A stretch of DNA of 64,000 nucleotides from Phenylobacterium sp. GTDB lineage: Bacteria > Pseudomonadota > Alphaproteobacteria > Caulobacterales > Caulobacteraceae. Below, piece after piece: positions 1 to 64,000 of this stretch. A program made the position numbers and the translations under genes. Location: NCBI GenBank assembly GCA_017991675.1, contig JAGOQB010000005.1, positions 62,001-126,000 of the forward strand. The letters run 5' to 3'. Position 1 is the first letter of the stretch, and every line of letters starts with the position of its first letter. Under the pieces are notes generated by a model, which ran no database searches, had not been told where the DNA came from, and saw only the letters and a list, made by a program, of their open reading frames with translations.

Positions 1-763
1 TCTCGGCGCGGCAATGAATGCTGCGGCCGTCCGGAAAGGCCGTGAAGCGACCCTCGAGCACCAGCCGGTAACCCTTGGCCGGCGGCTCGGGCGGCGGCGC
101 CTTGCCCTCGCCGCGGAGCGCAAAGCTGTAGGCGCGGCCGTTGCGGCGGCCGAAGCGCGAGCCCTCGGGCTCGAACACAGCGGCCAGGCCCAGGGTCTGC
201 GGGCTCGGCGCGGGGATCTCCTCGTCCTCCGCGGCCGGCGCGGCGCTCGGCGGACAGGCTTCCGACGCCAGCCAGGGGCGGTCGATCCAGTAGCCTTCGA
301 CGGCGTCCCAGACCTTGGCCTCGACGGCGGCGGCGACCAGCGGCGACTGGGTCCAGTCCGCAGGCGTCAGGCTCAGCTCGGCCGACCGGCCCTTGGCGCG
401 CAGCGCGCGCCCGGCCAGGCCCGGCGAGGGCTTGGCGCGGGCCGGCGTGCAGCCGAACGGCGTGCGGATGGTGAAGCTGCGCCCGGCGAGCGGATCGGCG
501 CCTTCGACGGCGGCGCCCGCCGCGTAGGCCGAGGCGGCCGTCGCCGCCGCGGCCAGCAGGTCCGCGCGCCCGAGCGACGGGGGCGGGGCGATGATCTTCG
601 GCGGCTCGGGCGGCGGCGGTTCGATCTTGGGCGGCGGCGGCGGCGGAGGAGGCGGCTGCGCGGACTCCTGGGGGCCGCAGGCCAGCAGCAGGAAAGGCGT
701 CAGGACGACGGCGCCGAGGCGCGCCCTTCTCCGGCGCGCTGAGTTCACATCTGCGGGAGGCAT
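1..763 (-). CDS. Proline-rich lipoprotein, C-terminus outside window
   Basis: The frame is open from an ATG at 763 to the window edge, giving 254 codons with no stop. The N-terminus has basic residues, a hydrophobic stretch and a lipobox (LLLAC-G near residue 29), so it should be an exported, lipid-anchored envelope protein. A run of eight prolines and further Pro/Lys/Ile-Glu-Pro segments follow, as in periplasm-spanning linkers. The rest is a globular region with paired cysteines (TPFGC, EACPP) that I do not recognise. It is divergent from the permease at 841 with a 77-bp gap that must hold both promoters. The function is unknown. The lipoprotein call is firm, the family is not. Confidence 0.75.
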   Translation of the reverse strand, partial: MPPADVNSARRRRARLGAVVLTPFLLLACGPQESAQPPPPPPPPPKIEPPPPEPPKIIAPPPSLGRADLLAAAATAASAYAAGAAVEGADPLAGRSFTIRTPFGCTPARAKPSPGLAGRALRAKGRSAELSLTPADWTQSPLVAAAVEAKVWDAVEGYWIDRPWLASEACPPSAAPAAEDEEIPAPSPQTLGLAAVFEPEGSRFGRRNGRAYSFALRGEGKAPPPEPPAKGYRLVLEGRFTAFPDGRSIHCRAE

Positions 764-840
764 GGGCGCAAGGCTAGCATGGGAGGGCTCCGCCGTTCCA
801 AGAACCTTGGCGTGAACGTCACGAAAGCCTCCCCGCGCAG

Positions 841-2169
841 ATGAACTTCGATCAGATCGCCGCGCTCGTGGTCCTCGTCGCCGTGGTCGGCGTCCTGATC
901 CATGGGCGGATCAGGTCCGACGTCGCGGCGCTGGCGGCGGCTGCGGCCCTGCTGCTGCTGGGGGTGATCCGCCCGGTCGAGGTGCAGGGCGCCTTCGCCA
1001 GCCCGGCGGTCATCGCGCTCGCCTCGCTGTTCGTCATCGCCTACGCCATCGAGCTGTCGGGCCTGCTCGGACTGATGATCCGCCAGGCGACGAAGCTGTG
1101 CGCGCGGGCGGGCGAGAAGGGACTGTGGCTGGTCATCGCCCTGTGCGGCGTGGTCGGCGGCTTCCTCAACAACACTCCGATCGTGGTCCTGGCCGCGCCG
1201 GTGATCCGCGACGTGGCCAGCTCCATCGGCCTGTCACCCAAGCGCTTCCTGATGCCGCTCAGCTACGTCACCGTCATGGGCGGCCTGCTGACCCTGATCG
1301 GCACCTCGACCAACCTGCTGGTCAACGACATGGCCCGCAACGCCGGCCAGCCGACCTTCGGCCTGTTCGAGATCACCCCCGTCGGCATCTGCGTCGCCGG
1401 CGCCGGGGCGCTCTATCTCTACCTGTTCGGCGTGCGCCTGCTGCCCAAGAGCGACGCGGTGATCCCCAGCACGTCCGCGCCGATCCCGCTGGGCGAGGCG
1501 CGCGGCCACGAGGGCGGGGCCGGCGATGCGGTGCTCGGCGACGTGGCGCTGTTCAGCGCCGCCGACCGGCCGCTGCAGCTGGGCAAGGCGCTGACCGCGC
1601 TGGCGGTGTTCGTGGCCGTGGTCGTGGCCGCCGCCTTTGGGGCCGCGCCGATCTCGGCGGCGGCCTTCGCCGGGGCGGTGTCGTTGATCCTGCTGCGGGT
1701 GATCAGCCCGGAGGAGGCCTATGCCGGCCTGCGGCCCGACGTGCTGCTGCTGATCGCCGGCATGGTGGTGGTCGGGCTCTCCATCGAGGTCACGGGCCTG
1801 GCCGCCGCCGGCAGCGAGCTGTTGATCGGCTTCATTCGCCCGCTGGGGCCGCTGGCGGCGCTGATCATCCTCTACGGCGTCACCCTGGTCGCCACCGAGT
1901 TCCTCTCGAACGCCGCCGTCGCCGTACTGATCACGCCGATCGCGGTGGCCCTGGCCGAGAGCCTGGGCGTCGATCCGCGGCCGTTGCTGGTGGCGGTGAT
2001 GATGGCCGCCAGCGCGGCCTTCGCCACGCCGTTCGGCTACCAGACCAACGTCCTGGTCTTCCAGATGGGCGGCTACAGCTACATGGACTTCGTCCGGCTG
2101 GGCGTGCCGCTCAACATCGTCACCTGGATCGCGGCGATGATCGCGATTCCGGTGTTCTTTCCCTTCTAG
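841..2169 (+). CDS. SLC13/DASS-type anion permease (ArsB/NhaD superfamily)
   Basis: This 442-residue inner-membrane protein has about ten hydrophobic helices in two halves. Each half carries the family signature of a re-entrant loop with a Thr/Ser-Asn motif: NNTPIVVL followed by GTSTNLLVND in the first half, and a TEFLSNAAVAVL-type motif plus a TPFGYQTNVLV stretch in the second. Proteins of this family carry dicarboxylate, sulfate or related anions, usually with Na+ or H+. Many bacterial relatives have two TrkA-C (RCK) domains between the halves. Here a short soluble linker (about residues 205-245) replaces them, which explains the shorter length. Its stop overlaps the convergent methyltransferase stop by 4 bp. 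The substrate cannot be told from sequence. Confidence 0.85.
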   Translation: MNFDQIAALVVLVAVVGVLIHGRIRSDVAALAAAAALLLLGVIRPVEVQGAFASPAVIALASLFVIAYAIELSGLLGLMIRQATKLCARAGEKGLWLVIALCGVVGGFLNNTPIVVLAAPVIRDVASSIGLSPKRFLMPLSYVTVMGGLLTLIGTSTNLLVNDMARNAGQPTFGLFEITPVGICVAGAGALYLYLFGVRLLPKSDAVIPSTSAPIPLGEARGHEGGAGDAVLGDVALFSAADRPLQLGKALTALAVFVAVVVAAAFGAAPISAAAFAGAVSLILLRVISPEEAYAGLRPDVLLLIAGMVVVGLSIEVTGLAAAGSELLIGFIRPLGPLAALIILYGVTLVATEFLSNAAVAVLITPIAVALAESLGVDPRPLLVAVMMAASAAFATPFGYQTNVLVFQMGGYSYMDFVRLGVPLNIVTWIAAMIAIPVFFPF

Positions 2170-3224
2170 GGGCGCACGTCGAACACCAGGTTGAACGGCG
2201 TCTCGGTGGCGCGCTTGAAGTGGGTGAAGCCGGCGTCCTCGGCGACCTGCCGCAGCCGTTTCTCGCCGGCCTGGGCGCCCAGGCCCATGCCGACCTCCTG
2301 GCTCAGCGAGGCCGGGGTGCAGATCATCGTCGAGGCCGAATAGAAGATCCGCCCGAACGGGTTGAGGTTGTCGGCCAGATCGTCGTTGGCGAACGGCTCG
2401 ACCAGCAGCCAGCTGCCGTCCGGGGTCAGGCTCTCGCGGATGTGCCTGGCCGCGCCGACCGGGTCGCCCATGTCGTGCAGGGCGTCGAAGATGGCGATCA
2501 TGTCATAGGCGCCGCCGTTGAAGTCCTTGGCGCTGGCGACCTCGAACGTCACCCGGTCCTCGACCCCGGCCTCCTTGGCCGCCTCGCGCGCCCGCTCGAT
2601 CGAGGGGCCGTGATAGTCGAAGCCGTAGAACTTCGAGTTGGGATAGGTCTTGGCCATCAGCACCGTCGAGGCGCCGTGGCCGCAGCCGACGTCGGCCACC
2701 CGCGCGCCGGACTTCAGCTTGCCTTCCATGCCGTCCAGCGCCGGGATCCACTCGGTGGTCAGGTGGGCGTTGTAGCCGGGCCGGAAGAACCGCTCGGTGC
2801 CGCGGAACAGGCAGACGTCGTGCTCGTGCCAGCCCAGGCCCTTGCCGCTCTTGAACACCGCCGCGACCTTGGGTTCGTCGCGGAACATCGCGGCCAGCAC
2901 CTCGAACCCGCCGGCCATGAACGCCGGCCCGCCCTCGTCGGCGAACACCATCGCCTGTTCGGGGGTGAGCGAGAACTCGGCCTTCAGCGGGTCGTACTCG
3001 ACGTAGCCGGAGGCCGCCTGCGCGGCCAGCCATTCGCGGACGTAGCGCTCTGTGGTGCCGGTCGCCGCAGCGAGCTTGAGCGAGGTGGTCGGCCCGCCGT
3101 CGGCCATCGCCTTGTAGAGCCCCAGCTGGTCGCCGAGGATCACCAGCGCCGCGGAGACCGCCGCGCCCATGTCGCCGAGCATCTTGCCCTGAAACGCTTC
3201 GAGTTTGGATTGATCGACTTGCAC
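2166..3224 (-). CDS. Class I SAM-dependent methyltransferase with N-terminal winged helix
   Basis: The protein has 352 residues. I place the start at GTG 3224 because GGAGGG lies 4-5 nt upstream; the longer reading from 3278 has no ribosome site. The first 100 residues look like the helix-turn-helix dimerisation domain of O-methyltransferase-like proteins (the Rv2258c type). A Rossmann methyltransferase domain follows, with SAM motif I VADVGCGHG at about residues 176-184, an acidic residue after strand 2 (YGFDYHG) and a motif IV-like FDALHDMGD. The long C-terminal half fits family members of about 350 residues. The acceptor is unknown. It stands alone, convergent with the permease. Confidence 0.85.
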   Translation of the reverse strand: MQVDQSKLEAFQGKMLGDMGAAVSAALVILGDQLGLYKAMADGGPTTSLKLAAATGTTERYVREWLAAQAASGYVEYDPLKAEFSLTPEQAMVFADEGGPAFMAGGFEVLAAMFRDEPKVAAVFKSGKGLGWHEHDVCLFRGTERFFRPGYNAHLTTEWIPALDGMEGKLKSGARVADVGCGHGASTVLMAKTYPNSKFYGFDYHGPSIERAREAAKEAGVEDRVTFEVASAKDFNGGAYDMIAIFDALHDMGDPVGAARHIRESLTPDGSWLLVEPFANDDLADNLNPFGRIFYSASTMICTPASLSQEVGMGLGAQAGEKRLRQVAEDAGFTHFKRATETPFNLVFDVRP

Positions 3225-3350
3225 CTGGCCCTCCTTCGGTCTGCGGGGCGTGCATTTCGGATGACGATGTTCTGTCACCGAGGCCGGCGCGTTTGAAGAT
3301 ATCAGGCCGTGCGTCCGTCGCGTTCTGATTGCGGCGGCCAGGCCGCGCCG

Positions 3351-3989
3351 TCAGCCGGCGACGTGGTCGCGCGACGACAGCCGGACCTTGCCGCGCGGCG
3401 TGTCGAGTTCGGCGCAGATTTCGGCCGGGCCGGCCTCGACCGCCACATCGACCTCCAGCCGCTCCAGCAGGGGCGCGAGGCTCCAGGCCTCGGGATGGCG
3501 CAGCGTCAGGCCGCTCAGGCGGCAGCCATGGTCTTCGCCCTCGGACGGATGCGGGCTGTCGCCCCAGTCGATGAAGAACGGCGCCAGCGGACCATAGGCG
3601 TGTCCCGCCGGGATCAGCAGCCGCCAGCGGACCAGCCGTCCGGTCGGCAGCCGGCGCGACATCGGAATGACGCCGGCGTGCGGCAGGCCGGCCTGCTCGA
3701 GCTTCACCGCCACACGGTCGAGCCGGTCGGTGGCGACGGCGAAGGTGTGCAGGGTCGGGGCCGCCAGCCTGGCCAGCTGTGCGGCCGGCCCGGGCTGGGG
3801 CGCCTGGGCCGGGTCCGGGGCCAGCACCTCCAGATAGCTGCGCGCGCCGAGACCGAGCACCGCGTTGCGGGTGCCGCCGCCGGGATGGGCGCCGCCGGGG
3901 CTCGCGCTCGCGCCGGTGCGCGCCTGCAGCTCGTCGATGGCGCGCTCAAGGTTCGGCGCGGCCCAGACCAGGTGGTCGATCTGCGCCAT
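3351..3989 (-). CDS. VOC/glyoxalase-like domain protein
   Basis: This 212-residue protein begins with the typical vicinal-oxygen-chelate opening (IDHLVWAAPNLERAI), in which the His is the usual first metal ligand. A second beta-alpha-beta-beta-beta unit follows, as in the Glyoxalase-like (Glyoxalase_3) group. The remaining ligands are not obvious, so I cannot name a reaction. Its ATG shares one base with the TGA of the upstream gene (TGATG), so the two are almost certainly co-transcribed and translationally coupled. No export signal is visible and it should be cytoplasmic. Confidence 0.75.
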   Translation of the reverse strand: MAQIDHLVWAAPNLERAIDELQARTGASASPGGAHPGGGTRNAVLGLGARSYLEVLAPDPAQAPQPGPAAQLARLAAPTLHTFAVATDRLDRVAVKLEQAGLPHAGVIPMSRRLPTGRLVRWRLLIPAGHAYGPLAPFFIDWGDSPHPSEGEDHGCRLSGLTLRHPEAWSLAPLLERLEVDVAVEAGPAEICAELDTPRGKVRLSSRDHVAG

Positions 3990-4501
3990 CAGGAGGCGCG
4001 CCGGCGAAAGGCGAGGACGTTGTCGATTTCGCTGGCCTCGGCTTCGGGCGGGCGGGCCGCCTCGATGGTCGGCAACCGCAGCAGGTAGCCGTTCATCGAC
4101 AGCGCCTGGGCCACCAGGCAGGCGGCGGCGGGGAAGGGCGAGCGCGGCGCGTCGGCCAGCAACCAGGCCAGGTGGGCGTCCAGCCGCGCATAGTCCTCGG
4201 CCTGGGCGGCCGCGAACACGGCCAGCACCGACTGCTCGTCTCGGGTCAGCCGATAGGAGCCCGGCGCGGCCAGGGTGATCTTGCGCCGACCGTTGAGCCC
4301 GAGCTCGCGCACGAACACCGACAGCGCGGTCAGCGCCTCCAGCCCCAGCGGGCCGCAGCTTTCCTCGAACTGGCGGCGGACCAGGTGGCAGTCGCCGGCC
4401 CCGAAGGCCGCGGCCCGAAACGCCCAGAGCAGCATATGCTCGCCTTGGGACAGGTCGCAGAGGCGGGCGTGGTCGTCAGGCCGGTGAGCGTGCTGAGGCA
4501 T
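3989..4501 (-). CDS. Conserved hypothetical protein coupled to VOC gene
   Basis: This is a soluble, mostly helical 170-residue protein starting at ATG 4501 behind a clear AAGGAG site. It contains a central stretch on growth or defence-neutral residues only (a CHLVRRQFEESCG segment with two cysteines, then a His/Asp-rich helical part) and no domain I can name. The first gene of a two-gene unit with the VOC protein, it overlaps it by one base. The divergent neighbour at 4655 is a flavin oxidoreductase, so the 150-bp gap holds promoters for both. The function is unknown and conserved-gene status is inferred from coding style and coupling. Confidence 0.65.
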   Translation of the reverse strand: MPQHAHRPDDHARLCDLSQGEHMLLWAFRAAAFGAGDCHLVRRQFEESCGPLGLEALTALSVFVRELGLNGRRKITLAAPGSYRLTRDEQSVLAVFAAAQAEDYARLDAHLAWLLADAPRSPFPAAACLVAQALSMNGYLLRLPTIEAARPPEAEASEIDNVLAFRRRAS

Positions 4502-4654
4502 GGGGGGCTCCTTGGACTGTCTCGACCGTATTGCTACTGCGAATGACTCGCAACACTGATTTTGCGGTCACGCCGATTTCGTCGCCTGCGCACGCTTGAC
4601 GGCGCCGGCCGCGCGCCGCCCAATGGTTCAAACAAGCGTTTGGGAGGCGCCGCC

Positions 4655-5590
4655 GTGATTAAGACCCGCATCACGCAGATGCTCGGGATCGAATATCCCA
4701 TCGTCCAGGCGCCGATGGGTTGGATCGCCCGCAGCCAGCTGGCCTCAGCGGTGTCCAACGCCGGCGGGCTCGGGATCATCGAGACCTCTTCGGGCGAGCT
4801 GGACGCCGTGCGCGAAGAGATCCGCAAGATGCGCGGCCTCACCGACAAGCCGTTCGGGGTGAACATCGCCCAGGCTTTCGTGCGCGATCCGGACATCGTC
4901 TCGTTCGTGGTCGACCAGGGCGTGAAGTTCGTCACCACCTCGGCCGGCGATCCCAACAAGTACTGCTCGGCGCTGAAGGAGGCGGGCCTGACCGTCTTCC
5001 ATGTGGTGCCCTCGCTGGGCACGGCGCTGAAGGCGATCGAGGCGGGCGTCGACGGGCTGGTGGTCGAGGGCGGCGAAGGCGGCGGCTTCAAGAACTCGCG
5101 CGACGTCTCGACGATGGTGCTGCTGCCGCTGGTCTGCTCGAAGGTCGGCGTGCCGGTGATCGCCGCCGGCGGGATCACCGACGGCCGTTCGATGGCTGCG
5201 GCCTTCGCGCTGGGGGCCGAGGGCGTGCAGATGGGCACCCGCATGGTTTCGGCCGCCGAGAGCCCCGTGCACCAGAACTGGAAGGACGCCATCGTCGGGG
5301 CCAAGGAGACCGACACCGTCTTCCTCAACCGCTTCGGGCCGGGCCCGGCCCTGCGCGCGCTGCGCACCGAGAAGACCGGGACCTACGAGCGCGAGGGCGG
5401 CGAGGGGGTGATGGGCGAGTTCGCCCGCGCCAAGGAGATGTACTTCGGCGGCGACCTCGAAAGCTCGATCCCGCTGACCGGCCAGGTCGCCGGGCGCATC
5501 GACGCGGTCAAGCCGGTCGCCCAGGTCATCGCCGAGGCGGTCGCCGAGTTCGAGGAAACCGTGAAAACGATGGGCAGAAGGTGGGGGTGA
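4655..5590 (+). CDS. Nitronate monooxygenase / 2-nitropropane dioxygenase-like flavoprotein
   Basis: This 311-residue FMN-dependent TIM-barrel protein likely oxidises nitronates or acts as an NAD(P)H:flavin oxidoreductase. The start is GTG 4655, with GGGAGG about 8 nt upstream; the extension to 4562 has no site and is not conserved in style. Family marks are the opening YPIVQAPMGWIA, VNAGGLGIIE near residue 35, VVEGGEGGGF in the middle and the phosphate-binding IAAGGITDGRSMAAAFALGAEGVQMGTR split over two strands. A class I enzyme would have a catalytic His after the glycine-rich segment; here the site reads EGGEGGG, which suggests the wider NMO-like group. It is monocistronic and followed by a hairpin-rich repeat. 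Confidence 0.85.
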   Translation: MIKTRITQMLGIEYPIVQAPMGWIARSQLASAVSNAGGLGIIETSSGELDAVREEIRKMRGLTDKPFGVNIAQAFVRDPDIVSFVVDQGVKFVTTSAGDPNKYCSALKEAGLTVFHVVPSLGTALKAIEAGVDGLVVEGGEGGGFKNSRDVSTMVLLPLVCSKVGVPVIAAGGITDGRSMAAAFALGAEGVQMGTRMVSAAESPVHQNWKDAIVGAKETDTVFLNRFGPGPALRALRTEKTGTYEREGGEGVMGEFARAKEMYFGGDLESSIPLTGQVAGRIDAVKPVAQVIAEAVAEFEETVKTMGRRWG

Positions 5591-5600
5591 GGTCGAACAA

Positions 5601-5712
5601 ATTGCTCCCCCTCTGGGGGAGCTGTCAGCTATGGCTGACTGAGGGGGCTAGCTGACTCAGCCGGCCCCCTCCGTCGCGCTTCGCGCGCCACCTCCCCCAG
5701 CGGGGGAGGAAT
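5601..5712. repeat. Mosaic intergenic repeat of nested hairpins
   Basis: The stretch holds three GC-rich inverted repeats in a row: GCTCCCCC/GGGGGAGC (5604-5622), AGGGGGC/GCCCCCT (5642-5670) and CCTCCCCC/GGGGGAGG (5691-5709), with outer AATT ends. It lies between convergent genes (stops at 5590 and 5721) and could act as a bidirectional terminator. The layout is like the REP-type palindromic repeats scattered in Caulobacterales genomes; that copies exist elsewhere is an expectation, not something seen here. Confidence 0.7.
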
Positions 5713-5720
5713 TGGAATCC

Positions 5721-6104
5721 TCAAGCCGCCGCGCTCACCGGGCGAAAGCTCTCCTCGTCGAACAGCGCGTCCCAGTCGGCCCAGCGGTCGGCGGCGTCGC
5801 GCAGGCGGGCGTCGTCGCGGACGGTGTGGACCTGGCCTTCGGCCTCGTCCCAGATCACCGTCAGGTCGGCCAGCCGGCGGGCGCCTTCGCCCAGCTTGCC
5901 CTCGAACTGCAGCTGCTCGATCATTCCGGCCGTGATGCGCAGCTTCAGGCGTCCGCCCGACTGGCGCACCGCCACGTCGGCGTGGGTGATCACCTGGTCG
6001 ATCATCTCCGCACTGGCCGGGACCAGCGGGCGACGGGCCTCGAACAGGAACAGCGGGTCGGCGTAGGAACGGCGGAACGGGGTCACTCGGGCGGCGCTGG
6101 GCAT
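5721..6104 (-). CDS. Conserved hypothetical protein, divergent from WYL regulator
   Basis: This 127-residue soluble protein starts at ATG 6104 with an AGGAAAGGACC ribosome-binding region just upstream. It has no signal peptide or membrane segment. The sequence is mixed alpha/beta with conserved-looking Trp/Asp-rich ends (a WADWDALFDEESF segment near the C-terminus). I do not recognise the family. The 84-bp gap to the divergent WYL-type regulator suggests that the regulator controls this gene. Confidence 0.6.
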   Translation of the reverse strand: MPSAARVTPFRRSYADPLFLFEARRPLVPASAEMIDQVITHADVAVRQSGGRLKLRITAGMIEQLQFEGKLGEGARRLADLTVIWDEAEGQVHTVRDDARLRDAADRWADWDALFDEESFRPVSAAA

Positions 6105-6188
6105 CGGAAGGTCCTTTCCTCTCGGCAGGTTCTTGTTAAAGTGCCGATGCGTCAGAATCGGACGTATTGTTGTTCTGGAAAAGTTCTC

Positions 6189-7178
6189 ATGCGTCACGAG
6201 AAGGCCGCGCGCTTGCTGGATCTGGCCCGGATGCTGGCCGCCACCGCCGAGGGGCTGACCCTGGACGAGATGGCCGAGCGCCTCGGTGTCGGCCGCCGCA
6301 CCGCCGAGCGCATGCGCGACGCGGTCCGCGAGGCGTTCCCGCAGATGGAGGAGGTCGAGGACCCGCCCACCCGCCGGTTCCGCATCCCCTCCGGCCTGGA
6401 CGGCATCTTCCAGGCCCCGACCGCCGACGAGTTCGCCGCCCTGCGCGCCGCCGCCGAACAGTTTAAGGCGGCGGGCGCGCGCAACCGGGCGGGCGCCCTG
6501 CTGTCGCTGGAGCAGAAGGTGCTCTCGGCGATCCGCGCCGGCGCCCGCCGTAAGTTGGCCCCCGACCTCGAGGCGTTGCTGGAGGCCGAGACCATGGCCA
6601 TTCACGCCGGTCCCAGGCCCTTCGAGGACGAGGCGGTGCTGGGCGCGGTGCGCGAGGCGATCAAGTCGCTGCGCCGTCTGCGGCTGCGCTACGAGGGCGG
6701 CTCCTCGCCGGGCCGCGTGCGGGAAATCACGCCCTTCGGATTGTTGTTCGGCCGCTCCAACTACCTGGTCGGCGGCGAGGGCGATTCCCCCGAGCCGCGC
6801 ACCTGGCGGCTGGACCGCATCCGCGACATCGAGGTGTCGGAAACCGCCGGCGCCCGGCCGGAAGGCTTCTCGCTGCAGGCGTTCATGAACCGCAGCTTCG
6901 GCATCTATCAGGACGAGGTCGAGGAGGTGGTGCTGCGCATCCTGCCGCACGGCGCGCAGGAGGCGCAGGGCTGGCGCTTCCACCCGACCCAGTCGATCGA
7001 GCCCCAGGACGGCGGCTCGGTGATCGTGCGCTTCACGGCCGGCGGCATGCGCGAGTTGGCCTGGCACCTGTTCACCTGGGGCGACAAGGTGGAAATCATC
7101 GCCCCGCAGCGGCTAAGGAGCGTCATGCGCGAGGAGTTGGCCGCGGCGGCCCAGGCTCACGGCATGAAGGACACCTGA
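6189..7178 (+). CDS. WYL-domain transcriptional regulator
   Basis: This 329-residue DNA-binding protein has an N-terminal HTH_11-type helix-turn-helix (residues about 5-50, with [20 protein letters not shown] as recognition region) and a WYL domain from about residue 150 with [13 protein letters not shown] and an RTWRLDRI strand. A C-terminal WCX-like extension carries the ending EIIAPQRLR. In the canonical motif the three letters are W-Y-L; here the equivalent is SNYLVG, so the first aromatic is lost. WYL proteins bind nucleic acid or nucleotide ligands and act as repressors or activators. Start ATG 6189 was chosen because the HTH begins at once after it. The glyoxalase gene follows after 2 bp, so the two form an operon. 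Confidence 0.85.
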
Positions 7179-7180
7179 CG

Positions 7181-7678
7181 ATGAGCGCCACCGACGGCTT
7201 CGTGCTGAACCAGACCATGCTGCGGATCAAGGACCCGGCCAAGACCGTGCCGTTCTACCGCGACGTGCTCGGCATGACCCTGCTGGACCGCTACGACTTC
7301 GAGGCCGGCAAGTTCTCGCTCTACTTCATGGGCTATCCGGGCGGCGAGATCCCGACCGATCCGGCCGAGCGCGTGAAGTGGGTGTTCGAACAGCCCGCTC
7401 TGCTGGAGTTCACCCACAACTGGGGCACCGAAGACGACGCCGACTTCGCCTATCACAACGGCAACAGCGAGCCGCGCGGCTTCGGCCACATCGGCGTCTC
7501 GGTGCCCGACGTCGACGCCGCCTGCGCCCGCTTCGAGGAACTGGGCGCCGAGTTCGTCAAGCGCCCCAACGACGGCGCTATGAAGGGCATCGCCTTCCTC
7601 AAGGACCCCGACGGCTACTGGATCGAGATCTTCTCCGGCGCCGATCTCAAGCGCCTGATCACCGCGGTCCGGGGGTAG
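7181..7678 (+). CDS. gloA: Lactoylglutathione lyase (glyoxalase I)
   Basis: This enzyme isomerises the hemithioacetal of methylglyoxal and glutathione to S-lactoylglutathione, a cytosolic detoxification step. The 165-residue length and the insertion before [11 protein letters not shown] match the longer eukaryote/proteobacterial Zn-type form rather than the 135-residue E. coli type. All four metal ligands are in place: Gln11 (NQTM), Glu76 (LEFTHN), His103 (GFGHIG) and Glu149 (YWIEI). It begins 2 bp after the WYL regulator, which may sense carbonyl stress; that link is inferred from position only. A hairpin element follows the stop. Confidence 0.93.
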
Positions 7679-7683
7679 GGGCG

Positions 7684-7774
7684 TGTCATCCCGGTTTCGG
7701 CGGAGCCGAAGACCGGCGACTGTGTTATTGCAATAACACAGTCGCCGGTCTTGCTTCGCAAACTGGGATGACGC
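7684..7774. repeat. Long palindrome inside a GTCATCCC-flanked intergenic repeat
   Basis: Positions 7709-7752 form a perfect 44-bp palindrome with no loop (centre between 7730 and 7731; arms read AAGACCGGCGACTGTGTTAT onward). It is flanked by imperfect outer arms GTCATCCCGGTTT (from 7685) and AACTGGGATGAC (to 7772). It sits between convergent gloA and the PLP enzyme, so RNA from either side would fold into a very strong hairpin. The GTCATCCCGG ends recur at 60300-60385 in this window. Confidence 0.8.
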
Positions 7775-7787
7775 CTGGGGCGAGGCG

Positions 7788-8987
7788 TCAGCGCGAACTG
7801 CGCCGCGCGTCCACCGGCCAGGTTTCCGACGAACCGTCCTCGTCCACCACGATCAGCGCGTCATAGAGGTTGATGGTCGGGTCGATATGGCCCGGCTGCA
7901 GCCAGACCAGGTCGCCGACCTTGGGCGCGTCGGCCGGCCAGGCGATGGCGGCGTCCTCGTCGGCGGCGGTGATGCCGCCCGCGAAGTCGGCGCCGGCCGC
8001 CTTGATCACGCCCATCATCGCCGGGTGAAACAGGGCCGCGTGCTCGTCGCCCATCGGCCGCCAGCGGGTTCCCTGCGGGGCGCCGGCTGCGACCCGCGCC
8101 GGCGGGCCGTCGACCGAATGCGCCTTCAAGCCCGAGTCGCAGACCACGTGGGTCTTGTGGCGGGCCGAGACCACGCTGGTGGCGATGAACAGCGCCTGGG
8201 CGAACGGCCAGGCCTGGCCGTCGATGGCGCCGCAGTCCTCGTACTCGACGTCCATGAACACGTAGGAGCCGGCCTGGATCTCGTTGAACACGCCGCTGGC
8301 CAGGTCCTCGACATAGGTGCCGGTGCCGCCGCCGGTGACCAGTTCCGGCTTCAGCCCGGCCTGCGTCAGTTCGCCGACCAGCGCGCCCAGCCGCTGGCGG
8401 GCTGCCTGGCAGGCGCCGCGCCGCGCCTCCAGGTCGGCCAGGTGCTGCAGGTGGCCGAGATAGGCCTGGATCCCGCGATAGACGAGACCCGGGGTCTGGG
8501 CGGCCAGCCGCGCCAGGCCCTCGACCTGCTCGGGCGGCACGCCGGTGCGATGCGTGCCGAGGTCGATGTCGACGACCAGGCCGATGGTGGTTCCTGCAGC
8601 CTGCGCCGCCGCGCCCAGCCGTGCGATCTGGCCGGCGTCGTCGGCGACCACCGCGATGTTCACGCCCGACTTGGCGATGGCGGCGATCTTCTCTGCGCCC
8701 CAGGGCGCCGGCGGCGAGGTGATCAGCAGGTCGCGCACGCCGGCCTCGGCGTAGACCATCGCCTCGCCCACCGTCTGGCAGCACAGCCCGACCGCGCCCA
8801 GCTCGACCTGGCGGCGGCCCAGCGTCGTGCACTTGTGCATCTTGCCGTGGGCCCGCAGCTTGACCCCGGCGGCGCTGCACGCGGCCTGCATGGTCGCGAG
8901 GTTCGCCTCCAGCGCTGCGCGCCGCACGACCAGGGCCGGCGTCACGGGAGGCTGGAACGAGAGCAGGGGGCCTAGGGTGTCGGTCAC
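7788..8987 (-). CDS. D-threonine aldolase / D-serine dehydratase-like PLP enzyme
   Basis: This is a 399-residue fold-type III (alanine-racemase-like) PLP protein. The N-terminal barrel has the cofactor lysine in the motif RAHGKMHK (Lys49). The phosphate-binding VTGGGTGTY stretch is in the middle, and the C-terminal barrel ends with PGHIDPTINLYD, where His and Asp two residues on are the metal ligands of D-threonine aldolases (the D-serine dehydratase branch has His-x-Cys). Expected reactions are retro-aldol cleavage of D-threonine-like beta-hydroxy amino acids or elimination of D-serine. No export signal is seen. The GTG start overlaps the stop of the upstream RidA gene by 4 bp, making it the last gene of the oxidase-RidA-RidA unit. 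Confidence 0.82.
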   Translation of the reverse strand: MTDTLGPLLSFQPPVTPALVVRRAALEANLATMQAACSAAGVKLRAHGKMHKCTTLGRRQVELGAVGLCCQTVGEAMVYAEAGVRDLLITSPPAPWGAEKIAAIAKSGVNIAVVADDAGQIARLGAAAQAAGTTIGLVVDIDLGTHRTGVPPEQVEGLARLAAQTPGLVYRGIQAYLGHLQHLADLEARRGACQAARQRLGALVGELTQAGLKPELVTGGGTGTYVEDLASGVFNEIQAGSYVFMDVEYEDCGAIDGQAWPFAQALFIATSVVSARHKTHVVCDSGLKAHSVDGPPARVAAGAPQGTRWRPMGDEHAALFHPAMMGVIKAAGADFAGGITAADEDAAIAWPADAPKVGDLVWLQPGHIDPTINLYDALIVVDEDGSSETWPVDARRSSR

Positions 8988-9499
8988 GGTTTCCTCGCCG
9001 GCGAATGGACGATGAGCTGGACTTCTACGATTCCGGTCTCACCGAGGACCCCGGTCGTACCAACCGCGGTCCAGGCTGGATAGGGCGCCTTCAGGTATTC
9101 GCCGACGACCGCCTCGAAGGCGGCGAACTGCTGGTCCTTGGTTCCGGCGAAGTTCGGCCCGTCCCAGACGTGGAACGAGTTGATCATCGCCACGTCGGCG
9201 AAGGTCGCGCCCGAGGCGGTCAGGGTCTTTTTCAGCTGTTCGAAACCGCGACGGGCCTGGGCCTTGAAGGCCTCCGCGTCATTAGCTTCGCCGGGGGCGC
9301 GGAACACCACGACGCCGGAGACATAGAGCGTGTCGCCGGCCCGCCGGGCGGCGGCGTAGCGCCACTCGTCATGCGCCTTTTTGGCGCCGGCGCTCGGCAG
9401 GATCACCTCCCCGCCGGGGGTGGGAAGCCGGATCGGATAGTCCTGGGCGCCGGCCGAACCGGCGGCCAGCAGAAGGACGGCGAGGATCAGGGCGCGCAT
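8984..9499 (-). CDS. Exported RidA-family protein lacking the catalytic Arg
   Basis: The product has 171 residues. ATG 9499 is chosen because it opens directly on a signal peptide (MRALILAVLLLAAGSAGAQ, cleavage after about residue 19). The rest is one RidA/YjgF chorismate-mutase-like domain. In active RidA enamine/imine deaminases a C-terminal PAR arginine binds the substrate carboxylate; here the position is Trp143 (PYPAWTAVG), so the standard deaminase reaction on amino-acid-derived imines is unlikely. It may accept a neutral substrate or act by binding. It lies between a second RidA gene and the PLP enzyme, overlapping the latter by 4 bp. Confidence 0.85.
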   Translation of the reverse strand: MRALILAVLLLAAGSAGAQDYPIRLPTPGGEVILPSAGAKKAHDEWRYAAARRAGDTLYVSGVVVFRAPGEANDAEAFKAQARRGFEQLKKTLTASGATFADVAMINSFHVWDGPNFAGTKDQQFAAFEAVVGEYLKAPYPAWTAVGTTGVLGETGIVEVQLIVHSPARKP

Positions 9500-9563
9500 G
9501 GGGGCTCTCGTCTGAAAGGCTGAGCTTCCGACAAGAGCCCGGCTTGCGCCAGCGGCAAGCATC

Positions 9564-9592
9564 GGTCGACCGGGCCCGTCGCCCGGCCGACC
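9564..9592 (-). terminator. Intra-operon hairpin between the two RidA genes
   Basis: Twelve-base arms GGTCGACCGGGC and GCCCGGCCGACC pair with one mismatch around a CCGTC loop, 8 bp after the stop of the upstream RidA gene on the minus strand. There is no T-run, so it is more likely an attenuating or RNA-stabilising hairpin than a full terminator. Confidence 0.5.
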
Positions 9593-9599
9593 AAGGCGC

Positions 9600-10091
9600 T
9601 TACTTCTTCGGCTTGGCGGCCTGGACCTCGATCTCGACCATCATGCCCGGCGCCACCAGGGCGGCGACCTGGCTGGTGATGCGGGCCGGCTTGTTGGGCT
9701 GCGCCTCGGTTCCGTAGAACTGCTTGTAGCCCTCCATCATGCCGGCGAAGTCCATCTTGCCGCCCTTGGCCGGGTCGCCGACCAGCAGCACCCGCATCAT
9801 GAACACGTCGCCATGGGTCAGGCCTTCGGTCTTCAGCACCTCCTCGATGCGCTTGAGCACGCCGATGGTCTGGATCTTGGTGTCGCCGAACTCTGGTGGC
9901 GCGCCGGCCGCGGCGCCCGCGTTCAGCACCGGCGGGGTGATTCCGCTGACGTACATGATGTCCGTGCCGGCGGGCACGACCGCCGCCTGCAGGATCGGCG
10001 AGGTCGGCGCCCCGATCCGCTTGACCTGGGCCGCGGCGGGCGTGGCGGCGACCAGCGCCAGCAGCGCCGCCGGCAGGATGAACTTTCGCAT
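9600..10091 (-). CDS. Exported RidA-family enamine/imine deaminase
   Basis: This 163-residue protein starts at ATG 10091, with AGGA 10 nt upstream and a signal peptide (MRKFILPAALLALVAATPAAAQ) directly after it. The mature part is a single RidA domain. The substrate-binding Arg137 is kept in KPARITSQVAALV, followed by VEIEVQA, so this copy should hydrolyse 2-imino or enamine acids to 2-keto acids and ammonia. RidA proteins usually act in the cytosol on aminoacrylate from dehydratases; here the export signal and the adjacent Tat-exported flavin oxidase suggest a periplasmic role on imines released by the oxidase. Confidence 0.87.
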   Translation of the reverse strand: MRKFILPAALLALVAATPAAAQVKRIGAPTSPILQAAVVPAGTDIMYVSGITPPVLNAGAAAGAPPEFGDTKIQTIGVLKRIEEVLKTEGLTHGDVFMMRVLLVGDPAKGGKMDFAGMMEGYKQFYGTEAQPNKPARITSQVAALVAPGMMVEIEVQAAKPKK

Positions 10092-10146
10092 GAATATCAA
10101 TTCCTATGACTGAACTTGATGATTGGGCAGGGGATCGACGTGCGGA

Positions 10147-11739
10147 TCAAGCCGCCGCGCGCGCTTCCGCGAGCGCCCGGTCCTTGACCTGTTCGTTGAG
10201 GGCCGCGATCGTGCGTTGCGCCGAATAGACGGCGCCTTCCTGCCAGCCGGGCGTCTGGCTGAGGTGGGCGCCGGTGAAGTGCACCCGCCCGTGCGGCTGG
10301 TTCAGCAGCCGATATTCGGCCGAATCGAAGTGCCCCTCCTGCACGCCGCCGCGTTCGCCCCAGCGCGGCCAGGGCCCCATATTGTAGGGGATCTTGCTCC
10401 AGTTCACGACGACCGGGTTGGTCAGATCCTGGTCGCGTCCGGGGTGCAGCTTGCCGACGACGCTGCGGGCCATGGCGATCTGCTCGGCCAGCGGGCGCTT
10501 GGAAAAGCCCTCGGCGCGCGAGCCCGAGCCGTAGCAGGCCAGCAGCATGCCGCGCTCGGTGTGCAGGCCGTTGGACGGATACCAAACCAGGCTGGTCTCG
10601 CCGCCGACGAACGAGATGCCGCCGTAGATCTGCTCCTTCTCCCAGAACCGCGGCGCGTCGAAGCCGATCTTGTTGGAGAAGTCGTTGGGCACCGAGGCGA
10701 TGGCCGCCTTCACGTCCTTGCCGAAGTTGTTGTCGATCTTGGCCAGCAGGGCCAGCGGCAGGGTGATGATCGTGTAGTCGCCCTCGACCGCCTGGGTCTT
10801 GCCGCTGGCGGTGTCGCGATAGGTGATCTTCACGCCCTTGCCGTCGGCCCGGATCTGGGTGACCTCGGCGTTCTTGATCACAGGGCTGCGGATGGCGCGT
10901 TCGAAGCCGGCGATGATCTGGTCCATGCCGCCGACCGGCTGGAACATCGTCGCCTGCATGTTGATGTTGTCCTCGAACAGGGTCGCCCCGATCTGAGGGT
11001 GGTTGATCAGGTCGCGGAACTTGGCCGGGTCGCGCGCCTTGGCGAACTGGTCCGCCGCGCCGGGCGCTTGCAGCAGGCCTGAGCGCTCGGTGCCCTTGAA
11101 GGCCATGTCCTCGCCCAGGTCGCCATAGGCCTTCAGGAACGGCAGCAGCTTTTCCTTGTCCTCGAGGCTGAGGTCCTGGTCGAGGGCGCCCTTGTTGACC
11201 GCCTTGGCCAGCAACTCGGAGATGTAGCCGCGGGTGTCGTTGACCCCTTGGCGCATCTGGAACTTCTTGCCGCCGTCGGTCCAGAAGTAGGCGCTGCGGC
11301 TGGAATTGATCTCGACCTCCAGCGGCACGCCCAGCTTGCTGCAGTACGACAGCAGCCCCTGGTGATGGCTGGGGATCCGCGCCGGCCCGGCGTTCATGTA
11401 GAGGCCGTCGGAGAAACGCACGGTCTGGGTCTCCTCGCCGACCATCTCGACCTTGGAGCCGTTGCGCAGCGTCCAGTTGCGCCCGCCCAGGCGATCGCGC
11501 GCCTCCAGCACGGTCACATGATAACCGGCCCGTTCCAGTTCGTAGGCCGACACTAGGCCGGCGACGCCGCCGCCCAGGATGACCACCCGCCTGCCGCGGC
11601 CCGCGTCGGCGGCCATGGCCGGCGTCGCCGCTGACGCCACCGCGCCCATCAGGCCCAAGGTCCGCATCGCCGAATAGGTCGCGCCGTAACCGCCGGTCGC
11701 GCCCAGACGGTGAAGAAATAAACGCCGACTGATCCCCAT
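10147..11739 (-). CDS. Tat-exported flavin monoamine / L-amino-acid oxidase
   Basis: The 530-residue FAD enzyme of the monoamine oxidase superfamily oxidises amines or amino acids to imines with release of H2O2. The N-terminus has a twin-arginine motif (SRRLFLH at residues 4-10) and a hydrophobic stretch ending ATPAMAADA, so it is folded with FAD and exported. The FAD site VVILGGGVAGLVSA is at about residues 52-65, then LEARDRLGGRNW; the C-terminal FAD segment is VHFTGAHLSQTPGWQEGAVYSA near 490. The aromatic cage and substrate cannot be read from sequence. It heads the minus-strand unit with two RidA genes and a PLP enzyme and faces a TonB receptor across 580 bp. Confidence 0.9.
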   Translation of the reverse strand: MGISRRLFLHRLGATGGYGATYSAMRTLGLMGAVASAATPAMAADAGRGRRVVILGGGVAGLVSAYELERAGYHVTVLEARDRLGGRNWTLRNGSKVEMVGEETQTVRFSDGLYMNAGPARIPSHHQGLLSYCSKLGVPLEVEINSSRSAYFWTDGGKKFQMRQGVNDTRGYISELLAKAVNKGALDQDLSLEDKEKLLPFLKAYGDLGEDMAFKGTERSGLLQAPGAADQFAKARDPAKFRDLINHPQIGATLFEDNINMQATMFQPVGGMDQIIAGFERAIRSPVIKNAEVTQIRADGKGVKITYRDTASGKTQAVEGDYTIITLPLALLAKIDNNFGKDVKAAIASVPNDFSNKIGFDAPRFWEKEQIYGGISFVGGETSLVWYPSNGLHTERGMLLACYGSGSRAEGFSKRPLAEQIAMARSVVGKLHPGRDQDLTNPVVVNWSKIPYNMGPWPRWGERGGVQEGHFDSAEYRLLNQPHGRVHFTGAHLSQTPGWQEGAVYSAQRTIAALNEQVKDRALAEARAAA

Positions 11740-11865
11740 CTCTCAAGTTCCCCGATCAACCACCAAGGCGTTCATGACCGGCCCGCTCGTCTGGCGGTTC
11801 AAGCGCGCGACGGGTCATGGGCAGGGTCCGTCGACGGCGTGATCATTCGTGCGGCGCCGCCCGCT

Positions 11866-11885
11866 GGAATATTCCGCATCCGGAA
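11866..11885. promoter_or_regulatory. Candidate operator: overlapping palindromes
   Basis: The perfect palindrome GGAATATTCC (11866-11875) overlaps a second dyad TTCCG-CATC-CGGAA (11872-11885). It lies about 130 bp upstream of the oxidase start. Symmetry and placement suggest a dimeric regulator; the regulator is not identified. Confidence 0.35.
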
Positions 11886-11902
11886 CGCTGTCCGAATCCC
11901 GC

Positions 11903-11927
11903 TCAATACCCATCATGCAGGTATTGA
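11903..11927. promoter_or_regulatory. Candidate operator: 8-bp dyad with 9-bp spacer
   Basis: TCAATACC and GGTATTGA are perfect inverted arms separated by CATCATGCA. It lies 165 bp from the oxidase and about 390 bp from the receptor start, close to the other dyad. This arrangement is typical of a dimer-binding site but no regulator is known. Confidence 0.4.
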
Positions 11928-12319
11928 TTAAGCGCCGGCGCGCCCCTGTCCGAATGTCGGGCAGCAGTCGGCCTATCGGGTGCTTTGCGGCTGGGCGCTG
12001 ATTGACAGTGGAAACCTGTCGCGCGGAGCCTTCAGGCGTCGCGGCGGTTCGTATTCCCGCCTGACGCCAGTAACCGCAAGACAAGAAGCAAAAGCGCGTT
12101 CGAGGAAACACACAGGACCCGGGCTCTCACCTGCGTGGAGAGTGTCTGAGATGTGCCTGCGTATGCCTGTACCAAGTTCAGACGCGCCGATGCTCAGCGC
12201 ATCGCTCGCCGCGACTCTTTTCCAAAACAATCCGGCCGCCTGATCGCTGCGAAGCGGCGGCGGGGGGCTGTGACCAATGTCGGTCGATGTCGACCGTCAG
12301 TGCTGTGGGGGCAATAATC

Positions 12320-14989
12320 ATGAGAACTAACGTGCGTATCGGACTGCTCGCGGGCGTCTCTCTCGCGACCCTGTTTTCGGCCGGGATGGCGGCCGCCCAG
12401 TCGTCGGCCATCGACGAGGTGGTCGTCACCGGCTCACGCGCCTTGCCGCGCACGGTGATGGAATCGCCGGTGCCGGTCGATTCGTTCAGCGCCGCGGACA
12501 TCGAGGCGATCTCGCATTCCGACACCCAGGACCTGCTGAAGACCCTGGTGCCGTCCTACACCATCACCCGTCAGCCGATCTCCGACGGCGCCACCTTCAT
12601 CCGTCCGGCGGCCCTGCGCGGCCTGTCGTCGGACAAGACCCTGCTGCTGGTGAACTCCAAGCGCCGCCACCGCGCCGCGCTGGTCACCACGGGCGGCGAC
12701 GGCAGCCAGTCGGCGGACGCCGCCCAGATCCCGTCGGCGGCGCTGAAGTCGGTGGAAGTCCTGCGCGACGGGGCCGGCGCGCAGTACGGGTCCGACGCCA
12801 TCGCCGGCGTCATCAACTTCATCCTGAAGGACAATTCCGAGGGCGGCATGCTGACCGCCCAGGCTGGCCAGTACTACGAGAAGGATGGCGAAGGCATCGT
12901 CATCGGCGGCAACAAGGGCTTTTCCATCGGCGACGCCGGCTTCGTCAGCGTCTCGTTCGAGTGGACGACCGATCAGCCGACCAGCCGCGGCAAGCAGTAC
13001 TGCAACCGCAACATTCCCAACCAGTCGGCCGGCTTCTGCTCGGCCCTGTTCCCGACCGAGATCACGGCGCCCGGCTCGGCCTACAGCGCCGCCTACGCCC
13101 AGTCGGTCGGCTATGGTCCCGGCCGCATTCCCGACGTCTGGCAGAAGTGGGGCCAGCCGGAGTCCGAGGCCCTGCGCGTGTTCGTCAATGCCGGCTACGA
13201 GTTCTCCGACAACCTCGAATTCTACATCTTCGGCAACTACGGCCAGAGCCACGCCAAGGAAGACTTCAACTACCGCCCGCCGATCGACGTCGGCGCCACC
13301 ACCAACCAGGCCGACGACTACGTCTATACCCGCAGCGGCGGTCTGTTCCGCGCCAACCAGATCTTTCCGCGCGGCTTCACGCCCCAGTTCTTCGGCGACG
13401 TCTACGACGCCAGCGTAGCGGGCGGCTTCCGAGGCGAGGTGCTAAACGGCCTGGGCTATGATCTGTCGGCCCGCTATGGCCGCAACGAGCTGGCCTATGA
13501 CCTGACCGAGACGGTCAACTTCTCGCTGGGCGAGGCCAGCCCGACCGAGTTCCACGTCGGCTCGCTGGTCTCTGACGAGTGGTCGCTGAACGCCGACTTC
13601 ACCTACGAGGTCGCCACCGGCTTCACCGAGAACCCGCTGGCCATCGCCTTCGGCGCCGAATACCGCAAGGAAGGCTATGAGATCCTGACCGGCGACGTGC
13701 CGTCGTACACGGCCGGACCGTACTCGGCGCAGGACCCGTACGACTTCTGCACCAATGAGGCGGCGATCGCCCAGCGCACCCTGCGCCCGACCGCGCCCCA
13801 GAACGCCGGCATCGTCTGCAACGCTTCGACCATCGTGCTGAACGGGCGGACCATCACCAACCCGGTCTATGCGGTGCTCGGCGTCGGTTCGAACGGCGCC
13901 CCCGGCTTCCCGCCGCTCTATTCGGGCCGCCTGACCCGCGATTCCTACGCGGTCTATAGCGAGGCCAGCCTCGACGTCACCGACCGGTTGTTCCTGCAGG
14001 GCTCGCTGCGCGCAGAGGACTTCTCCGACTTCGGCTCGACCGTCGACTACAAGGTCGCCGGCCGCTTCGAGATCTTGGACGGCATCGCCATCCGCGGTTC
14101 GGTCGGCACCGGCTTCCGAGCGCCGACCACCGGCCAGACCTTCACCACCTACACCTCGACCGTGGTCAACAACGGGGTACCGGTGGCCCAGGGCCTGTTC
14201 CCGGCGACCAACCCGGTGGCCCAGTATCTGGGCGCCGAGCCGCTGGGCCCGGAGAAGTCGGACAACTACTCGATCGGCCTGACGCTGGAACTGTTCGACG
14301 GCCTGAACATCACGCTCGACGCCTACCACATCAAGGTCGACGACATGTTCTACGCGATCACCCCGATCACGGTGACGCCGACCATCACCGCCGCGATGAT
14401 CGCCGCCGGCATCCCCGGCGCCGACACCATCGGCCAGGTGAACTTCTTCCAGAACGCCTTCGACGCCAGCGTCACCGGCCTGGACGTGGTCGCCACCTAC
14501 GCCCGCGCCTGGGAGAACGGCCAGAGCACCAACTTCTCGGCCTCGTTCAACATCAACAACCCGGTGGTCGAGGAGGTGAAGACGTTCGTCGACGCCACCG
14601 GCACGACCCGCACCTTTTTCGACGGCGAGTACATCTACGACTTCAAGCACGCCACGCCGCACTGGCGCTCGGTGCTGACCGCGACGCACCACATGGGGCC
14701 GTTCTCGATCATGGGCCGGGCGAACGTCTATGGCTCGTACAAGAACATGTACAGCGTCTCGATCCCGACTGTTCAGACCTGGGATCCGGAGGTCCAGTTC
14801 GACGTCGAGGCCAACTGGGACATTGACGAGACCTACAGCCTGACGGTCGGCGCGCGGAACATCTTCGACAACTATCCGACCCCGGACGAAACGGGCGAGC
14901 AGGGCACCAACGGCCGCATCTACCGGTCGGACTCGATCGTCGACTGGCAGGGCGGGTTCTACTACGCCAAGGTCCAGATGAAGTTCTGA
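12320..14989 (+). CDS. TonB-dependent outer-membrane receptor
   Basis: This 889-residue receptor takes up a nutrient through the outer membrane using TonB energy. ATG 12320 opens on a signal peptide (about residues 1-27, ending AGMAAAQ), then the TonB box DEVVVTGSR at residues 32-40. The plug domain follows to about 160, with VEVLRDGAGAQYGSDAIAGVINF, and a 22-strand barrel ends in Phe as outer-membrane proteins should (VQMKF). Loops carry cysteine pairs (CNRN/FCSAL and DFCTN/IVCN) that may be disulfides. Divergence from the exported oxidase locus suggests import of the amine or amino acid (or peptide) that the locus degrades; this is inference. Confidence 0.93.
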   Translation: MRTNVRIGLLAGVSLATLFSAGMAAAQSSAIDEVVVTGSRALPRTVMESPVPVDSFSAADIEAISHSDTQDLLKTLVPSYTITRQPISDGATFIRPAALRGLSSDKTLLLVNSKRRHRAALVTTGGDGSQSADAAQIPSAALKSVEVLRDGAGAQYGSDAIAGVINFILKDNSEGGMLTAQAGQYYEKDGEGIVIGGNKGFSIGDAGFVSVSFEWTTDQPTSRGKQYCNRNIPNQSAGFCSALFPTEITAPGSAYSAAYAQSVGYGPGRIPDVWQKWGQPESEALRVFVNAGYEFSDNLEFYIFGNYGQSHAKEDFNYRPPIDVGATTNQADDYVYTRSGGLFRANQIFPRGFTPQFFGDVYDASVAGGFRGEVLNGLGYDLSARYGRNELAYDLTETVNFSLGEASPTEFHVGSLVSDEWSLNADFTYEVATGFTENPLAIAFGAEYRKEGYEILTGDVPSYTAGPYSAQDPYDFCTNEAAIAQRTLRPTAPQNAGIVCNASTIVLNGRTITNPVYAVLGVGSNGAPGFPPLYSGRLTRDSYAVYSEASLDVTDRLFLQGSLRAEDFSDFGSTVDYKVAGRFEILDGIAIRGSVGTGFRAPTTGQTFTTYTSTVVNNGVPVAQGLFPATNPVAQYLGAEPLGPEKSDNYSIGLTLELFDGLNITLDAYHIKVDDMFYAITPITVTPTITAAMIAAGIPGADTIGQVNFFQNAFDASVTGLDVVATYARAWENGQSTNFSASFNINNPVVEEVKTFVDATGTTRTFFDGEYIYDFKHATPHWRSVLTATHHMGPFSIMGRANVYGSYKNMYSVSIPTVQTWDPEVQFDVEANWDIDETYSLTVGARNIFDNYPTPDETGEQGTNGRIYRSDSIVDWQGGFYYAKVQMKF

Positions 14990-14998
14990 TCCGGAAAA

Positions 14999-15020
14999 GG
15001 CGGCCCTGCGCGGGGCCGCC
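14999..15020. terminator. Hairpin between convergent receptor and GNAT genes
   Basis: Perfect 8-bp arms GGCGGCCC and GGGCCGCC enclose a 6-nt loop 10 bp after the receptor stop. No T-run follows, so termination may need Rho or the hairpin may serve both convergent genes. Confidence 0.6.
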
Positions 15021-15030
15021 CGACTTCGTC

Positions 15031-15567
15031 TCAGATCGCCTTGCCCATCCGCACCAGCGGCACCTTCACGCCGTTCGAGGTCAGCGCCTCGAACGGCTCG
15101 ATGCGATGGTAGCCGCAGGCGGCGTAGAGCGGCTCGCCGGCCATGGTCGCGGCCATCTCGCAGCGGCTGAAGCCCTCGGCCCTCGCCTTCGCTTCGCAGG
15201 TGGCCAGGATCAGGCGCCCCACCCCGCGGCGGGTGAAGTCGGGACTGGTGTACATCGCCCGCACCCGCGCCGGATCCGTGGCGGGATCGACCAGCGCCGC
15301 GTCGCGCCCGGCCGAATGGTCGCCGCCGAACAGGGTGGCGCGCCGGCTCCAGCCGCCGCACCCGGCGATCGCGCCGTCGGCCTCGACCACGTAGTAGGTG
15401 CCGTCCTCGATCAGCTGGGTGTCGAGGCCCATCACCTCTTGCGAGGCGAGCACCTCGGCCGGCGGCAGGAAGGCGGGCAGCAGCTCCTTGATCGAGCGGT
15501 CCATCACCGCCTTCAGGGCCGGGATGTCGCCGCTGACGGCGGGGCGGATGGTCAGGCTCTGGCTCAT
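15031..15567 (-). CDS. GNAT-family N-acetyltransferase
   Basis: The 178-residue protein has a single GNAT fold that transfers an acetyl group from acetyl-CoA to an amine. The acetyl-CoA pyrophosphate loop is visible as RRGVGRLILATCEAKA (about residues 112-127), and the preceding beta strand reads VRAMYTSPDF. The final YAACGYHRIEPFEALTSNG strand is typical of the small-molecule branch. It starts at ATG 15567 and is divergent from sdaA. The acceptor is unknown. Confidence 0.85.
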   Translation of the reverse strand: MSQSLTIRPAVSGDIPALKAVMDRSIKELLPAFLPPAEVLASQEVMGLDTQLIEDGTYYVVEADGAIAGCGGWSRRATLFGGDHSAGRDAALVDPATDPARVRAMYTSPDFTRRGVGRLILATCEAKARAEGFSRCEMAATMAGEPLYAACGYHRIEPFEALTSNGVKVPLVRMGKAI

Positions 15568-15655
15568 GGCTGCTAGCTAGTGACGCGGGTCGCCCGCGTC
15601 ACCCTTCGGGCATTCACTAAGGGACGCCTTGCCCCGGCTTGGCGCAATTCACGCA

Positions 15656-17047
15656 ATGACGTACCAACCTGCCATGGCGAGCGCGTTCGATTTGTTCAAG
15701 TTGGGTGTGGGCCCGTCCAGCTCTCACACCATGGGTCCGATGACCGCCGGCGCGCGTTTCCTGCGGCGCCTGGGCGACCAGGGGCGGTTGGCCGAGGTCA
15801 CCCGCGTGGAGGCCGTGCTCTACGCCTCGCTGGCCCTGACCGGGCGCGGCCACGCCACCGACCGCGCGGTGATCCTCGGCCTCGCCGGCTTCGTCCCGGC
15901 CAGCATCGATCCGGACGCCGCCGACGCCGCCCTGGAGACGATCCGCGCGACCGGCCGCCTGAAGCTGGGCGACGAGGGGCCGGAAATCGCCTTCGACGAG
16001 GCCCGCGACATCCTCTGGGAAGGCCGCACCCGCCTGCCGCAGCATCCCAACGGCCTGGCCTTCCGCGCTTTCGGCGGCGAAGCGCTGCTCGACGAAAAGC
16101 TCTACTTCTCGATCGGCGGCGGCTTCGTGGTCGATGAGGCTGAACTGGCGGCCAACGCCGCGCCGGCCCGCGCCGTGGCCGAACCCTATCCCTACGCCTC
16201 CGGCGCCGAACTGCTGGACCAGGCGCAGGCCGCGGGCCTGACCATCGCGCAGCTGATGTTCGCCAATGAGACGGCCGTGCGAACCGCCGCTGAGGTCGAG
16301 GCCGGCCTCGACGCGATCTTCGCGGGCATGGAGGCCTGCATCGAGCGCGGCCTGCGCCAGGAGGGCTGCCTGCCCGGCGGCCTGAAGGTCCGCCGCCGCG
16401 CGCGGCAGATCCACACCGACCTGATGAGCAAGGTCGAACGCAACATATCCGATCCGCTCGCCGCTCTCGACTGGGTCAATCTCTGGGCGCTGGCGGTGAA
16501 TGAGGAGAACGCGGCCGGCGGCCGCGTCGTCACCGCCCCGACCAACGGCGCGGCCGGGCTGCTGCCGGCGGTGCTGCGCTACTACGACCGCTTCCACCGC
16601 GGCGGGCCCGAGGGGCGGCGGACCTTCCTGCTGACCGCCGCAGCGATAGGCTCGCTCTACAAGCGCAACGCCTCCATCTCGGGGGCCGAGGTCGGCTGTC
16701 AGGGCGAGGTGGGCGTGGCCTGCTCGATGGCCGCCGCGGGCCTCACCGCCGCGCTCGGCGGCACCAACGCCCAGATCGAGAACGCCGCCGAGATCGCCAT
16801 GGAGCACAATCTGGGCCTCACCTGCGACCCGATCGGCGGCCTGGTCCAGATCCCCTGCATCGAGCGCAACGCCATGGGCGCGGTGAAGGCCATCGACGCC
16901 TCGCGCCTGGCCCTGCTCGGCGACGGCCAGCACACCGTCTCCCTCGATAAGGTCATCGCCACCATGAAGCGCACCGGCGAGGACATGAACGAGATCTACA
17001 AGGAGACCTCGCTGGGCGGCCTGGCCGTCAACGTCGTCGAATGCTGA
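15656..17047 (+). CDS. sdaA: L-serine ammonia-lyase, iron-sulfur type
   Basis: This cytosolic 463-residue enzyme deaminates L-serine to pyruvate and ammonia through aminoacrylate. The N-terminal part has the [13 protein letters not shown] signature, and the C-terminal domain holds the 4Fe-4S cysteines with the exact family spacing: Cys348, Cys390 and Cys401 (GCQGE, TCDPIGG, PCIERN). This is the single-chain type with both domains fused. ATG 15656 is used; ATG 15674 and an upstream TTG at 15629 are alternatives and none has a strong ribosome site. It is monocistronic and near, but not in, the RidA locus, whose exported RidA proteins could not reach its aminoacrylate. Confidence 0.95.
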
Positions 17048-17147
17048 GCCGATGAACGCCGGATGAACAGCGGTCTCAAGGGCAGTTCAAGGCGGCGCTT
17101 CTAGCGTCCGATCCTGCGCTGGGCGTCCTATGAAAGGGACACGCGAC

Positions 17148-17543
17148 ATGAAGATCCTGATCGCCGCGCTCGCCGGAGGCGCGATGCTGCTGGGCGGAAC
17201 GCTCGCCGCGGCGAAACCGGCCCCGAGCCCCGCGCCGGCCGCGCGCCCGCTCGGCGTCGACGCCCGTATTCCGTTCGCCGCCAGCACCGGCATCCGCAAC
17301 TTCCAGGCCGACGGCGACAATGCCCTGTGGATCGAGGGCCAGCGCGGCGAGTGGTATCGCGCCGAGCTGTTCGGCCCCTGCATCGGCCTCGACCATGCGA
17401 TGAAGGTCGGCTTCATCCCCCGCGGGACCAGCTCGCTCGACCGCTTCGGCCAGGTGCTGGTTGACGGCTCCAAGTGCCAGATCTCCAGCCTGGTGACCTC
17501 GACCCCGCCGCCGGCCAAGGTCAAGAAGGCCAAGGCCTCCTAA
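17148..17543 (+). CDS. Exported DUF6491-family protein
   Basis: The product has 131 residues. ATG 17148 follows AAAGGGA and opens on a signal peptide (MKILIAALAGGAMLLGGTLAAA). The mature part has the family pattern: a strand with IRNFQADGDNALWIEGQRGEWYRAELFG ahead of a conserved Cys (GPCIGL) and a second Cys (SKCQISSL), probably a disulfide. It ends in a Lys/Pro tail. It is a small periplasmic protein of unknown function, and its stop overlaps that of the convergent CHAT gene by 4 bp. Confidence 0.75.
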   Translation: MKILIAALAGGAMLLGGTLAAAKPAPSPAPAARPLGVDARIPFAASTGIRNFQADGDNALWIEGQRGEWYRAELFGPCIGLDHAMKVGFIPRGTSSLDRFGQVLVDGSKCQISSLVTSTPPPAKVKKAKAS

Positions 17544-20500
17544 GGCGGCGACAGCCGCATCACGACCGCCTGGCCGCCCAGCGCGCCGCCCAGCAGCGCC
17601 TCGCCGGGGCGGCTGGCGTCGATGTCCGACAGATAGAGGTTCGAGCCTGAGTCCAGCAGCTTGGGCGCCGACACCGCCCCGTTGGGCCCGAGCGTCAGCA
17701 GCATCGCGCCGACATGGGTCTTCATCTCGCTGGGGGCATAGGGATCAGGCCGGGCAAGCGGCCCTGTGCGGTAGTCGACCTGGCTCAGCTTGGCCGCGGC
17801 GATCAGCGCGCCGCCGTCCGTCATCGCGCCCAACGCCCGCACTTCCGACCAGCCCAGGCTGTCGTCGCGATAGACCAGCCGGGACTGCAGACTTGCATCC
17901 AGCGCCATCACGCCTGCCTTCAGCTCGGCCTCGCAGCTCGCCATGAAGCCGCCGCCCAGCAACACCTGGCCGTCCCGCGCCAGGGCCGTCGGCGCGGTCC
18001 AGCCGGTCAGCTGCTGCGAGGCGACCAGCGCGCCGCTCATCCGGTCCCGCAGCTCGACCCAGGTGACCGGCACGCCCATGCAGGGCGCCAGGTCATAGTC
18101 GTCCTCGCCCAGCGCCCGCCGCGGGGCCGGCGGGTGGCGCACGGTGTAGGTGACCAGGACGCGCTCGCCGAGCGAGGTCAGGGTGGCGTCCTCGATGGCG
18201 ACCCCCTGCGGCGGCGTGGCTGTGAACAGCAGCCGCGGCGGCTGCGCGCCGTCGATCAGCATCACGCGCAGTTGGTCGGCGACGTCCCGGCCGGCGGCCC
18301 GCGCGCGTCCGGCGCTGTCGGCGATGGCGACCAGGGCCTGATCTCGGCCAAGCGTCACGCCTGTCGCGGCGAGGGAATCCATGCCTTCGGGCCGGTCCCC
18401 GCGCCAGGTCGCCCGTACGGCGCCGCTGGCCTTGTCCAGCGTCTCGATGACGGGGGCCGTGCGCCCGTCGGCGCCGGCTTGCCCGCCGCCGACCAGGACT
18501 GCGGGGCCCATCTCGACCATCAGCCAGGTCGGGGCCGACAGCTGCATCTCGCGCCGCCAGCTGCCGCTCAGCGCCGTCCCGGCCTTCGAACCGGCGTCCG
18601 AGAACCGGGTCAGCACCTGTTCGCCTACGCGCTGCAGCGCGACGACCTCGCCCTTGGCCCCGGAGATCGGGTCCACCGTAAGCTTGCCGGCGCTTGGGGC
18701 CGCCGGCGGCCGCGCCCCGTCGCCCAGTACGATCAGCGGCGCCCAGAAGCGCGGGTGCAGGTAGGCCCGCGAGGGCGGCGCGGCCAGGAACGTCCGCTGC
18801 GCCTGCGCCAACGCCAGGGCCGGACTCTCGCCATGCTCGGTGCGCAGGGTCGCGAAGGTGGTCGCCACCACCTCCTTGGTGGTCTCCGAATCCACCGCCC
18901 ACAGCGAGCCCAGGGTCGAGGGCACGCCCGCCACCGCAAACGCCGAGGCCAGGGCCGGCAGCTCGCCGGCCATCTGCGCGACGTCGTAATTGGCGGTGTT
19001 GCAGGCCGACAGCGCCACGAACCGCGCCCCCAGGTTCAGGTCGGCGATCTCCGAGGCGGTCAGCAGCCCGTCGTCCAGCGGATCGGCCGAGGACACCGGC
19101 GTCAGCGCCAGGGCCGGCTCGCTCAGCCCCTCGATCTCGTCGCGGATCAGGCCGTGGGTCGCGAACGACAGGTATCGGTAGGAGCCCAGCAGCTGGCCGC
19201 GCACGCCGCGCTCGGTCGCCGCGTTCTGGACCAGCAGCTTGCTCGTAGCGAACCCTTTGGCTGAACGCTCCAGCTCGTCCTTGGTCTCCGGCAGCGGCGC
19301 CAGGGCGGCTAGGCCCGCGCTGCGCGAGCCCTTGAGCAGCATCCTGGCGCGATCCTCGCCCTGGTCGGTCGCCCCGCTCAGCACCGGGTCGCCGACGCCC
19401 AGGAAGTCGAAGTCCGAGGCCGGCGCCAGCGCGCCGGAGCGCGCCGCCAGGATCGCGCCCGGCGTTCCCGCATAGCTGACCGCATGGCGGCGCACGAGCC
19501 AGTCGGCCTGCGCCAGGTCGTAGCCTTCACCCAGCTTCGGCGGCGCCTGCGCCAGCAGCACCGACAGCGGCAACGGGGTGATCGAGGTGTCGGCCAGCCA
19601 CAGCAGGTGGTCGCCGGCCTTCACGCAGCCCTCGAACGGCGCGATCAGCAGCTTGTGCATCCGCACCGCCGCGGCCGCAGGGAACTGGGCGTCCAGCTCG
19701 TCCGAGGGCGCGTGGCCGGCGGTCAGCGCCGCCTGCAGGATCTTGATGTCCAGCGTCGCCTGCCGCAGGTCGGCTGGCGCGACCAGCCGTATCGCCCGGT
19801 CCTGGCGCACGCACATATAGGCCATGCCGCCCGGAATCATGGCCACGCTCAGCGCCGCCTCGCCGGGACGCAGCGCCGCCTGGAAGCGCTTCAGGTCGAC
19901 CAGGCCCGATCCGGCGGCCGGCCCGAGCGAGCGGTCGATCTCGTCCAGCCGGACGGCGAAATCGCGCAGCGTCCCGCGGGCGCGGACGTCGTGGCTGAGC
20001 AGCGTGTCATACGCGGGCGCCTGGGCGTGGCTCGCCAGTTTGGCGATCTCTCCCCGCTCATAGGCGTCCCGCCGCGCCCGCAGCCGCAGACCTTGATGGA
20101 TCGACCGGCGCTGCAGCGCGTCCTTGGCCTGGGACAGCGCCACCAGGGCGTCGGCGTCGATGTTCGCCTGCACCCGCCCGGCCAGCTGAAAGAGGACGAA
20201 GTTCGTCTCGTCCGCCTCAGGCCCGCCACGGTCGCCCTGGGCGAGGGCGAACGAAATCAGGACCTGCTCGATCGCCGCGGGCCGGCGCGAGGCGCCGACG
20301 CCCAGGGCCGGCGCCCGCTTGGCGGCGGCAGCGATCAGTCGGCCGGTCTGCGCCAGACCCGCCTGCCGCTCGGCCCCCGGCGCCAGCGCCAGGGCGCGTC
20401 CGGCGGTGCGGTAGATCGCGGCCGGCTCGGCGTTGGCCCCTGCGCCCGCCTCAAAGGGCGCGGCCTGCGCCAGGGCCCTGGCGACGACTGGGTCGGGGCG

Positions 20501-21532
20501 CTGCTCGATCGCCGCGACCAGGGCCCGCGCCGCCAGATAGGTGGTTTCCTCGAAATCGGCCGGCGTTCGTCCCGCGCGCTCATAGAGCTTGCCGTAGGGG
20601 TGGGCGTCGATCGCTTCGCGCGCGCAGTCCGGCTTGAGCAGGGCCGTGCAGGCGACCGCCTTGCGGGTCAGGGCCTGGGCGGTCACGTAGGCGCGGCTGT
20701 CGTCGTCCAGCTCGATGGCGCCGGCGGCGGCGACGGCCAGGTCCAGCACCGGCAGGGCGGCGGCGAACTGGCCCTGCTCCAGCAGCAGTTCGGCCTCGAT
20801 CAGCCGGTACACCATCGCATCGACGCTGAGCGGCGGCAGCGAGGCGGCGATGAACCCCCCGCTGGCCCGGTAGACGCCATAGGCGCGGTCGCTCTGGCCC
20901 AGCGCCCGCAGGCTGTCGATGGCGTCCGATAGCGCCCAGGCGACCAGGAAGGCGTCGTCCTGCGGATTCTTCAGCGACGCGATCAGCGACAGGGTCTTGT
21001 CGACGCTCACGCGGGCGCCGGCGTAGTCCTCCTGTTCGAGCTGGATGCTCGAGGCCAGCGAGAGGCGGCGCAGGTAAAGGCCAGGGTTGGCGGCGTTTTC
21101 CTGTCCCCAGAGCTCGCCCTCCAGGATCTTCGCGGTCACCGGCGCGGACCCGTAGGTGAACTTGCCGTAGTCCAGGAAGTAGCCGGTGCGCCGGATGTCC
21201 TCGCGCCGCGCAAGCTCGTTCGCCGCGGCCGGAGCGGGCAGGGCGATGTAGTTCGGAACCTGCTCCAGGACGCAGTCGCGATCCCGGCCGTGGATGCAGA
21301 TCTCCAGCAGCGTGGCGGTCGCCGCCCGGCGGGCGGCGGGGGCCAGGTCCTTGCCGGCCAGCTGGCGTTCCAGCTGCTGGCGCGCGGTCTGGGCCTTGCC
21401 CTGGAAGTACAGGCCCCACGGCGAGGGCTCAGCCGCCACTGCCGGTTGCGAGCTTAGCAACAAGGCGCTTGCGAGCGCGCTCCACGCCGCTAGGCTCCGC
21501 CTGGGCGAAGTCTTCGGGGGAATAGGCGCCAT
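17540..21532 (-). CDS. Exported CHAT-domain (caspase-like) protein with helical repeats and C-terminal beta domain
   Basis: The 1330-residue protein likely has cysteine-protease activity outside the cytoplasm. ATG 21532 has GGAG 8 nt upstream and opens on a signal peptide (about residues 1-34, ending SSQPAVAAE). Residues about 40-580 are Ala-rich helical repeats of TPR type. The CHAT domain covers about 600-930, with catalytic His793 (FATHGLIRDE) and Cys844 (LSACNTA), and the downstream GSLWAVDSET helix of the family. The last 390 residues are beta-rich with repeated GG-strand motifs, like a propeller. Its start codon shares the CATG at 21530-21533 with the divergent trypsin-like protease gene. 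The targets are unknown; known CHAT proteases act on partner proteins. Confidence 0.88.
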   Translation of the reverse strand: MAPIPPKTSPRRSLAAWSALASALLLSSQPAVAAEPSPWGLYFQGKAQTARQQLERQLAGKDLAPAARRAATATLLEICIHGRDRDCVLEQVPNYIALPAPAAANELARREDIRRTGYFLDYGKFTYGSAPVTAKILEGELWGQENAANPGLYLRRLSLASSIQLEQEDYAGARVSVDKTLSLIASLKNPQDDAFLVAWALSDAIDSLRALGQSDRAYGVYRASGGFIAASLPPLSVDAMVYRLIEAELLLEQGQFAAALPVLDLAVAAAGAIELDDDSRAYVTAQALTRKAVACTALLKPDCAREAIDAHPYGKLYERAGRTPADFEETTYLAARALVAAIEQRPDPVVARALAQAAPFEAGAGANAEPAAIYRTAGRALALAPGAERQAGLAQTGRLIAAAAKRAPALGVGASRRPAAIEQVLISFALAQGDRGGPEADETNFVLFQLAGRVQANIDADALVALSQAKDALQRRSIHQGLRLRARRDAYERGEIAKLASHAQAPAYDTLLSHDVRARGTLRDFAVRLDEIDRSLGPAAGSGLVDLKRFQAALRPGEAALSVAMIPGGMAYMCVRQDRAIRLVAPADLRQATLDIKILQAALTAGHAPSDELDAQFPAAAAVRMHKLLIAPFEGCVKAGDHLLWLADTSITPLPLSVLLAQAPPKLGEGYDLAQADWLVRRHAVSYAGTPGAILAARSGALAPASDFDFLGVGDPVLSGATDQGEDRARMLLKGSRSAGLAALAPLPETKDELERSAKGFATSKLLVQNAATERGVRGQLLGSYRYLSFATHGLIRDEIEGLSEPALALTPVSSADPLDDGLLTASEIADLNLGARFVALSACNTANYDVAQMAGELPALASAFAVAGVPSTLGSLWAVDSETTKEVVATTFATLRTEHGESPALALAQAQRTFLAAPPSRAYLHPRFWAPLIVLGDGARPPAAPSAGKLTVDPISGAKGEVVALQRVGEQVLTRFSDAGSKAGTALSGSWRREMQLSAPTWLMVEMGPAVLVGGGQAGADGRTAPVIETLDKASGAVRATWRGDRPEGMDSLAATGVTLGRDQALVAIADSAGRARAAGRDVADQLRVMLIDGAQPPRLLFTATPPQGVAIEDATLTSLGERVLVTYTVRHPPAPRRALGEDDYDLAPCMGVPVTWVELRDRMSGALVASQQLTGWTAPTALARDGQVLLGGGFMASCEAELKAGVMALDASLQSRLVYRDDSLGWSEVRALGAMTDGGALIAAAKLSQVDYRTGPLARPDPYAPSEMKTHVGAMLLTLGPNGAVSAPKLLDSGSNLYLSDIDASRPGEALLGGALGGQAVVMRLSPP

Positions 21533-21533
21533 G
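21530..21533. promoter_or_regulatory. Shared CATG start of divergent protease genes
   Basis: The same four bases provide ATG for the plus-strand protease (21531-21533) and, on the opposite strand, for the CHAT gene (21532-21530). Each start has a purine-rich ribosome site (GGGGGA on plus, GGAG on minus) lying inside the partner's coding sequence. Promoters must therefore also lie inside the partner gene. Confidence 0.65.
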
Positions 21534-22724
21534 CGGCGGCTCCAAATCTGCGCGGCGGTGGTGGTTCTAGCTTCACCATCATACGGATTAGCGCAATCGG
21601 CGGTAGGCCATGCGGGCGGCGCGATGCCTGCTCCCGGTCCCGACGCGGTCGGCGGCAAGCGTCCGGTGGCGGCCGCCCCGTCGCTGCCCGGCGCGGCCGC
21701 GGCGCGCTATGCGGCGGCCCTGGACGGGGCGGCCGCGCAGCCCCGGCAGGTCACCCGCGGGGCCAAGGACGCCCAGGTCTACCAGGCCGCTGCGCCCTCG
21801 GTGGTGCTGGTGCTGGCCGGCGACGGCTTCGGTTCCGGCGCCCTGATCAGCGCCGACGGCAAGATCGTCACCAACCTCCACGTCGTCGGCGACGCCAAGG
21901 AGGTCGGGGTGGTGTTCAAGCCGGCGGCCGAGGGCGCATCCTTCGGCAAGGCCGATGTCCGCCGCGCCAAGGTGATCCGCCGCGACGAGGTCGCCGACCT
22001 CGCCCTGCTGCAGGTCTCCGAGGTCCCGGCCGGCGCCAAGCCGTTGCCGCTGGCCGCCTCGAGCGCGGTGCAGGTCGGCTCGGACGTCCACGCCATCGGC
22101 CACCCGACCGGCCAGGCCTGGACCTACACCCGCGGCATCGTCAGCCAGGTGCGCAAGGACTACGCCTGGCGCACCGAGATGGGCCTCGACCACAAGGCGA
22201 CGGTCGTGCAGACCCAGACCCCGATCAATCCGGGCAATTCCGGCGGCCCGCTGCTGGACGACAATCTCGAGATCATCGGCATCAACAGCTTCAAGAGCGA
22301 CGGCGAGGGCCTGAACTTCGCAGTCTCCGCCGACGACGTGCGAACCTTCCTGGCTCTCAAGGAGGATCGCCGCGCCACCCGCTCGGCCGGCGCGCGCGCG
22401 GTCTCCGCCGGCGGCGAGTGCGAAGCCGTGGGCCTCAAGGAGTGGGCGGTCAACGACCCGAAGGGGGTCGGCTACCTGATCGATGTCAACTGCGACGGCG
22501 AAGGCGACTTCGTGATGATCGAGCCCGTCAAGAAAAGCGAGCCCTACACCTACCTGTTCGACCACGACGGCGACGGCAAGATCGACGCCGAGATCACCGA
22601 CCTCGGCCGCGACGGGAACTTCGACGAGGCGCTGCTCGACGTCGACGGCGACGGGACCTACGATCTGGTCGGCCAGTTCAAGCCCGGCGAGTCCGACCCC
22701 TACCGCTACGAGCGCATCAAATAG
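21531..22724 (+). CDS. Exported trypsin-like (HtrA/S1C) serine protease with Asp-rich Ca-binding-like tail
   Basis: This 397-residue protein has a signal peptide (MRRLQICAAVVVLASPSYGLAQ) and then a low-complexity linker. The double-beta-barrel protease domain runs from about residue 85 to 285, with a complete triad: His117 (TNLHVVGD), Asp156 (VADLALLQ) and Ser237 (NPGNSGGPL). No PDZ domain follows. Instead, residues about 300-397 hold three or four loops of EF-hand/dockerin style: DVNCDGEGD, DHDGDGKID, DLGRDGNFD and DVDGDGTYD. Ca2+ binding there is inferred from the DxDGDG pattern. Divergent from the CHAT gene, it is likely a periplasmic or surface enzyme acting with it. Confidence 0.88.
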   Translation: MRRLQICAAVVVLASPSYGLAQSAVGHAGGAMPAPGPDAVGGKRPVAAAPSLPGAAAARYAAALDGAAAQPRQVTRGAKDAQVYQAAAPSVVLVLAGDGFGSGALISADGKIVTNLHVVGDAKEVGVVFKPAAEGASFGKADVRRAKVIRRDEVADLALLQVSEVPAGAKPLPLAASSAVQVGSDVHAIGHPTGQAWTYTRGIVSQVRKDYAWRTEMGLDHKATVVQTQTPINPGNSGGPLLDDNLEIIGINSFKSDGEGLNFAVSADDVRTFLALKEDRRATRSAGARAVSAGGECEAVGLKEWAVNDPKGVGYLIDVNCDGEGDFVMIEPVKKSEPYTYLFDHDGDGKIDAEITDLGRDGNFDEALLDVDGDGTYDLVGQFKPGESDPYRYERIK

Positions 22725-22786
22725 CTGAGGGCGCCGTCCATCAACTCCGGTAGCGGCGGCGCGGAACCGACCCGTTCGGCGCGGAC

Positions 22787-23719
22787 CTACTGCGTCGCGT
22801 AGGTCGGGTCGCCGATATAGGCCACCTTACGATTGTGGGCCTCGCGGAAGGCGTAGCGATCGGGCGGCGGCGCCTCGCCCTCGTGGGTGAAGAAGGTCTG
22901 GTACTCGTGGCCCTGGACGGCCTCAGGCATGCAGTGCACGACCATGCTCCACCGCGAGCGCATCGGGTCGGTGGCCGGAGAGCCGCCATGCGGCAGCTCG
23001 GCGTGCCAGATCGCGACGTCGCCGCGCTTCATCTGCGGCGCCAGGGTCAGTTCGCCGTGGTCGGCCGCGTGCAGCATGACCTGGTCGTTGTAGCGGTAAA
23101 GCGCCCGGTCGATCTGGCCTTCGGGCGTCAGATGGGTGTGCTTGGCTCGGACGTGCGCCAGGACGTCTTCGGGCGCCAGGCGGTAGCGGTGCGCGCCCTT
23201 CACGTACTGCAGCGGCCCCGACGACGGATCGATGTCTTCAAGAGCAGTCCAGACGCCGAGGAACTGGGAGCGCGGCCACGTCGCAAAGTGCGGGGTGTCG
23301 CGGTGGATCTCCTGCTGCGTCCCATACTTGAAGGTCAGGGAGCTGTACGGCGAGGCGCGCTGGCCGAAGATGAAATCGAGCAGGGCCATGACGCCGGGGT
23401 CGGTGGCGATCCGCATGGAGGCTTCGGACCACCAGTGGAATTGCAGCAGGCGCAGCTCGCGGCCCTGCGCGTCAAAGTTCACCCCGCCCGCGTTCTCGGC
23501 GGCGTAGCGGTGATAGTCGGCGATCACCTCGGCGCAGAGGTCCGGATTGATCGCGCCGCGCAGCACGGTGAAGCCGTCCACGATCAGGTCGCGGGCCGCA
23601 GCCTTGAACGCCTCCGAGACCCGCGCGGCCTCGAGCCGGTTCAGCGCATCGGCCTGGTCGATCCACGGCCCGGTCGGACCGTTCGCAGGCTTGCGAAGGA
23701 TGTTCAGCAGGTTCTGCAC
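22787..23719 (-). CDS. Phytanoyl-CoA dioxygenase (PhyH)-family Fe(II)/2-oxoglutarate oxygenase
   Basis: This 310-residue cytosolic protein hydroxylates a small substrate using O2 and 2-oxoglutarate. GTG 23719 is chosen since GGGAG lies 7 nt upstream; a longer ATG form from 23773 lacks a site. The iron-binding facial triad reads His139-x-Asp141 (EIHRDTPH) and His244 (ELPHGGSP), and the 2-oxoglutarate arginine is probably the one in DPMRSRW shortly after. This fits the family's standard length. It is monocistronic and next to the tRNA-Ser gene. Confidence 0.87.
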   Translation of the reverse strand: MQNLLNILRKPANGPTGPWIDQADALNRLEAARVSEAFKAAARDLIVDGFTVLRGAINPDLCAEVIADYHRYAAENAGGVNFDAQGRELRLLQFHWWSEASMRIATDPGVMALLDFIFGQRASPYSSLTFKYGTQQEIHRDTPHFATWPRSQFLGVWTALEDIDPSSGPLQYVKGAHRYRLAPEDVLAHVRAKHTHLTPEGQIDRALYRYNDQVMLHAADHGELTLAPQMKRGDVAIWHAELPHGGSPATDPMRSRWSMVVHCMPEAVQGHEYQTFFTHEGEAPPPDRYAFREAHNRKVAYIGDPTYATQ

Positions 23720-23875
23720 GCTCGGCTCCCGGTGGCGGTTCTGCCTAGCTTGCGTCCAGGCCGACGACAACACCCGCCCGACGGCCGGCGCCGCTTCGTC
23801 TTAGCCCGCAGCTCGGGACGCGCCGGCGGCCGGCGGTGTCCGGGCCTTGCGCTGCAAGCGTTCGACGGGGAATTT

Positions 23876-23965
23876 TGGCGGTGAGAGAGGGATTCGAACC
23901 CTCGATAGGCTTTCACCTATACACGCTTTCCAAGCGTGCGCGATCGACCACTCCGCCACCTCACC
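23876..23965 (-). tRNA. tRNA-Ser(GGA)
   Basis: The 90-nt minus-strand gene runs from GGTGAGG at 23965 to an encoded CCA at 23878-23876. The acceptor stem pairs with TCTCACC, the anticodon stem CACGC/GCGTG encloses loop TTGGAAA with anticodon GGA, a long variable arm (class II, TATAGGTGAAAGCCTA) and the TTCGAAT T-loop follow. It reads UCC and UCU serine codons. It stands alone between the PhyH gene and msrA. Confidence 0.97.
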
Positions 23966-24132
23966 ACAGGCCCTGAAGGACGCATGGCCCCTCGCGGAAG
24001 GCGCGCAATATACTCATGACGCCTCCGCGGGCAAGCCGCCTTCCGTGGCCGCCGGCACGGATTTCGCCGCGCGTGCATTCGACCGCGGGCGATCCTATGT
24101 TTCGGTCCAAGTTCACACTGATCGGGCCCGCC

Positions 24133-24786
24133 ATGATCTTCGCCAAGAAAACCCTTGAGCTTCCCACGGCCGACACGGCCTTGCCGGGCCGCGCGAGCCC
24201 GCTGCCGACCGCCGAGATCTCCTTCATCAACGGCCGGCCGCTGAAGGGGCCCTATCCGGACGGGCTTGAGATCGCCGACTTCGCCATGGGCTGCTTCTGG
24301 GGCGTGGAGCGCAAGTTCTGGCAGCTCCCGGGCGTCTATGTGACCGCCGTCGGCTATGTGAACGGGATCACCCCGAACCCGACCTACGAGGAGGTCTGCA
24401 GCGGCCGCACCGGCCATACCGAGGCGGTCCGCGTCGTCTACGATCCGCGCGTGGTCACCTACGAGGATCTGCTGAAGGTGTTCTGGGAAAATCACGACCC
24501 GACCCAGGGCATGCGCCAGGGCAATGACATCGGCACCCAGTACCGCTCCGGCATCTACGTCCACAACGACGCGCAGGCCGCCGCCGCGGTCGCCTCGCTG
24601 CAGGCCTACCAGCAGGCGCTGTCGGACCAGGGCTACGGCGCGGTGACCACCGAAATCGCCGAGGCGCCGGAGTTCTACTTCGCCGAGGACTATCACCAGC
24701 AGTACCTGGCCAAGAATCCCGCCGGCTACTGCGGCATCGGCGGCACCGGCGTCACCTGTCCGATCGGCGTCGGCGTCAGCGCGTGA
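24133..24786 (+). CDS. msrA: Peptide-methionine (S)-S-oxide reductase
   Basis: This 217-residue cytosolic enzyme repairs S-methionine sulfoxide. The catalytic Cys54 is in [11 protein letters not shown]; the conserved [10 protein letters not shown] and [10 protein letters not shown] motifs follow. Near the C-terminus two further cysteines ([13 protein letters not shown]) act as resolving residues for thioredoxin. ATG 24133 is used, as the family N-terminus begins there; ATG 24097 is an alternative. The next gene starts on the overlapping GTGA. Confidence 0.95.
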
Positions 24787-25127
24787 CGCGCGCGGAGTTC
24801 GACGCCGCGGCCCGGGCGCTGCCCGGCGCGACCATGGACGTCCAGTGGGGCGACGACTGCATCTACAAGGTCGGCGGCAAGATGTTCGCCGGGACCGACG
24901 GGGCCTACACCAACTGTTCGTTCAAGGTCACTGACATAGCCTTCGAGGCGCTGACGGAGGCCGGCCGCGCCCGTCCGGCCCCCTATCTGGCCCGCGCCAA
25001 GTGGGTGATGTTCGACGATCTGGCCGCCCTTGAGGCCGCCGAGGTGGCCGACTGGCTGGCGACCTCGCACGCCCTGGTCGCCGCCAAGCTGACCCGCAAG
25101 GCCCGCGCCGAGATCGGTCTGGCATGA
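24783..25127 (+). CDS. MmcQ/YjbR-family protein, first copy
   Basis: The 114-residue protein has the small mixed fold of the YjbR/MmcQ group, with the opening [24 protein letters not shown] split in the usual way and the FKVTD and KWVMFDD strands. The group resembles phenol-hydroxylase-like/cyanobacterial DNA-binding folds, but its real activity is not settled. It begins on GTG overlapping the msrA stop by 4 bp, so the genes are coupled. It is a close paralogue of the following gene. Confidence 0.85.
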
Positions 25128-25462
25128 CCCGCGAGGAGGTTGAGGCGATCGCCCTTGCGCTGCCGGCGGCGACCAAGGTCGTCCAGTGGGGCGGGGCCGA
25201 CGTCTACAAGGTTGGCGGCAAGGTGTTCGCGATCTGCGGCCTGGCCGGCGGGCTGTCGTTCAAGGTCACCGAGATCGGCTTCATGGTGCTGACCGACGAG
25301 GGCGGGCCGGGCCGCCAGGCGCCGTACCTGGCCAAGGGGAGCTGGGTGATCGTTGACCTGGACGACGCCGAGGCGGGCGAAGTCGCCGGCTGGATCGCCA
25401 CCTCGCACGACCTCATCGCGGGCAAGCTGACCCGCAAGGCGCGGGCTGAGCTTGGTCTCTAA
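25124..25462 (+). CDS. MmcQ/YjbR-family protein, second copy
   Basis: This 112-residue product is a tandem paralogue of the preceding gene: both share the QWG...YKVGGK...FKVT framework and end in [10 protein letters not shown]. It differs at the active-face residues (FAICGL against FAGTDG), suggesting different ligands. ATG overlaps the preceding stop (ATGA), and its own stop overlaps the convergent DUF599 gene by 4 bp. No signal peptide is present. Confidence 0.85.
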
Positions 25463-26172
25463 TCCTCGCGGTTTTCCAGCAGCCCGCGGATCTCGCTGAC
25501 CGCCCGGGCCGACGGCGAATGGCGCTGGCGCATGAACAGCAGCGCGACCGCCGAAAGCGTCACCGCCAGGAAGGCGAACGGGCCGAACAGCCAGGCGGCG
25601 GCCGCCAGCGCGAAGTAGTAGCCGCGCACCCCGCGATTGAACGACGACAGCGCCGGGTTCAGCAGCCGCGCGGCGGCTTCGCCATAGGTGCGCTGGAAGC
25701 CCTTGTCTTCGGTGGTCGGCGTCGCCCCGATCACCGCCAGGCAGTAGTTCATCTGGCGGATCGCCCAGATGAAGTCGAGCAGCCCGCGGGCCAACGCCAG
25801 CAACACCAGGGCGATCTGCGCCTCGAACAGCATCCGCGAGGAGGTCTTCAGCACCATCAGGCTGGAGGCGCTGCGGAACGCGCCTTCGCCGCCGAACAGC
25901 ACCCCGGCCGCCCCGGCGATCAGGATCAGGTTGGACGAGGCGAAGAATGAGGCGGAGTTCAGGGTATGGCCCAGCAGCTGGCCGTCCATGAACTTGTTCT
26001 CGCGCCCGGCCATGGTCCGCATCCAGGCGGCGCGGACGATGGTCATGTCGCTGTTGATCAGCCCCTTGCCGCGGGCCAGCGCCTTCAGCAGCGGCTCATA
26101 GGCCAGCCAGGCGAGAGCGAAGACGGCGAGCGCGACGATGTCCGCGCTCGAAAGGGCGTCGATCAGTTTCAC
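25459..26172 (-). CDS. DUF599-family membrane protein
   Basis: This 237-residue inner-membrane protein starts on GTG 26172. It has about four hydrophobic helices, the first after a short N-terminal stretch, and the family marks (R-x-x-W-MR near residue 50, FASSNLIL and a long central R/D-containing helix pair DFIWAIRQMNY). A Trp/Phe-rich final helix precedes a charged tail. The function of DUF599 proteins is not known. It is monocistronic, transcribed away from the DUF983 gene side. Confidence 0.8.
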   Translation of the reverse strand: MKLIDALSSADIVALAVFALAWLAYEPLLKALARGKGLINSDMTIVRAAWMRTMAGRENKFMDGQLLGHTLNSASFFASSNLILIAGAAGVLFGGEGAFRSASSLMVLKTSSRMLFEAQIALVLLALARGLLDFIWAIRQMNYCLAVIGATPTTEDKGFQRTYGEAAARLLNPALSSFNRGVRGYYFALAAAAWLFGPFAFLAVTLSAVALLFMRQRHSPSARAVSEIRGLLENRED

Positions 26173-26230
26173 GAAGGTTCGGTTCCGGTGTCAGGCGCGG
26201 CCGATGGTAGGGCGCCTCGCCCGGCGCCGG

Positions 26231-26611
26231 CTAGCGGTCGGCGACGTCGGCGGTGTGGACCGCGCCGTCGCCCTGCTTGACGCCCAGCGCGTACAGCAGG
26301 CCGATGAACCAGCCCTTGGTCACGTGCAGCAGCACCAGGGTGACGATCGCCAGCGGGATCAGCGTCGCCGGCAGCACGATGGCGGGCGAGGCCTCCCAGA
26401 TCACCGGGAAGATCAGCAGCGGGGCGACGACCAGGTGGCCGACGATCAGGATGGTGAAATAGGCCGGGCCGTCGTCGGCCGGGTACTTGGCCAGGTTCAG
26501 CCCGCAGTGCGAACAGGTCGGCTGCACCTTCAGATAGCGGCTGAACAGCTTGCCTTCACCGCAGGCGGGGCAGCGACCCTTCAGGCCGCGAAGCATCGAT
26601 TGCACGAACAT
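26231..26611 (-). CDS. DUF983 zinc-ribbon membrane protein
   Basis: The 126-residue protein begins with a zinc ribbon (CPACGEGKLF and CSHCGLNL, about 19 residues apart) followed by two long hydrophobic helices that place it in the inner membrane. ATG 26611 has AGGT upstream and matches the usual family opening before RGLKGRCPACG. DUF983 genes are often near cytochrome oxidase or membrane biogenesis genes, but no such link is visible here. Confidence 0.85.
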   Translation of the reverse strand: MFVQSMLRGLKGRCPACGEGKLFSRYLKVQPTCSHCGLNLAKYPADDGPAYFTILIVGHLVVAPLLIFPVIWEASPAIVLPATLIPLAIVTLVLLHVTKGWFIGLLYALGVKQGDGAVHTADVADR

Positions 26612-26767
26612 GGACACGCTACCTGGGTGACGTCGCGGCTCGATATGCGCTTTGACGGACGTCAATGAAAGGGGGCCCGCGGCCGCAGGGGCAGGAACAT
26701 CGCCGCTTTTGCAGCTTTAAATCTTCCAGCGGACGACCAATCTTCGGTCCAACGCCAGGGAGCGCCC

Positions 26768-26929
26768 ATGACCGACCAGCCTCACGCGCCTGCCGAGAAG
26801 GATCCCCACGGTCACGTCGGACCCGCGACCGCGGCCGAGGACGTCTCGCGCAGCGCCGATCCGGCGGTGGTGCCGCCGGAGGACAAGGCCCGCATCGCCG
26901 AGGAGGCGTCCCGCGAGGAGGACGCCTGA
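26768..26929 (+). CDS. Small acidic hypothetical protein (53 aa)
   Basis: The frame from ATG 26768 to TGA 26927-26929 follows an excellent ribosome site (AGGGAG, 6 nt spacing). The protein is rich in Glu, Asp, Ala and His with no hydrophobic segment, and looks disordered. Codon use is like that of its neighbours. It lies between the divergent DUF983 gene and the convergent entericidin-like gene. The function is unknown. Confidence 0.65.
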   Translation: MTDQPHAPAEKDPHGHVGPATAAEDVSRSADPAVVPPEDKARIAEEASREEDA

Positions 26930-26935
26930 GCGGAT

Positions 26936-27073
26936 CTACCGCTTCATGTCGTTGGCGGCGCCGGTCACGGCCGCACCGGCGGCCTGGGCGTCGCGGCCGA
27001 GGCCCTCGATGGTGTTGCAGGCCGACGTCATGAGCGCGGCGGCGACGGCGGCCAGGACGATGATCTTGCGCAT
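26936..27073 (-). CDS. Entericidin-like small lipoprotein
   Basis: The 45-residue protein starts at ATG 27073 behind GGGGGAA. It has a short signal, a lipobox ending MTSAC (Cys19) and the EcnA/B-family mature sequence NTIEGLGRDAQAAG. Entericidins are envelope lipoproteins, the B type being linked to stationary-phase lysis. No antidote gene is adjacent and it is not possible to say which type this is. Confidence 0.85.
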   Translation of the reverse strand: MRKIIVLAAVAAALMTSACNTIEGLGRDAQAAGAAVTGAANDMKR

Positions 27074-27537
27074 GGAATTCCCCCGAATGGCGTGGCCGCC
27101 TCTTGGCCGCGCTTTCAGGCGATTTTTAGGCCTGCGCCGGGGTTCTGATCAACGGGGCGCCGAAGCGCTAGGATGAGGCATGGAAGTCCTCGCAGCCCTG
27201 GTGTTGGCCGCGCACCTGGCGGTCATCGCTTTCAACCTGTTCGGCCTAGTCGCGATCCCGCTCGGCGCCTGGCGCGGCTGGGCGTTCGTGCGGGTGCGCT
27301 GGTGGCGGGCGCTGCATCTGGCCTCGCTCGCCGTCGTGGCGCTGCAGGCGCTGGCCGGCCGCGCCTGCTTCCTCACCCTCTGGCAGGACGATCTGGCCGG
27401 CGCGGGCGAGGGGCCGCTGATCATGCGGGCGGTCAACAGCGTGATCTACTGGCCGCTGCCGATGTGGGCGTTCACCGCGGCCTACGCCGCAGTGTTCGTC
27501 TATGTGCTGGCGCTGTGGAAGCTGGTTCCGCCCAATC

Positions 27538-29343
<1,806 letters not shown>

Positions 29344-29487
29344 GGTGGCCGCCCTCTACCACATTCGGAGCGGTTCGCGAGCACGCCGTCTTTCGACGGG
29401 CCTTCATGGTTAATCGCCCGTTAAGCCTGGCCGCCGCATTCATGCCGTCTGGGGATGTGAGGCTCGTTCAAGCTTCAAGGGAATTTC

Positions 29488-30114
29488 ATGGACCGCCGCA
29501 CGCTGATCGTTTCGGGACTGGCCACGCTTGGAACCGCAGGCTGCGCCACCGCCCAGCCCGGCGGGACGGGCGAATTGCCGCCGCCGAGCCCGAGCGCGAC
29601 CGCCAATCCGAGCTATTCGACCGGCCAGGCCGAGACCTATAGCCGCGAGGAACTGGTCAACAACGTCTCCGACTTCCTCGGCGTCACCGCCGAGGCCGCC
29701 GGCGGCGCGGTCGAACGCGCCTTCCAGGACAACGGCCGCCCCACCGCCTACATCGCCGGCGAGGAAGCCTCCGGGGCCTTCGTGGGCGGGCTGCGCTATG
29801 GCCGCGGCCTGCTCTACATGAAGAACCGCCAGCCGATCGAAGTGTTCTGGCAGGGCCCGTCGGTGGGCTGGGACTTCGGCGGCAACGCCAGCCGGGTCTT
29901 CACGCTTTGCTACAATCTCCAGTACCCGGAAGTGATCTTCCAGCGGTTCCCGGGGGTCGAAGGCTCGGCCTATCTGGTCGCCGGCCTGGGCGTGAACTAC
30001 CTGCGCTCGGACGACATCATCCTGGCCCCGATCCGCACCGGCGTCGGCGTCCGGCTCGGCGCCAATGTCGGCTATCTTGGATTCAGCCGGACTCGGCGCA
30101 CCCTGCCCTTCTGA
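29488..30114 (+). CDS. DUF1134/EipA-like envelope lipoprotein
   Basis: The 208-residue protein has a short signal with a lipobox-like ATLGTAGC (Cys19), a Ser/Pro/Asn-rich linker and a DUF1134 domain (about residues 55-208) with the family stretch RYGRGLLYMK and SVGWDFGGNASRVF. EipA-type proteins fold as small beta barrels in the periplasm of alphaproteobacteria and affect envelope integrity. Start ATG 29488 follows AAGGGAAT. The next gene follows after 20 bp and is likely in the same operon. Confidence 0.85.
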   Translation: MDRRTLIVSGLATLGTAGCATAQPGGTGELPPPSPSATANPSYSTGQAETYSREELVNNVSDFLGVTAEAAGGAVERAFQDNGRPTAYIAGEEASGAFVGGLRYGRGLLYMKNRQPIEVFWQGPSVGWDFGGNASRVFTLCYNLQYPEVIFQRFPGVEGSAYLVAGLGVNYLRSDDIILAPIRTGVGVRLGANVGYLGFSRTRRTLPF

Positions 30115-30134
30115 GGCGACAGGGGGGCGGCGCG

Positions 30135-30893
30135 ATGCGGCCGGTCAGCGACACCAAGTGGATCCAATGCCAGACGCCGGCCGGCGACCTGCTGGTCTTC
30201 GCCGGGCGGCCCGAGCTTCGCGACCGCCACAAGTCGGTGGTGGTGCTGATCCACGACGTGCTCTCGACGCCGGGCTCGATGGCCCCCTGGTTCGCCCGCC
30301 TGGAGCCGGAGGCGGAGGTCATGCTGGCCACGCTGCCCGGCCACGGGACGGCGCCGCCGCTCTCGGTCCAGGGCTGGGACGATCTCGTCAATGGCATGGG
30401 CCAGAGCCTGCGCACGGTGCTGCCTGGGCGGCGGGTGCTGGTGGCCGGGCTCGGCCTTGGCGGCCTGCTGGCCCTGGCGCTCAACGCCCGCGGCTACGCC
30501 GCCGTGGCGTTCGATCCGTTTTTCTCGACCGCCGGCCGCTGGCCGCTGGAGGTGGTGCTCGAACGCCGCGCCGCCGAAGGCGAACTCCCCGTGCCGGAGT
30601 TCCTGTTCGAGGCGCTTGGCTGGCGTGACGGGGCCATCGTTCAGAATCGCAGCTATGGCGGCCTGCTCGACCGCCTGAAGGCGCCGGCCCTGGTGGTCTG
30701 CGGCGACGTGCCCCTGGCTCCGCCCAGGGACCTGGCCATGGCCCCGTCGCTGATGGACGAGGCCGACCACGCCCTGGCGGCCGCCTATCCGAACCTGCGC
30801 ATGCAGATCGCCGCCGGCTGCGGCCACGACGTGCTCGGCCAGGCGACGGACCTTTGCCGCGACATCATCCTCGACGAGTTGGCCCGCGCCTGA
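30135..30893 (+). CDS. Alpha/beta-hydrolase-fold protein with missing nucleophile
   Basis: The 252-residue protein has the hydrolase pattern: VVVLIHDVLSTPGSM for the oxyanion loop, a ATLPGHGTAPP strand, and an elbow VLVAGLGLGGLLAL. In active enzymes the elbow reads G-x-S-x-G; here residue 107 is Gly, so the catalytic serine is absent. The acid and His (AAGCGHDVLG) remain. It is therefore probably a non-catalytic binding or scaffold member, or an enzyme using another residue. It follows the EipA-like gene by 20 bp. Confidence 0.75.
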   Translation: MRPVSDTKWIQCQTPAGDLLVFAGRPELRDRHKSVVVLIHDVLSTPGSMAPWFARLEPEAEVMLATLPGHGTAPPLSVQGWDDLVNGMGQSLRTVLPGRRVLVAGLGLGGLLALALNARGYAAVAFDPFFSTAGRWPLEVVLERRAAEGELPVPEFLFEALGWRDGAIVQNRSYGGLLDRLKAPALVVCGDVPLAPPRDLAMAPSLMDEADHALAAAYPNLRMQIAAGCGHDVLGQATDLCRDIILDELARA

Positions 30894-30900
30894 CACCGGC

Positions 30901-30940
30901 CCATTTCCTCCCCTCCCTCGCTACGCAGGGGAGGAAATGG
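30901..30940. repeat. Perfect 14-bp inverted repeat (terminator-like)
   Basis: Arms CCATTTCCTCCCCT and AGGGGAGGAAATGG enclose a 12-nt loop between convergent stops at 30893 and 30987. It can end transcription in both directions; no long T-run is present. The CTCCCC/GGGGAG core resembles the mosaic at 5.6 kb. Confidence 0.65.
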
Positions 30941-30986
30941 CGTTAGGGCCAAGCTGCGCGCTAGCGCCTGTCCGTGGACGCTCAGG

Positions 30987-33362
30987 TCAGGCGCGCAGCT
31001 TGGCGCTCACGGCCTTTTCAGCGGCGGCGACCACCTTGGCCGACAGCGCCTCGATGTCGGCGTCGGTCAGGGTCTTCTCGCGCGGCTGCAGCAGGATCTC
31101 CACCGCCACCGACTTGGAGCCTTCGGCGACGCCCTGGCCGCGATAGACGTCGAACACGCGGGCCCCCGTGATCAGCGCCTTGTCGGCGCCCGCCACGGCC
31201 TTGATCAGGTCGCCGGCGGCTGTCGCCTCGTCGACCACGAAGGCGAAGTCGCGCGACAGCGGCATCAACGCCGACAGCTCCAGCGCCGGCTTGGTCTTGG
31301 TCGACTTCTTCTTCGGCTCCGGCACGTTGTCGAGGATGAGCTCGAAGCCCAGCACGGGCCCTTCGACGTCCAGCGTCTTGAGGATGCGCGGATGGATTTC
31401 ACCGAACTCGACCAGCGCGTTCTTGCCCAGGCGCAGCGCGGCCGAGCGGCCTGGGTGCCACCAGTCGGACAGGCCGCCCTGGACGGTCTGCAGCGAGCTC
31501 GTCGGCGCGCCCAGGTCTTCCAGCAGCGACAGCACGTCGGCCTTCAGCTCGAACAGGGCGTCGGCGGCGCCGCCGTCCCAGCGCCGCGGCGCGTGCGGGG
31601 CGACGATGGCGCTGATCGCGGTCAGCTGGTCGGCCGGCTGGTCGCCACGATAGATCGGGCCGATCTCGAACAGCGCCACGTCGGGGAAGCCGCGCCGCGC
31701 ATTGCGGCCGGCCGCCTCAATCAGGTTCGGCAGGATCGACGGCCGCATGCAGTCGAGGTCCGAGGCGATCGGATTGGTGATCACCAGCTCGGGCGCGCCG
31801 CCGCCGAACAGGGCCGCGGTCTCGCGCTTGGTGAAGCTCCAGGTGATGGTCTCGGCGTAGCCCTTGGCGGCCATCGCCCGGCGGCCGGTCCGCACGCGCG
31901 ACTGACGCGCGGTCAGCACGCCGCCGGCCGGCCGGGCCATCTCTGGCAGGGGCGAGGCGGGCAGGGCGTCGTAGCCCTCGATCCGCGCCACTTCCTCGAC
32001 CAAGTCGGCCTTGCCCTCGACGTCGCGCCGCCAGCTCGGCGGCGCGACCATGTCGACTGACAGCTCGAAGCCAAGCGCCTCCAAAATTTCGTCAATGCGC
32101 CGGGCCTCTAGGTCCAATCCTGAGAGCTGCTTTACGTAGCGCCGGTCAAAGCGAATCGGATTGGGTCGATCAAGGCTCTCGCCGACCACGGTCACTTCCG
32201 ACGGCTCGCCGCCGCACAGCTCCAGGATCAGCTTGGTCGCCAGCTCCAGGCCAGGAACCAGGCTTTCCGGATCGACGGTCCGCGCGAAGCGGTACTGCGC
32301 GTCCGAGGTGATCCCCGTCGTGCGGCCGGTCTGGGCGATGCGGATCGGGTCGAACCAGGCGCTTTCCACGAAGACGTCGGTGGTCTCGTCGCTGCATCCG
32401 GTCGACAGGCCGCCCATCACCCCGCCCAGGCCGATGACGCCCGAGCCGTCGGCGATGACGGTGATTTCGGGGGTGACCGCATAGGTCCTGCCGTCCAGGG
32501 CCTCGACGCTTTCGCCGTCCTGGCCGGCGCGGGCCTCGATGAAGCCGCCGGAAAGCTTGCTGACGTCATAGACATGCAGCGGCCGGGCGCGGTCGTAGGA
32601 GATCAGGTTGGTGACGTCGACCAGGGCGTTGATCGGGCGCAGGCCGATCGAAGTCAGCTTCTGCTGCAGCCAGGCCGGCGAGGGGCCGTTCTTGACGCCG
32701 CGGATCAGTCGGCCGGTGAACTGCCGGCAGCCGTCCGAACCGTCCAGGCGGATCTCGATCGGGTTGGCGAATTGGCCGGCCACCGGGGCGACCGAGACGT
32801 CCTTCAGCTTGCCCAGGCCCGCGGCGGCCAGGTCGCGGGCGATGCCGACGACGCCCAGCCAGTCGGGGCGGTTGGGGGTGACCTCGAAGTCGATCACTGC
32901 TTCCAGGCCCAGAGCCTCGGCGACCGGCATGCCCACCGCCAGGCTGTCGGGCAGCTCCATGATGCCGTCGGACTCCGAGGCCGTTTCCAGCTCCGAAGCC
33001 GAGCACAGCATGCCGTGCGAGACCACGCCGCGGACCGGCTTCTCGACCAGGGTCACGCCCAGGCCCGGCACATAGGCGCCGATCGGGGCGTAGACGACGG
33101 TGATCCCGGCCCGCGCGTTCGGCGCGCCGCAGACGATCTCCTTGCGTCCGTCGCGGGTGTCCACCTGGCAGACGCGCAGGCGGTCGGCGTTCGGGTGCTG
33201 CACGGCCTCGACGATCTTGGCGACCGAGAACGCCGCCAACTTGGCGGCGGGGTCGTCGACATGCTCGACCTCCAGCCCGGCCATGGTCATCGCATCGACG
33301 ACCTGTTGCGTGGTCGCGTCGGTTTCGAGGTGGTCTTTCAACCAGGAGAGCGTGAACTTCAT
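30987..33362 (-). CDS. pheT: Phenylalanine-tRNA ligase beta subunit
   Basis: This 791-residue subunit forms the alpha2-beta2 enzyme that charges tRNA-Phe. The start is ATG 33362 ([16 protein letters not shown]), the family N-terminus; the upstream extension is not used. It has the tRNA-binding domain (about residues 40-150), the B5 domain and the FDX-ACB anticodon-binding domain at the C-terminus ([16 protein letters not shown]). Its ATG overlaps the TGA of the ASCH gene, so translation of the two is coupled. Confidence 0.97.
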
Positions 33363-33763
33363 AGATCGGCTCCTTCGCCGATGATCTCGACCAGGCGGAA
33401 GCGTTCGCACCAGAGCATCATGTCGGGTGCGAAGACGCCTTCGCGGGTGAAACAATCTTCGTGGACGGCGGCCCAGTGGGCGTAGCTCAGGTCGCCTTCG
33501 CCTTCTTCGGCGGCGAAGTCGGCCGGCACCTCATGGAAGCGCCGCTGGACCAGTTCGGTGGACTCGATGACGACGCGCGGCGCGCCCGCCCCGTCGAGCA
33601 CCACATAGCGGGCGCCCGGCGCGCTGCCCTTCAGCCCCTGCGACGCCGGCCAGCAGGTCGCGGTCTTCTTGCCCTGGAGCACCAGGGCCAGAAGCTCGTC
33701 GGCCATCGCCGGGCTGTCGCCGAAAGCAAAGTGCTCCAGCGTGCTGTAGGCGCTTGCGGGCAT
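33359..33763 (-). CDS. ASCH-domain protein embedded between pheS and pheT
   Basis: The 134-residue protein is an ASCH (PUA-like) domain, a fold that binds RNA or nucleotides. Visible marks are [22 protein letters not shown] split over the first helices (the GKKTAT loop is typical), an [13 protein letters not shown] strand and a [13 protein letters not shown] stretch. It overlaps the pheS stop at its own ATG and the pheT start at its own TGA (ATGA on each side), so all three are translated in turn. Some ASCH proteins are amidohydrolases of modified nucleosides; whether it affects tRNA or the enzyme is unknown. Confidence 0.85.
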
Positions 33764-34866
33764 CAGCTCAGGCCGGACGCCTGGTTCGGCGCCGCATAGG
33801 GGCTGAATCCGTAGTGCTCCAGCCAGCGCACGTCGCTGGCGAACATGTCGCGTAGGTCGGGCATGCCGTACTTCAGCACCCCCAGCCGGTCGACGCCGCA
33901 GCCGAACGCGAAGCCTTGCCACACGTCCGGGTCCAGGCCGCAGTTGCGCAGCACGTTCGGGTGCACCATCCCGCAGCCGAGGATCTCCAGCCAGTCGGTG
34001 CCCTGGCCGATCTTCACCTCGCCGCCGGAGCGGTCGCACTGCACGTCCATCTCGGCGCTCGGCTCGGTGAACGGGAAGTGGTGCGGGCGAAAGCGGGTGA
34101 CCACATCGGGCGTCTCGAAGTAGCGCGACAGGAAGGTCTCCAGCGTCCACTTCAGGTGGCCCATGTGGATGGCCTTGTCGATCACCAGGCCTTCGATCTG
34201 GTGGAACATCGGCGTGTGGGTCTGGTCGCTATCCTTGCGGAACGTGCGGCCCGGCACGATCACCCGGATCGGCGGCTCCTGACCGTTGGCGATCCAGGAG
34301 GGCAGCTTCTCGTTGACGGCATGCATGACCCGCACCTGCACCGGGCTGGTGTGGGTGCGCAGCACCTTGCGCTCGCCATTGGCGTCTTCCGGCAGGAAGA
34401 AGGTGTCGTGCATCTCCCGCGCCGGGTGCTTGGGCGGGAAGTTCAGCGCCGTGAAGTTATTGAAGTCGGTCTCGATGTCCGGGCCCTCGGCGACCGAGAA
34501 GCCCATCTCGGCGAACACCGCGATCATCTCGTCCATGACCTGCATGGTCGGATGCACGCTGCCCTTGCGGCGCGGCGGCGCCGGCAGGGTCAGGTCGACC
34601 TTCTCGGCCGCCAGCTTGGCGTCGAGTTCGGCGGCCTCCAGCAGCTGCTTGCGCGCGGCGATGGCGGTCTGGACCCGGTCGCGCAGGCCGTTGATCTGCG
34701 GGCCGCGCTCGCGCCGCTCGTCGGGGCTCATGCCCCCCAGCGACTTGAGAAGGTCGGAAATGGAGCCGGACTTGCCGAGGGCGGAGACGCGCACGGCCTC
34801 AAGGGCGGCGGCGTCGCCCGCGCCGTCGACGGCGGCGAGGATGTCAGCTTCGAGTTGGGCGGTCAT
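33763..34866 (-). CDS. pheS: Phenylalanine-tRNA ligase alpha subunit
   Basis: This 367-residue catalytic subunit activates phenylalanine. Class II motifs are seen: [10 protein letters not shown] for the opening of the catalytic core, [10 protein letters not shown] for motif 2, [15 protein letters not shown] and the C-terminal [17 protein letters not shown] for motif 3. The N-terminal coiled coil is residues 1-90. ATG 34866 lies 48 bp after the rplT terminator, giving space for its own promoter. The next gene starts on the overlapping ATGA. Confidence 0.98.
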
Positions 34867-34914
34867 GACGGGCTCGTCTAAGGGATCGGATGAAGCGCGG
34901 GAAGCGGAGACAGC

Positions 34915-34946
34915 AAAAAGCCCTCCGGCGGTCCTCGCCGGAGGGC
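34915..34946 (-). terminator. Rho-independent terminator of rpmI-rplT
   Basis: On the minus strand an 11-bp perfect stem (GCCCTCCGGCG/CGCCGGAGGGC, loop AGGAC) is followed by TTTTT. It sits 39 bp after the rplT stop and before pheS, so the L35-L20 message ends here and pheS needs its own start or read-through. Confidence 0.93.
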
Positions 34947-34984
34947 TTCTCGAATGCTCAGTGAGTCTGACGACTCAAACGGCC

Positions 34985-35341
34985 TCAAGCCAGCGCGGCG
35001 CGAACCTTGTCGGCGATGGCCTTGAACCCGGTGGGATCGTTACCCGCGATGTCCGAGAGGACCTTGCGGTCGATTTCGATCCCGGCCTTGTCCAGGCCGA
35101 AGATAAACTGCGAGTAGGTGAAGCCTTCCAGGCGAGCCGCAGCGTTGATGCGCTGGATCCACAGCGAACGGAAGTTGCGCTTGCGGACCTTGCGGTCGCG
35201 GTAGGCGTACTGGCCGGCCTTGTCCACGGCCGCCTTGGCGGCGCGGATGGTGTTCTTGCGGCGCCCGTAGAAGCCCTTGGCTTGCTCGAGAACCTTCTTG
35301 TGCTTGGCGTGGGCGACAACGCCCCGTTTCACGCGAGCCAT
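34985..35341 (-). CDS. rplT: 50S ribosomal protein L20
   Basis: The 118-residue protein starts [18 protein letters not shown] and has the standard [31 protein letters not shown] core. It binds 23S rRNA early in 50S assembly. It follows rpmI with 13 bp and ends before a strong terminator. In other bacteria it also represses its own operon, but no leader structure is evident. Confidence 0.99.
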
Positions 35342-35354
35342 GTGTCAGTTCTCC

Positions 35355-35555
35355 TTAAAGGCCGTAGGGGAGCCAAAGCTTGACGATCTTGGTGTCAGCT
35401 TCGGTCATCACCTTGGTGCCGCGGTTCTGACGGATGTACTTCGCGTTGTGGCTGATCAGGCGGTGACGCTTGCCAGCGACGCCGGCCTTCAGCTTGCCGG
35501 TCGCGGTCATTTTGAAGCGTTTTTTAACGCCCGATTTGGTCTTCAACTTCGGCAT
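35355..35555 (-). CDS. rpmI: 50S ribosomal protein L35
   Basis: The 66-residue protein starts at ATG 35555 ([21 protein letters not shown]) and ends in KLWLPYGL, standard for the family. It forms an operon with rplT. The gene normally preceding it, infC, is absent here and lies at 48.7-49.2 kb. Confidence 0.98.
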
Positions 35556-35745
35556 TTCTCTGCAGAGCCTTGCGACCCTGTCCTCTGGTGTATTGATGAG
35601 CCGCCCTGGCATGCCTTTGGCCAGACGACTCCGAAGAGCGGGGCGTTTACGCGAAAGGGTGAGGGAAGGCAAGGCTTTGAGTCGGGTGCGGCGACTCGGC
35701 CGAGGCTGTCATATAGTCGTGACGCCCGCCTGGAACGAGGGTCCG

Positions 35746-36444
35746 ATGACGCCGACGCCCGCCCCGCAAGCCGCCCGGCGGCGCATGCTCGGAACCTTCG
35801 TGGCGCGGCCACGGCTGCTGGCGGCGGCGGGCGCCGGCCTGGCGGCGTGGATCGCCTGCCTGCTGATCCCCAGCGGCGTCAGCACGGTCACCGCGGCGAT
35901 TCTCGCCTGGGACGCCACTTGCCTGACCTTCATCGCCCTGGCCGTCCACATGATGTGGGGCGCCGATCCGGCGCGGATGCGGGCGGTCGCCGCCACCCAG
36001 GACCAGGGCCAGGGCGTGATTCTCGCCCTGGTCATCGCCGCCGCCGCGGCCAGCATCTGGGTCATCGCCAAGGAGCTCTCGGCCGCCAAGGCCGATGTCG
36101 GCCTGGTCAAGGCGCTGCGGGTGACGCTGGTCTTCGCGACGGTCGCCGCGTCCTGGTTCATGGTCCAGCTGATCTTCGCCCTGCACTATGCGCACGAGTA
36201 CTACGCCCCGGACGACGACACCCCGCGCGACGCCGGCGGCCTGCTGTTCCCCGGCGGCGAGGAGCCCGACTACTGGGACTTCGTGCACTTCTCGGTGGTC
36301 ATCGGCGTCGCCTGCCAGACCGCGGACGTCTCCTTCACCTCCAAGGAGCTGCGGCGCATCGGCACGGTCCACGGCGTCGTCGCCTTCACCTTCAACACCG
36401 TGGTGCTGGCCCTGACGATCAACCTGCTGGCCGGGCTGTTCTAG
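35746..36444 (+). CDS. DUF1345-family membrane protein
   Basis: This 232-residue inner-membrane protein has five or six hydrophobic helices and the DUF1345 marks, with a HYAHEYYAPD stretch and PDYWDFVHFSVVIGVACQTADV split in the second half. ATG 35746 is preceded by GAGGGT. The family has no known function. Its stop overlaps the convergent EamA gene by 4 bp. Confidence 0.85.
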   Translation: MTPTPAPQAARRRMLGTFVARPRLLAAAGAGLAAWIACLLIPSGVSTVTAAILAWDATCLTFIALAVHMMWGADPARMRAVAATQDQGQGVILALVIAAAAASIWVIAKELSAAKADVGLVKALRVTLVFATVAASWFMVQLIFALHYAHEYYAPDDDTPRDAGGLLFPGGEEPDYWDFVHFSVVIGVACQTADVSFTSKELRRIGTVHGVVAFTFNTVVLALTINLLAGLF

Positions 36445-37346
36445 GGCGCGACCGCGCCTTCGTCGGCGGTTTCCGGCGCCGCCGGATCGGTCAGGATGGT
36501 GCCGACGCTGGCGGCCACGATCAGCGCGATGGCCAGCCACTGCGCCGGCGCCAGGCGCTCGCCCAGGATGGCCAGGCCGGCCAGGGCCCCCGCCGCCGGC
36601 TCCAGGCTCAGCATCACCCCGAAGCTGCGCTTGGGCATGCCGCGCAGGGCGACCATCTCCAGCGAGAACGGGATGGCGCTCGAGACCACGGCCACGACCA
36701 GGCCGAGGGCCAGGGTCAGCGGGTGTAACAGCGCCGCGCCGGCCTCGATCAGGCCGAACGGGACCACGATCAGCGCCGCGGTCGTCATGCCCAGCGCCAC
36801 CGACTGCCCGGCCGGCAGGTGGCCGGTCCGCTTGCCGAGGATGATGTAGAGCGCCCAGAACACCGCCGCGGCGGCGGCGAACGCCACGCCGACCGGGTCC
36901 AGCGCCCCGCCGCTCAGGCCGCCCAGCGGCAGCAGCAGGCCAAGGCCCAGGATCGCCAGCCCGACCCAGACGAAATGGATCGGCTTGCGCGAATGGATCA
37001 GCGCCAGGGTCAACGGGCCCAGGAACTCGATGGCGATGGCCAGGCCCAGCGGCACCGTCCGGATCGACATGTAGAAGCTGAGGTTCATCAGCCCCAGCAC
37101 GCTCCCGTAGAGGGCCAGCCGCGCCAGGTCCTCGCGCGCCAGCTTCATGCGCCAGGGCCGCCAGATCAGGCATAGCAGCAGCGCCGAGAAGCCGACGCGA
37201 TAGGCCGTCGCCCCCTGGGCGCCGACCAGCGGGAACAGCTGCTTGGCGAACGAGGTGCCGAGGTTGAGCGAAACGATCGCCCCGATCAGCGCCGCATAGG
37301 GGATCAGGGCGCGCGACGCGGCGGCGCGGGCGGGGGAGGGGGACAT
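36441..37346 (-). CDS. EamA/RhtA-type drug/metabolite exporter
   Basis: The 301-residue protein has ten transmembrane helices arranged as two EamA repeats (about residues 12-140 and 155-285). The pattern of RhtA (threonine/homoserine exporter) is visible in GTSFAKQLFP, EFLGPLTLALI and the second-repeat SSAIPFSLEMVALRGMP. Export of amino acids or small metabolites is expected. ATG 37346. It is followed by, but not overlapping with, the MFS genes upstream at 37379. Confidence 0.87.
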   Translation of the reverse strand: MSPSPARAAASRALIPYAALIGAIVSLNLGTSFAKQLFPLVGAQGATAYRVGFSALLLCLIWRPWRMKLAREDLARLALYGSVLGLMNLSFYMSIRTVPLGLAIAIEFLGPLTLALIHSRKPIHFVWVGLAILGLGLLLPLGGLSGGALDPVGVAFAAAAAVFWALYIILGKRTGHLPAGQSVALGMTTAALIVVPFGLIEAGAALLHPLTLALGLVVAVVSSAIPFSLEMVALRGMPKRSFGVMLSLEPAAGALAGLAILGERLAPAQWLAIALIVAASVGTILTDPAAPETADEGAVAP

Positions 37347-37378
37347 GGCCGCAACCTAGCTGATGCGACCGGTCTGCG

Positions 37379-38581
37379 TCACCGCGGCGGCGTGCGCTTC
37401 ATGATCTGCAGCGCCATCACCACCGCCGGGACGATCAAGATCGCCGTCACTACGAAGGCCGCGCCGGGATCGACCAGCGAGAACAGTTGCCCCGCGAAGA
37501 CCGGGCCGCCGATCCGGGCCAGGGCCATGTTCGACATGTTGAGGCCCAGGGTCTCGCCTTGCCGCTCGGGCGGCGCGGCCTGCGAGATCAGCGCCGTCAG
37601 GCAGGGAAAGCAGATCGACTGGCCGAAGCAGACGAAGGCGAACCCGACCATCGCCACCGGCCAGTTGGGCGAGAAGAACTGGAAGAGCATGCCGATCCAC
37701 ATCGCCGCCAGGCCCGCGGTGAGGACCAGCGCCTCGCCGTGGCGGCGCACCAGCATCCCAGTCACCACCGCCTGGCAGAAGGCGCCCAGCACGCCGATGC
37801 CCATGAAGGCGAAGCCGATCTCGCGCGGGCCCCAGTTGAACCGGTGCTCGGTCCACAGGCCGTAGGTCGCCTCGATCCCGGCGAAGCCGGAAATGACCAC
37901 GAAGCTGATCAGCATCACCCGCAGGATGATCGGGTGAGCCAGCGAGACGCGCAGCACCTCCATGCGGTTCGGCTGCGGGCCCTGGCGCGGCTCGGGCCGG
38001 CTCTCGCGCACGAAGGCGAAGACCGCCAGCGCCGACAGCAGGCCAAAGCCCGCGGCCGCGAACAGCGGGATGTGGAAGCCCAGCGGTCCGAGTTCGGGCC
38101 GCGCCAGCAGCCCGCCCAGAGCCGGCCCGACCATGAAGCCGAGCGAGAAGGCCGAGCCCATCAGCCCCATCTTCGCCGCCCGCTCCTCGGGCCGGGTGAT
38201 GTCGGCCAGCGCGCCCTGCAGGGTCGAGATGTTGCCGGACAGGAAGCCGCCGACGAACCGTGCGGCGAAGGCCAGCCAGATGTTCGGCGCGAAGGCCAGC
38301 GCCACATAGGCCAGCGCCCCGCCGGCGATGGTGACCATCAGCACCGGGCGGCGGCCGAGCCGGTCGGACATCCGGCCCCAGAACGGCTCGCCCAGGAACT
38401 GCCCGAACGAGAAGGCCGAGAACAGGATGGCGATCTGCCAGGCCGGGGCGTCCAGCGACTTGCCGAAGAACGGCAGCAGCGGGATCACCAGGCCGAAGCC
38501 GGCGATGTTGAGGAAGATCACCGACAACAGGACGACCAGCGCCCGGCTCTCCTCCGCGCGCGAGACGGCCGGCGGACTCAT
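37379..38581 (-). CDS. MFS transporter (TetA-like), downstream copy
   Basis: This 400-residue protein has twelve helices. The loop 2-3 signature FWGRMSDRLGRRPVL marks the drug:H+ antiporter group (DHA1), as does the GPALGGLLA motif in helix 5. It closely parallels the next gene upstream (FLGEPFWGRMSDRLGRRP against FFGEPFWGRLSDKYGRKP), pointing to a tandem duplication. ATG 38581 overlaps the upstream gene stop by 4 bp. Confidence 0.87.
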   Translation of the reverse strand: MSPPAVSRAEESRALVVLLSVIFLNIAGFGLVIPLLPFFGKSLDAPAWQIAILFSAFSFGQFLGEPFWGRMSDRLGRRPVLMVTIAGGALAYVALAFAPNIWLAFAARFVGGFLSGNISTLQGALADITRPEERAAKMGLMGSAFSLGFMVGPALGGLLARPELGPLGFHIPLFAAAGFGLLSALAVFAFVRESRPEPRQGPQPNRMEVLRVSLAHPIILRVMLISFVVISGFAGIEATYGLWTEHRFNWGPREIGFAFMGIGVLGAFCQAVVTGMLVRRHGEALVLTAGLAAMWIGMLFQFFSPNWPVAMVGFAFVCFGQSICFPCLTALISQAAPPERQGETLGLNMSNMALARIGGPVFAGQLFSLVDPGAAFVVTAILIVPAVVMALQIMKRTPPR

Positions 38582-39831
38582 GGCGTCGGGGCCGCGTCGT
38601 CCTGCGCCGCGGCGGCCAGTTGGGCTCGGTGGGCCACGACCCGCCGGCTGGCGGCCAGCGCCAGGAAGATCGCCGGCGCCACCACCAGCGCGCCCAGGAT
38701 GAACGGGCCGTTGATGTTCACCGGGAAGATCAGGCCCGCGCAGAACGGTCCCACCACCCGCGCCAGCGCGCCGGTGGCGTTGTTGAGCCCAAGGATCTGG
38801 CCCTGCCGGTGCGGGTCGGCGGTCTGCGAGATCATCGCCCCGACGTTGGGCCAGGCGACCGACTGGCCGATGGCGGTCAGGCACATCAGCGCGATGACCA
38901 TCGGCATGTTGATCGAGAACGGCTGACTGGCCGCGGCGACCACGGTCAGCCCCATGCCGATCGCCAGCATCTTGCCCTCGCCGTAGCGCTCGGACAGCCG
39001 GCCGGTGACGAAGGTCTGGGTCAGGGCTGCGGCCACGCCGGTGAAGGCGAAGACGATGCCGATCTCGCGCGGGCCCCACTCGAACTTGGCCTGGGCCCAG
39101 AGGCCAAAGGTGCTCTCGATGCCGGTGAAGGCGAAGCCGACCATGAAGGTCAGCAGCATCAGCCGCCCGATGATCGGGTTGCCGACCACTTCGCGCAGCG
39201 CGCCCCAGCGGCTCGGCCGGTGGGTGATGGCCTTCTCGCGGGTCTTGCTCTCGCGGATGAAGACGATGATCGCCGCCACGCACAGGGCCGCCAGGCCCGA
39301 GGCGATGAACAGCGGCACCTGGAAGCCGATCGGCCCCAGGTTCGGATGAGCGAAGATGCCGCCGATCGAGGGCCCGACGATCAGGCCGACGTTCCAGGCC
39401 GCGCCCTGATAGGACAGCTGTCGGGCCCGCTTCTCGGGCGGGGTGACGTCGGCGATGTAGCCCTGGATGACCGCGCCGTTGCCGGCCGCCAGCCCGCCGA
39501 TCAGCCGGATCACGAACGCCGCCCAGATGTTCGGCGCGAAGGCCAGCGCCAGGTAGCACAGGCAGTTGCCCATGATCGTCGAGATCAGCAGCGGCTTGCG
39601 GCCGTACTTGTCCGACAGCCGGCCCCAGAACGGCTCGCCGAAGAACGCGCCGACCGAATAGGCCGAGAAGATCAGCGCGATCTGCCAGGCCGGCGCGTCG
39701 AACGACTTGGCGTAGAACGGCAGCAACGGGACGATGATCCCGAAGCCGAGCATGTTGATGAAAATGACGGCGATCAGGGACGGCGCCGCCCAGCGGGACG
39801 GAGCCGCCTCCCGCGAAGCGGTGTCGGACAT
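38578..39831 (-). CDS. MFS transporter (TetA-like), upstream copy
   Basis: This 417-residue paralogue of the preceding entry has the same twelve-helix DHA1 layout, with a similar loop motif (EPFWGRLSDKYGRKPLL) and helix 5 VGPSIGGIFA. ATG 39831 begins the family N-terminus (MSDTASREAAPSRW); a longer ATG at 39867 has no ribosome site. It is the first gene of the pair, and the double-TetR gene lies 113 bp upstream on the same strand. Confidence 0.85.
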   Translation of the reverse strand: MSDTASREAAPSRWAAPSLIAVIFINMLGFGIIVPLLPFYAKSFDAPAWQIALIFSAYSVGAFFGEPFWGRLSDKYGRKPLLISTIMGNCLCYLALAFAPNIWAAFVIRLIGGLAAGNGAVIQGYIADVTPPEKRARQLSYQGAAWNVGLIVGPSIGGIFAHPNLGPIGFQVPLFIASGLAALCVAAIIVFIRESKTREKAITHRPSRWGALREVVGNPIIGRLMLLTFMVGFAFTGIESTFGLWAQAKFEWGPREIGIVFAFTGVAAALTQTFVTGRLSERYGEGKMLAIGMGLTVVAAASQPFSINMPMVIALMCLTAIGQSVAWPNVGAMISQTADPHRQGQILGLNNATGALARVVGPFCAGLIFPVNINGPFILGALVVAPAIFLALAASRRVVAHRAQLAAAAQDDAAPTP

Positions 39832-39944
39832 TTGAACGCTGTTAAGCGGACCCGCGTTACGCCGCAAGTCCGACCTCTGCGCTCGGTCGTTGTCGCCTCC
39901 GGGTGCGGCTCCTAGGCCGCAGTATGGCGCTCAGGCGGGGCGAT

Positions 39945-41198
39945 TTATGAAGATTTGAGGGAGTCGAATGCTCGCGCTTGTTCGGTCTGCGCCGGCCATC
40001 CGAACACGCTCCGCAGCAGCCGCCGATGGCTCTCGGCCATCTCCTCGCGGCGCCGCCCGGGCGGGGCGAAGCGGGTCCGCTGAACCACGCCCGACATCGC
40101 GGTCGAGAAGATGAAGGCGTCCAGGCCGTCGACCTCCAGTCCCTCGGACCGCAGCCAGACGATCGAGGTCGCGCCCCGCGTCGCTCGCAACTGGCGCGAA
40201 ATCGGCGCCAGGGCGGCGTCGCGCGCCGACGCCAGCTGCAGGGCTTCCATCGCCCGCACCCGCCAGGTCGCGCGCTCGCCGCTGTCCTCCAACGTGCTGC
40301 CCAGCAGGCCCTGAGCCGGGCCGCTCGCCGCCAGGGCCTGGGCGCTGACCTGTCGGTGCAGTTCGTGAAAGGCGGCCGACACCAAGTCAGCCTTGGTGCG
40401 GAAGAAGTAGGTGGTGGCCGCCAGCGATAGGCCGGCCGCGGCCGCGACCTCGCGCTGGGTCAGGCGCTCGGGGCCCTTCTCGGCGATGATCTGAAGCGCC
40501 GCGTCGAGCAGCCGGCGCGCGCTTTTTCCGGGGGGCGCCTCGCCGCTCAGCCGCTCGGCGGCGCTCAGGCGGCGCGCGGCGAGGATGTGCGGCGCATGAC
40601 CTTGCAGCCGCGCGTGCAGCCGGTTGGCCGAATCGAAGATCCAGGGGGCCTTCACCGCCAAAGGTTCATCGCTGAGCAGCAGCTGCGTCAGGCCGATGGC
40701 GAGGTCGGCCCAGATCGCTGCGTGCTCCGCGCCGATCCCGACCGCCTGGGCGGCCGTCCGCCAGAACGCCTCGGTCGCGGCGGTCTCCTCGGCCAGCTGC
40801 GCGGCCAGGGGCGGCTCCAGCGCTTCCGCCTCGGCCGCCGCCTCGAATTCGGCCAGCAGCAGCGACCAGGCGCGAAATGCGGTGACCCGATCGCCGATCA
40901 GCGCCGCCAGCGTCCCGGCCGGCGAGACCCAGCCGGGCGCCCCGACCTCGTCGGCCAGCCCGGCCAGCTTTTCGATCCGCCAATCCTGCGCCGCCGCGCG
41001 GGCGTGCTCCAGTACGCGGGCCAGCAACGCCTCGCGCCCGCCCAGATGATAGTTGAGCGCCGAGGGGCTGGCTGCGGCCCGCTCGGCCAGCGCCCGGGCG
41101 GTGAGCGCTGGCAACCCCTGGTCGCGGGCCAGCTCGACGCCGGCCGCAACCAACCGTTCGGCCGTTCCCCCCTGCGAATCCCGCGCGCCCTGCGTCAT
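39945..41198 (-). CDS. Tandem TetR-family regulator (two TetR units in one chain)
   Basis: The 417-residue protein contains two complete TetR/AcrR units. HTH 1 is at about residues 14-60 (TARALAERAAASPSALNYHLGG) and HTH 2 at about 226-275 (LTQREVAAAAGLSLAATTYFF). Each is followed by a helical ligand-binding part. Most TetR proteins are 190-220 residues and dimerise; this covalent double would bind as a single chain or dimer of doubles. ATG 41198 is selected; the extension to 41252 covers a likely operator. It is divergent from a TonB receptor operon, and two matching sites lie in the gap. Confidence 0.85.
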   Translation of the reverse strand: MTQGARDSQGGTAERLVAAGVELARDQGLPALTARALAERAAASPSALNYHLGGREALLARVLEHARAAAQDWRIEKLAGLADEVGAPGWVSPAGTLAALIGDRVTAFRAWSLLLAEFEAAAEAEALEPPLAAQLAEETAATEAFWRTAAQAVGIGAEHAAIWADLAIGLTQLLLSDEPLAVKAPWIFDSANRLHARLQGHAPHILAARRLSAAERLSGEAPPGKSARRLLDAALQIIAEKGPERLTQREVAAAAGLSLAATTYFFRTKADLVSAAFHELHRQVSAQALAASGPAQGLLGSTLEDSGERATWRVRAMEALQLASARDAALAPISRQLRATRGATSIVWLRSEGLEVDGLDAFIFSTAMSGVVQRTRFAPPGRRREEMAESHRRLLRSVFGWPAQTEQARAFDSLKSS

Positions 41199-41236
41199 GT
41201 CCCCGTCCTGGCCCGCGCGGCCGCGCCTGGCAACCG

Positions 41237-41253
41237 TGTACAAGTGTTCCAAT
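41237..41253. promoter_or_regulatory. Candidate TetR operator, regulator-proximal copy
   Basis: TGTACAAGTGTTCCAAT is found 39 bp upstream of the regulator start. The site at 41367 matches 15 of 17 bases (G/C swaps at positions 8 and 14). Position suggests autoregulation. Confidence 0.55.
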
Positions 41254-41366
41254 GGTTGGCGGAGACGACGCCAAAGTCCTCGTCAGTCATCGGATGATGT
41301 GCCGATGTTCCTATTTTGCAAGGCGCTTCGCGGAAGTGTCGCGAAAGATTGCTGCAAGCTTCATCC

Positions 41367-41383
41367 TGTACAACTGTTCGAAT
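41367..41383. promoter_or_regulatory. Candidate TetR operator, receptor-proximal copy
   Basis: TGTACAACTGTTCGAAT lies 42 bp before the TonB receptor start, in the same orientation as the first copy, 130 bp away. TGTAC and TGTTC form half-sites 8 bp apart. Spacing fits repression of the receptor operon. Confidence 0.55.
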
Positions 41384-41424
41384 TGCTAATCGCCGCCCCC
41401 GTAAGGGACACCTTGGGGGATACG

Positions 41425-44028
41425 ATGTTCAAACCTTCCGCCCGCCGCGTGCGGGCCGCGTTGCTCGCCACCACGGCCATTGCGCTGACGCCCGCCATCG
41501 CCGCCGCTGCGGACGAGGCCGACGTCGCCGAAGTGGTGGTTGTCGCCCGTCCGATCCTCGACGCCCAGGCGGCCGCCATCGCCCAGCAGCGCGACGCCGA
41601 CAACATCGTCAGCATCGTCGCAGCCGACGCCGTCGGCCGCTTCCCCGACCAGTCGGCGGCCGCGGCGCTGTCGCGGGTCCCCGGCGTCGCCATCGAGCGC
41701 GACCAGGGCCAGGAGCGCTATGTCCAGCTGCGCGGCGCGCCTGAGCGCTGGACGGTGGTGGCCGTCGACGGGATGAACGTGCTCGGCGCCGAGGAGCGCC
41801 TGTTCCGCTTCGACTCGGTGCCGGCGGTGGTCATCTCCAGCCTGGAGATCAACAAGACCCTGACCCCGGACCAGCCGGCCGAGGCCCTGGCCGGACGCAT
41901 CAACATCGTCACCGCCTCGCCGTTCGACAAGGCGGGCCTGCACGTCTCGGGCGACGTCGGCGCCGGGGTGATGGACCTGGGCGGCGGGCCACAGCGCCAG
42001 GGCGCGCTGCGGCTGTCATGGTCGAACGACAAGTTCGGCGTCACCGCCGCACTCGCCCACTATCGCCGCGACCAGACCACCGACAACCGCGAGATCACCT
42101 GGAGCCGCGACGGCGATCTCGACACGCCCGACGATTTCTCGTTCCGCTCCTACCAGCTCGAGCGCGAGAACAACGCCGGCCAGCTCGGCCTCGAATACCG
42201 GTTCGACAACGGCGACCGCATCTTCGCCAGCAGCCTCTATTCCGAGTTCATCGATCGCGAGCAGCGCAACCAGTACGACTTCCAGCTGTCGCGCGCCCTG
42301 ACTCAGAGCCCGGCCAACCGCGGCGCGGATTCAGGCTTCGTCGACGGCGCCGGCTACACCTCGACCTTCGAGTACGGTCGCTACTACGACGACACCTTCA
42401 CCAACACGCTCGGCGGCGACCACACCCTGGCCGACTACGGCGTGAAGTGGCGCCTCAACTACACCCACACCGACGCCGGGATGAACCTGCCGCTGATCCA
42501 GCAGAACTTCGTGCTGCCGGCCAGCCGCCTGTCGCTGGTCTACAGCGGCGCGACCAGCGGGATCCCGAACCTCTCGCTCTACCGCTCGGTTCCCGGCGCG
42601 ACCTTCACCCGCGGCGCGGCCCTGAACGACCTGCTGCAGACCGGCTCGGCCGCCGACGTGCTGATCCCGATCAAGACCGAGACCAACACCGACGCCTGGA
42701 CCGGCCAGCTCGACGTCACCCGCGACTGGACCTCGTTCGGGGCCGAGGCGACCTTCTCGGCCGGCGTGAAGTACGACACCCGCAAGGCGCAGGGGAACAC
42801 CTTCTCCGGCGTGCCCGGCGCGACCCCGGTGCTGCAGGCGTTCGGCGCCCAGACGGGCATCGCCTGGTCGGCCGATCCCCACCTTGAGGCCGGTCAGTGG
42901 GACTCCGACTTCCAGCGCGGCTGGGGCGTGCGCCAGATGGAGAACATCGGCCTGCGCGCCAAGCTCGACGAACTGCTGGCCGCGGCCCAGGCCAAGGGCC
43001 TCTACGATCCGTCCAAGGTGGTCCAGCCCCAGGACCGCTTCGACGTTTCCGAGGACATTCTCGCCGGCTACGTCCAGAACAAGTGGAGGTCGGGCCCGTG
43101 GGAGATCCTCGCCGGTCTGCGGGTCGAGCATGTCGAACTCGAAAGCTCGGGCGTCGCCGCGGCCCGCAGCGGCCTGACGCCGCTCACCGTCGGTCAGGAA
43201 TACACCGACGTCTTCCCCAGCCTGCACGTCAACTACGAGATCAACGAGGATCTGCAGGCGCGCTTTGCGATCATCTCCGGGATCGCCCGCCCGTCGTTCG
43301 GCGAGCTGCGCACCAGCGTCTCGATCAACGACGTCTCGGAAGTCGTCTCGGGCGGCAATCCGGACCTGAAGCCGGAACGCGCCTGGGGCATGGACGCGGC
43401 GCTGGAGTGGTATCTGCCGGGCGCGGGCCTGGCCTCGATCTCAGCCTTCTACCGCAAGGTCGACGACGTGCTCTACGACTCCACCGCCACGATCCGCGAC
43501 GACCGTTTCGACGTGCCGGGCTTCGACCGCACGGGCTATGACTACACCACCACCCTGAACGGCTCGGACGGCACGCTCAGCGGTGTCGAGTTCGCCTACC
43601 TGCAGCAGTGGCAGTTCCTGCCCGGCCCGCTCAGCGGCTTCGGGTTCCAGGGCAACCTCACCCTGCTGGACGGCGACTTCAAGACGCCGGACGGCAAGAC
43701 CTCGCGCTTCCCCGGCATGTCGGACGCCATCGCCAACGCCTCGATTTTCTACGAGAACTACGGCCTGTCGGCCCGCTTCAGCTACCAGTGGCGCGACGAC
43801 TGGCTGGACGAGCCGAGCCCCGACGCCTCCAGCGACACCTACTGGGCGGCCACCGAGCAGCTCGACTTCTCGATCCGCTATCAGGTGCGCGACGGCCTGA
43901 CCGTCTACTTCGACGCCAACAATCTCACCGACGAAATCGGCCAGCGCTACCAGGGCAGCCCCTCGCGTCCGATCGAGACCGAGGGCGTCGGCCGCCGCTA
44001 CATGGCCGGCTTGCGCTTCAACTTCTAA
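41425..44028 (+). CDS. TonB-dependent outer-membrane receptor
   Basis: This 867-residue receptor starts at ATG 41425 with GGGGGA 5 nt upstream. It has a signal peptide (about residues 1-29), an EVVVVARP TonB-box-like stretch at residues 36-43, and a plug domain to about 200 with FPDQSAAAALSRVPGV and RYVQLRG, typical of the TonB receptors of Caulobacterales that import carbohydrates or organic solutes. The barrel ends in Phe (GLRFNF). The substrate is unknown. It is the first gene of an operon with an exported phosphatase (15-bp gap) under likely control of the double TetR. Confidence 0.93.
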   Translation: MFKPSARRVRAALLATTAIALTPAIAAAADEADVAEVVVVARPILDAQAAAIAQQRDADNIVSIVAADAVGRFPDQSAAAALSRVPGVAIERDQGQERYVQLRGAPERWTVVAVDGMNVLGAEERLFRFDSVPAVVISSLEINKTLTPDQPAEALAGRINIVTASPFDKAGLHVSGDVGAGVMDLGGGPQRQGALRLSWSNDKFGVTAALAHYRRDQTTDNREITWSRDGDLDTPDDFSFRSYQLERENNAGQLGLEYRFDNGDRIFASSLYSEFIDREQRNQYDFQLSRALTQSPANRGADSGFVDGAGYTSTFEYGRYYDDTFTNTLGGDHTLADYGVKWRLNYTHTDAGMNLPLIQQNFVLPASRLSLVYSGATSGIPNLSLYRSVPGATFTRGAALNDLLQTGSAADVLIPIKTETNTDAWTGQLDVTRDWTSFGAEATFSAGVKYDTRKAQGNTFSGVPGATPVLQAFGAQTGIAWSADPHLEAGQWDSDFQRGWGVRQMENIGLRAKLDELLAAAQAKGLYDPSKVVQPQDRFDVSEDILAGYVQNKWRSGPWEILAGLRVEHVELESSGVAAARSGLTPLTVGQEYTDVFPSLHVNYEINEDLQARFAIISGIARPSFGELRTSVSINDVSEVVSGGNPDLKPERAWGMDAALEWYLPGAGLASISAFYRKVDDVLYDSTATIRDDRFDVPGFDRTGYDYTTTLNGSDGTLSGVEFAYLQQWQFLPGPLSGFGFQGNLTLLDGDFKTPDGKTSRFPGMSDAIANASIFYENYGLSARFSYQWRDDWLDEPSPDASSDTYWAATEQLDFSIRYQVRDGLTVYFDANNLTDEIGQRYQGSPSRPIETEGVGRRYMAGLRFNF

Positions 44029-44043
44029 TCCCAGGAAACTCCC

Positions 44044-45117
44044 ATGAAGCGCATCCTGCTGCCGCTGCTCGCCCTGCCGCTGCTGACCGCCGCGGCCCCG
44101 CCGCCGGCGGTCACCGCCGCCGACGTCCGCTGGAACGCCGGCGTCTATGAAGTCACCTGGAGCACCGCCAAGCCGGGCGCGCCGGTCGACGTCTACGTCT
44201 CGGCCGATCCGCTCGCCGCCCCCAAGGCGATGAAGAAGCTGGCCGACAACGACACCGACGGCGCCGAGGCGTTCCGCGAGCCGCTCGGCGCCGGCGTGCG
44301 GCCCTACTTCTATGTCCGCGCCGACACCGCGCCGGCCGGAGTGCGGGTCGCCACCCGCGTCGTCCCGCTGACCGGCGCCAGCAACTTCCGCGACCTCGGC
44401 GGCTATCCGACCGCCGACGGCCATCGGGTGAAGTGGGGCCAGGTCTTCCGTTCCAACGCCCTCTCCGACCTGACGGCGGCCGACTACAAGACCGTCGACG
44501 GCCTGGGCGTCCGGCTCATCTGCGATCTGCGCACCGATCAGGAACGCACCGCCCAGCCGACCAAGTGGCAGGGCCGTCCGCCCGCCTTCCTGAACTCGCC
44601 CAAGGCCAATCTCGACTTCGACGCCAAGTCGCTGATGGGCGAGGGGACGCCGACCGCCGCCAAGGTCCGCGAGAACTTCATCGCTTTCTATCGTCAGACG
44701 GCCAAGGTCTATGCGCCGGAGTACAAGGCGATGTTCGCGCGCATGAAGACGGGCGACACCCCGATGCTCATGCACTGCACCGCCGGCAAGGACCGCACCG
44801 GCGTCGGCTCGGCGCTGGTGCTCACCGCCCTGGGCGTGCCGCGCAGCATCGTCGTCTCCGACTACGCGCTCAGCGAAAAGCACCAGCAGTCGACTATGCG
44901 CCAGCAGGCGGCGCGCGCCGACGATCCGGCCACGGCCGCCCTGACCCGGCTGCCGCCCGAGGTGCTGACCGTGCTCATGCGCACCGAGCCGGCCTATATC
45001 GAGGCCACGCTTGACGCGCTCATCTCCGAGTACGGCTCGGTCGAGGCCTATCTCGACAAGGAACTCGGGGTCAGCGCGGCCGACCTCGCCGCCCTGCGCA
45101 AGCGCTACACTGAGTAG
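44044..45117 (+). CDS. Exported tyrosine-phosphatase-like (phosphoinositide-type) enzyme
   Basis: The 357-residue protein has a signal peptide (MKRILLPLLALPLLTAAAPP), a beta-rich N-terminal part (about residues 25-110) and a Y_phosphatase3 domain with signature HCTAGKDRTG: Cys245 is the nucleophile and Arg251 binds phosphate. The general acid region is DLRTDQER earlier on. The Lys-Asp in the loop is shared with MptpB-like enzymes that act on phosphoinositides as well as proteins. It would act in the periplasm on a phosphorylated compound imported by the receptor encoded just upstream; that link is inference. Confidence 0.9.
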   Translation: MKRILLPLLALPLLTAAAPPPAVTAADVRWNAGVYEVTWSTAKPGAPVDVYVSADPLAAPKAMKKLADNDTDGAEAFREPLGAGVRPYFYVRADTAPAGVRVATRVVPLTGASNFRDLGGYPTADGHRVKWGQVFRSNALSDLTAADYKTVDGLGVRLICDLRTDQERTAQPTKWQGRPPAFLNSPKANLDFDAKSLMGEGTPTAAKVRENFIAFYRQTAKVYAPEYKAMFARMKTGDTPMLMHCTAGKDRTGVGSALVLTALGVPRSIVVSDYALSEKHQQSTMRQQAARADDPATAALTRLPPEVLTVLMRTEPAYIEATLDALISEYGSVEAYLDKELGVSAADLAALRKRYTE

Positions 45118-45181
45118 CGTCTGCTGCGGCGCGCGCACCGACCCCGCGGTGCGCGCGCCATTTCTTTCAGAGAGCGTCGCT

Positions 45182-46843
45182 TCAAGGAGCCTTGAGAGCG
45201 GCGAACGGACCTTCGGCATGGACCGCCTGGCCGTCGACCAAGGTCAGCAGGCTGCGGGTCGCGGGCAGTTCCTCCAGCGGAACGGTCAGGATGTCCTGGG
45301 ACAGCACCGCCAGGTCGGCGGCCATCCCGGGGCCGAGCGCCCCCTTCTCGCGTTCCTCGCCTTCGGCGAAGGCGCCGCCGGCGCTATAGGCGGCCAGCGC
45401 CTGCTCCCGCGACAGCGCCTCGCCGGGGGCGGTCGGGGCGATGCCCGCCAGCATCATGTTGAGGAACGGATTGGCGGGCGGCCCGCCAGCGTCCGATCCC
45501 AAGGCCAGCGGCACGCCCGCGGCCAGCAGCGACTTGAGCGGCATGTTCGCAGCGGCGCGCTCGCCCAGCCGCGCCACGATCAACGGGGCCCCCTGCGCGT
45601 CGGGCATGGGGTCCAGGTGCAGGGGGTTTTGAACCATCACCAGGCCCAGCCGCCGAGCCTGCTCGAACCTGGCCGCGGGCAGGCCGTCCCCGTGCTCGAT
45701 CCGAACCCGCCGCTCGGCCCAGGTCGCTGCGGGGGCCATCGCCTCCATGGTGTCCATCAGCCGAACCAGTTCGGCGTCGCCGACCACGTGCAGCGCCGCC
45801 TGCTGGCGCGGGTGCGCCAGCACCCCGGCCAGCAGCTCGCGCAATTGGCTGTCGGTGTAGTTGGACCGTCCTGACCAGCCGGGGCGGTCGGCGTAGGGGG
45901 CGCTCATGTGGGCGTCGCGTTCGATCGGCGTGGAGTCCAGCACCCACTTTACGCCGGCGATGCGGACCTTGCCGGCCTTGAGCGGAGGGCCGTCGAACTG
46001 GTCCCAGGCGTCCGCCATCCGCTGTTCAGGCATGGCCCAGCCATAGAGCCGCCATTTGATGTTCGGCCGCGCGATCTCCAGCGCCGCCAGGGCCTGAGGC
46101 AATCCCTGGTTGTTGAGCATCACATGGACGCCGGTCACGCCCCAGCTCGCATAGAGCGTGTCGGCGGCGCGGTACTTCTGGGCGAAGGCGTCGGCGGGGC
46201 GCCCGGCGTCGCGCGCGCGCATCAGCCGCCATTCGGCGTTCTCTCGGAGCCGGCCGTTGGGGCTGCCGTCCGCGCGGCGGTCAAGCCACCCGCCCATCGG
46301 GTCGGGCGCGGCGCCAGAGACGCCGAGCGCCTTGAGCGCGGCCGAGTTCACCAGGGTGTTGTGTCCCCACCAGGCGCGCAGGGCGACCGGATTGTCGGGC
46401 GCTGCGACGTCGAGCGCTGCGCGCCAGTCCCGGGCGTCGTTGGCGACCTGGGGGCCGATCACGCCGTCCACCCAGCCGGGGCCTTGGCGGGCGGCTGCGG
46501 CCACCGCGGCGAGCGCCTCGTCCGGCGTCGGGCCGGGCCAGGGCAGGTTGGGCATCGTCGCCTGGCGGGCGGACGTGGCGGAGGCGACATGGCTGTGCGC
46601 TTCGATCAGGCCGGGCGTCACCAGTCGGCCGCCGAGGTCGATCAGCCCCTGGCCGCCCGCCATGGCGCGGATCGCCGTGTCGTCGCCGACGGCGGCGATC
46701 TTGCCGTCGCGGATCGCCAGCGCCTGGGCGGGCGGGCGCCCGGCGCCGACGAACACCTTGCCGTTGACCAGGTAGAGATCGCCGGCCTCGGCGGCGGCCG
46801 GCGATAGCAGCAGCAACGCCAGCATGCTCAGACACGCGCGCAC
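45182..46843 (-). CDS. Exported amidohydrolase (YtcJ-like)
   Basis: This 553-residue metal-dependent hydrolase has a signal peptide from GTG 46843 (VRACLSMLALLLLSPAAAEA), with GGAGGG 7 nt upstream. The typical beta-sandwich opening LYLVNGKVFVG is followed by the metal-site motif EAHSH and TPGLIEAH; later ligands are HVVGDAELV and RIEHGDG, and the acidic LGSDAGGPP closes the site. YtcJ-like enzymes cleave amides or act on cyclic N-containing substrates. It is monocistronic. Confidence 0.87.
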   Translation of the reverse strand: MRACLSMLALLLLSPAAAEAGDLYLVNGKVFVGAGRPPAQALAIRDGKIAAVGDDTAIRAMAGGQGLIDLGGRLVTPGLIEAHSHVASATSARQATMPNLPWPGPTPDEALAAVAAAARQGPGWVDGVIGPQVANDARDWRAALDVAAPDNPVALRAWWGHNTLVNSAALKALGVSGAAPDPMGGWLDRRADGSPNGRLRENAEWRLMRARDAGRPADAFAQKYRAADTLYASWGVTGVHVMLNNQGLPQALAALEIARPNIKWRLYGWAMPEQRMADAWDQFDGPPLKAGKVRIAGVKWVLDSTPIERDAHMSAPYADRPGWSGRSNYTDSQLRELLAGVLAHPRQQAALHVVGDAELVRLMDTMEAMAPAATWAERRVRIEHGDGLPAARFEQARRLGLVMVQNPLHLDPMPDAQGAPLIVARLGERAAANMPLKSLLAAGVPLALGSDAGGPPANPFLNMMLAGIAPTAPGEALSREQALAAYSAGGAFAEGEEREKGALGPGMAADLAVLSQDILTVPLEELPATRSLLTLVDGQAVHAEGPFAALKAP

Positions 46844-46935
46844 GATCGAACCCTCCCCGTGATCCTCGCGAGGCAGGCTCCAACCGCGCGTCGGCGGCGT
46901 CAAGTCTTTGATCGCGAGGAAGAAACGGCCGTCGA

Positions 46936-47910
46936 TCAGCGGCGCCCGGCCAGCTCGCTCGGCTGCAGACGGCCGATGGCGTAGAAGCGATCCCGCCGCT
47001 GCTCGCGAAGCGTCTCGGCGTCGAGGCCATCGAGGCCTCGAAGCTCTTCCTCCAGGGCGTCGCCGACGGCGCTGATCGTCGCCGCCTTGTCGGCGTGGGC
47101 GCCGCCCGGGGGCTCGGCCACCACCCGGTCGACGACGTTCAACCGCAGCAGGTCCTGCGCGGTGATTTTCATGGCGCTCGCCGCCTCGCCGGGGGTGCGG
47201 GCCCCGCGCCAGAGGATCGAGTTGGCGCCTTCCGGGCTGATCACCGCATAGACCGAGTGTTCGAGGATCAGCACCTTGTTGGCCGCGGCCAGGGCCAGCG
47301 CCCCGCCTGACATGCCCTCGCCGGTGATCACCGCGACGTTCGCCACGGCCAGCGACAGCCCGCGGTCGATGGAGCTGGCGATGGCCTGCGCCACGCCGCG
47401 TTCTTCCGAGGCCGCGCCGGGATAGGCCCCCCCGGTGTCCGCGAAGCTCACCACCGGCAGGTTGAAACGCTCGGCCAGGTCCATCAGCCGGACCGCCTTG
47501 CGGTAGCCCTCCGGACGGGCCGCCCCGAAGTTGTGCTTCAGCCGGGTTGCGGTGTCGTGGCCCTTCTCGATGCCGATCGCCACCACCGGCCGCCCGCGGA
47601 AGCGGCCCAGCCCGCCGATGATCGCCTGGTCGTCGCCGAAGCTGCGGTCGCCGCGCAGCTCGACGAACTCCTCGATCAGTCCGGACAGGTAGTCGACGCA
47701 GTGTGGCCGCTCGGGGTGGCGGGCCACCTGGGTCTTCTGCCAGGCGTCGAGGCTGCGGTAGGTGTTCTTGCGCAGCTCGTCGGCCCGGGCCTTCATCGCC
47801 TCCAGCTCGGCCTCCAGGGCCCCCGACCCCAGTGTCTCGGCGAGCTTCGCCAGATCGACGATCCTGGCTTCGAGCTCGGCGATCGGCCGTTCGAATTCTA
47901 GAGTGTTCAA
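46936..47910 (-). CDS. accA: Acetyl-CoA carboxylase carboxyltransferase subunit alpha
   Basis: The 324-residue subunit transfers CO2 from carboxybiotin to acetyl-CoA in fatty-acid synthesis. Start TTG 47910 has GAGG 5 nt upstream and gives MNTLEFERPIAELEARI, the family N-terminus; no ATG is nearby at that point. The crotonase-fold motifs FADTGGAYPG and TGEGMSGGALA are intact. AccD is not in the window. The gene is divergent from the TetR gene at 48005. Confidence 0.96.
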   Translation of the reverse strand: MNTLEFERPIAELEARIVDLAKLAETLGSGALEAELEAMKARADELRKNTYRSLDAWQKTQVARHPERPHCVDYLSGLIEEFVELRGDRSFGDDQAIIGGLGRFRGRPVVAIGIEKGHDTATRLKHNFGAARPEGYRKAVRLMDLAERFNLPVVSFADTGGAYPGAASEERGVAQAIASSIDRGLSLAVANVAVITGEGMSGGALALAAANKVLILEHSVYAVISPEGANSILWRGARTPGEAASAMKITAQDLLRLNVVDRVVAEPPGGAHADKAATISAVGDALEEELRGLDGLDAETLREQRRDRFYAIGRLQPSELAGRR

Positions 47911-48004
47911 GTGCGCCTCGCGATTTGCCGAGGCGAAGGGTAGGGGGGCGGCGCGGCCTCTGTTACTCGGCTTTCGATGTCGGCGATGAGCGCGGGGGGC
48001 TCGG

Positions 48005-48616
48005 ATGAGCGTCGTTGAAAACACTCGCAAAACGCCGCGGCAGTCGCGGGCGCAGCACTCCGTCGACGTCGTGCTCGAGGCCGCGGCTCAGCTTCTGGAG
48101 GCCACCGGCGAGGCTGGATTCAACACCAACGCCGTGGCCGAGCGGGCCGGGGTCAGCATCGGCACCCTCTATCGCTACTTCCCCGACAAGGCCTCGATCC
48201 TGCAGGCCTTGGCGCAGCGCGAGACCGAGGCGCACCGAAGCGCGGTGATGGCGGTTCTGGACGGCGGCAGTCCGGGCGTGGCGCGCGACCGGGCGATCAT
48301 CCGGGCCTTCGTCCAGGCCTTCGCCGGCCGCACGAAGGCGCGGCGGATCGCCGTCTCGGCGATGCTGGCCCATGCCGACCACGGCGAACTGGCCGGGCGG
48401 TTCGCGGCCGTGGAGCACGACATGCGGGACGCCGAGGGCCGTCCGCTGACGAAGGTGCAGGCCTTCGTGCTCGGCCGGGCGGTGCAGGGCGCGATGCGGG
48501 CGGCCGTGCTCGAAGGCGCCGATTTCCTGGAGAGCCAGGAGTTCGAGGACGAGTTGGTGCGCCTGGGCCGCGCCTATCTGGGCTATTCGGCCACGAAGCG
48601 GGGCGGCGGCGAATAG
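48005..48616 (+). CDS. TetR/AcrR-family regulator
   Basis: The 203-residue protein has one TetR unit with an HTH at about residues 17-62 (FNTNAVAERAGVSIGTLYRYFPDK) and a ligand domain. ATG 48005. The upstream gap of 94 bp to accA may make it a regulator of fatty-acid genes, but this is only from position. The infC terminator follows convergently. Confidence 0.87.
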   Translation: MSVVENTRKTPRQSRAQHSVDVVLEAAAQLLEATGEAGFNTNAVAERAGVSIGTLYRYFPDKASILQALAQRETEAHRSAVMAVLDGGSPGVARDRAIIRAFVQAFAGRTKARRIAVSAMLAHADHGELAGRFAAVEHDMRDAEGRPLTKVQAFVLGRAVQGAMRAAVLEGADFLESQEFEDELVRLGRAYLGYSATKRGGGE

Positions 48617-48630
48617 CGGTCTGAAACGAA

Positions 48631-48656
48631 AACGGCCGCCCCGAAGGGCGGCCGTT
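48631..48656 (-). terminator. infC terminator
   Basis: AACGGCCGCCC and GGGCGGCCGTT form an 11-bp stem with a CGAA/TTCG loop. On the minus strand the stem is followed by TTCGTTTC, an interrupted T-run, 26 bp after the infC stop. It can also stop the convergent TetR message. Confidence 0.85.
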
Positions 48657-48681
48657 CGTCGTTCAATCGATGAGCTCGAAC

Positions 48682-49215
48682 CTAGCGCGGCGCCAGGATC
48701 ATGATCATCTGGCGGCCTTCCATGCGGGGCTCGTACTCGACCTTGGCCACTTCGTCGAAGTCGGCCTTGACCTTCTGCAGCAGCTTCATGCCCAGTTCCG
48801 GGTGCGCCAGTTCGCGACCGCGGAAGCGCAGGGTGACCTTCACCTTGTCGCCTTCGTCGAAGAACCGGTGCATCGCCTTGGTCTTCACTTCGTAGTCGTG
48901 AATGTCGATGTTCGGGCGGAGTTTGATCTCCTTGATCTCGACGACCTTCTGGCGCTTGCGCGCTTCGTTCTTCTTCTTCTGTTCCTGGAACTTGAACTTG
49001 CCATAGTCCAGGATCTTGCAGACCGGCGGATCCGCGTTCGGCACGATCTCAACCAGGTCGAGGCCGGCTTCTTGAGCGGCCTCCATGGCGGACGACGTCG
49101 GCATCACGCCCTGCTTCTCGCCGTGTTGGTCGATAAGCAGAACCTTGGGGACGCGGATCTCATCATTGATGCGCGGTCCGTCTTTGACGGGCGGCGCCTG
49201 CATCGGACGGCGAAT
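48682..49215 (-). CDS. infC: Translation initiation factor IF-3 with probable ATT start
   Basis: The 177-residue protein (from ATT 49215) starts I-R-R-P-M-Q-A-P-P; the first in-frame ATG is at 49203. The ribosome site TAGGAG at 49230-49225 lies 9 nt before ATT, but 21 nt before ATG. E. coli infC also uses AUU, which lets IF-3 limit its own translation by rejecting non-canonical starts. The N domain has [16 protein letters not shown], the linker is Lys/Arg-rich and the C domain ends EGRQMIMIL. It stands 13 kb away from rpmI-rplT. Confidence 0.95.
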
Positions 49216-49224
49216 AGGCTTTCG

Positions 49225-49230
49225 CTCCTA
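49225..49230 (-). promoter_or_regulatory. infC ribosome-binding site deciding ATT start
   Basis: TAGGAG on the minus strand is 9 nt from ATT at 49215 and 21 nt from ATG at 49203. Only the first spacing suits initiation. Confidence 0.7.
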
Positions 49231-49317
49231 GAGCTGTTGAAACACGTGCGGCCGGCAGCGCGAGGCTCCGGTCGGGGAGCCATATATGACGAAGGCCAAG
49301 CCCCCAATCAAGCGGTG

Positions 49318-50292
49318 CTAGGGCTGAGGCAGCAATGCGTTCGCCGCCTGTAGGACCTCGGCCACAGAAAGGTCGCTCAGGCTGCCCGACCGCAGCACCG
49401 TCACATGCCCGCGCGGAGCGGCCAGTTCCGGGTCCGAGGCGCTGGAGAACAGCACCACCGTGGGGGCGCCGGTCGCGGCGGCCAGGTGCAGCGGGCCGGT
49501 GTCGTTGCCGACCACCAGCGCGGCCTTGGCGCCCAGCATGGCGACCTTGGCGAAATCGGTGCGTCCGGTTAGGTCGCGGACATGGCCGACCTCGCGCTGG
49601 ATCTGCCGGGCCAGGGCGCTTTCCTGCGGGCCGCCGATGATGACGATGTCATAGCCGCGCTCGGCCAGGATCTTGCCCAGCTGGCCGTAGCGCTCGGCGC
49701 TCCAGCGCTTGTCCAGCCGATGGGCCGAGCCGCCGGGCACGAACAGCGCGTAGGGCTTGGGCCTGACCCCGCCCGGCACCGGCCGCGTCTGGCTCGGCTT
49801 GGGCAGCACCCACGACAGGTCCGGTCCCGGCGCGCTGCCGGGTTCGGTCGGGGCGTCGGGCCAGATGCCGGCGTACTTCAGCTGGTCGGCGTGGCGCTCC
49901 AGCGTGTGCATCCGGTTGCGGTTGGGGTTCTTGTGCGGCAGCGAGCAGCCGGCCGCGATACCCGACCATTCGGGCGGGAACGGCGTCAGCAGATGGAAGA
50001 TCCGCGCCGACTGGGCCGAGGTCTGCAGATCATAGACCCGGTCGTACTTGGCCGCCTTGATCCGCTTGCGCAGGGCCAGCCACTCGCCCAGGCCTTCCGG
50101 CCGCCCGTCGGTCTCCACCGCGTTGAAGTACGGGCAGGCCTTGGCCAGGCTCTCGAACGGCGGGGTGGTCAGGAGGGTGATGTGCGCCCGCTTGTGGACC
50201 TGGCGGATCTTCTTCATCGCCGCCAGCGCCAGCACGAAGTCGCCCAGGGCCGACAGCTTGATGACCAGGATCTTCTTGATCTCGCGCGACAT
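49318..50292 (-). CDS. Glycosyltransferase family 9 (heptosyltransferase-like)
   Basis: The 324-residue protein resembles WaaC/WaaF LPS heptosyltransferases. The N-terminal motif KILVIKLSALGDFVLALAA is the family opening, and the C-terminal site reads VVGNDTGPLHLAAATGAPTVVLF (split), with FVPGGSAHRLDKRWSAERYG before. It likely adds heptose or a similar sugar to lipid A core at the inner membrane. Its ATG overlaps the stop of the upstream glycosyltransferase gene (ATGA). Confidence 0.9.
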   Translation of the reverse strand: MSREIKKILVIKLSALGDFVLALAAMKKIRQVHKRAHITLLTTPPFESLAKACPYFNAVETDGRPEGLGEWLALRKRIKAAKYDRVYDLQTSAQSARIFHLLTPFPPEWSGIAAGCSLPHKNPNRNRMHTLERHADQLKYAGIWPDAPTEPGSAPGPDLSWVLPKPSQTRPVPGGVRPKPYALFVPGGSAHRLDKRWSAERYGQLGKILAERGYDIVIIGGPQESALARQIQREVGHVRDLTGRTDFAKVAMLGAKAALVVGNDTGPLHLAAATGAPTVVLFSSASDPELAAPRGHVTVLRSGSLSDLSVAEVLQAANALLPQP

Positions 50293-51482
50293 CAGCCGTG
50301 GAATCCCGAATTGCGGGCCGCCAGTACGCGGGCGTAGGCGTCCAGCGTCGCCTCGCACATGGCGTCGACCGAATAGAGCCGCCGCGCGCGGTTCGCGGCC
50401 GCCTGGCCCATGGCCGCCAGCCGCGGGCCGCCCATCTCGATCGCCTTGCCCATGGCGGCGGCCCAGGCGTCGGGATCGTCGACCTTGACCAGCCAGCCGG
50501 TCTCGCCGTTCAGCACAGTCTCGGTGGTGCCGCCGTGGTCGGAGGCCAGCACCGGCTTGCCCATCACCTGCGGCTCGACCGCGGTGCGGCCGAACGATTC
50601 CGGCTTGGTGGTCGGCAGCATGGCGATGTCGCAGATCTGGTAGGCGGCCGGCATGTCGTCGCAATGGCCGACCAGCCGCACATGTTCCGACAGGCCCGCC
50701 GTGACGATCGCGGTCTCGACCTCCTCGCGATAGCCGGTGCGGCCCTGGTCGTCGCCGGCGAACAGGATCAGGAAGTCCTCGATCCCGTCCTCGCGCATCC
50801 GCCGCGCCGCCTCGATGATCAGCAGGTGGCCCTTGATGCGGGTCAGCCGGCCGGCCAGCAGCAGCTTCACCCGCCGGTCGCGGGCCTCCACGCCCCAGGC
50901 CTCGCGCAGCGCCTGCACGCGCTCGGGCGTCACCCAGCTGGGGTTGAAGCGCTCCAGGTCGATGCCGCGCGGGATCGAGACGATCCTGTCCGGGTCGAGC
51001 TTGTGCTCGGCCAGCACGTGGTCGCGGGTGTAGTCGGAATTGGCGATCACCAGGTCGCCGCGGGTCATCACCGCGTTGTACCAGCGCTTGACGCTGTTCT
51101 TGGCCCCGTAGACGCCGTGATAGGTCGCCACGAACGGGGTCCGGGTCGCCTGCGCCGCCCAAAGCGCCGAGAACGCCGGGGCGCGGCTGCGGGCGTGGAC
51201 GATCGACACCTTCTCCTTGCGGATCAGGTCGACCAGCCGCGCGGCGTTGCCGAGCATCACCAGCGGGTTCTTGGTCTGCACCGGCATCTGGGCCAGCCGC
51301 CCGCCGTCGGCCTCCAGCCGTGCGGCCATGCGCCCGCCGCGGGTCGCGACCAGGGCCTTGCCGCCGGCGCGCACGACCGCGTTGGCCACGTCGATGGTGG
51401 TCTGTTCGGCCCCGCCGGTTTCGAGTTCCGGCACGACCTGCAGGAGAGTGAAGTCTGGGGGAAGCGTCACGAGGTTCTGCAT
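50292..51482 (-). CDS. Glycosyltransferase family 4 (WaaG-like)
   Basis: This 396-residue GT-B enzyme starts at ATG 51482. It has a glycine-rich ELETGGAEQTTIDVANAV motif near the N-terminus, a LLLAGRLTRIKGH strand at mid-chain and the donor-binding E-x7-E site in KPESFGRTAVEPQVMGKPV. Such enzymes use UDP- or ADP-sugars in LPS or capsule synthesis. It is the first gene of the pair with the GT9 gene and overlaps it by 4 bp. Confidence 0.9.
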   Translation of the reverse strand: MQNLVTLPPDFTLLQVVPELETGGAEQTTIDVANAVVRAGGKALVATRGGRMAARLEADGGRLAQMPVQTKNPLVMLGNAARLVDLIRKEKVSIVHARSRAPAFSALWAAQATRTPFVATYHGVYGAKNSVKRWYNAVMTRGDLVIANSDYTRDHVLAEHKLDPDRIVSIPRGIDLERFNPSWVTPERVQALREAWGVEARDRRVKLLLAGRLTRIKGHLLIIEAARRMREDGIEDFLILFAGDDQGRTGYREEVETAIVTAGLSEHVRLVGHCDDMPAAYQICDIAMLPTTKPESFGRTAVEPQVMGKPVLASDHGGTTETVLNGETGWLVKVDDPDAWAAAMGKAIEMGGPRLAAMGQAAANRARRLYSVDAMCEATLDAYARVLAARNSGFHG

Positions 51483-51554
51483 AGCGCAAGCCTCGGTTTG
51501 GTAAACCCTCTGCGCGCGCTTAACGATGTCACATCCGCGCGTTATGACCTGCCC

Positions 51555-52301
51555 ATGGGTGAGACGAGCGGATTTCTGGAACGGCCCGACGGGGCGAAAC
51601 TGGCCTGGCGGGCGGTGGCCGGCGCGGGCCCGGCGGTGGTCTGGCTGGGCGGCTTCCGCTCGGACATGGCCGGAACCAAGGCCCAGGCCCTGGCCGACTG
51701 GGCGCAGGGCCGCGGCCGCGCCTATGTCCGCTTCGACTATTTCGGCCATGGCGAGTCGCAGGGCGACTTCGCCCAGGGCACGATCACCCGCTGGCGCGAC
51801 GACGCCCTGGCGGTGCTCGAGGCGCTGGTCGAGGGGCCGGCGGTGCTGGTCGGCTCGTCGATGGGCGGCTGGATCTCCTGCCTGGTCGCCGGCGCCGCGC
51901 CTGAGCGGGTGGCGGCCATGGTGCTGATCGCCCCGGCCCCCGACTTCACCGAAAAGCTGATGGCCCCGGAAATGACCCCCGCCGACCGCGCGCAGATGGC
52001 GGCCACCGGCGTCTGGCTGCGCCCGTCCGAGTACGGCGAGCCCTATCCGATCACCCGCGAACTGCTGGAGGACGGGGCCCGCTGGTCGATCCTGCCGGGG
52101 CCGGTCAACATCCACTGTCCCGTCCGCATCCTGCAGGGTGGCGCCGACCCGGACGTGCCCTGGCGCCACGCGCTGGAGCTGGCCCAGGCGATCGGCGGCG
52201 ACGACGTGGTCTTCACGCTGATCAAGGACGGCGACCATCGGCTGTCGCGGCCGCAGGACCTCGCCCGGCTGACCGCGGCCCTCGACGAGCTCTGCGCCTA
52301 G
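51555..52301 (+). CDS. Alpha/beta hydrolase (ABHD10-like)
   Basis: The 248-residue enzyme has a full active-site elbow VGSSMGGW with Ser as nucleophile, an FDYFGHGES strand, and His near the end (KDGDHRLSRP). These marks fit the mitochondrial ABHD10 group, thioesterases or glucuronidases. ATG 51555. The chromate-type transporter follows after 4 bp, so the two are co-transcribed. Confidence 0.85.
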   Translation: MGETSGFLERPDGAKLAWRAVAGAGPAVVWLGGFRSDMAGTKAQALADWAQGRGRAYVRFDYFGHGESQGDFAQGTITRWRDDALAVLEALVEGPAVLVGSSMGGWISCLVAGAAPERVAAMVLIAPAPDFTEKLMAPEMTPADRAQMAATGVWLRPSEYGEPYPITRELLEDGARWSILPGPVNIHCPVRILQGGADPDVPWRHALELAQAIGGDDVVFTLIKDGDHRLSRPQDLARLTAALDELCA

Positions 52302-52305
52302 CCGC

Positions 52306-53643
52306 ATGGCCCCGTCCCAGATTCCGAGCTTCTGGGAGGCGGCGCGGGTCTGGGCCCGCATCGGGCTGCTCAGCTTCGGCGGCCCGGCCGGCCAGATCGC
52401 CCTGATGCACAAGGTGCTGGTCGAGGAGCGCGGCTGGATCGGCGAGCGGCGGTTCCTGCACGCCCTCAACTACTGCATGCTGCTGCCCGGCCCCGAGGCC
52501 CAGCAGCTGGCGACCTATGTCGGCTGGCTCATGCACCGCACCGCCGGCGGCCTGCTGGCCGGGCTGCTGTTCGTGATCCCCGGCGCGCTGGTCATGCTGG
52601 GGCTCAGCATCGCTTACGTGCTGCTCGGCGCCACGCCGCTGGCCGCGGCCCTGTTCCTCGGCGTGAAGTCGGCGGTGCTGGCCATCGTGGTCGAGGCGGT
52701 GCTGCGGGTCGGCCGCCGGGCGCTGAAGACTCGCGCCGCGGTGCTGATCGCGCTCGCCGCCTTCCTGGCGCTCTACGCCCTGCGCGTCCCGTTCCCGCTG
52801 GTCATCCTGGCCGCCGGCCTGTTCGGCTGGTTCGCGCCTGCGCTGATGGCGCCGCCCGTGGGAGGGCAGGACGCGCCCGACGTCCCCGACCTGGTCGACG
52901 CGGCGCTGGCGGCGGGGCGGGGCGGCCACTTGGCGCCGTCGCGCGGCCGGGCCCTGCGGGTGCTGGCGGTCTGGCTGCCGGTCTGGCTCGCCCCGCTCGC
53001 CGTGCTCTTCCTGCTGACCGGCGAGGCCAGCGTCTGGACCCGGCTGGCCGGCTTCTTCTCGACCATGGGCGTGGTCACCTTCGGCGGCGCCTACGCCGTC
53101 CTCTCCTACGTCGCCCAGGCGGCGGTCGACGGCTTTGGCTGGCTCAGGCCCGGCGAAATGGCCGACGGCCTCGGCCTGGCCGAGACCACCCCTGGCCCGC
53201 TGATCCTGGTGCTGCAGTTCGTCGGCTTCCTGGCCGCCTACCGCCAGGCCGGCGACCTAGACCCGCTGGTCGCCGGAACCCTCGGGGCGCTGCTGACCAC
53301 CTGGGTGACCTTCGCCCCGTGCTTCCTGTGGATCTTCCTCGGCGCGCCCTATGTCGAGGCGCTGCGCGGCCACCGCGCCGCCGCCGCCGCGCTCGCCGCG
53401 ATCACCGCCGCGGTGGTCGGGGTGATCGCCAACCTCGCCCTCTGGTTCGGCCTGCACCTGCTGTTCGGCCAGGTCGTGCGGCTCGGCGGCTGGGGCCCGG
53501 ACTTCCCGGTGCTGGCCAGCTTCGACTGGCGCCCCGCCGTGCTGGCGCTCGCCGCCGGCGTCGCCATGCTGCGCTTCAAGCTCGGCCTGACCCCGACCCT
53601 AATCGCCTGCGCCCTCGGCGGCCTGGCGCTGGGGTCGCTCTAG
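52306..53643 (+). CDS. chrA: Chromate-type ion transporter (CHR family)
   Basis: This 445-residue inner-membrane protein has two CHR repeats (about residues 8-180 and 215-440), each opening with the family motif: LSFGGPAGQIALMH in the first and MGVVTFGGAYAVLSYV in the second. About ten to twelve helices are present. The family expels chromate or similar oxyanions. A short charged loop separates the halves. Its stop overlaps the convergent SDR gene by 4 bp. Confidence 0.93.
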   Translation: MAPSQIPSFWEAARVWARIGLLSFGGPAGQIALMHKVLVEERGWIGERRFLHALNYCMLLPGPEAQQLATYVGWLMHRTAGGLLAGLLFVIPGALVMLGLSIAYVLLGATPLAAALFLGVKSAVLAIVVEAVLRVGRRALKTRAAVLIALAAFLALYALRVPFPLVILAAGLFGWFAPALMAPPVGGQDAPDVPDLVDAALAAGRGGHLAPSRGRALRVLAVWLPVWLAPLAVLFLLTGEASVWTRLAGFFSTMGVVTFGGAYAVLSYVAQAAVDGFGWLRPGEMADGLGLAETTPGPLILVLQFVGFLAAYRQAGDLDPLVAGTLGALLTTWVTFAPCFLWIFLGAPYVEALRGHRAAAAALAAITAAVVGVIANLALWFGLHLLFGQVVRLGGWGPDFPVLASFDWRPAVLALAAGVAMLRFKLGLTPTLIACALGGLALGSL

Positions 53644-54506
53644 CTTTCGCCCGCCAGGATCGCCGCCAGCCCCTCGCGATAGGTCGGATAGGCCGGCCGC
53701 CAGCCCAGCTCGGCCTTGGCCCGTGCGTTCGAGACCCGGCGGTTCTCGCGGTAGAACCGCTGCGCCTTGACCGGCAGGGCCTCAATGTCCAGTGGCGTGA
53801 GCGGCGGTTTAGGCAAACCTAGCAGACGCGCCGCATGGGCGATCACCGCGCTGTTGGCCGCCGGCTCGTCGTCGACCAGGTTGTAGATCCCGCCGGCCCG
53901 CGGCCGCGCGATCGAGGCTTCCAGCCCCGCCGCCACGTCGTCGACATGCACCCGGCCGACCACGTGCCCTGGCGCGTCGTAGCGCTTGGCCCGCCCCTCG
54001 CGCAGCCGATCGAAGGCCGAGCGGCCGGGGCCGTAGATTCCGGGCAGTCGGTGGATGGTGACGGTCAGGCCCATGCCGCGTCCGACCTCCAGCCAGTCGC
54101 GTTCGGCCGCCACCCGCCGCGCGCCCTCCGGCGACTGCGCGGCCAGGCGGCCATGCTCGAACGCCCAGCCGCCGCGCCGGTCGCCATAGACGCCGGTGGT
54201 CGAGAGATAGCCGATCCAGTCGGGAAACGCCCCGGCCTTCGCCAGGGCCGGAACCAGCACCTGCAGCGCCGGGCAGCCCTCGGGCCCCGGCGGCGGCGTC
54301 ACCAGCACCGCCTGCACGTCGGCCAGCCGCTCGGCGATCGCCTGCTTGTCCTCCGCGGGCAGGGGCTCGACGCCCTCGGCGCGCATCGCCTTGGCGGCGG
54401 CCGGGTCGCGCCAGGTGGCCGCCACGTCCCAGCCGGCGGCCGCCATCCGTCGCGCCAGGGCGCGTCCGACGAAGCCGTAGCCGTAGACCAGCAGTCGCAC
54501 GCTCAT
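53640..54506 (-). CDS. NAD(P)-dependent epimerase/dehydratase (YeeZ-like)
   Basis: The 288-residue Rossmann protein opens with LLVYGYGFVGRALARR, the dinucleotide-binding loop. Conserved YLSTTGVYGDRRGG holds the Tyr of the active site but the classic Y-x3-K is not obvious. ATG 54506 with TAGGAG upstream. It lies 6 bp after galU, so the pair is co-transcribed and may help sugar-nucleotide metabolism, which is inference. Confidence 0.85.
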   Translation of the reverse strand: MSVRLLVYGYGFVGRALARRMAAAGWDVAATWRDPAAAKAMRAEGVEPLPAEDKQAIAERLADVQAVLVTPPPGPEGCPALQVLVPALAKAGAFPDWIGYLSTTGVYGDRRGGWAFEHGRLAAQSPEGARRVAAERDWLEVGRGMGLTVTIHRLPGIYGPGRSAFDRLREGRAKRYDAPGHVVGRVHVDDVAAGLEASIARPRAGGIYNLVDDEPAANSAVIAHAARLLGLPKPPLTPLDIEALPVKAQRFYRENRRVSNARAKAELGWRPAYPTYREGLAAILAGES

Positions 54507-54512
54507 CGTCTC

Positions 54513-55382
54513 CTAGAGCAGGTCTCCGATCGCCTGGCGCGCGGCGTCGGCGAACTCGGGGCGTTGCAGGGCGAAGGCGACATTGGCCCGCAGCAGGCCG
54601 ATCTTGTCGCCGCAGTCATAGGTGGTCCCGTCGTACTCCAGGGCGTGGAAGTCCTGGCCCTTCATCAGCTCGAGCATGGAGTCGGTCAGCTGGATCTCGC
54701 CGCCGGCGCCCTTGCCCTGGCGTTCCAGCAACGGGAAGATTTCGGGCTGCAGGATATAGCGGCCGGAGATGATCAGGTTCGACGGCGCGGTTCCCTGCTT
54801 GGGCTTCTCGACCATGTCGGTCATCCGGTTGAGCCGGCCCTCGCGCTGGTCCAGGGCGACGATGCCGTACTTGTGGGTCTCGCTGTCGGGAACCGGCTCG
54901 ACCACCACGATGTTGCCGCCGACCTGCTCATAGGCGGCGACCGCCTGGGCCAGGGCCGGGGTCTGCGCGGCCATCAGCATGTCGGGCAGGATCACGGCGA
55001 ACGGCTCGTCGCCGATGATGTCGCGGGCGCACCAGACCGCGTGGCCCAGGCCCAGCGGCGCCATCTGGCGGATGAAGCTCATCGAGCCGGGCGGCAGGAT
55101 GTCCCGCCGCACCTCGGCCAGGACGTCGGTCTTGCCCTTGGCCTCCAGCGCGCCCTCGATCTCCGGGTTGCCGTCGAAATAGTCCTCGATCGCGCCCTGG
55201 CCGCGGCTGGTGATGAACACGAAGTGCTCGATCCCGGCGGCCCGCGCCTCCTCGATTACATAGGACAGGATCGGGCGGTCGAAGACGTTCAGCAGGTTTT
55301 TCGGCGTGGCGCGCGCCACGGGCAGGACCCGGGTTCCCAGTCCAGCCACCGGCAGCACGGCCTTGCGCACACGTTTGGTCAT
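54513..55382 (-). CDS. galU: UTP-glucose-1-phosphate uridylyltransferase
   Basis: This 289-residue enzyme makes UDP-glucose from UTP and Glc-1-P. Family marks are KAVLPVAGLGTRVLPVARATPKN at the start (split) with the nucleotide loop, the IEHFVFITSRGQ strand and PDMLM. ATG 55382 with GGGAGAG upstream. It supplies UDP-glucose to ugd at 60.9 kb, and the glycosyltransferases. Confidence 0.95.
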   Translation of the reverse strand: MTKRVRKAVLPVAGLGTRVLPVARATPKNLLNVFDRPILSYVIEEARAAGIEHFVFITSRGQGAIEDYFDGNPEIEGALEAKGKTDVLAEVRRDILPPGSMSFIRQMAPLGLGHAVWCARDIIGDEPFAVILPDMLMAAQTPALAQAVAAYEQVGGNIVVVEPVPDSETHKYGIVALDQREGRLNRMTDMVEKPKQGTAPSNLIISGRYILQPEIFPLLERQGKGAGGEIQLTDSMLELMKGQDFHALEYDGTTYDCGDKIGLLRANVAFALQRPEFADAARQAIGDLL

Positions 55383-55665
55383 CCAAGCTCTCCCGCATTC
55401 CCCCGTACGGGATGCTCGATAGGCGAGGCCGCAACATGCCAGCCGAAAGTGGACATCAGGTTTCGGCTAAGCTCGGGCATCGCACGATGGAAGAGCTTTT
55501 CAACCGATAGAGTTGCCTGAAAGCTAAGGTTTGTGAGTCGGCGCGTCAGCTCAAGCTGAGTTGAAGGGCGCTGTTTTAGAGGTGTTTCGTGATCGGCGGG
55601 CCGGAACTCACGAGGCCGTGAACGGTTCACGAGGCGCACTGGCAGTTCGAAATGAAGGGCTTTCC

Positions 55666-55941
55666 ATGAAACTTCGCACCTACACCGGGCTCATCGCGGC
55701 TTCGGCTCTGGCCTTGACCTTGGCCGCCTGCGGCAAGAAGGCGGAGGAGGCGACCCCGGCCGCCGATACGGCCGTAACTCCGCCAGCCGACAGCATGGCC
55801 GCGACCCCGCCGGCGACCGGCTCGATGGCCGCCACGCCGCCGGCCGGGTCGATGAGCGCGACGCCGCCGGCCACCGGTTCGATGGCGGCGACCCCGCCGC
55901 CGGCGACCGAAGTTCCGCCGGCGACCCCGCCGGCCAAGTAG
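55666..55941 (+). CDS. Small repetitive lipoprotein
   Basis: The 91-residue protein starts at ATG 55666 behind AAGGGC. It has a signal with lipobox LTLAAC (Cys21) and then a low-complexity tail with repeats of [10 protein letters not shown] type (about four copies of A-T-P-P-A/G), rich in Pro, Ala and Thr. Such tails are typical of disordered periplasmic spacers. It lies 4 bp from the convergent glmS stop. Confidence 0.75.
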
Positions 55942-55945
55942 GCCG

Positions 55946-57766
55946 CTACTCGACGGTCACCGACTTGGCCAGGTTGCGCGGCTGGTCGACATCCGCGCCC
56001 TTCTGGACGGCCACGTAATAGGCCAGCAGCTGGATGGGCGCGGAGAAGACCAGCGGCGCGATCAGCGGATCGCACTTGGGCGCGGTCACCACGATGCGGG
56101 CGCCCGCCGGGGCGCTGCGTTCGCCCTCCGGATCGGTGATGAACACCACCTGCCCGCCGCGGGCCATGACCTCGCTCATGTTCGAGGCGGATTTTTCGAA
56201 ATAGCTGTCGAAGGGCGCCAGGATCACGATCGGCGTCGCCTCGTCGACCAGGGCGATGGGGCCGTGCTTCAGTTCGCCGGCGGCATAGCCCTCAGCGTGG
56301 ATATAGCTGATTTCCTTCAGCTTCAGCGCCCCTTCCAGGGCCAGCGGATACATCGGTCCGCGGCCCAGATAGAGCACGTCGCGGGCCTTCGACACCTCGA
56401 CCGCGATGGCTTTCACCGCGTCTTCCAGGTTGATCGATTCGGCGATCAGCCGCGGCGCCTCCAGCAGCACCCGCACCAGGCGGTTCTCCTCGGCCTCGTC
56501 GATCTTGCCGCGCGCGCGGGCGGCGGCGACGGCCAGGGCGGTCAGCATCGAGACCTGGGCGGTGAAGGCCTTGGTCGACGCGACTCCGATCTCGGGCCCG
56601 CAGTGGATCGGCCAGATCACGTCGGCCTCGCGGGCGATGGTCGACTCCACGGTGTTGACCAGGGCCGCGCTCTGCATGCCCTTGGCCTGGCAGTAGCGGA
56701 AGGCGGCCAGGGTGTCGGCGGTTTCGCCCGACTGCGAGATGGCGATGGCCAGCGATCCCGGCCGCAGGGCCGGTTCGCGATAGCGGAACTCCGAGGCGAC
56801 CTCGACGTCGACCGGCAGGTCGGCCATCCGCTCGATCAGGTATTTGCCCAGCATGCCGGCGATGTAGGCCGTGCCGCAGGCGACGATCTGGATGCGGTCC
56901 AGCTTCGCGAAGTCGATGTTCCCGGGGATCGTCGTGCGGTCGGTCAGGGCGTCCACATAGGCCGCGATGGTGCGCTGGCACCCCTCGGGCTGGTCGTGGA
57001 TCTCCTTTTCCATGAAGTGGCGATAGTTGCCCTTCTCCATGACCGCGGCCGAGGCGGCGAGCGTCTTGATGGGCCGATCGGCCGGCGCGCCGCTGGCGTC
57101 GAAGATCTTCGCGCCGGCGTGGTCGATGATCACGTAGTCGCCGTCGTCCAGATAGGCGACGCGGTTGGTGAACGGGCCCAGCGCCATGCCGTCCGACCCG
57201 ACGAACATCTCGCCGTCGCCATAGCCGACCGCCAGCGGCGGGCCGTTGCGCGCGCCGAGGATCACGTCGCCGTCGCCGGTCACCAGCACGGCCAGGGCGT
57301 AGGCGCCGCTCAGCCGGTCCAGCGTCGCCTTGAAGGCGGCCAGCGGCTCCAGGCCGTCCTTCAGGTTCTCGTCGACCAGGTGGGCGACCACCTCGCTGTC
57401 GGTGTCGCTGGCGAACACCCGGCCCTTGGCCTGCAGTTCGGCCTTCAGCTCGGCGAAGTTCTCGATGATGCCGTTGTGCACCACCGCCACGCGCCCGGCG
57501 ACGTGCGGGTGGGCGTTGCGTTCGGTCGGCGCGCCGTGGGTAGCCCAGCGGGTGTGGCCGATGCCGGTTTCGGCGACCAGCGGATCGGCCTCCAGCACCG
57601 CCTCCAGCTCGCGCAGCTTGCCCGGCGCGCGGCGGCGCTCCAGCACGCCATCGACCTGGGCGGCAAGGCCGGCGCTGTCATAGCCGCGATATTCCAGGCG
57701 CTTGAGACTCTCGACCAGACGCCCGGCCACCGGGGACTTGCCGACGATTCCGATGATGCCGCACAT
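55946..57766 (-). CDS. glmS: Glutamine-fructose-6-phosphate aminotransferase
   Basis: The 606-residue enzyme makes GlcN-6-P from Fru-6-P and glutamine, the first step to UDP-GlcNAc. Cys2 of MCGIIGIVG is the glutaminase nucleophile; the two SIS isomerase domains lie in the C-terminal half (GTAYIAGML and [18 protein letters not shown]). It ends [13 protein letters not shown], as in the family. No glmS ribozyme is visible upstream. It is divergent from glmM across 111 bp. Confidence 0.98.
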
Positions 57767-57877
57767 GCCGCCCTGGTTCCTTTCGCCGCTCGAAAGCGTG
57801 ATAATCCTGCGTCGCCTTTAGCATTCGCAAACGCGGCGTCGACTAAATCTGAGTTTCGCATCGTTTCGGGAACACGA

Positions 57878-59230
57878 ATGTCCAAACGCGCCTATTTCGG
57901 CACCGACGGTATCCGCGGTCAGGCCAACAGCCACCCGATGACCGCCGAAGTCGCCCTGCGCGTCGGCCTGGCCGCCGCCAAGCTGTTCAAGTCCCAGGAC
58001 GAGCGTCGTCACCTGGTGGTGATCGGCAAGGACACCCGGCTGTCGGGCTACATGGTCGAACCGGCCCTGGTCGCCGGCTTCGCCAGCGTCGGCATGGACG
58101 TGCGCCTGCTGGGGCCGATGCCGACCCCTGGCGTGGCGATGATGACCCGCTCCCTGCGCGCCGACCTCGGCGTGATGATCTCGGCCTCGCACAACCCCTA
58201 CACCGACAACGGCATCAAGCTGTTCGGCCCGGACGGCTACAAGCTCTCCGACGAGCGCGAGCTCGAGATCGAGGCCCTGATGGGCCAGGGCCTGCACGAG
58301 GGCCTCGCCCCGGCGACCGAGCTCGGCCGCGTCGCCCGCGTCGACGACAGCCAGGCCCGCTATGTTGAGATCGCCAAGGCGACCTTCCCGCGCCGGCTTT
58401 CGCTGTCGGGCCTGCGCATCGTCATCGATTGCGCCAACGGCGCGGCCTACAAGGTCGCCCCGGTGGTGCTCTACGAACTGGGCGCCGAGGTCATCAAGAT
58501 CGGGGTCAGCCCCGACGGCACCAACATCAACGAGGACTGCGGCTCGACCCATCCGGAAGCCGTGGCCCGCGCGGTCAAGGAATTCCGCGCCGACATCGGC
58601 GTGGCGCTCGACGGCGACGCCGACCGGCTGATCATCTGCGACGAGAAGGGCCACGTGGTCGACGGCGACCAGATCATGGCCCTGATCGCCGACTACTGGG
58701 CCAAGCGCGATCGCCTCAACGGCGGCGGCGTGGTCGCCACGGTGATGTCGAACCTCGGCCTCGAACGCTTCCTGGCCGCCCGCAATCTCACGCTCGAACG
58801 CACCAAGGTCGGCGACCGCTACGTCATGGCCCGGATGCGCGAGGGCGGCTTCAACCTTGGCGGCGAGCAGTCCGGGCACATGATCATGTCCGACTTCTCG
58901 ACCACCGGCGACGGTCTGCTGGCCGCGCTGCAGGTGCTCGCCGTGCTCAAGGATTCGAATAAGCCGATGAGCGAGCTGGCCCGCCAGTTCGAGCCGGTGC
59001 CGCAGATCCTGGAGAACGTCCGCTTCGCCGGCGGCAAGCCGCTGGAGACCGAGCACGTGAAGGGCGTCATCGCTGACGCCGAGCAGCGCCTGAACGGGTC
59101 TGGCCGCATCGTGGTCCGCGCCTCGGGCACCGAGCCGCTGATCCGCGTCATGGCCGAAGGCGACGACGAAAAGCTGGTCCACCAGGTGGTCAAGGACATC
59201 GTCGGGGCGGTCAAGAAGGCGGCGGCGTGA
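57878..59230 (+). CDS. glmM: Phosphoglucosamine mutase
   Basis: This 450-residue enzyme converts GlcN-6-P to GlcN-1-P. The phosphoserine is Ser104 in [12 protein letters not shown], the Mg2+ loop is DGDADRL and the sugar-binding loop GGEQSGHMI; the phosphate-binding loop is [15 protein letters not shown] 57878 begins [14 protein letters not shown]. It directly follows glmS in the pathway and is divergent from it. The next gene begins on its TGATG. Confidence 0.98.
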
Positions 59231-60243
59231 TGGGCGACCTGGCCGCCTTCATCCGCGGCCTGCCCAAGGCCGAACTGCACCTGCACATCGAGGGCAGCCT
59301 TGAGCCCGAGCAGATGTTCGAGTTCGCCCGCCGCAACGGCGTGAAGCTGCCCTTCGCCAGCGTCGAGGAGGTGAGGGCCGCCTACGCCTTCTCGAACCTG
59401 CAGGACTTCCTGGATATCTACTACCAGGGCGCCCAGGTGCTGCTGACGGCGGCCGATTTCCACGACCTGGCCATGGCCTATTTCCGCCGCATCGCCGCCG
59501 ACGGCGCGCGCCACGCCGAGATCTTCTTCGATCCTCAGACCCACACCGACCGCGGCGTGCCGTTCGGCGTGGTGATCGAGGGGCTGCTGTCGGGCATGGA
59601 CGAGGCCGAACAGAGCCTCGGCGTCACCTCCAAGCTGATCCTCTGCTTCCTGCGCCACCTCTCCGAAGAGGCGGCCTTCGAAACTCTGGAACGGGCGGGG
59701 CCCTGGCTCGACCGCATCGCCGGGGTCGGGCTGGATTCCTCCGAGGTCGGCCATCCGCCGGCCAAGTTCGCCAAGGTCTTCGCCGCCGCCCGCAAGCTCG
59801 GCCTCAAGGTCGTCGCCCACGCCGGCGAGGAGGGGCCGCCCGACTATGTCTACGAGGCCCTCGACCTGCTGGAGGTCGACCGCATCGACCACGGCAACCG
59901 CGCCCTGGAGGACGACGCCCTCACTGAGCGGCTGGTCCGCGAGGGCATGACCCTGACCGTCTGCCCGCTCTCCAACCTCAAGCTCTGCGTGGTCGGCGAC
60001 CTGACCGCCCATCCGCTCAAGCGGATGCTGGCGCTCGGCCTGCGCGCCACGGTCAATTCCGACGACCCGGCCTATTTCGGCGGCTATCTCGGCCAGAACT
60101 GGACCCAGACCGCAGAGGCGCTCAACCTCTCGCGCGACGAGCTGATCGTGCTCGCAAAGAACAGCTTCACCGGCTCGTTCCTCGCCCCTGACGAAATCGC
60201 CCGCCACCTCGCGGACGTCGACGCCTACGCAGCGGCGAACTAG
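59230..60243 (+). CDS. Adenine/adenosine deaminase
   Basis: The 337-residue cytosolic enzyme hydrolyses an adenine-type amino group to hypoxanthine or inosine. Zinc ligands are His17 and His19 (ELHLHIEGS), the VVAHAGEEGPP His and the NSDDPAYFGG Asp. The stretch GLDSSEVGHPPAKF is the style of adenine deaminases of the ADA family (Aah1-like), where adenosine deaminases have a different loop. ATG 59230 shares a base with the glmM stop; GTG at 59227 is possible. Confidence 0.9.
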   Translation: MGDLAAFIRGLPKAELHLHIEGSLEPEQMFEFARRNGVKLPFASVEEVRAAYAFSNLQDFLDIYYQGAQVLLTAADFHDLAMAYFRRIAADGARHAEIFFDPQTHTDRGVPFGVVIEGLLSGMDEAEQSLGVTSKLILCFLRHLSEEAAFETLERAGPWLDRIAGVGLDSSEVGHPPAKFAKVFAAARKLGLKVVAHAGEEGPPDYVYEALDLLEVDRIDHGNRALEDDALTERLVREGMTLTVCPLSNLKLCVVGDLTAHPLKRMLALGLRATVNSDDPAYFGGYLGQNWTQTAEALNLSRDELIVLAKNSFTGSFLAPDEIARHLADVDAYAAAN

Positions 60244-60257
60244 CACTCACGAGTATC

Positions 60258-60285
60258 GTCCCGGTTTGCGAAACAAGACCGGGAC
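60258..60285. repeat. Hairpin after deaminase gene
   Basis: GTCCCGGT and ACCGGGAC form an 8-bp stem with a 12-nt loop 15 bp after the deaminase stop; it probably ends that message, without a T-run. Confidence 0.6.
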
Positions 60286-60299
60286 TCATGAACACCCGA

Positions 60300-60385
60300 T
60301 CATCCCGGATGCGGCTCGGTCTCGCCAACGCGACTGGCGCGGCGCGAATGGATCCCGGACAGCCGCTGCGCGGCTTCCGGGATGA
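60300..60385. repeat. GTCATCCCGG-type intergenic repeat
   Basis: Outer arms TCATCCCGGA (60300-60309) and TCCGGGATGA (60376-60385) are exact inverses and enclose a smaller hairpin AGCCG-CTGCG-CGGCT (60361-60375). The ends resemble those around 7685-7772, indicating one repeat family in this genome. Confidence 0.65.
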
Positions 60386-60715
60386 CATATGAGGCTAAGC
60401 TTCCAGCGCCAGCAGCGCGAAGGTCGCCAGCCAGGGGCGGCGACAGGAAGTTGTCGCCGCCGGGCTCCCTGGCGGGCCCGACGAACAGCGCCGAGATCCT
60501 GAACTCTAGCTCGCCCGGCGCGTTGCGTAATCGCAGGAAGACGCTCGGCTGGCCGAGTTATCCACAGTGAAGATCGGCGAGCCCGCGCCGTCTGTTCTTG
60601 CGCCTATTTGTCGCAAAGTCGCACGGGACTTTGCAGATCGGTTAATCCGTGTCAGCCTTCTCCCCGTCCCTGCCGCTCGACCGACGGGGATCAAAGAAAA
60701 GTCTGGGAGCGAAAC

Positions 60716-60871
60716 ATGCCACGACCCGTCGCCTTTGGAGGCGCATCGCGGGGGGCTGCTCGGGGTCTTACCTCGATCGCCTGCCTCGCCTTTGTCGGAA
60801 TGCTCGCCATCGCCTTCTGGGCCGGCGCTCTTTGGATCGGCAACACCCTGATCCACCTGTTGGCCGGCTGA
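60716..60871 (+). CDS. Small single-helix membrane protein (51 aa)
   Basis: ATG 60716 has GGGAG 6 nt upstream. The protein has a basic N-terminus (MPRPVAFGGASRGAARG) and one long hydrophobic helix (about residues 19-49), so it should sit in the inner membrane with its N-terminus inside. It is too small to classify. It ends next to the ugd terminator. Confidence 0.7.
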   Translation: MPRPVAFGGASRGAARGLTSIACLAFVGMLAIAFWAGALWIGNTLIHLLAG

Positions 60872-60874
60872 CGC

Positions 60875-60905
60875 GAAAAAAGGCGGCGCCCATGCGAGCG
60901 CCGCC
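60875..60905 (-). terminator. Rho-independent terminator of ugd
   Basis: On the minus strand a stem GGCGGCGC/GCGCCGCC with an 8-nt loop is followed by seven Ts, 25 bp after the ugd stop. It may also stop the small membrane protein message. Confidence 0.9.
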
Positions 60906-60929
60906 TTCATTGTTTGCGCGACGGGCCCT

Positions 60930-62234
60930 TTAGGCGCGGCCGATCGAGGCGTACTTGATGCCGCGGCCGCGCACGTCGTCCGGGCGATAGATGTTGCGCA
61001 GATCGATCAGCGCCGGGGTCTTCATGACCTCCTTCACGCGGTCGAGGTCGAGCGCGCGGAACTGATCCCATTCGGTGATGATCACCAGGGCGTCGGCGCC
61101 GGCCGCCGCCTCGTAGGAATCCGACTTGAACTCGACGCCCGGCAGCAGGTGCTTGGCCTCGTGCGCGCCTTCCGGATCATAGGCCTGGACCTTGGCGCCC
61201 ATGGCCTGCAGGGCCGGGATGATGTCCAGGCTCGGCGCGTCGCGCATGTCGTCGGTGTTGGGCTTGAAGGTCAGGCCGAGAACGCCGACGGTCTTGCCCG
61301 TCAGGTCGCCGGCCATGGTGTCGGCGACCTTCGCCGCCATGGCCTTCTTGCGCGCGTCGTTGATCTCGACGGTGGTCTCGATCAGCCGGGTCGGCGCGCC
61401 GGCGGCCGCGGCGGTGCGCACCAGGGCCAGGGTGTCCTTCGGGAAGCAGGAGCCGCCGTAGCCGGGGCCGGCGTGCAGGAACTTGCTGCCGATCCGCTTG
61501 TCGAGACCGATGCCGCGGGCGACCTGCTGGACGTCGGCGCCCACCGCCTCGCACAGGTCGGCCATCTCGTTGATGAAGGTGATCTTCATGGCGAGGAAGG
61601 CGTTGGCCGCGTACTTGATCAACTCGCTGGTGCGCCGTCCGGTGAACAGGATCGGCGTCTCGTTGAGGAACAGCGGGCGGTAGAGCTCGGTCATCACCGG
61701 GCGGGCGCGTTCGTCCTCCATGCCCACCACCACACGGTCGGGGCGCTTGAAGTCCTCGATCGCCGCTCCTTCGCGCAGGAACTCGGGGTTCGAGACCACC
61801 GCGAACTGGGCGTCGGGGCGCTTGGCCTTCACGATGCGCTCGATCTCGTCGCCGGTGCCGACCGGCACGGTCGACTTGGTGACGATGACGGTGAAGCCGT
61901 CCAGCAGGCCGGCGATCTCCTCGGCGGCGGCGTGGACGTAGGTCATGTCGGCGTGGCCGTTGTCGCGGCGCGGGGGCGTGCCCACGGCGATGAACACCGC
62001 GTCGGCCTTCTTCACCGCCTCGGCCGCGTCGGTGTCGAAGAACAGGCGGCCGGCCTGCACGTTCTTGGCGACCAGGACGTCGAGCCCCGGCTCATAGATC
62101 GGGATGCCGCCGGCGCGCAGGCGCTCAATCTTGCTGGCGTCCTTGTCGATGCAGGTCACCGTGTGACCGAAGTCGGCGAAACAGGCCCCGCTCACCAGGC
62201 CCACATAGCCGGTGCCGATCATCGTGACGTGCAT
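60930..62234 (-). CDS. ugd: UDP-glucose 6-dehydrogenase
   Basis: This 434-residue enzyme oxidises UDP-glucose to UDP-glucuronate with NAD+. The N-terminal Rossmann loop is MIGTGYVGLVSGACFADFG, and the catalytic Cys is in GYGGSCFPKDT (about residue 260). The final NAD(P)-binding domain includes LGLTFKPNTDDMRDAPS. ATG 62234. It uses the galU product. A strong terminator follows. Confidence 0.97.
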   Translation of the reverse strand: MHVTMIGTGYVGLVSGACFADFGHTVTCIDKDASKIERLRAGGIPIYEPGLDVLVAKNVQAGRLFFDTDAAEAVKKADAVFIAVGTPPRRDNGHADMTYVHAAAEEIAGLLDGFTVIVTKSTVPVGTGDEIERIVKAKRPDAQFAVVSNPEFLREGAAIEDFKRPDRVVVGMEDERARPVMTELYRPLFLNETPILFTGRRTSELIKYAANAFLAMKITFINEMADLCEAVGADVQQVARGIGLDKRIGSKFLHAGPGYGGSCFPKDTLALVRTAAAAGAPTRLIETTVEINDARKKAMAAKVADTMAGDLTGKTVGVLGLTFKPNTDDMRDAPSLDIIPALQAMGAKVQAYDPEGAHEAKHLLPGVEFKSDSYEAAAGADALVIITEWDQFRALDLDRVKEVMKTPALIDLRNIYRPDDVRGRGIKYASIGRA

Positions 62235-62356
62235 GGGTTATCCTTGAGATCTGTTCCCGCCCCGTTTTTCACCACGCCGCGAGCGCCCCCGCAATCGCAC
62301 GTCGATCCAGAACGGAACAATGTTCTTTTGAGTAAGCAAGCTGTACGCCAGCGGCG

Positions 62357-63856
62357 CTAGACTTCCTGATTGTAGGCGCCGACCTGCGGACGTCTGGCCA
62401 GCCGCGGCTTTACTTCCTGGCGGAAGAGCGCGCGCATGTCGTCGTCGGACTGCGTGCTTTCCACCACCACGACGATCTCGGGCTTGTTGGACGAGGCCCG
62501 CACCAGCACCCAGGAGCCGTCCTCCAGCGCCACGCGCACGCCGTTGACCGTGATCACCTCGACGATCTTGCGGCCGAGGATCGTACCGCCCGCGGCGGCC
62601 AGGGCCTGATATTCGGCGACCACGTCGTCGACGACGCCGTACTTTTCCTCATCGGCGCAGTGCGGCGACATGGTCAGCGAGGTGAAGGCCACCGGCAGAG
62701 CGGCCTTCAGCTGCGAGAGCGTCTTGCCCGGATTGCGGTCCAGCATCGACAGGATGGCGGCCGCCGCGGTCAGGCCGCAGTCGTAGCCGTTGCCCAGCGG
62801 CGGATTGAAGAAGAAGTGGCCGCTCTTCTCGAACCCGGCCAGGGCGCCGATCTCGGCGGTCTTGCGCTTGATGTAGCTGTGGCCGGTCTTCCAGTAGACG
62901 GTCTTGGCGCCGTTAGCCGCCAGCACCGGATCGGTGGCGAACAGGCCGGTGGACTTCACGTCGACCACGAAGGTCGCATCCTTGTGCAGCGCCGACAGGT
63001 CGCGCGCCAGCATCAGGCCGATCTTGTCGGCGAAGATCTCCTCGCCGGTGTCGTCGACGACGCCGCAGCGGTCGCCGTCGCCGTCGAAGCCCAGCGCCAG
63101 GTCCGCGCCATGCTCTTTGACGGCCTTGGCCATCTCCTTGAGCATTTCATGGTCTTCGGGATTGGGGTTGTAGCGCGGGAAGCTCCAGTCGAGGTCGCAG
63201 TCCATCTCGATGACCTCGACGCCCATGTTGCGCAGGGCTTGCGGCGCGAAGGCCCCGGCCGTGCCGTTGCCGCAGGCGCAGACCACCTTCAGCGGCCGCT
63301 TGATCTGCGCGCGCTTGGAGACGTCGTCGATGAAGGTCTGGGCGAAGCCCTGCACGTGGGTCAGCGAGCCGCCGGGACGGGTCTTGCCCGCGCCGCCGAG
63401 CACGATCTCCTTCAGGCGGCCCATCTCGACCGGGCCGAAGGTCAGCGGCCGCTGGGCGCCCATCTTCACGCCGGTCCAGCCGTTCTCGTTGTGGCTGGCG
63501 GTGACCATCGCCACGCAGGGCGCATCGAGCGCGAACTGTGCGAAATAGGCGGTCGGCGACAGCGCCAGCCCGATGTCGACCACCTCGCAGCCGGCCGCCA
63601 CCAGCCCGACGGTCAGCGCCTGTTTGATCGACAGCGAATAGGACCGATAGTCGTGCCCGACGACGATCTTCGTTTGCCCGAGTTCGTGGATGTAGGTCCC
63701 AAGACCCAGCCCCAGCGCCTCGATGCCCAGCAGGTTGATCTCCGGCCCGAACAGCCAGCGCGCGTCGTATTCGCGGAAGCCGGTCGCCTTCACCAGCGGG
63801 GTGACTTCGTATTCGAACGTATTGGGCGTGAGATCGGCGCGCGGGACGGGCAGCAT
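62357..63856 (-). CDS. Phosphomannomutase/phosphoglucomutase
   Basis: The 499-residue enzyme interconverts 6- and 1-phosphates of mannose or glucose and feeds GDP-mannose and UDP-glucose. The phosphoserine is in VTASHNENGWTG, the Mg2+ loop is GFDGDGDRCG and the phosphate loop is VRASSNKPEIVVV. It is the AlgC/ManB type. It precedes ugd on the same strand by 120 bp. The nucleotide products are inferred. Confidence 0.95.
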   Translation of the reverse strand: MLPVPRADLTPNTFEYEVTPLVKATGFREYDARWLFGPEINLLGIEALGLGLGTYIHELGQTKIVVGHDYRSYSLSIKQALTVGLVAAGCEVVDIGLALSPTAYFAQFALDAPCVAMVTASHNENGWTGVKMGAQRPLTFGPVEMGRLKEIVLGGAGKTRPGGSLTHVQGFAQTFIDDVSKRAQIKRPLKVVCACGNGTAGAFAPQALRNMGVEVIEMDCDLDWSFPRYNPNPEDHEMLKEMAKAVKEHGADLALGFDGDGDRCGVVDDTGEEIFADKIGLMLARDLSALHKDATFVVDVKSTGLFATDPVLAANGAKTVYWKTGHSYIKRKTAEIGALAGFEKSGHFFFNPPLGNGYDCGLTAAAAILSMLDRNPGKTLSQLKAALPVAFTSLTMSPHCADEEKYGVVDDVVAEYQALAAAGGTILGRKIVEVITVNGVRVALEDGSWVLVRASSNKPEIVVVVESTQSDDDMRALFRQEVKPRLARRPQVGAYNQEV

Positions 63857-63952
63857 CGTAACTCCGTTATCTCTGTCTCGTGGCTCTTAAAGGCCCGCAG
63901 ACCTTAAGACCATGCGAACGCGAACCTTCGGCGGCCGTTTCGTGACGATCCG

Positions 63953-64000
63953 TCAGACCCCGGCGCGAACCAGGTCGTGCACCCGCAGGATGCCGACCGG
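63953..64000 (-). CDS. C-terminus of KpsF/GutQ arabinose-5-phosphate isomerase (partial)
   Basis: Only the last 15 codons and TGA are in the window; the rest lies beyond 64000. They read PVGILRVHDLVRAGV, which is the typical end of the second CBS domain of KdsD-type enzymes (VGILHxHDLLRAGV). Such an enzyme makes arabinose-5-P for Kdo of LPS and fits the envelope-sugar context. The call rests on a short match. Confidence 0.6.
   Translation of the reverse strand, partial: PVGILRVHDLVRAGV

Follow-up and report, generated by a model that had tools for sequence, protein, structure and literature searches.

The question raised by this locus is why two genes encoding apparently exported proteases should begin on the same four bases, and whether so tight an arrangement goes with a common function. 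The window considered here, a stretch of 64,000 nucleotides from Phenylobacterium, carries a trypsin-like gene and a CHAT gene lying back to back, and an earlier sequence-only reading, made without database searches, had proposed that the two form a pair. The features discussed below are collected in Table 1.

Table 1. Features of the paired protease genes, numbered from the first nucleotide of the window. Promoter-like and Shine-Dalgarno-like elements are candidates.
Feature	Position	Strand	Basis
CHAT (caspase-superfamily) protein, 1330 aa, signal peptide read from the sequence	17540..21532	-	ORF, Pfam, alignment
CHAT domain, residues 622-938, with His793 and Cys844	18719..19669	-	Pfam, alignment
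C-terminal tail of CHAT protein, residues 939-1330, predicted beta-propeller	17543..18718	-	absent in 3/15 homologues (G136, G221, G244)
-35-like CTTGCG of trypsin gene, inside CHAT signal-peptide codons	21468..21473	+	CTTG at this column in 15/17; inference
-10-like TAGGCT (within GCTAGGCT) of trypsin gene, containing rare CHAT Leu14 CTA codon	21491..21496	+	inference
GGGGGA, Shine-Dalgarno-like, of trypsin gene, inside CHAT codons	21516..21521	+	inference
Shared CATG holding both ATG start codons (trypsin 21531-21533, +; CHAT 21532-21530, -), 2-base overlap	21530..21533	both	17/17 pairs
HtrA-like trypsin-family protease, 397 aa, signal peptide read from the sequence	21531..22724	+	ORF, Pfam, NCBIfam, alignment
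GGAG, Shine-Dalgarno-like, of CHAT, over trypsin Leu4 codon	21540..21543	-	inference
-10-like TATGAT of CHAT, inside trypsin signal-peptide codons (Ser17 TCA, Tyr18)	21578..21583	-	15/17; inference
-35-like CTACCG of CHAT, 17 bp from the -10-like element	21601..21606	-	inference
Trypsin_2 protease domain, residues 101-251, with His117, Asp156 and Ser237	21831..22283	+	Pfam, alignment, structure search
Ca2+-loop region, residues 318-378, with four loops made out by eye (two canonical, two degenerate)	22482..22664	+	

The trypsin-like protein is HtrA-like but without a PDZ domain. It matches Pfam Trypsin_2 (PF13365, E 7.5e-31), and its top Foldseek matches (Deg8, DegP, Deg1, HtrA and DegS) have the HtrA fold. 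The best NCBIfam model is degP_htrA_DO (E 1.9e-34), with 119.3 bits against a cutoff of 416.2, and the protein falls below the curated cutoff of each of the 12 models listed. No PDZ domain appears among the 8 Pfam families that it matches at E up to 1. The catalytic residues of both proteins had been numbered correctly from the sequence, and those of the protease are invariant in all 17 aligned homologues. The three or four DxDGDG loops claimed for its C-terminal end fared less evenly: four can be made out by eye, but only two (344-352 and 370-378) are canonical, those at 318-326 and 357-365 being degenerate. Such loops suggest that the protease may depend on Ca2+.

The CHAT domain is recognized by PF12770 (E 1.7e-41; 143 bits, as compared to a gathering cutoff of 24), and its His/Cys dyad is invariant in the 15 rows of an alignment that leaves out two genomes, one (G239) with its CHAT gene split over contigs and the other (G214) with an interrupted CHAT gene. 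Outside the genus, a search with a simple dyad motif found it in 18 of 26 CHAT proteins, the other eight being truncated or free of the motif. The beta-rich tail that had been noticed is predicted to be a beta-propeller, though it is not universal. When the whole order was searched with the CHAT protein (E 1e-40), matches were found in 18 of 299 genomes, covering most of the profile in two (G000 and G006) and, in the remaining 16, the CHAT domain plus some preceding residues.

Both proteases appear to be exported. The N-termini of the window's two proteins read by eye as Sec signal peptides, as do those of the 17 trypsins and 15 CHAT proteins aligned within the genus, in accord with the earlier claim. 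Outside the genus, 30 of 36 partners and 18 of the 19 trypsins listed also have a hydrophobic N-terminal stretch, averaging at least 2 over its best 11 residues. The fused proteins of two loci (L131 and L133) have no obvious signal peptide.

The shared CATG holds up well. Both genes read from it in frame in all 17 Phenylobacterium pairs, and it is therefore not a matter of chance. In two of these genomes (G214 and G239), the trypsin frame offers no start codon whatever upstream of the CATG, which argues against a mis-called start, and both trivial explanations were rejected. The two genes occur in the same 17 of 101 Phenylobacterium genomes, neither being found alone at the thresholds used, and every pair is divergent, despite identities that fall to 51% and 42% for the two members. 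Phenylobacterium deserti YIM 73061 (L106) is among the cultured carriers. Adjacency and overlapping starts thus persist across the genus, and a conserved neighbourhood is not supported as the cause of the adjacency: none of the ten genes flanking the pair in the window was found near it in 13 of 16 relatives (flanks of 1.2 to 9.7 kb). An Rfam search returned a tRNA as its sole match.

Beyond the genus, the trypsin family was sampled by two peptide patterns, and the sample is biased towards relatives that keep them. Of 80 loci, 13 (L166-L178, with E above 1e-45 to the family model) were left out of a tally of 52, in which 33 have a caspase-superfamily protease nearby, either CHAT or C14, one kind of partner standing in for the other. 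The 33 do not count as independent cases, since many come from closely related SAR11 bacteria. A caspase-superfamily gene lies within 1.5 kb in 29 of the 52 loci, as compared to 0 of 23 loci of generic trypsins, controls that have flanks of 1.5 kb only and come entirely from the window's own family; generic HtrA genes were rejected on this ground as an equal explanation. The remaining 19 loci show no partner by two models (CHAT and C14). Many of these are at contig ends and one (L143) has a partial CHAT, and five (L117, L120, L132, L140 and L141) lack a partner despite more than 5 kb on both sides. The co-occurrence of trypsin-like and caspase-superfamily proteases, proposed from a single locus, is therefore borne out within the genus and beyond it, and their partnership is well supported.

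The geometry of the pair is more variable. Head-to-head overlaps recur in Bradyrhizobium (L116, 29 bp) and SAR11 (L143, L146, L147 and L149, 38-41 bp). Two Rhodocyclaceae loci (L126 and L129) have divergent pairs separated by roughly 170-190 bp, and in several lineages the genes are in tandem, convergent, or fused, as in L131, where CHAT and trypsin form one protein. The overlap is thus not required everywhere. On a tree built from 50 of the rows, the firm overlaps need three changes, all three forced by well-supported branches. This count leaves out three loci with uncertain start choice (L113, L118 and L122); counted as overlaps, they raise the number to five changes, four of them forced.

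If the genes start on the same bases, then the promoter of each must sit within the other, as the sequence-only reading had pointed out, and candidate elements are indeed found there, inside the partner's signal-peptide codons, with a spacing of 17 bp for both genes in the window. The codons argue for these elements. CHAT Leu14 is encoded by the rare CTA in 15 of 15 rows (32 of 2321 elsewhere) and trypsin Ser17 by the rare TCA in 15 of 17 (4 of 312 elsewhere); these two stand out more than any other of the 320 and 155 conserved columns, respectively. The third position of CHAT codons 14 and 21 is A in all 16 rows, against a background of 4.0%, and the Leu4 codon of the trypsin, beneath the putative ribosome-binding site of CHAT, is CTC in each of the 15 rows that have Leu. 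The block read as the CHAT -35 element is CTACCG in the window and CTTCCG in most relatives, and it fits CTNCC in all 17, but it also encodes a Pro-Glu common to most relatives, and its conservation may be partly at the level of protein. A strict sigma-70 scan of positions 21350-21750 returned no sites, and GCTAGGCT agrees with the first half alone of GCtANAWC, the -10 consensus given for Caulobacter RpoD (PMC8144410). A loose promoter search in ten pairs from outside the genus gave no convincing common motif. One of these, SAR11 L146, has TATGAT at the same Ser-Tyr-Ala signal-peptide codons, perhaps by coincidence.

I consider it somewhat probable that the locus is a self-contained two-gene exported module, with interlocked starts, reciprocal control, and proteases directed at each other or at a common substrate. 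A CHAT protein and an HtrA-like protease, with Ca2+ loops in place of PDZ, would work outside the cytoplasm. Each gene would have its promoter and ribosome-binding site inside the other's signal-peptide codons. Since promoters so placed face each other, the two mRNAs would be complementary over about 69 bases at their 5' ends, including both start codons. Polymerase collision, pairing of the mRNAs, or both would most likely keep the proteases low, balanced, or mutually exclusive, and one protease would most likely activate the other in the envelope. Such a cascade, which the sequence-only reading had also entertained, is suggested by domain content, as is the possible control by Ca2+. A literature search yielded no recognised description of such an exported partnership. 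The fuller proposal, that this is an undescribed module with face-to-face promoters in the partner's signal-peptide codons and mutually antisense 5' ends, its interlock either kept over deep divergence or arisen repeatedly (in Phenylobacterium, Bradyrhizobium and SAR11), is offered tentatively.

The pair may conceivably be functionally unrelated and merely locked, neither gene able to be lost or moved without damage to the other. The overlap does fix the pair within Phenylobacterium, but the lock-free tandem, convergent and fused forms elsewhere make this very improbable. Scarcely better is the view that the locus encodes an ordinary envelope quality-control protease, akin to DegP or DegQ, with an accessory CHAT protein: the fold and the best NCBIfam model speak for it, whereas the cutoffs missed, the lack of a PDZ match, and the patchy distribution speak against it. 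The family occurs in just 3 of 385 genomes at the level of the class, the window's own included (the other two, L206 and L207, with no partner within their short flanks), as compared to trypsin-like matches of any kind in 199 of 199 genomes of the taxonomic family.

The rare codons might instead be slow codons aiding secretion or translation at the signal peptide, or regulator sites, with the real promoters elsewhere in the partner gene. The empty sigma-70 scan fits this, as do Ser17 and Tyr18, both close to the probable cleavage site and unvarying as amino acids, but opposite-strand blocks conserved whole across codon boundaries, each accompanied by another at a distance of 17 bp, render it unlikely. 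An envelope-level module for defence, self-killing or competition, triggered outside the cytoplasm, deserves a little more weight, though it too is rather doubtful. It would account for the patchy distribution and changing neighbourhoods, and bacterial immune and conflict systems use caspase, CHAT and trypsin-like domains as effectors (PMC8195603, PMC10907252, PMC12799240). Nevertheless, the five neighbours scanned (DUF6491, PhyH, serine dehydratase, MsrA and DUF599) include no defence gene and no NTPase or adaptor gene of the STAND or MoxR-vWA hub kind, and the likeness to cytosolic conflict systems that had been remarked upon stands as analogy only. No family in PADLOC-DB 2023 matches the CHAT protein, and the trypsin-like protein matches only the protease stretches of the RT-Protease_XI, PDC-M35A, HamA1 and Avs1b models.

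Under the preferred reading of a reciprocally controlled exported module, about 140 bases accommodate the signal peptides and start codons of both genes and, it appears, both promoters, and interlocked switches could tie together the production of two potentially dangerous enzymes. The partnership, exported to judge by sequence, appears to extend to several phyla, including the abundant SAR11. Divergent overlaps were the rarest kind in a survey of 58 species, 331 of 14,958, with Caulobacter enriched, and the 75 above 60 bp that were checked were all judged annotation errors (PMC2174442, PMC2478687). The present ones are likewise head-to-head coding overlaps, but they span no more than 2-41 bp, and none of the 17 orthologous pairs has lost its overlap. 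Because so rare an arrangement is so constant here, the locus offers a clean natural case for reciprocal interference between promoters or 5' leaders.

Among known systems, the window's protease is closest to the periplasmic HtrA, DegP and DegS, exported trypsin-fold enzymes with His-Asp-Ser, as it too appears to be, and from which it differs in having the Ca2+-loop region at the place of the PDZ domain and in its NCBIfam scores. TPR-CHAT proteases (Csx29/Craspase), like the present CHAT protein, combine a repeat-rich N-terminus with a CHAT domain bearing a His/Cys dyad, and TPRs were detected in SAR11 partners; here, in contrast, CHAT comes with an apparent signal peptide and, in most members, a predicted beta-propeller tail. 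The antiphage systems Hachiman, AVAST and canu are cytosolic. They place a trypsin-like or caspase-family protease, as alternatives, in a small gene set and pair it with a nuclease (PMC12799240), whereas the window has two proteases, both with apparent signal peptides. Finally, the excludon consists of opposite-strand neighbours with transcripts that overlap at their 5' ends, so that mutual repression is possible (PMC7154746). The window's pair would resemble it, to judge by the sequence evidence for facing promoters, but its overlap includes the very starts of the coding regions, and the candidate promoters lie inside the partner's signal-peptide codons.

The pair's two start codons, which the sequence-only reading placed on one CATG, do share it in the window (source assembly 3.03 Mb, 70.7% complete), and the arrangement extends through the genus. 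Full-type CHAT homologues (E up to 1e-40) occur in 17 of 101 Phenylobacterium genomes and trypsins of the family (E up to 1e-24) in the same 17, and every carrier has the two genes adjacent, divergent and with an in-frame CATG in common. The persistence of adjacency and overlapping starts, proposed as a point to check across genera, holds within this genus despite identities to the window as low as 51% (trypsin) and 42% (CHAT). Beyond these carriers, G108 and G258 have CHAT matches limited to the surroundings of the domain, and G217 a weak partial trypsin match. Both the CHAT and the Trypsin_2 domains of the window pair match Pfam well above cutoff, and the catalytic residues, earlier described as complete, are invariant in 17 of 17 trypsins and 15 of 15 CHAT homologues; in one genome, G239, the CHAT gene runs off the contig after 389 residues.

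Features of the gene pair and its immediate surroundings in the window
Feature	Position	Strand	Size or sequence	Basis
Trypsin-like gene	21531-22724	+	397 residues	
CHAT gene	17540-21532	-	1330 residues	
CATG holding both ATGs	21530-21533	both		
Putative trypsin promoter	ahead of trypsin gene		CTTG(CG), 17 bases, TAGGCT	alignment
Putative CHAT promoter	ahead of CHAT		CTACCG, 17 bases, TATGAT	alignment
DUF6491 gene	17130-17543			
tRNA-Ser(GGA)	23876-23965			

Ten genes flanking the pair in the window were sought near it in 16 relatives, within the 1.2 to 9.7 kb of flank available; some were found in three and none in 13, so the pair stays joined while its surroundings change. The small DUF6491 gene is oriented toward CHAT, has a beginning that resembles a signal peptide, and shares 4 bases with the CHAT gene at the latter's stop; it was found near the pair in only three of the 16 relatives (G098, G123 and G193). 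The tRNA gene follows the trypsin gene at a distance of about 1.2 kb and recurs around the pair in G123 and G193. G214 (L095 / L109) keeps an intact trypsin gene and shared CATG but has an interrupted CHAT gene, whose first stop comes after 755 aa and whose CHAT matches fall in two frames or two pieces.

Alignment of the genus pairs at the CATG shows, within the codons for both signal peptides, sequence blocks whose conservation lies on the opposite strand. Upstream of the trypsin gene, CTTG occupies the -35-like column in 15 of 17 and GCTAGG is kept in 15 of 17; the exceptions are G152, shifted by an indel, and G098 and G232, which deviate. Ahead of CHAT, CTNCC is kept in all 17 (CTTCCG in most relatives; three close ones share CTACCG with the window) and TATGAT in 15. 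The blocks use codons otherwise avoided in these G+C-rich genes: CTA encodes CHAT Leu14 in 15/15, as against 32/2321 at other leucines, and TCA encodes trypsin Ser17 in 15/17, as against 4/312 at other serines. These are the top outliers among 320 and 155 conserved columns, respectively, by P values computed as if related rows were independent; these values are not to be read as probabilities. CHAT codons 14 and 21 end in A in every row (16/16), versus 4.0% elsewhere. Shine-Dalgarno-like GGGGGA and GGAG also sit within the partner's codons. This conservation suggests that the two genes are interlocked. With transcription estimated to begin near 21503 (+) and 21571 (-), some 7 bases past the -10 blocks, the mRNAs would have about 69 complementary bases. 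Against this reading, a strict sigma-70 scan gave no site, and the candidate promoters agree only partly with the Caulobacter RpoD consensus as given in the accessible part of PMC8144410.

The trypsin structure model (mean pLDDT 81, pTM 0.57) resembles Deg8, DegP and DegS, best over the predicted protease domain, and Pfam finds no PDZ match in the protein. Ca2+-loop repeats form its C-terminal end and may confer Ca2+ control; the pair Cys297/Cys321 is invariant there. The beta-rich CHAT tail described from sequence is predicted to be a beta-propeller, its model (pLDDT 86, pTM 0.86) matching such folds, and it is missing from 3 of 15 homologues. The N-terminus of the window's CHAT has no Pfam match; partners in SAR11 contain TPRs.

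Of 80 loci from a profile-guided scan, 15 are from the genus and 52, taken as the family, reach scores better than 1e-45 against its model; the other 13 are generic and were left out. A CHAT or C14 caspase was found by two models in 33 of the 52, within 1.5 kb in 29, a count that overstates independent cases, since several loci, above all in SAR11, are close kin. The same models found neither in the 1.5 kb flanks of 23 generic trypsin-like genes. CHAT partners occur in Bradyrhizobium, Rhodocyclaceae, SAR11 and Scalindua, and C14 partners in SAR11 and others, with caspase His and Cys motifs in all 11 C14 partners examined. SAR11 locus L143, which is not among the 33, has a partial CHAT at a contig end (E 0.0088), and L131, from a Nitrospirae assembly, encodes a single CHAT-DUF4384-trypsin fusion. 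Among the proteins listed, 30 of 36 partners and 18 of 19 trypsins have a hydrophobic N-terminal stretch. An even draw of 385 genomes across the class has the family (E 1e-50) in only 3, one of them the source of the window, which makes it rare and patchy.

A SAR11 gene set (L151 3580-11332, L158, L160) combines a protein of about 500 residues lacking a gathering-level Pfam match, the trypsin and CHAT proteins, with a PrsW-type protease and a PDZ-CHAT in L151. L139 (4999-7701) encodes a C14 caspase in one protein with SH3 and FGE-sulfatase domains, some 3 kb away from the trypsin. No caspase-type gene was found near the trypsins of a Reyranella-like clade (L120, L128, L132; L128 near a contig end). 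The family trypsin of L119 has no caspase-type neighbor; beside it (107-1403) are a PP2C phosphatase and a protein that looks like an FHA protein.

Overlapping starts reach beyond the genus in part. The divergent genes of L116 have a head-to-head overlap of 29 bp; in SAR11 loci L143, L146 and L149 it is 38-41 bp, as it is in L147 with some choice of start. The divergent pairs of L126 and L129 lie roughly 170-190 bp apart. Depending on which of several possible starts is taken, L118 and L113 share a CATG and L122 has an overlap of 41 bp. Firm overlaps need three changes on a 50-row tree, all forced by well-supported branches, so the overlap either survived deep divergence or evolved at least twice.

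Comparative evidence points to a partnership, and most likely two proteases, which their sequences suggest are exported, act together. One may activate the other, perhaps as a proteolytic cascade, or both may act on one substrate, and expression of one interlocked gene would interfere with the other.

In the literature searched, mostly outside subscription papers, I recognized no description of an exported CHAT/trypsin pair, nor of divergent protease genes with a start in common. Divergent overlaps numbered 331 of 14,958 in 58 species, according to the accessible text of PMC2174442. The 75 divergent overlaps above 60 bp that a second paper examined were all judged misannotations (available portion of PMC2478687); those reported here are shorter. 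Excludons, as described in the part of PMC7154746 at hand, have overlapping 5' transcripts. In bacterial immunity, trypsin-like or caspase-family proteases activate a partner enzyme (PMC12799240, available in part), and a defense role is conceivable for the present pair.
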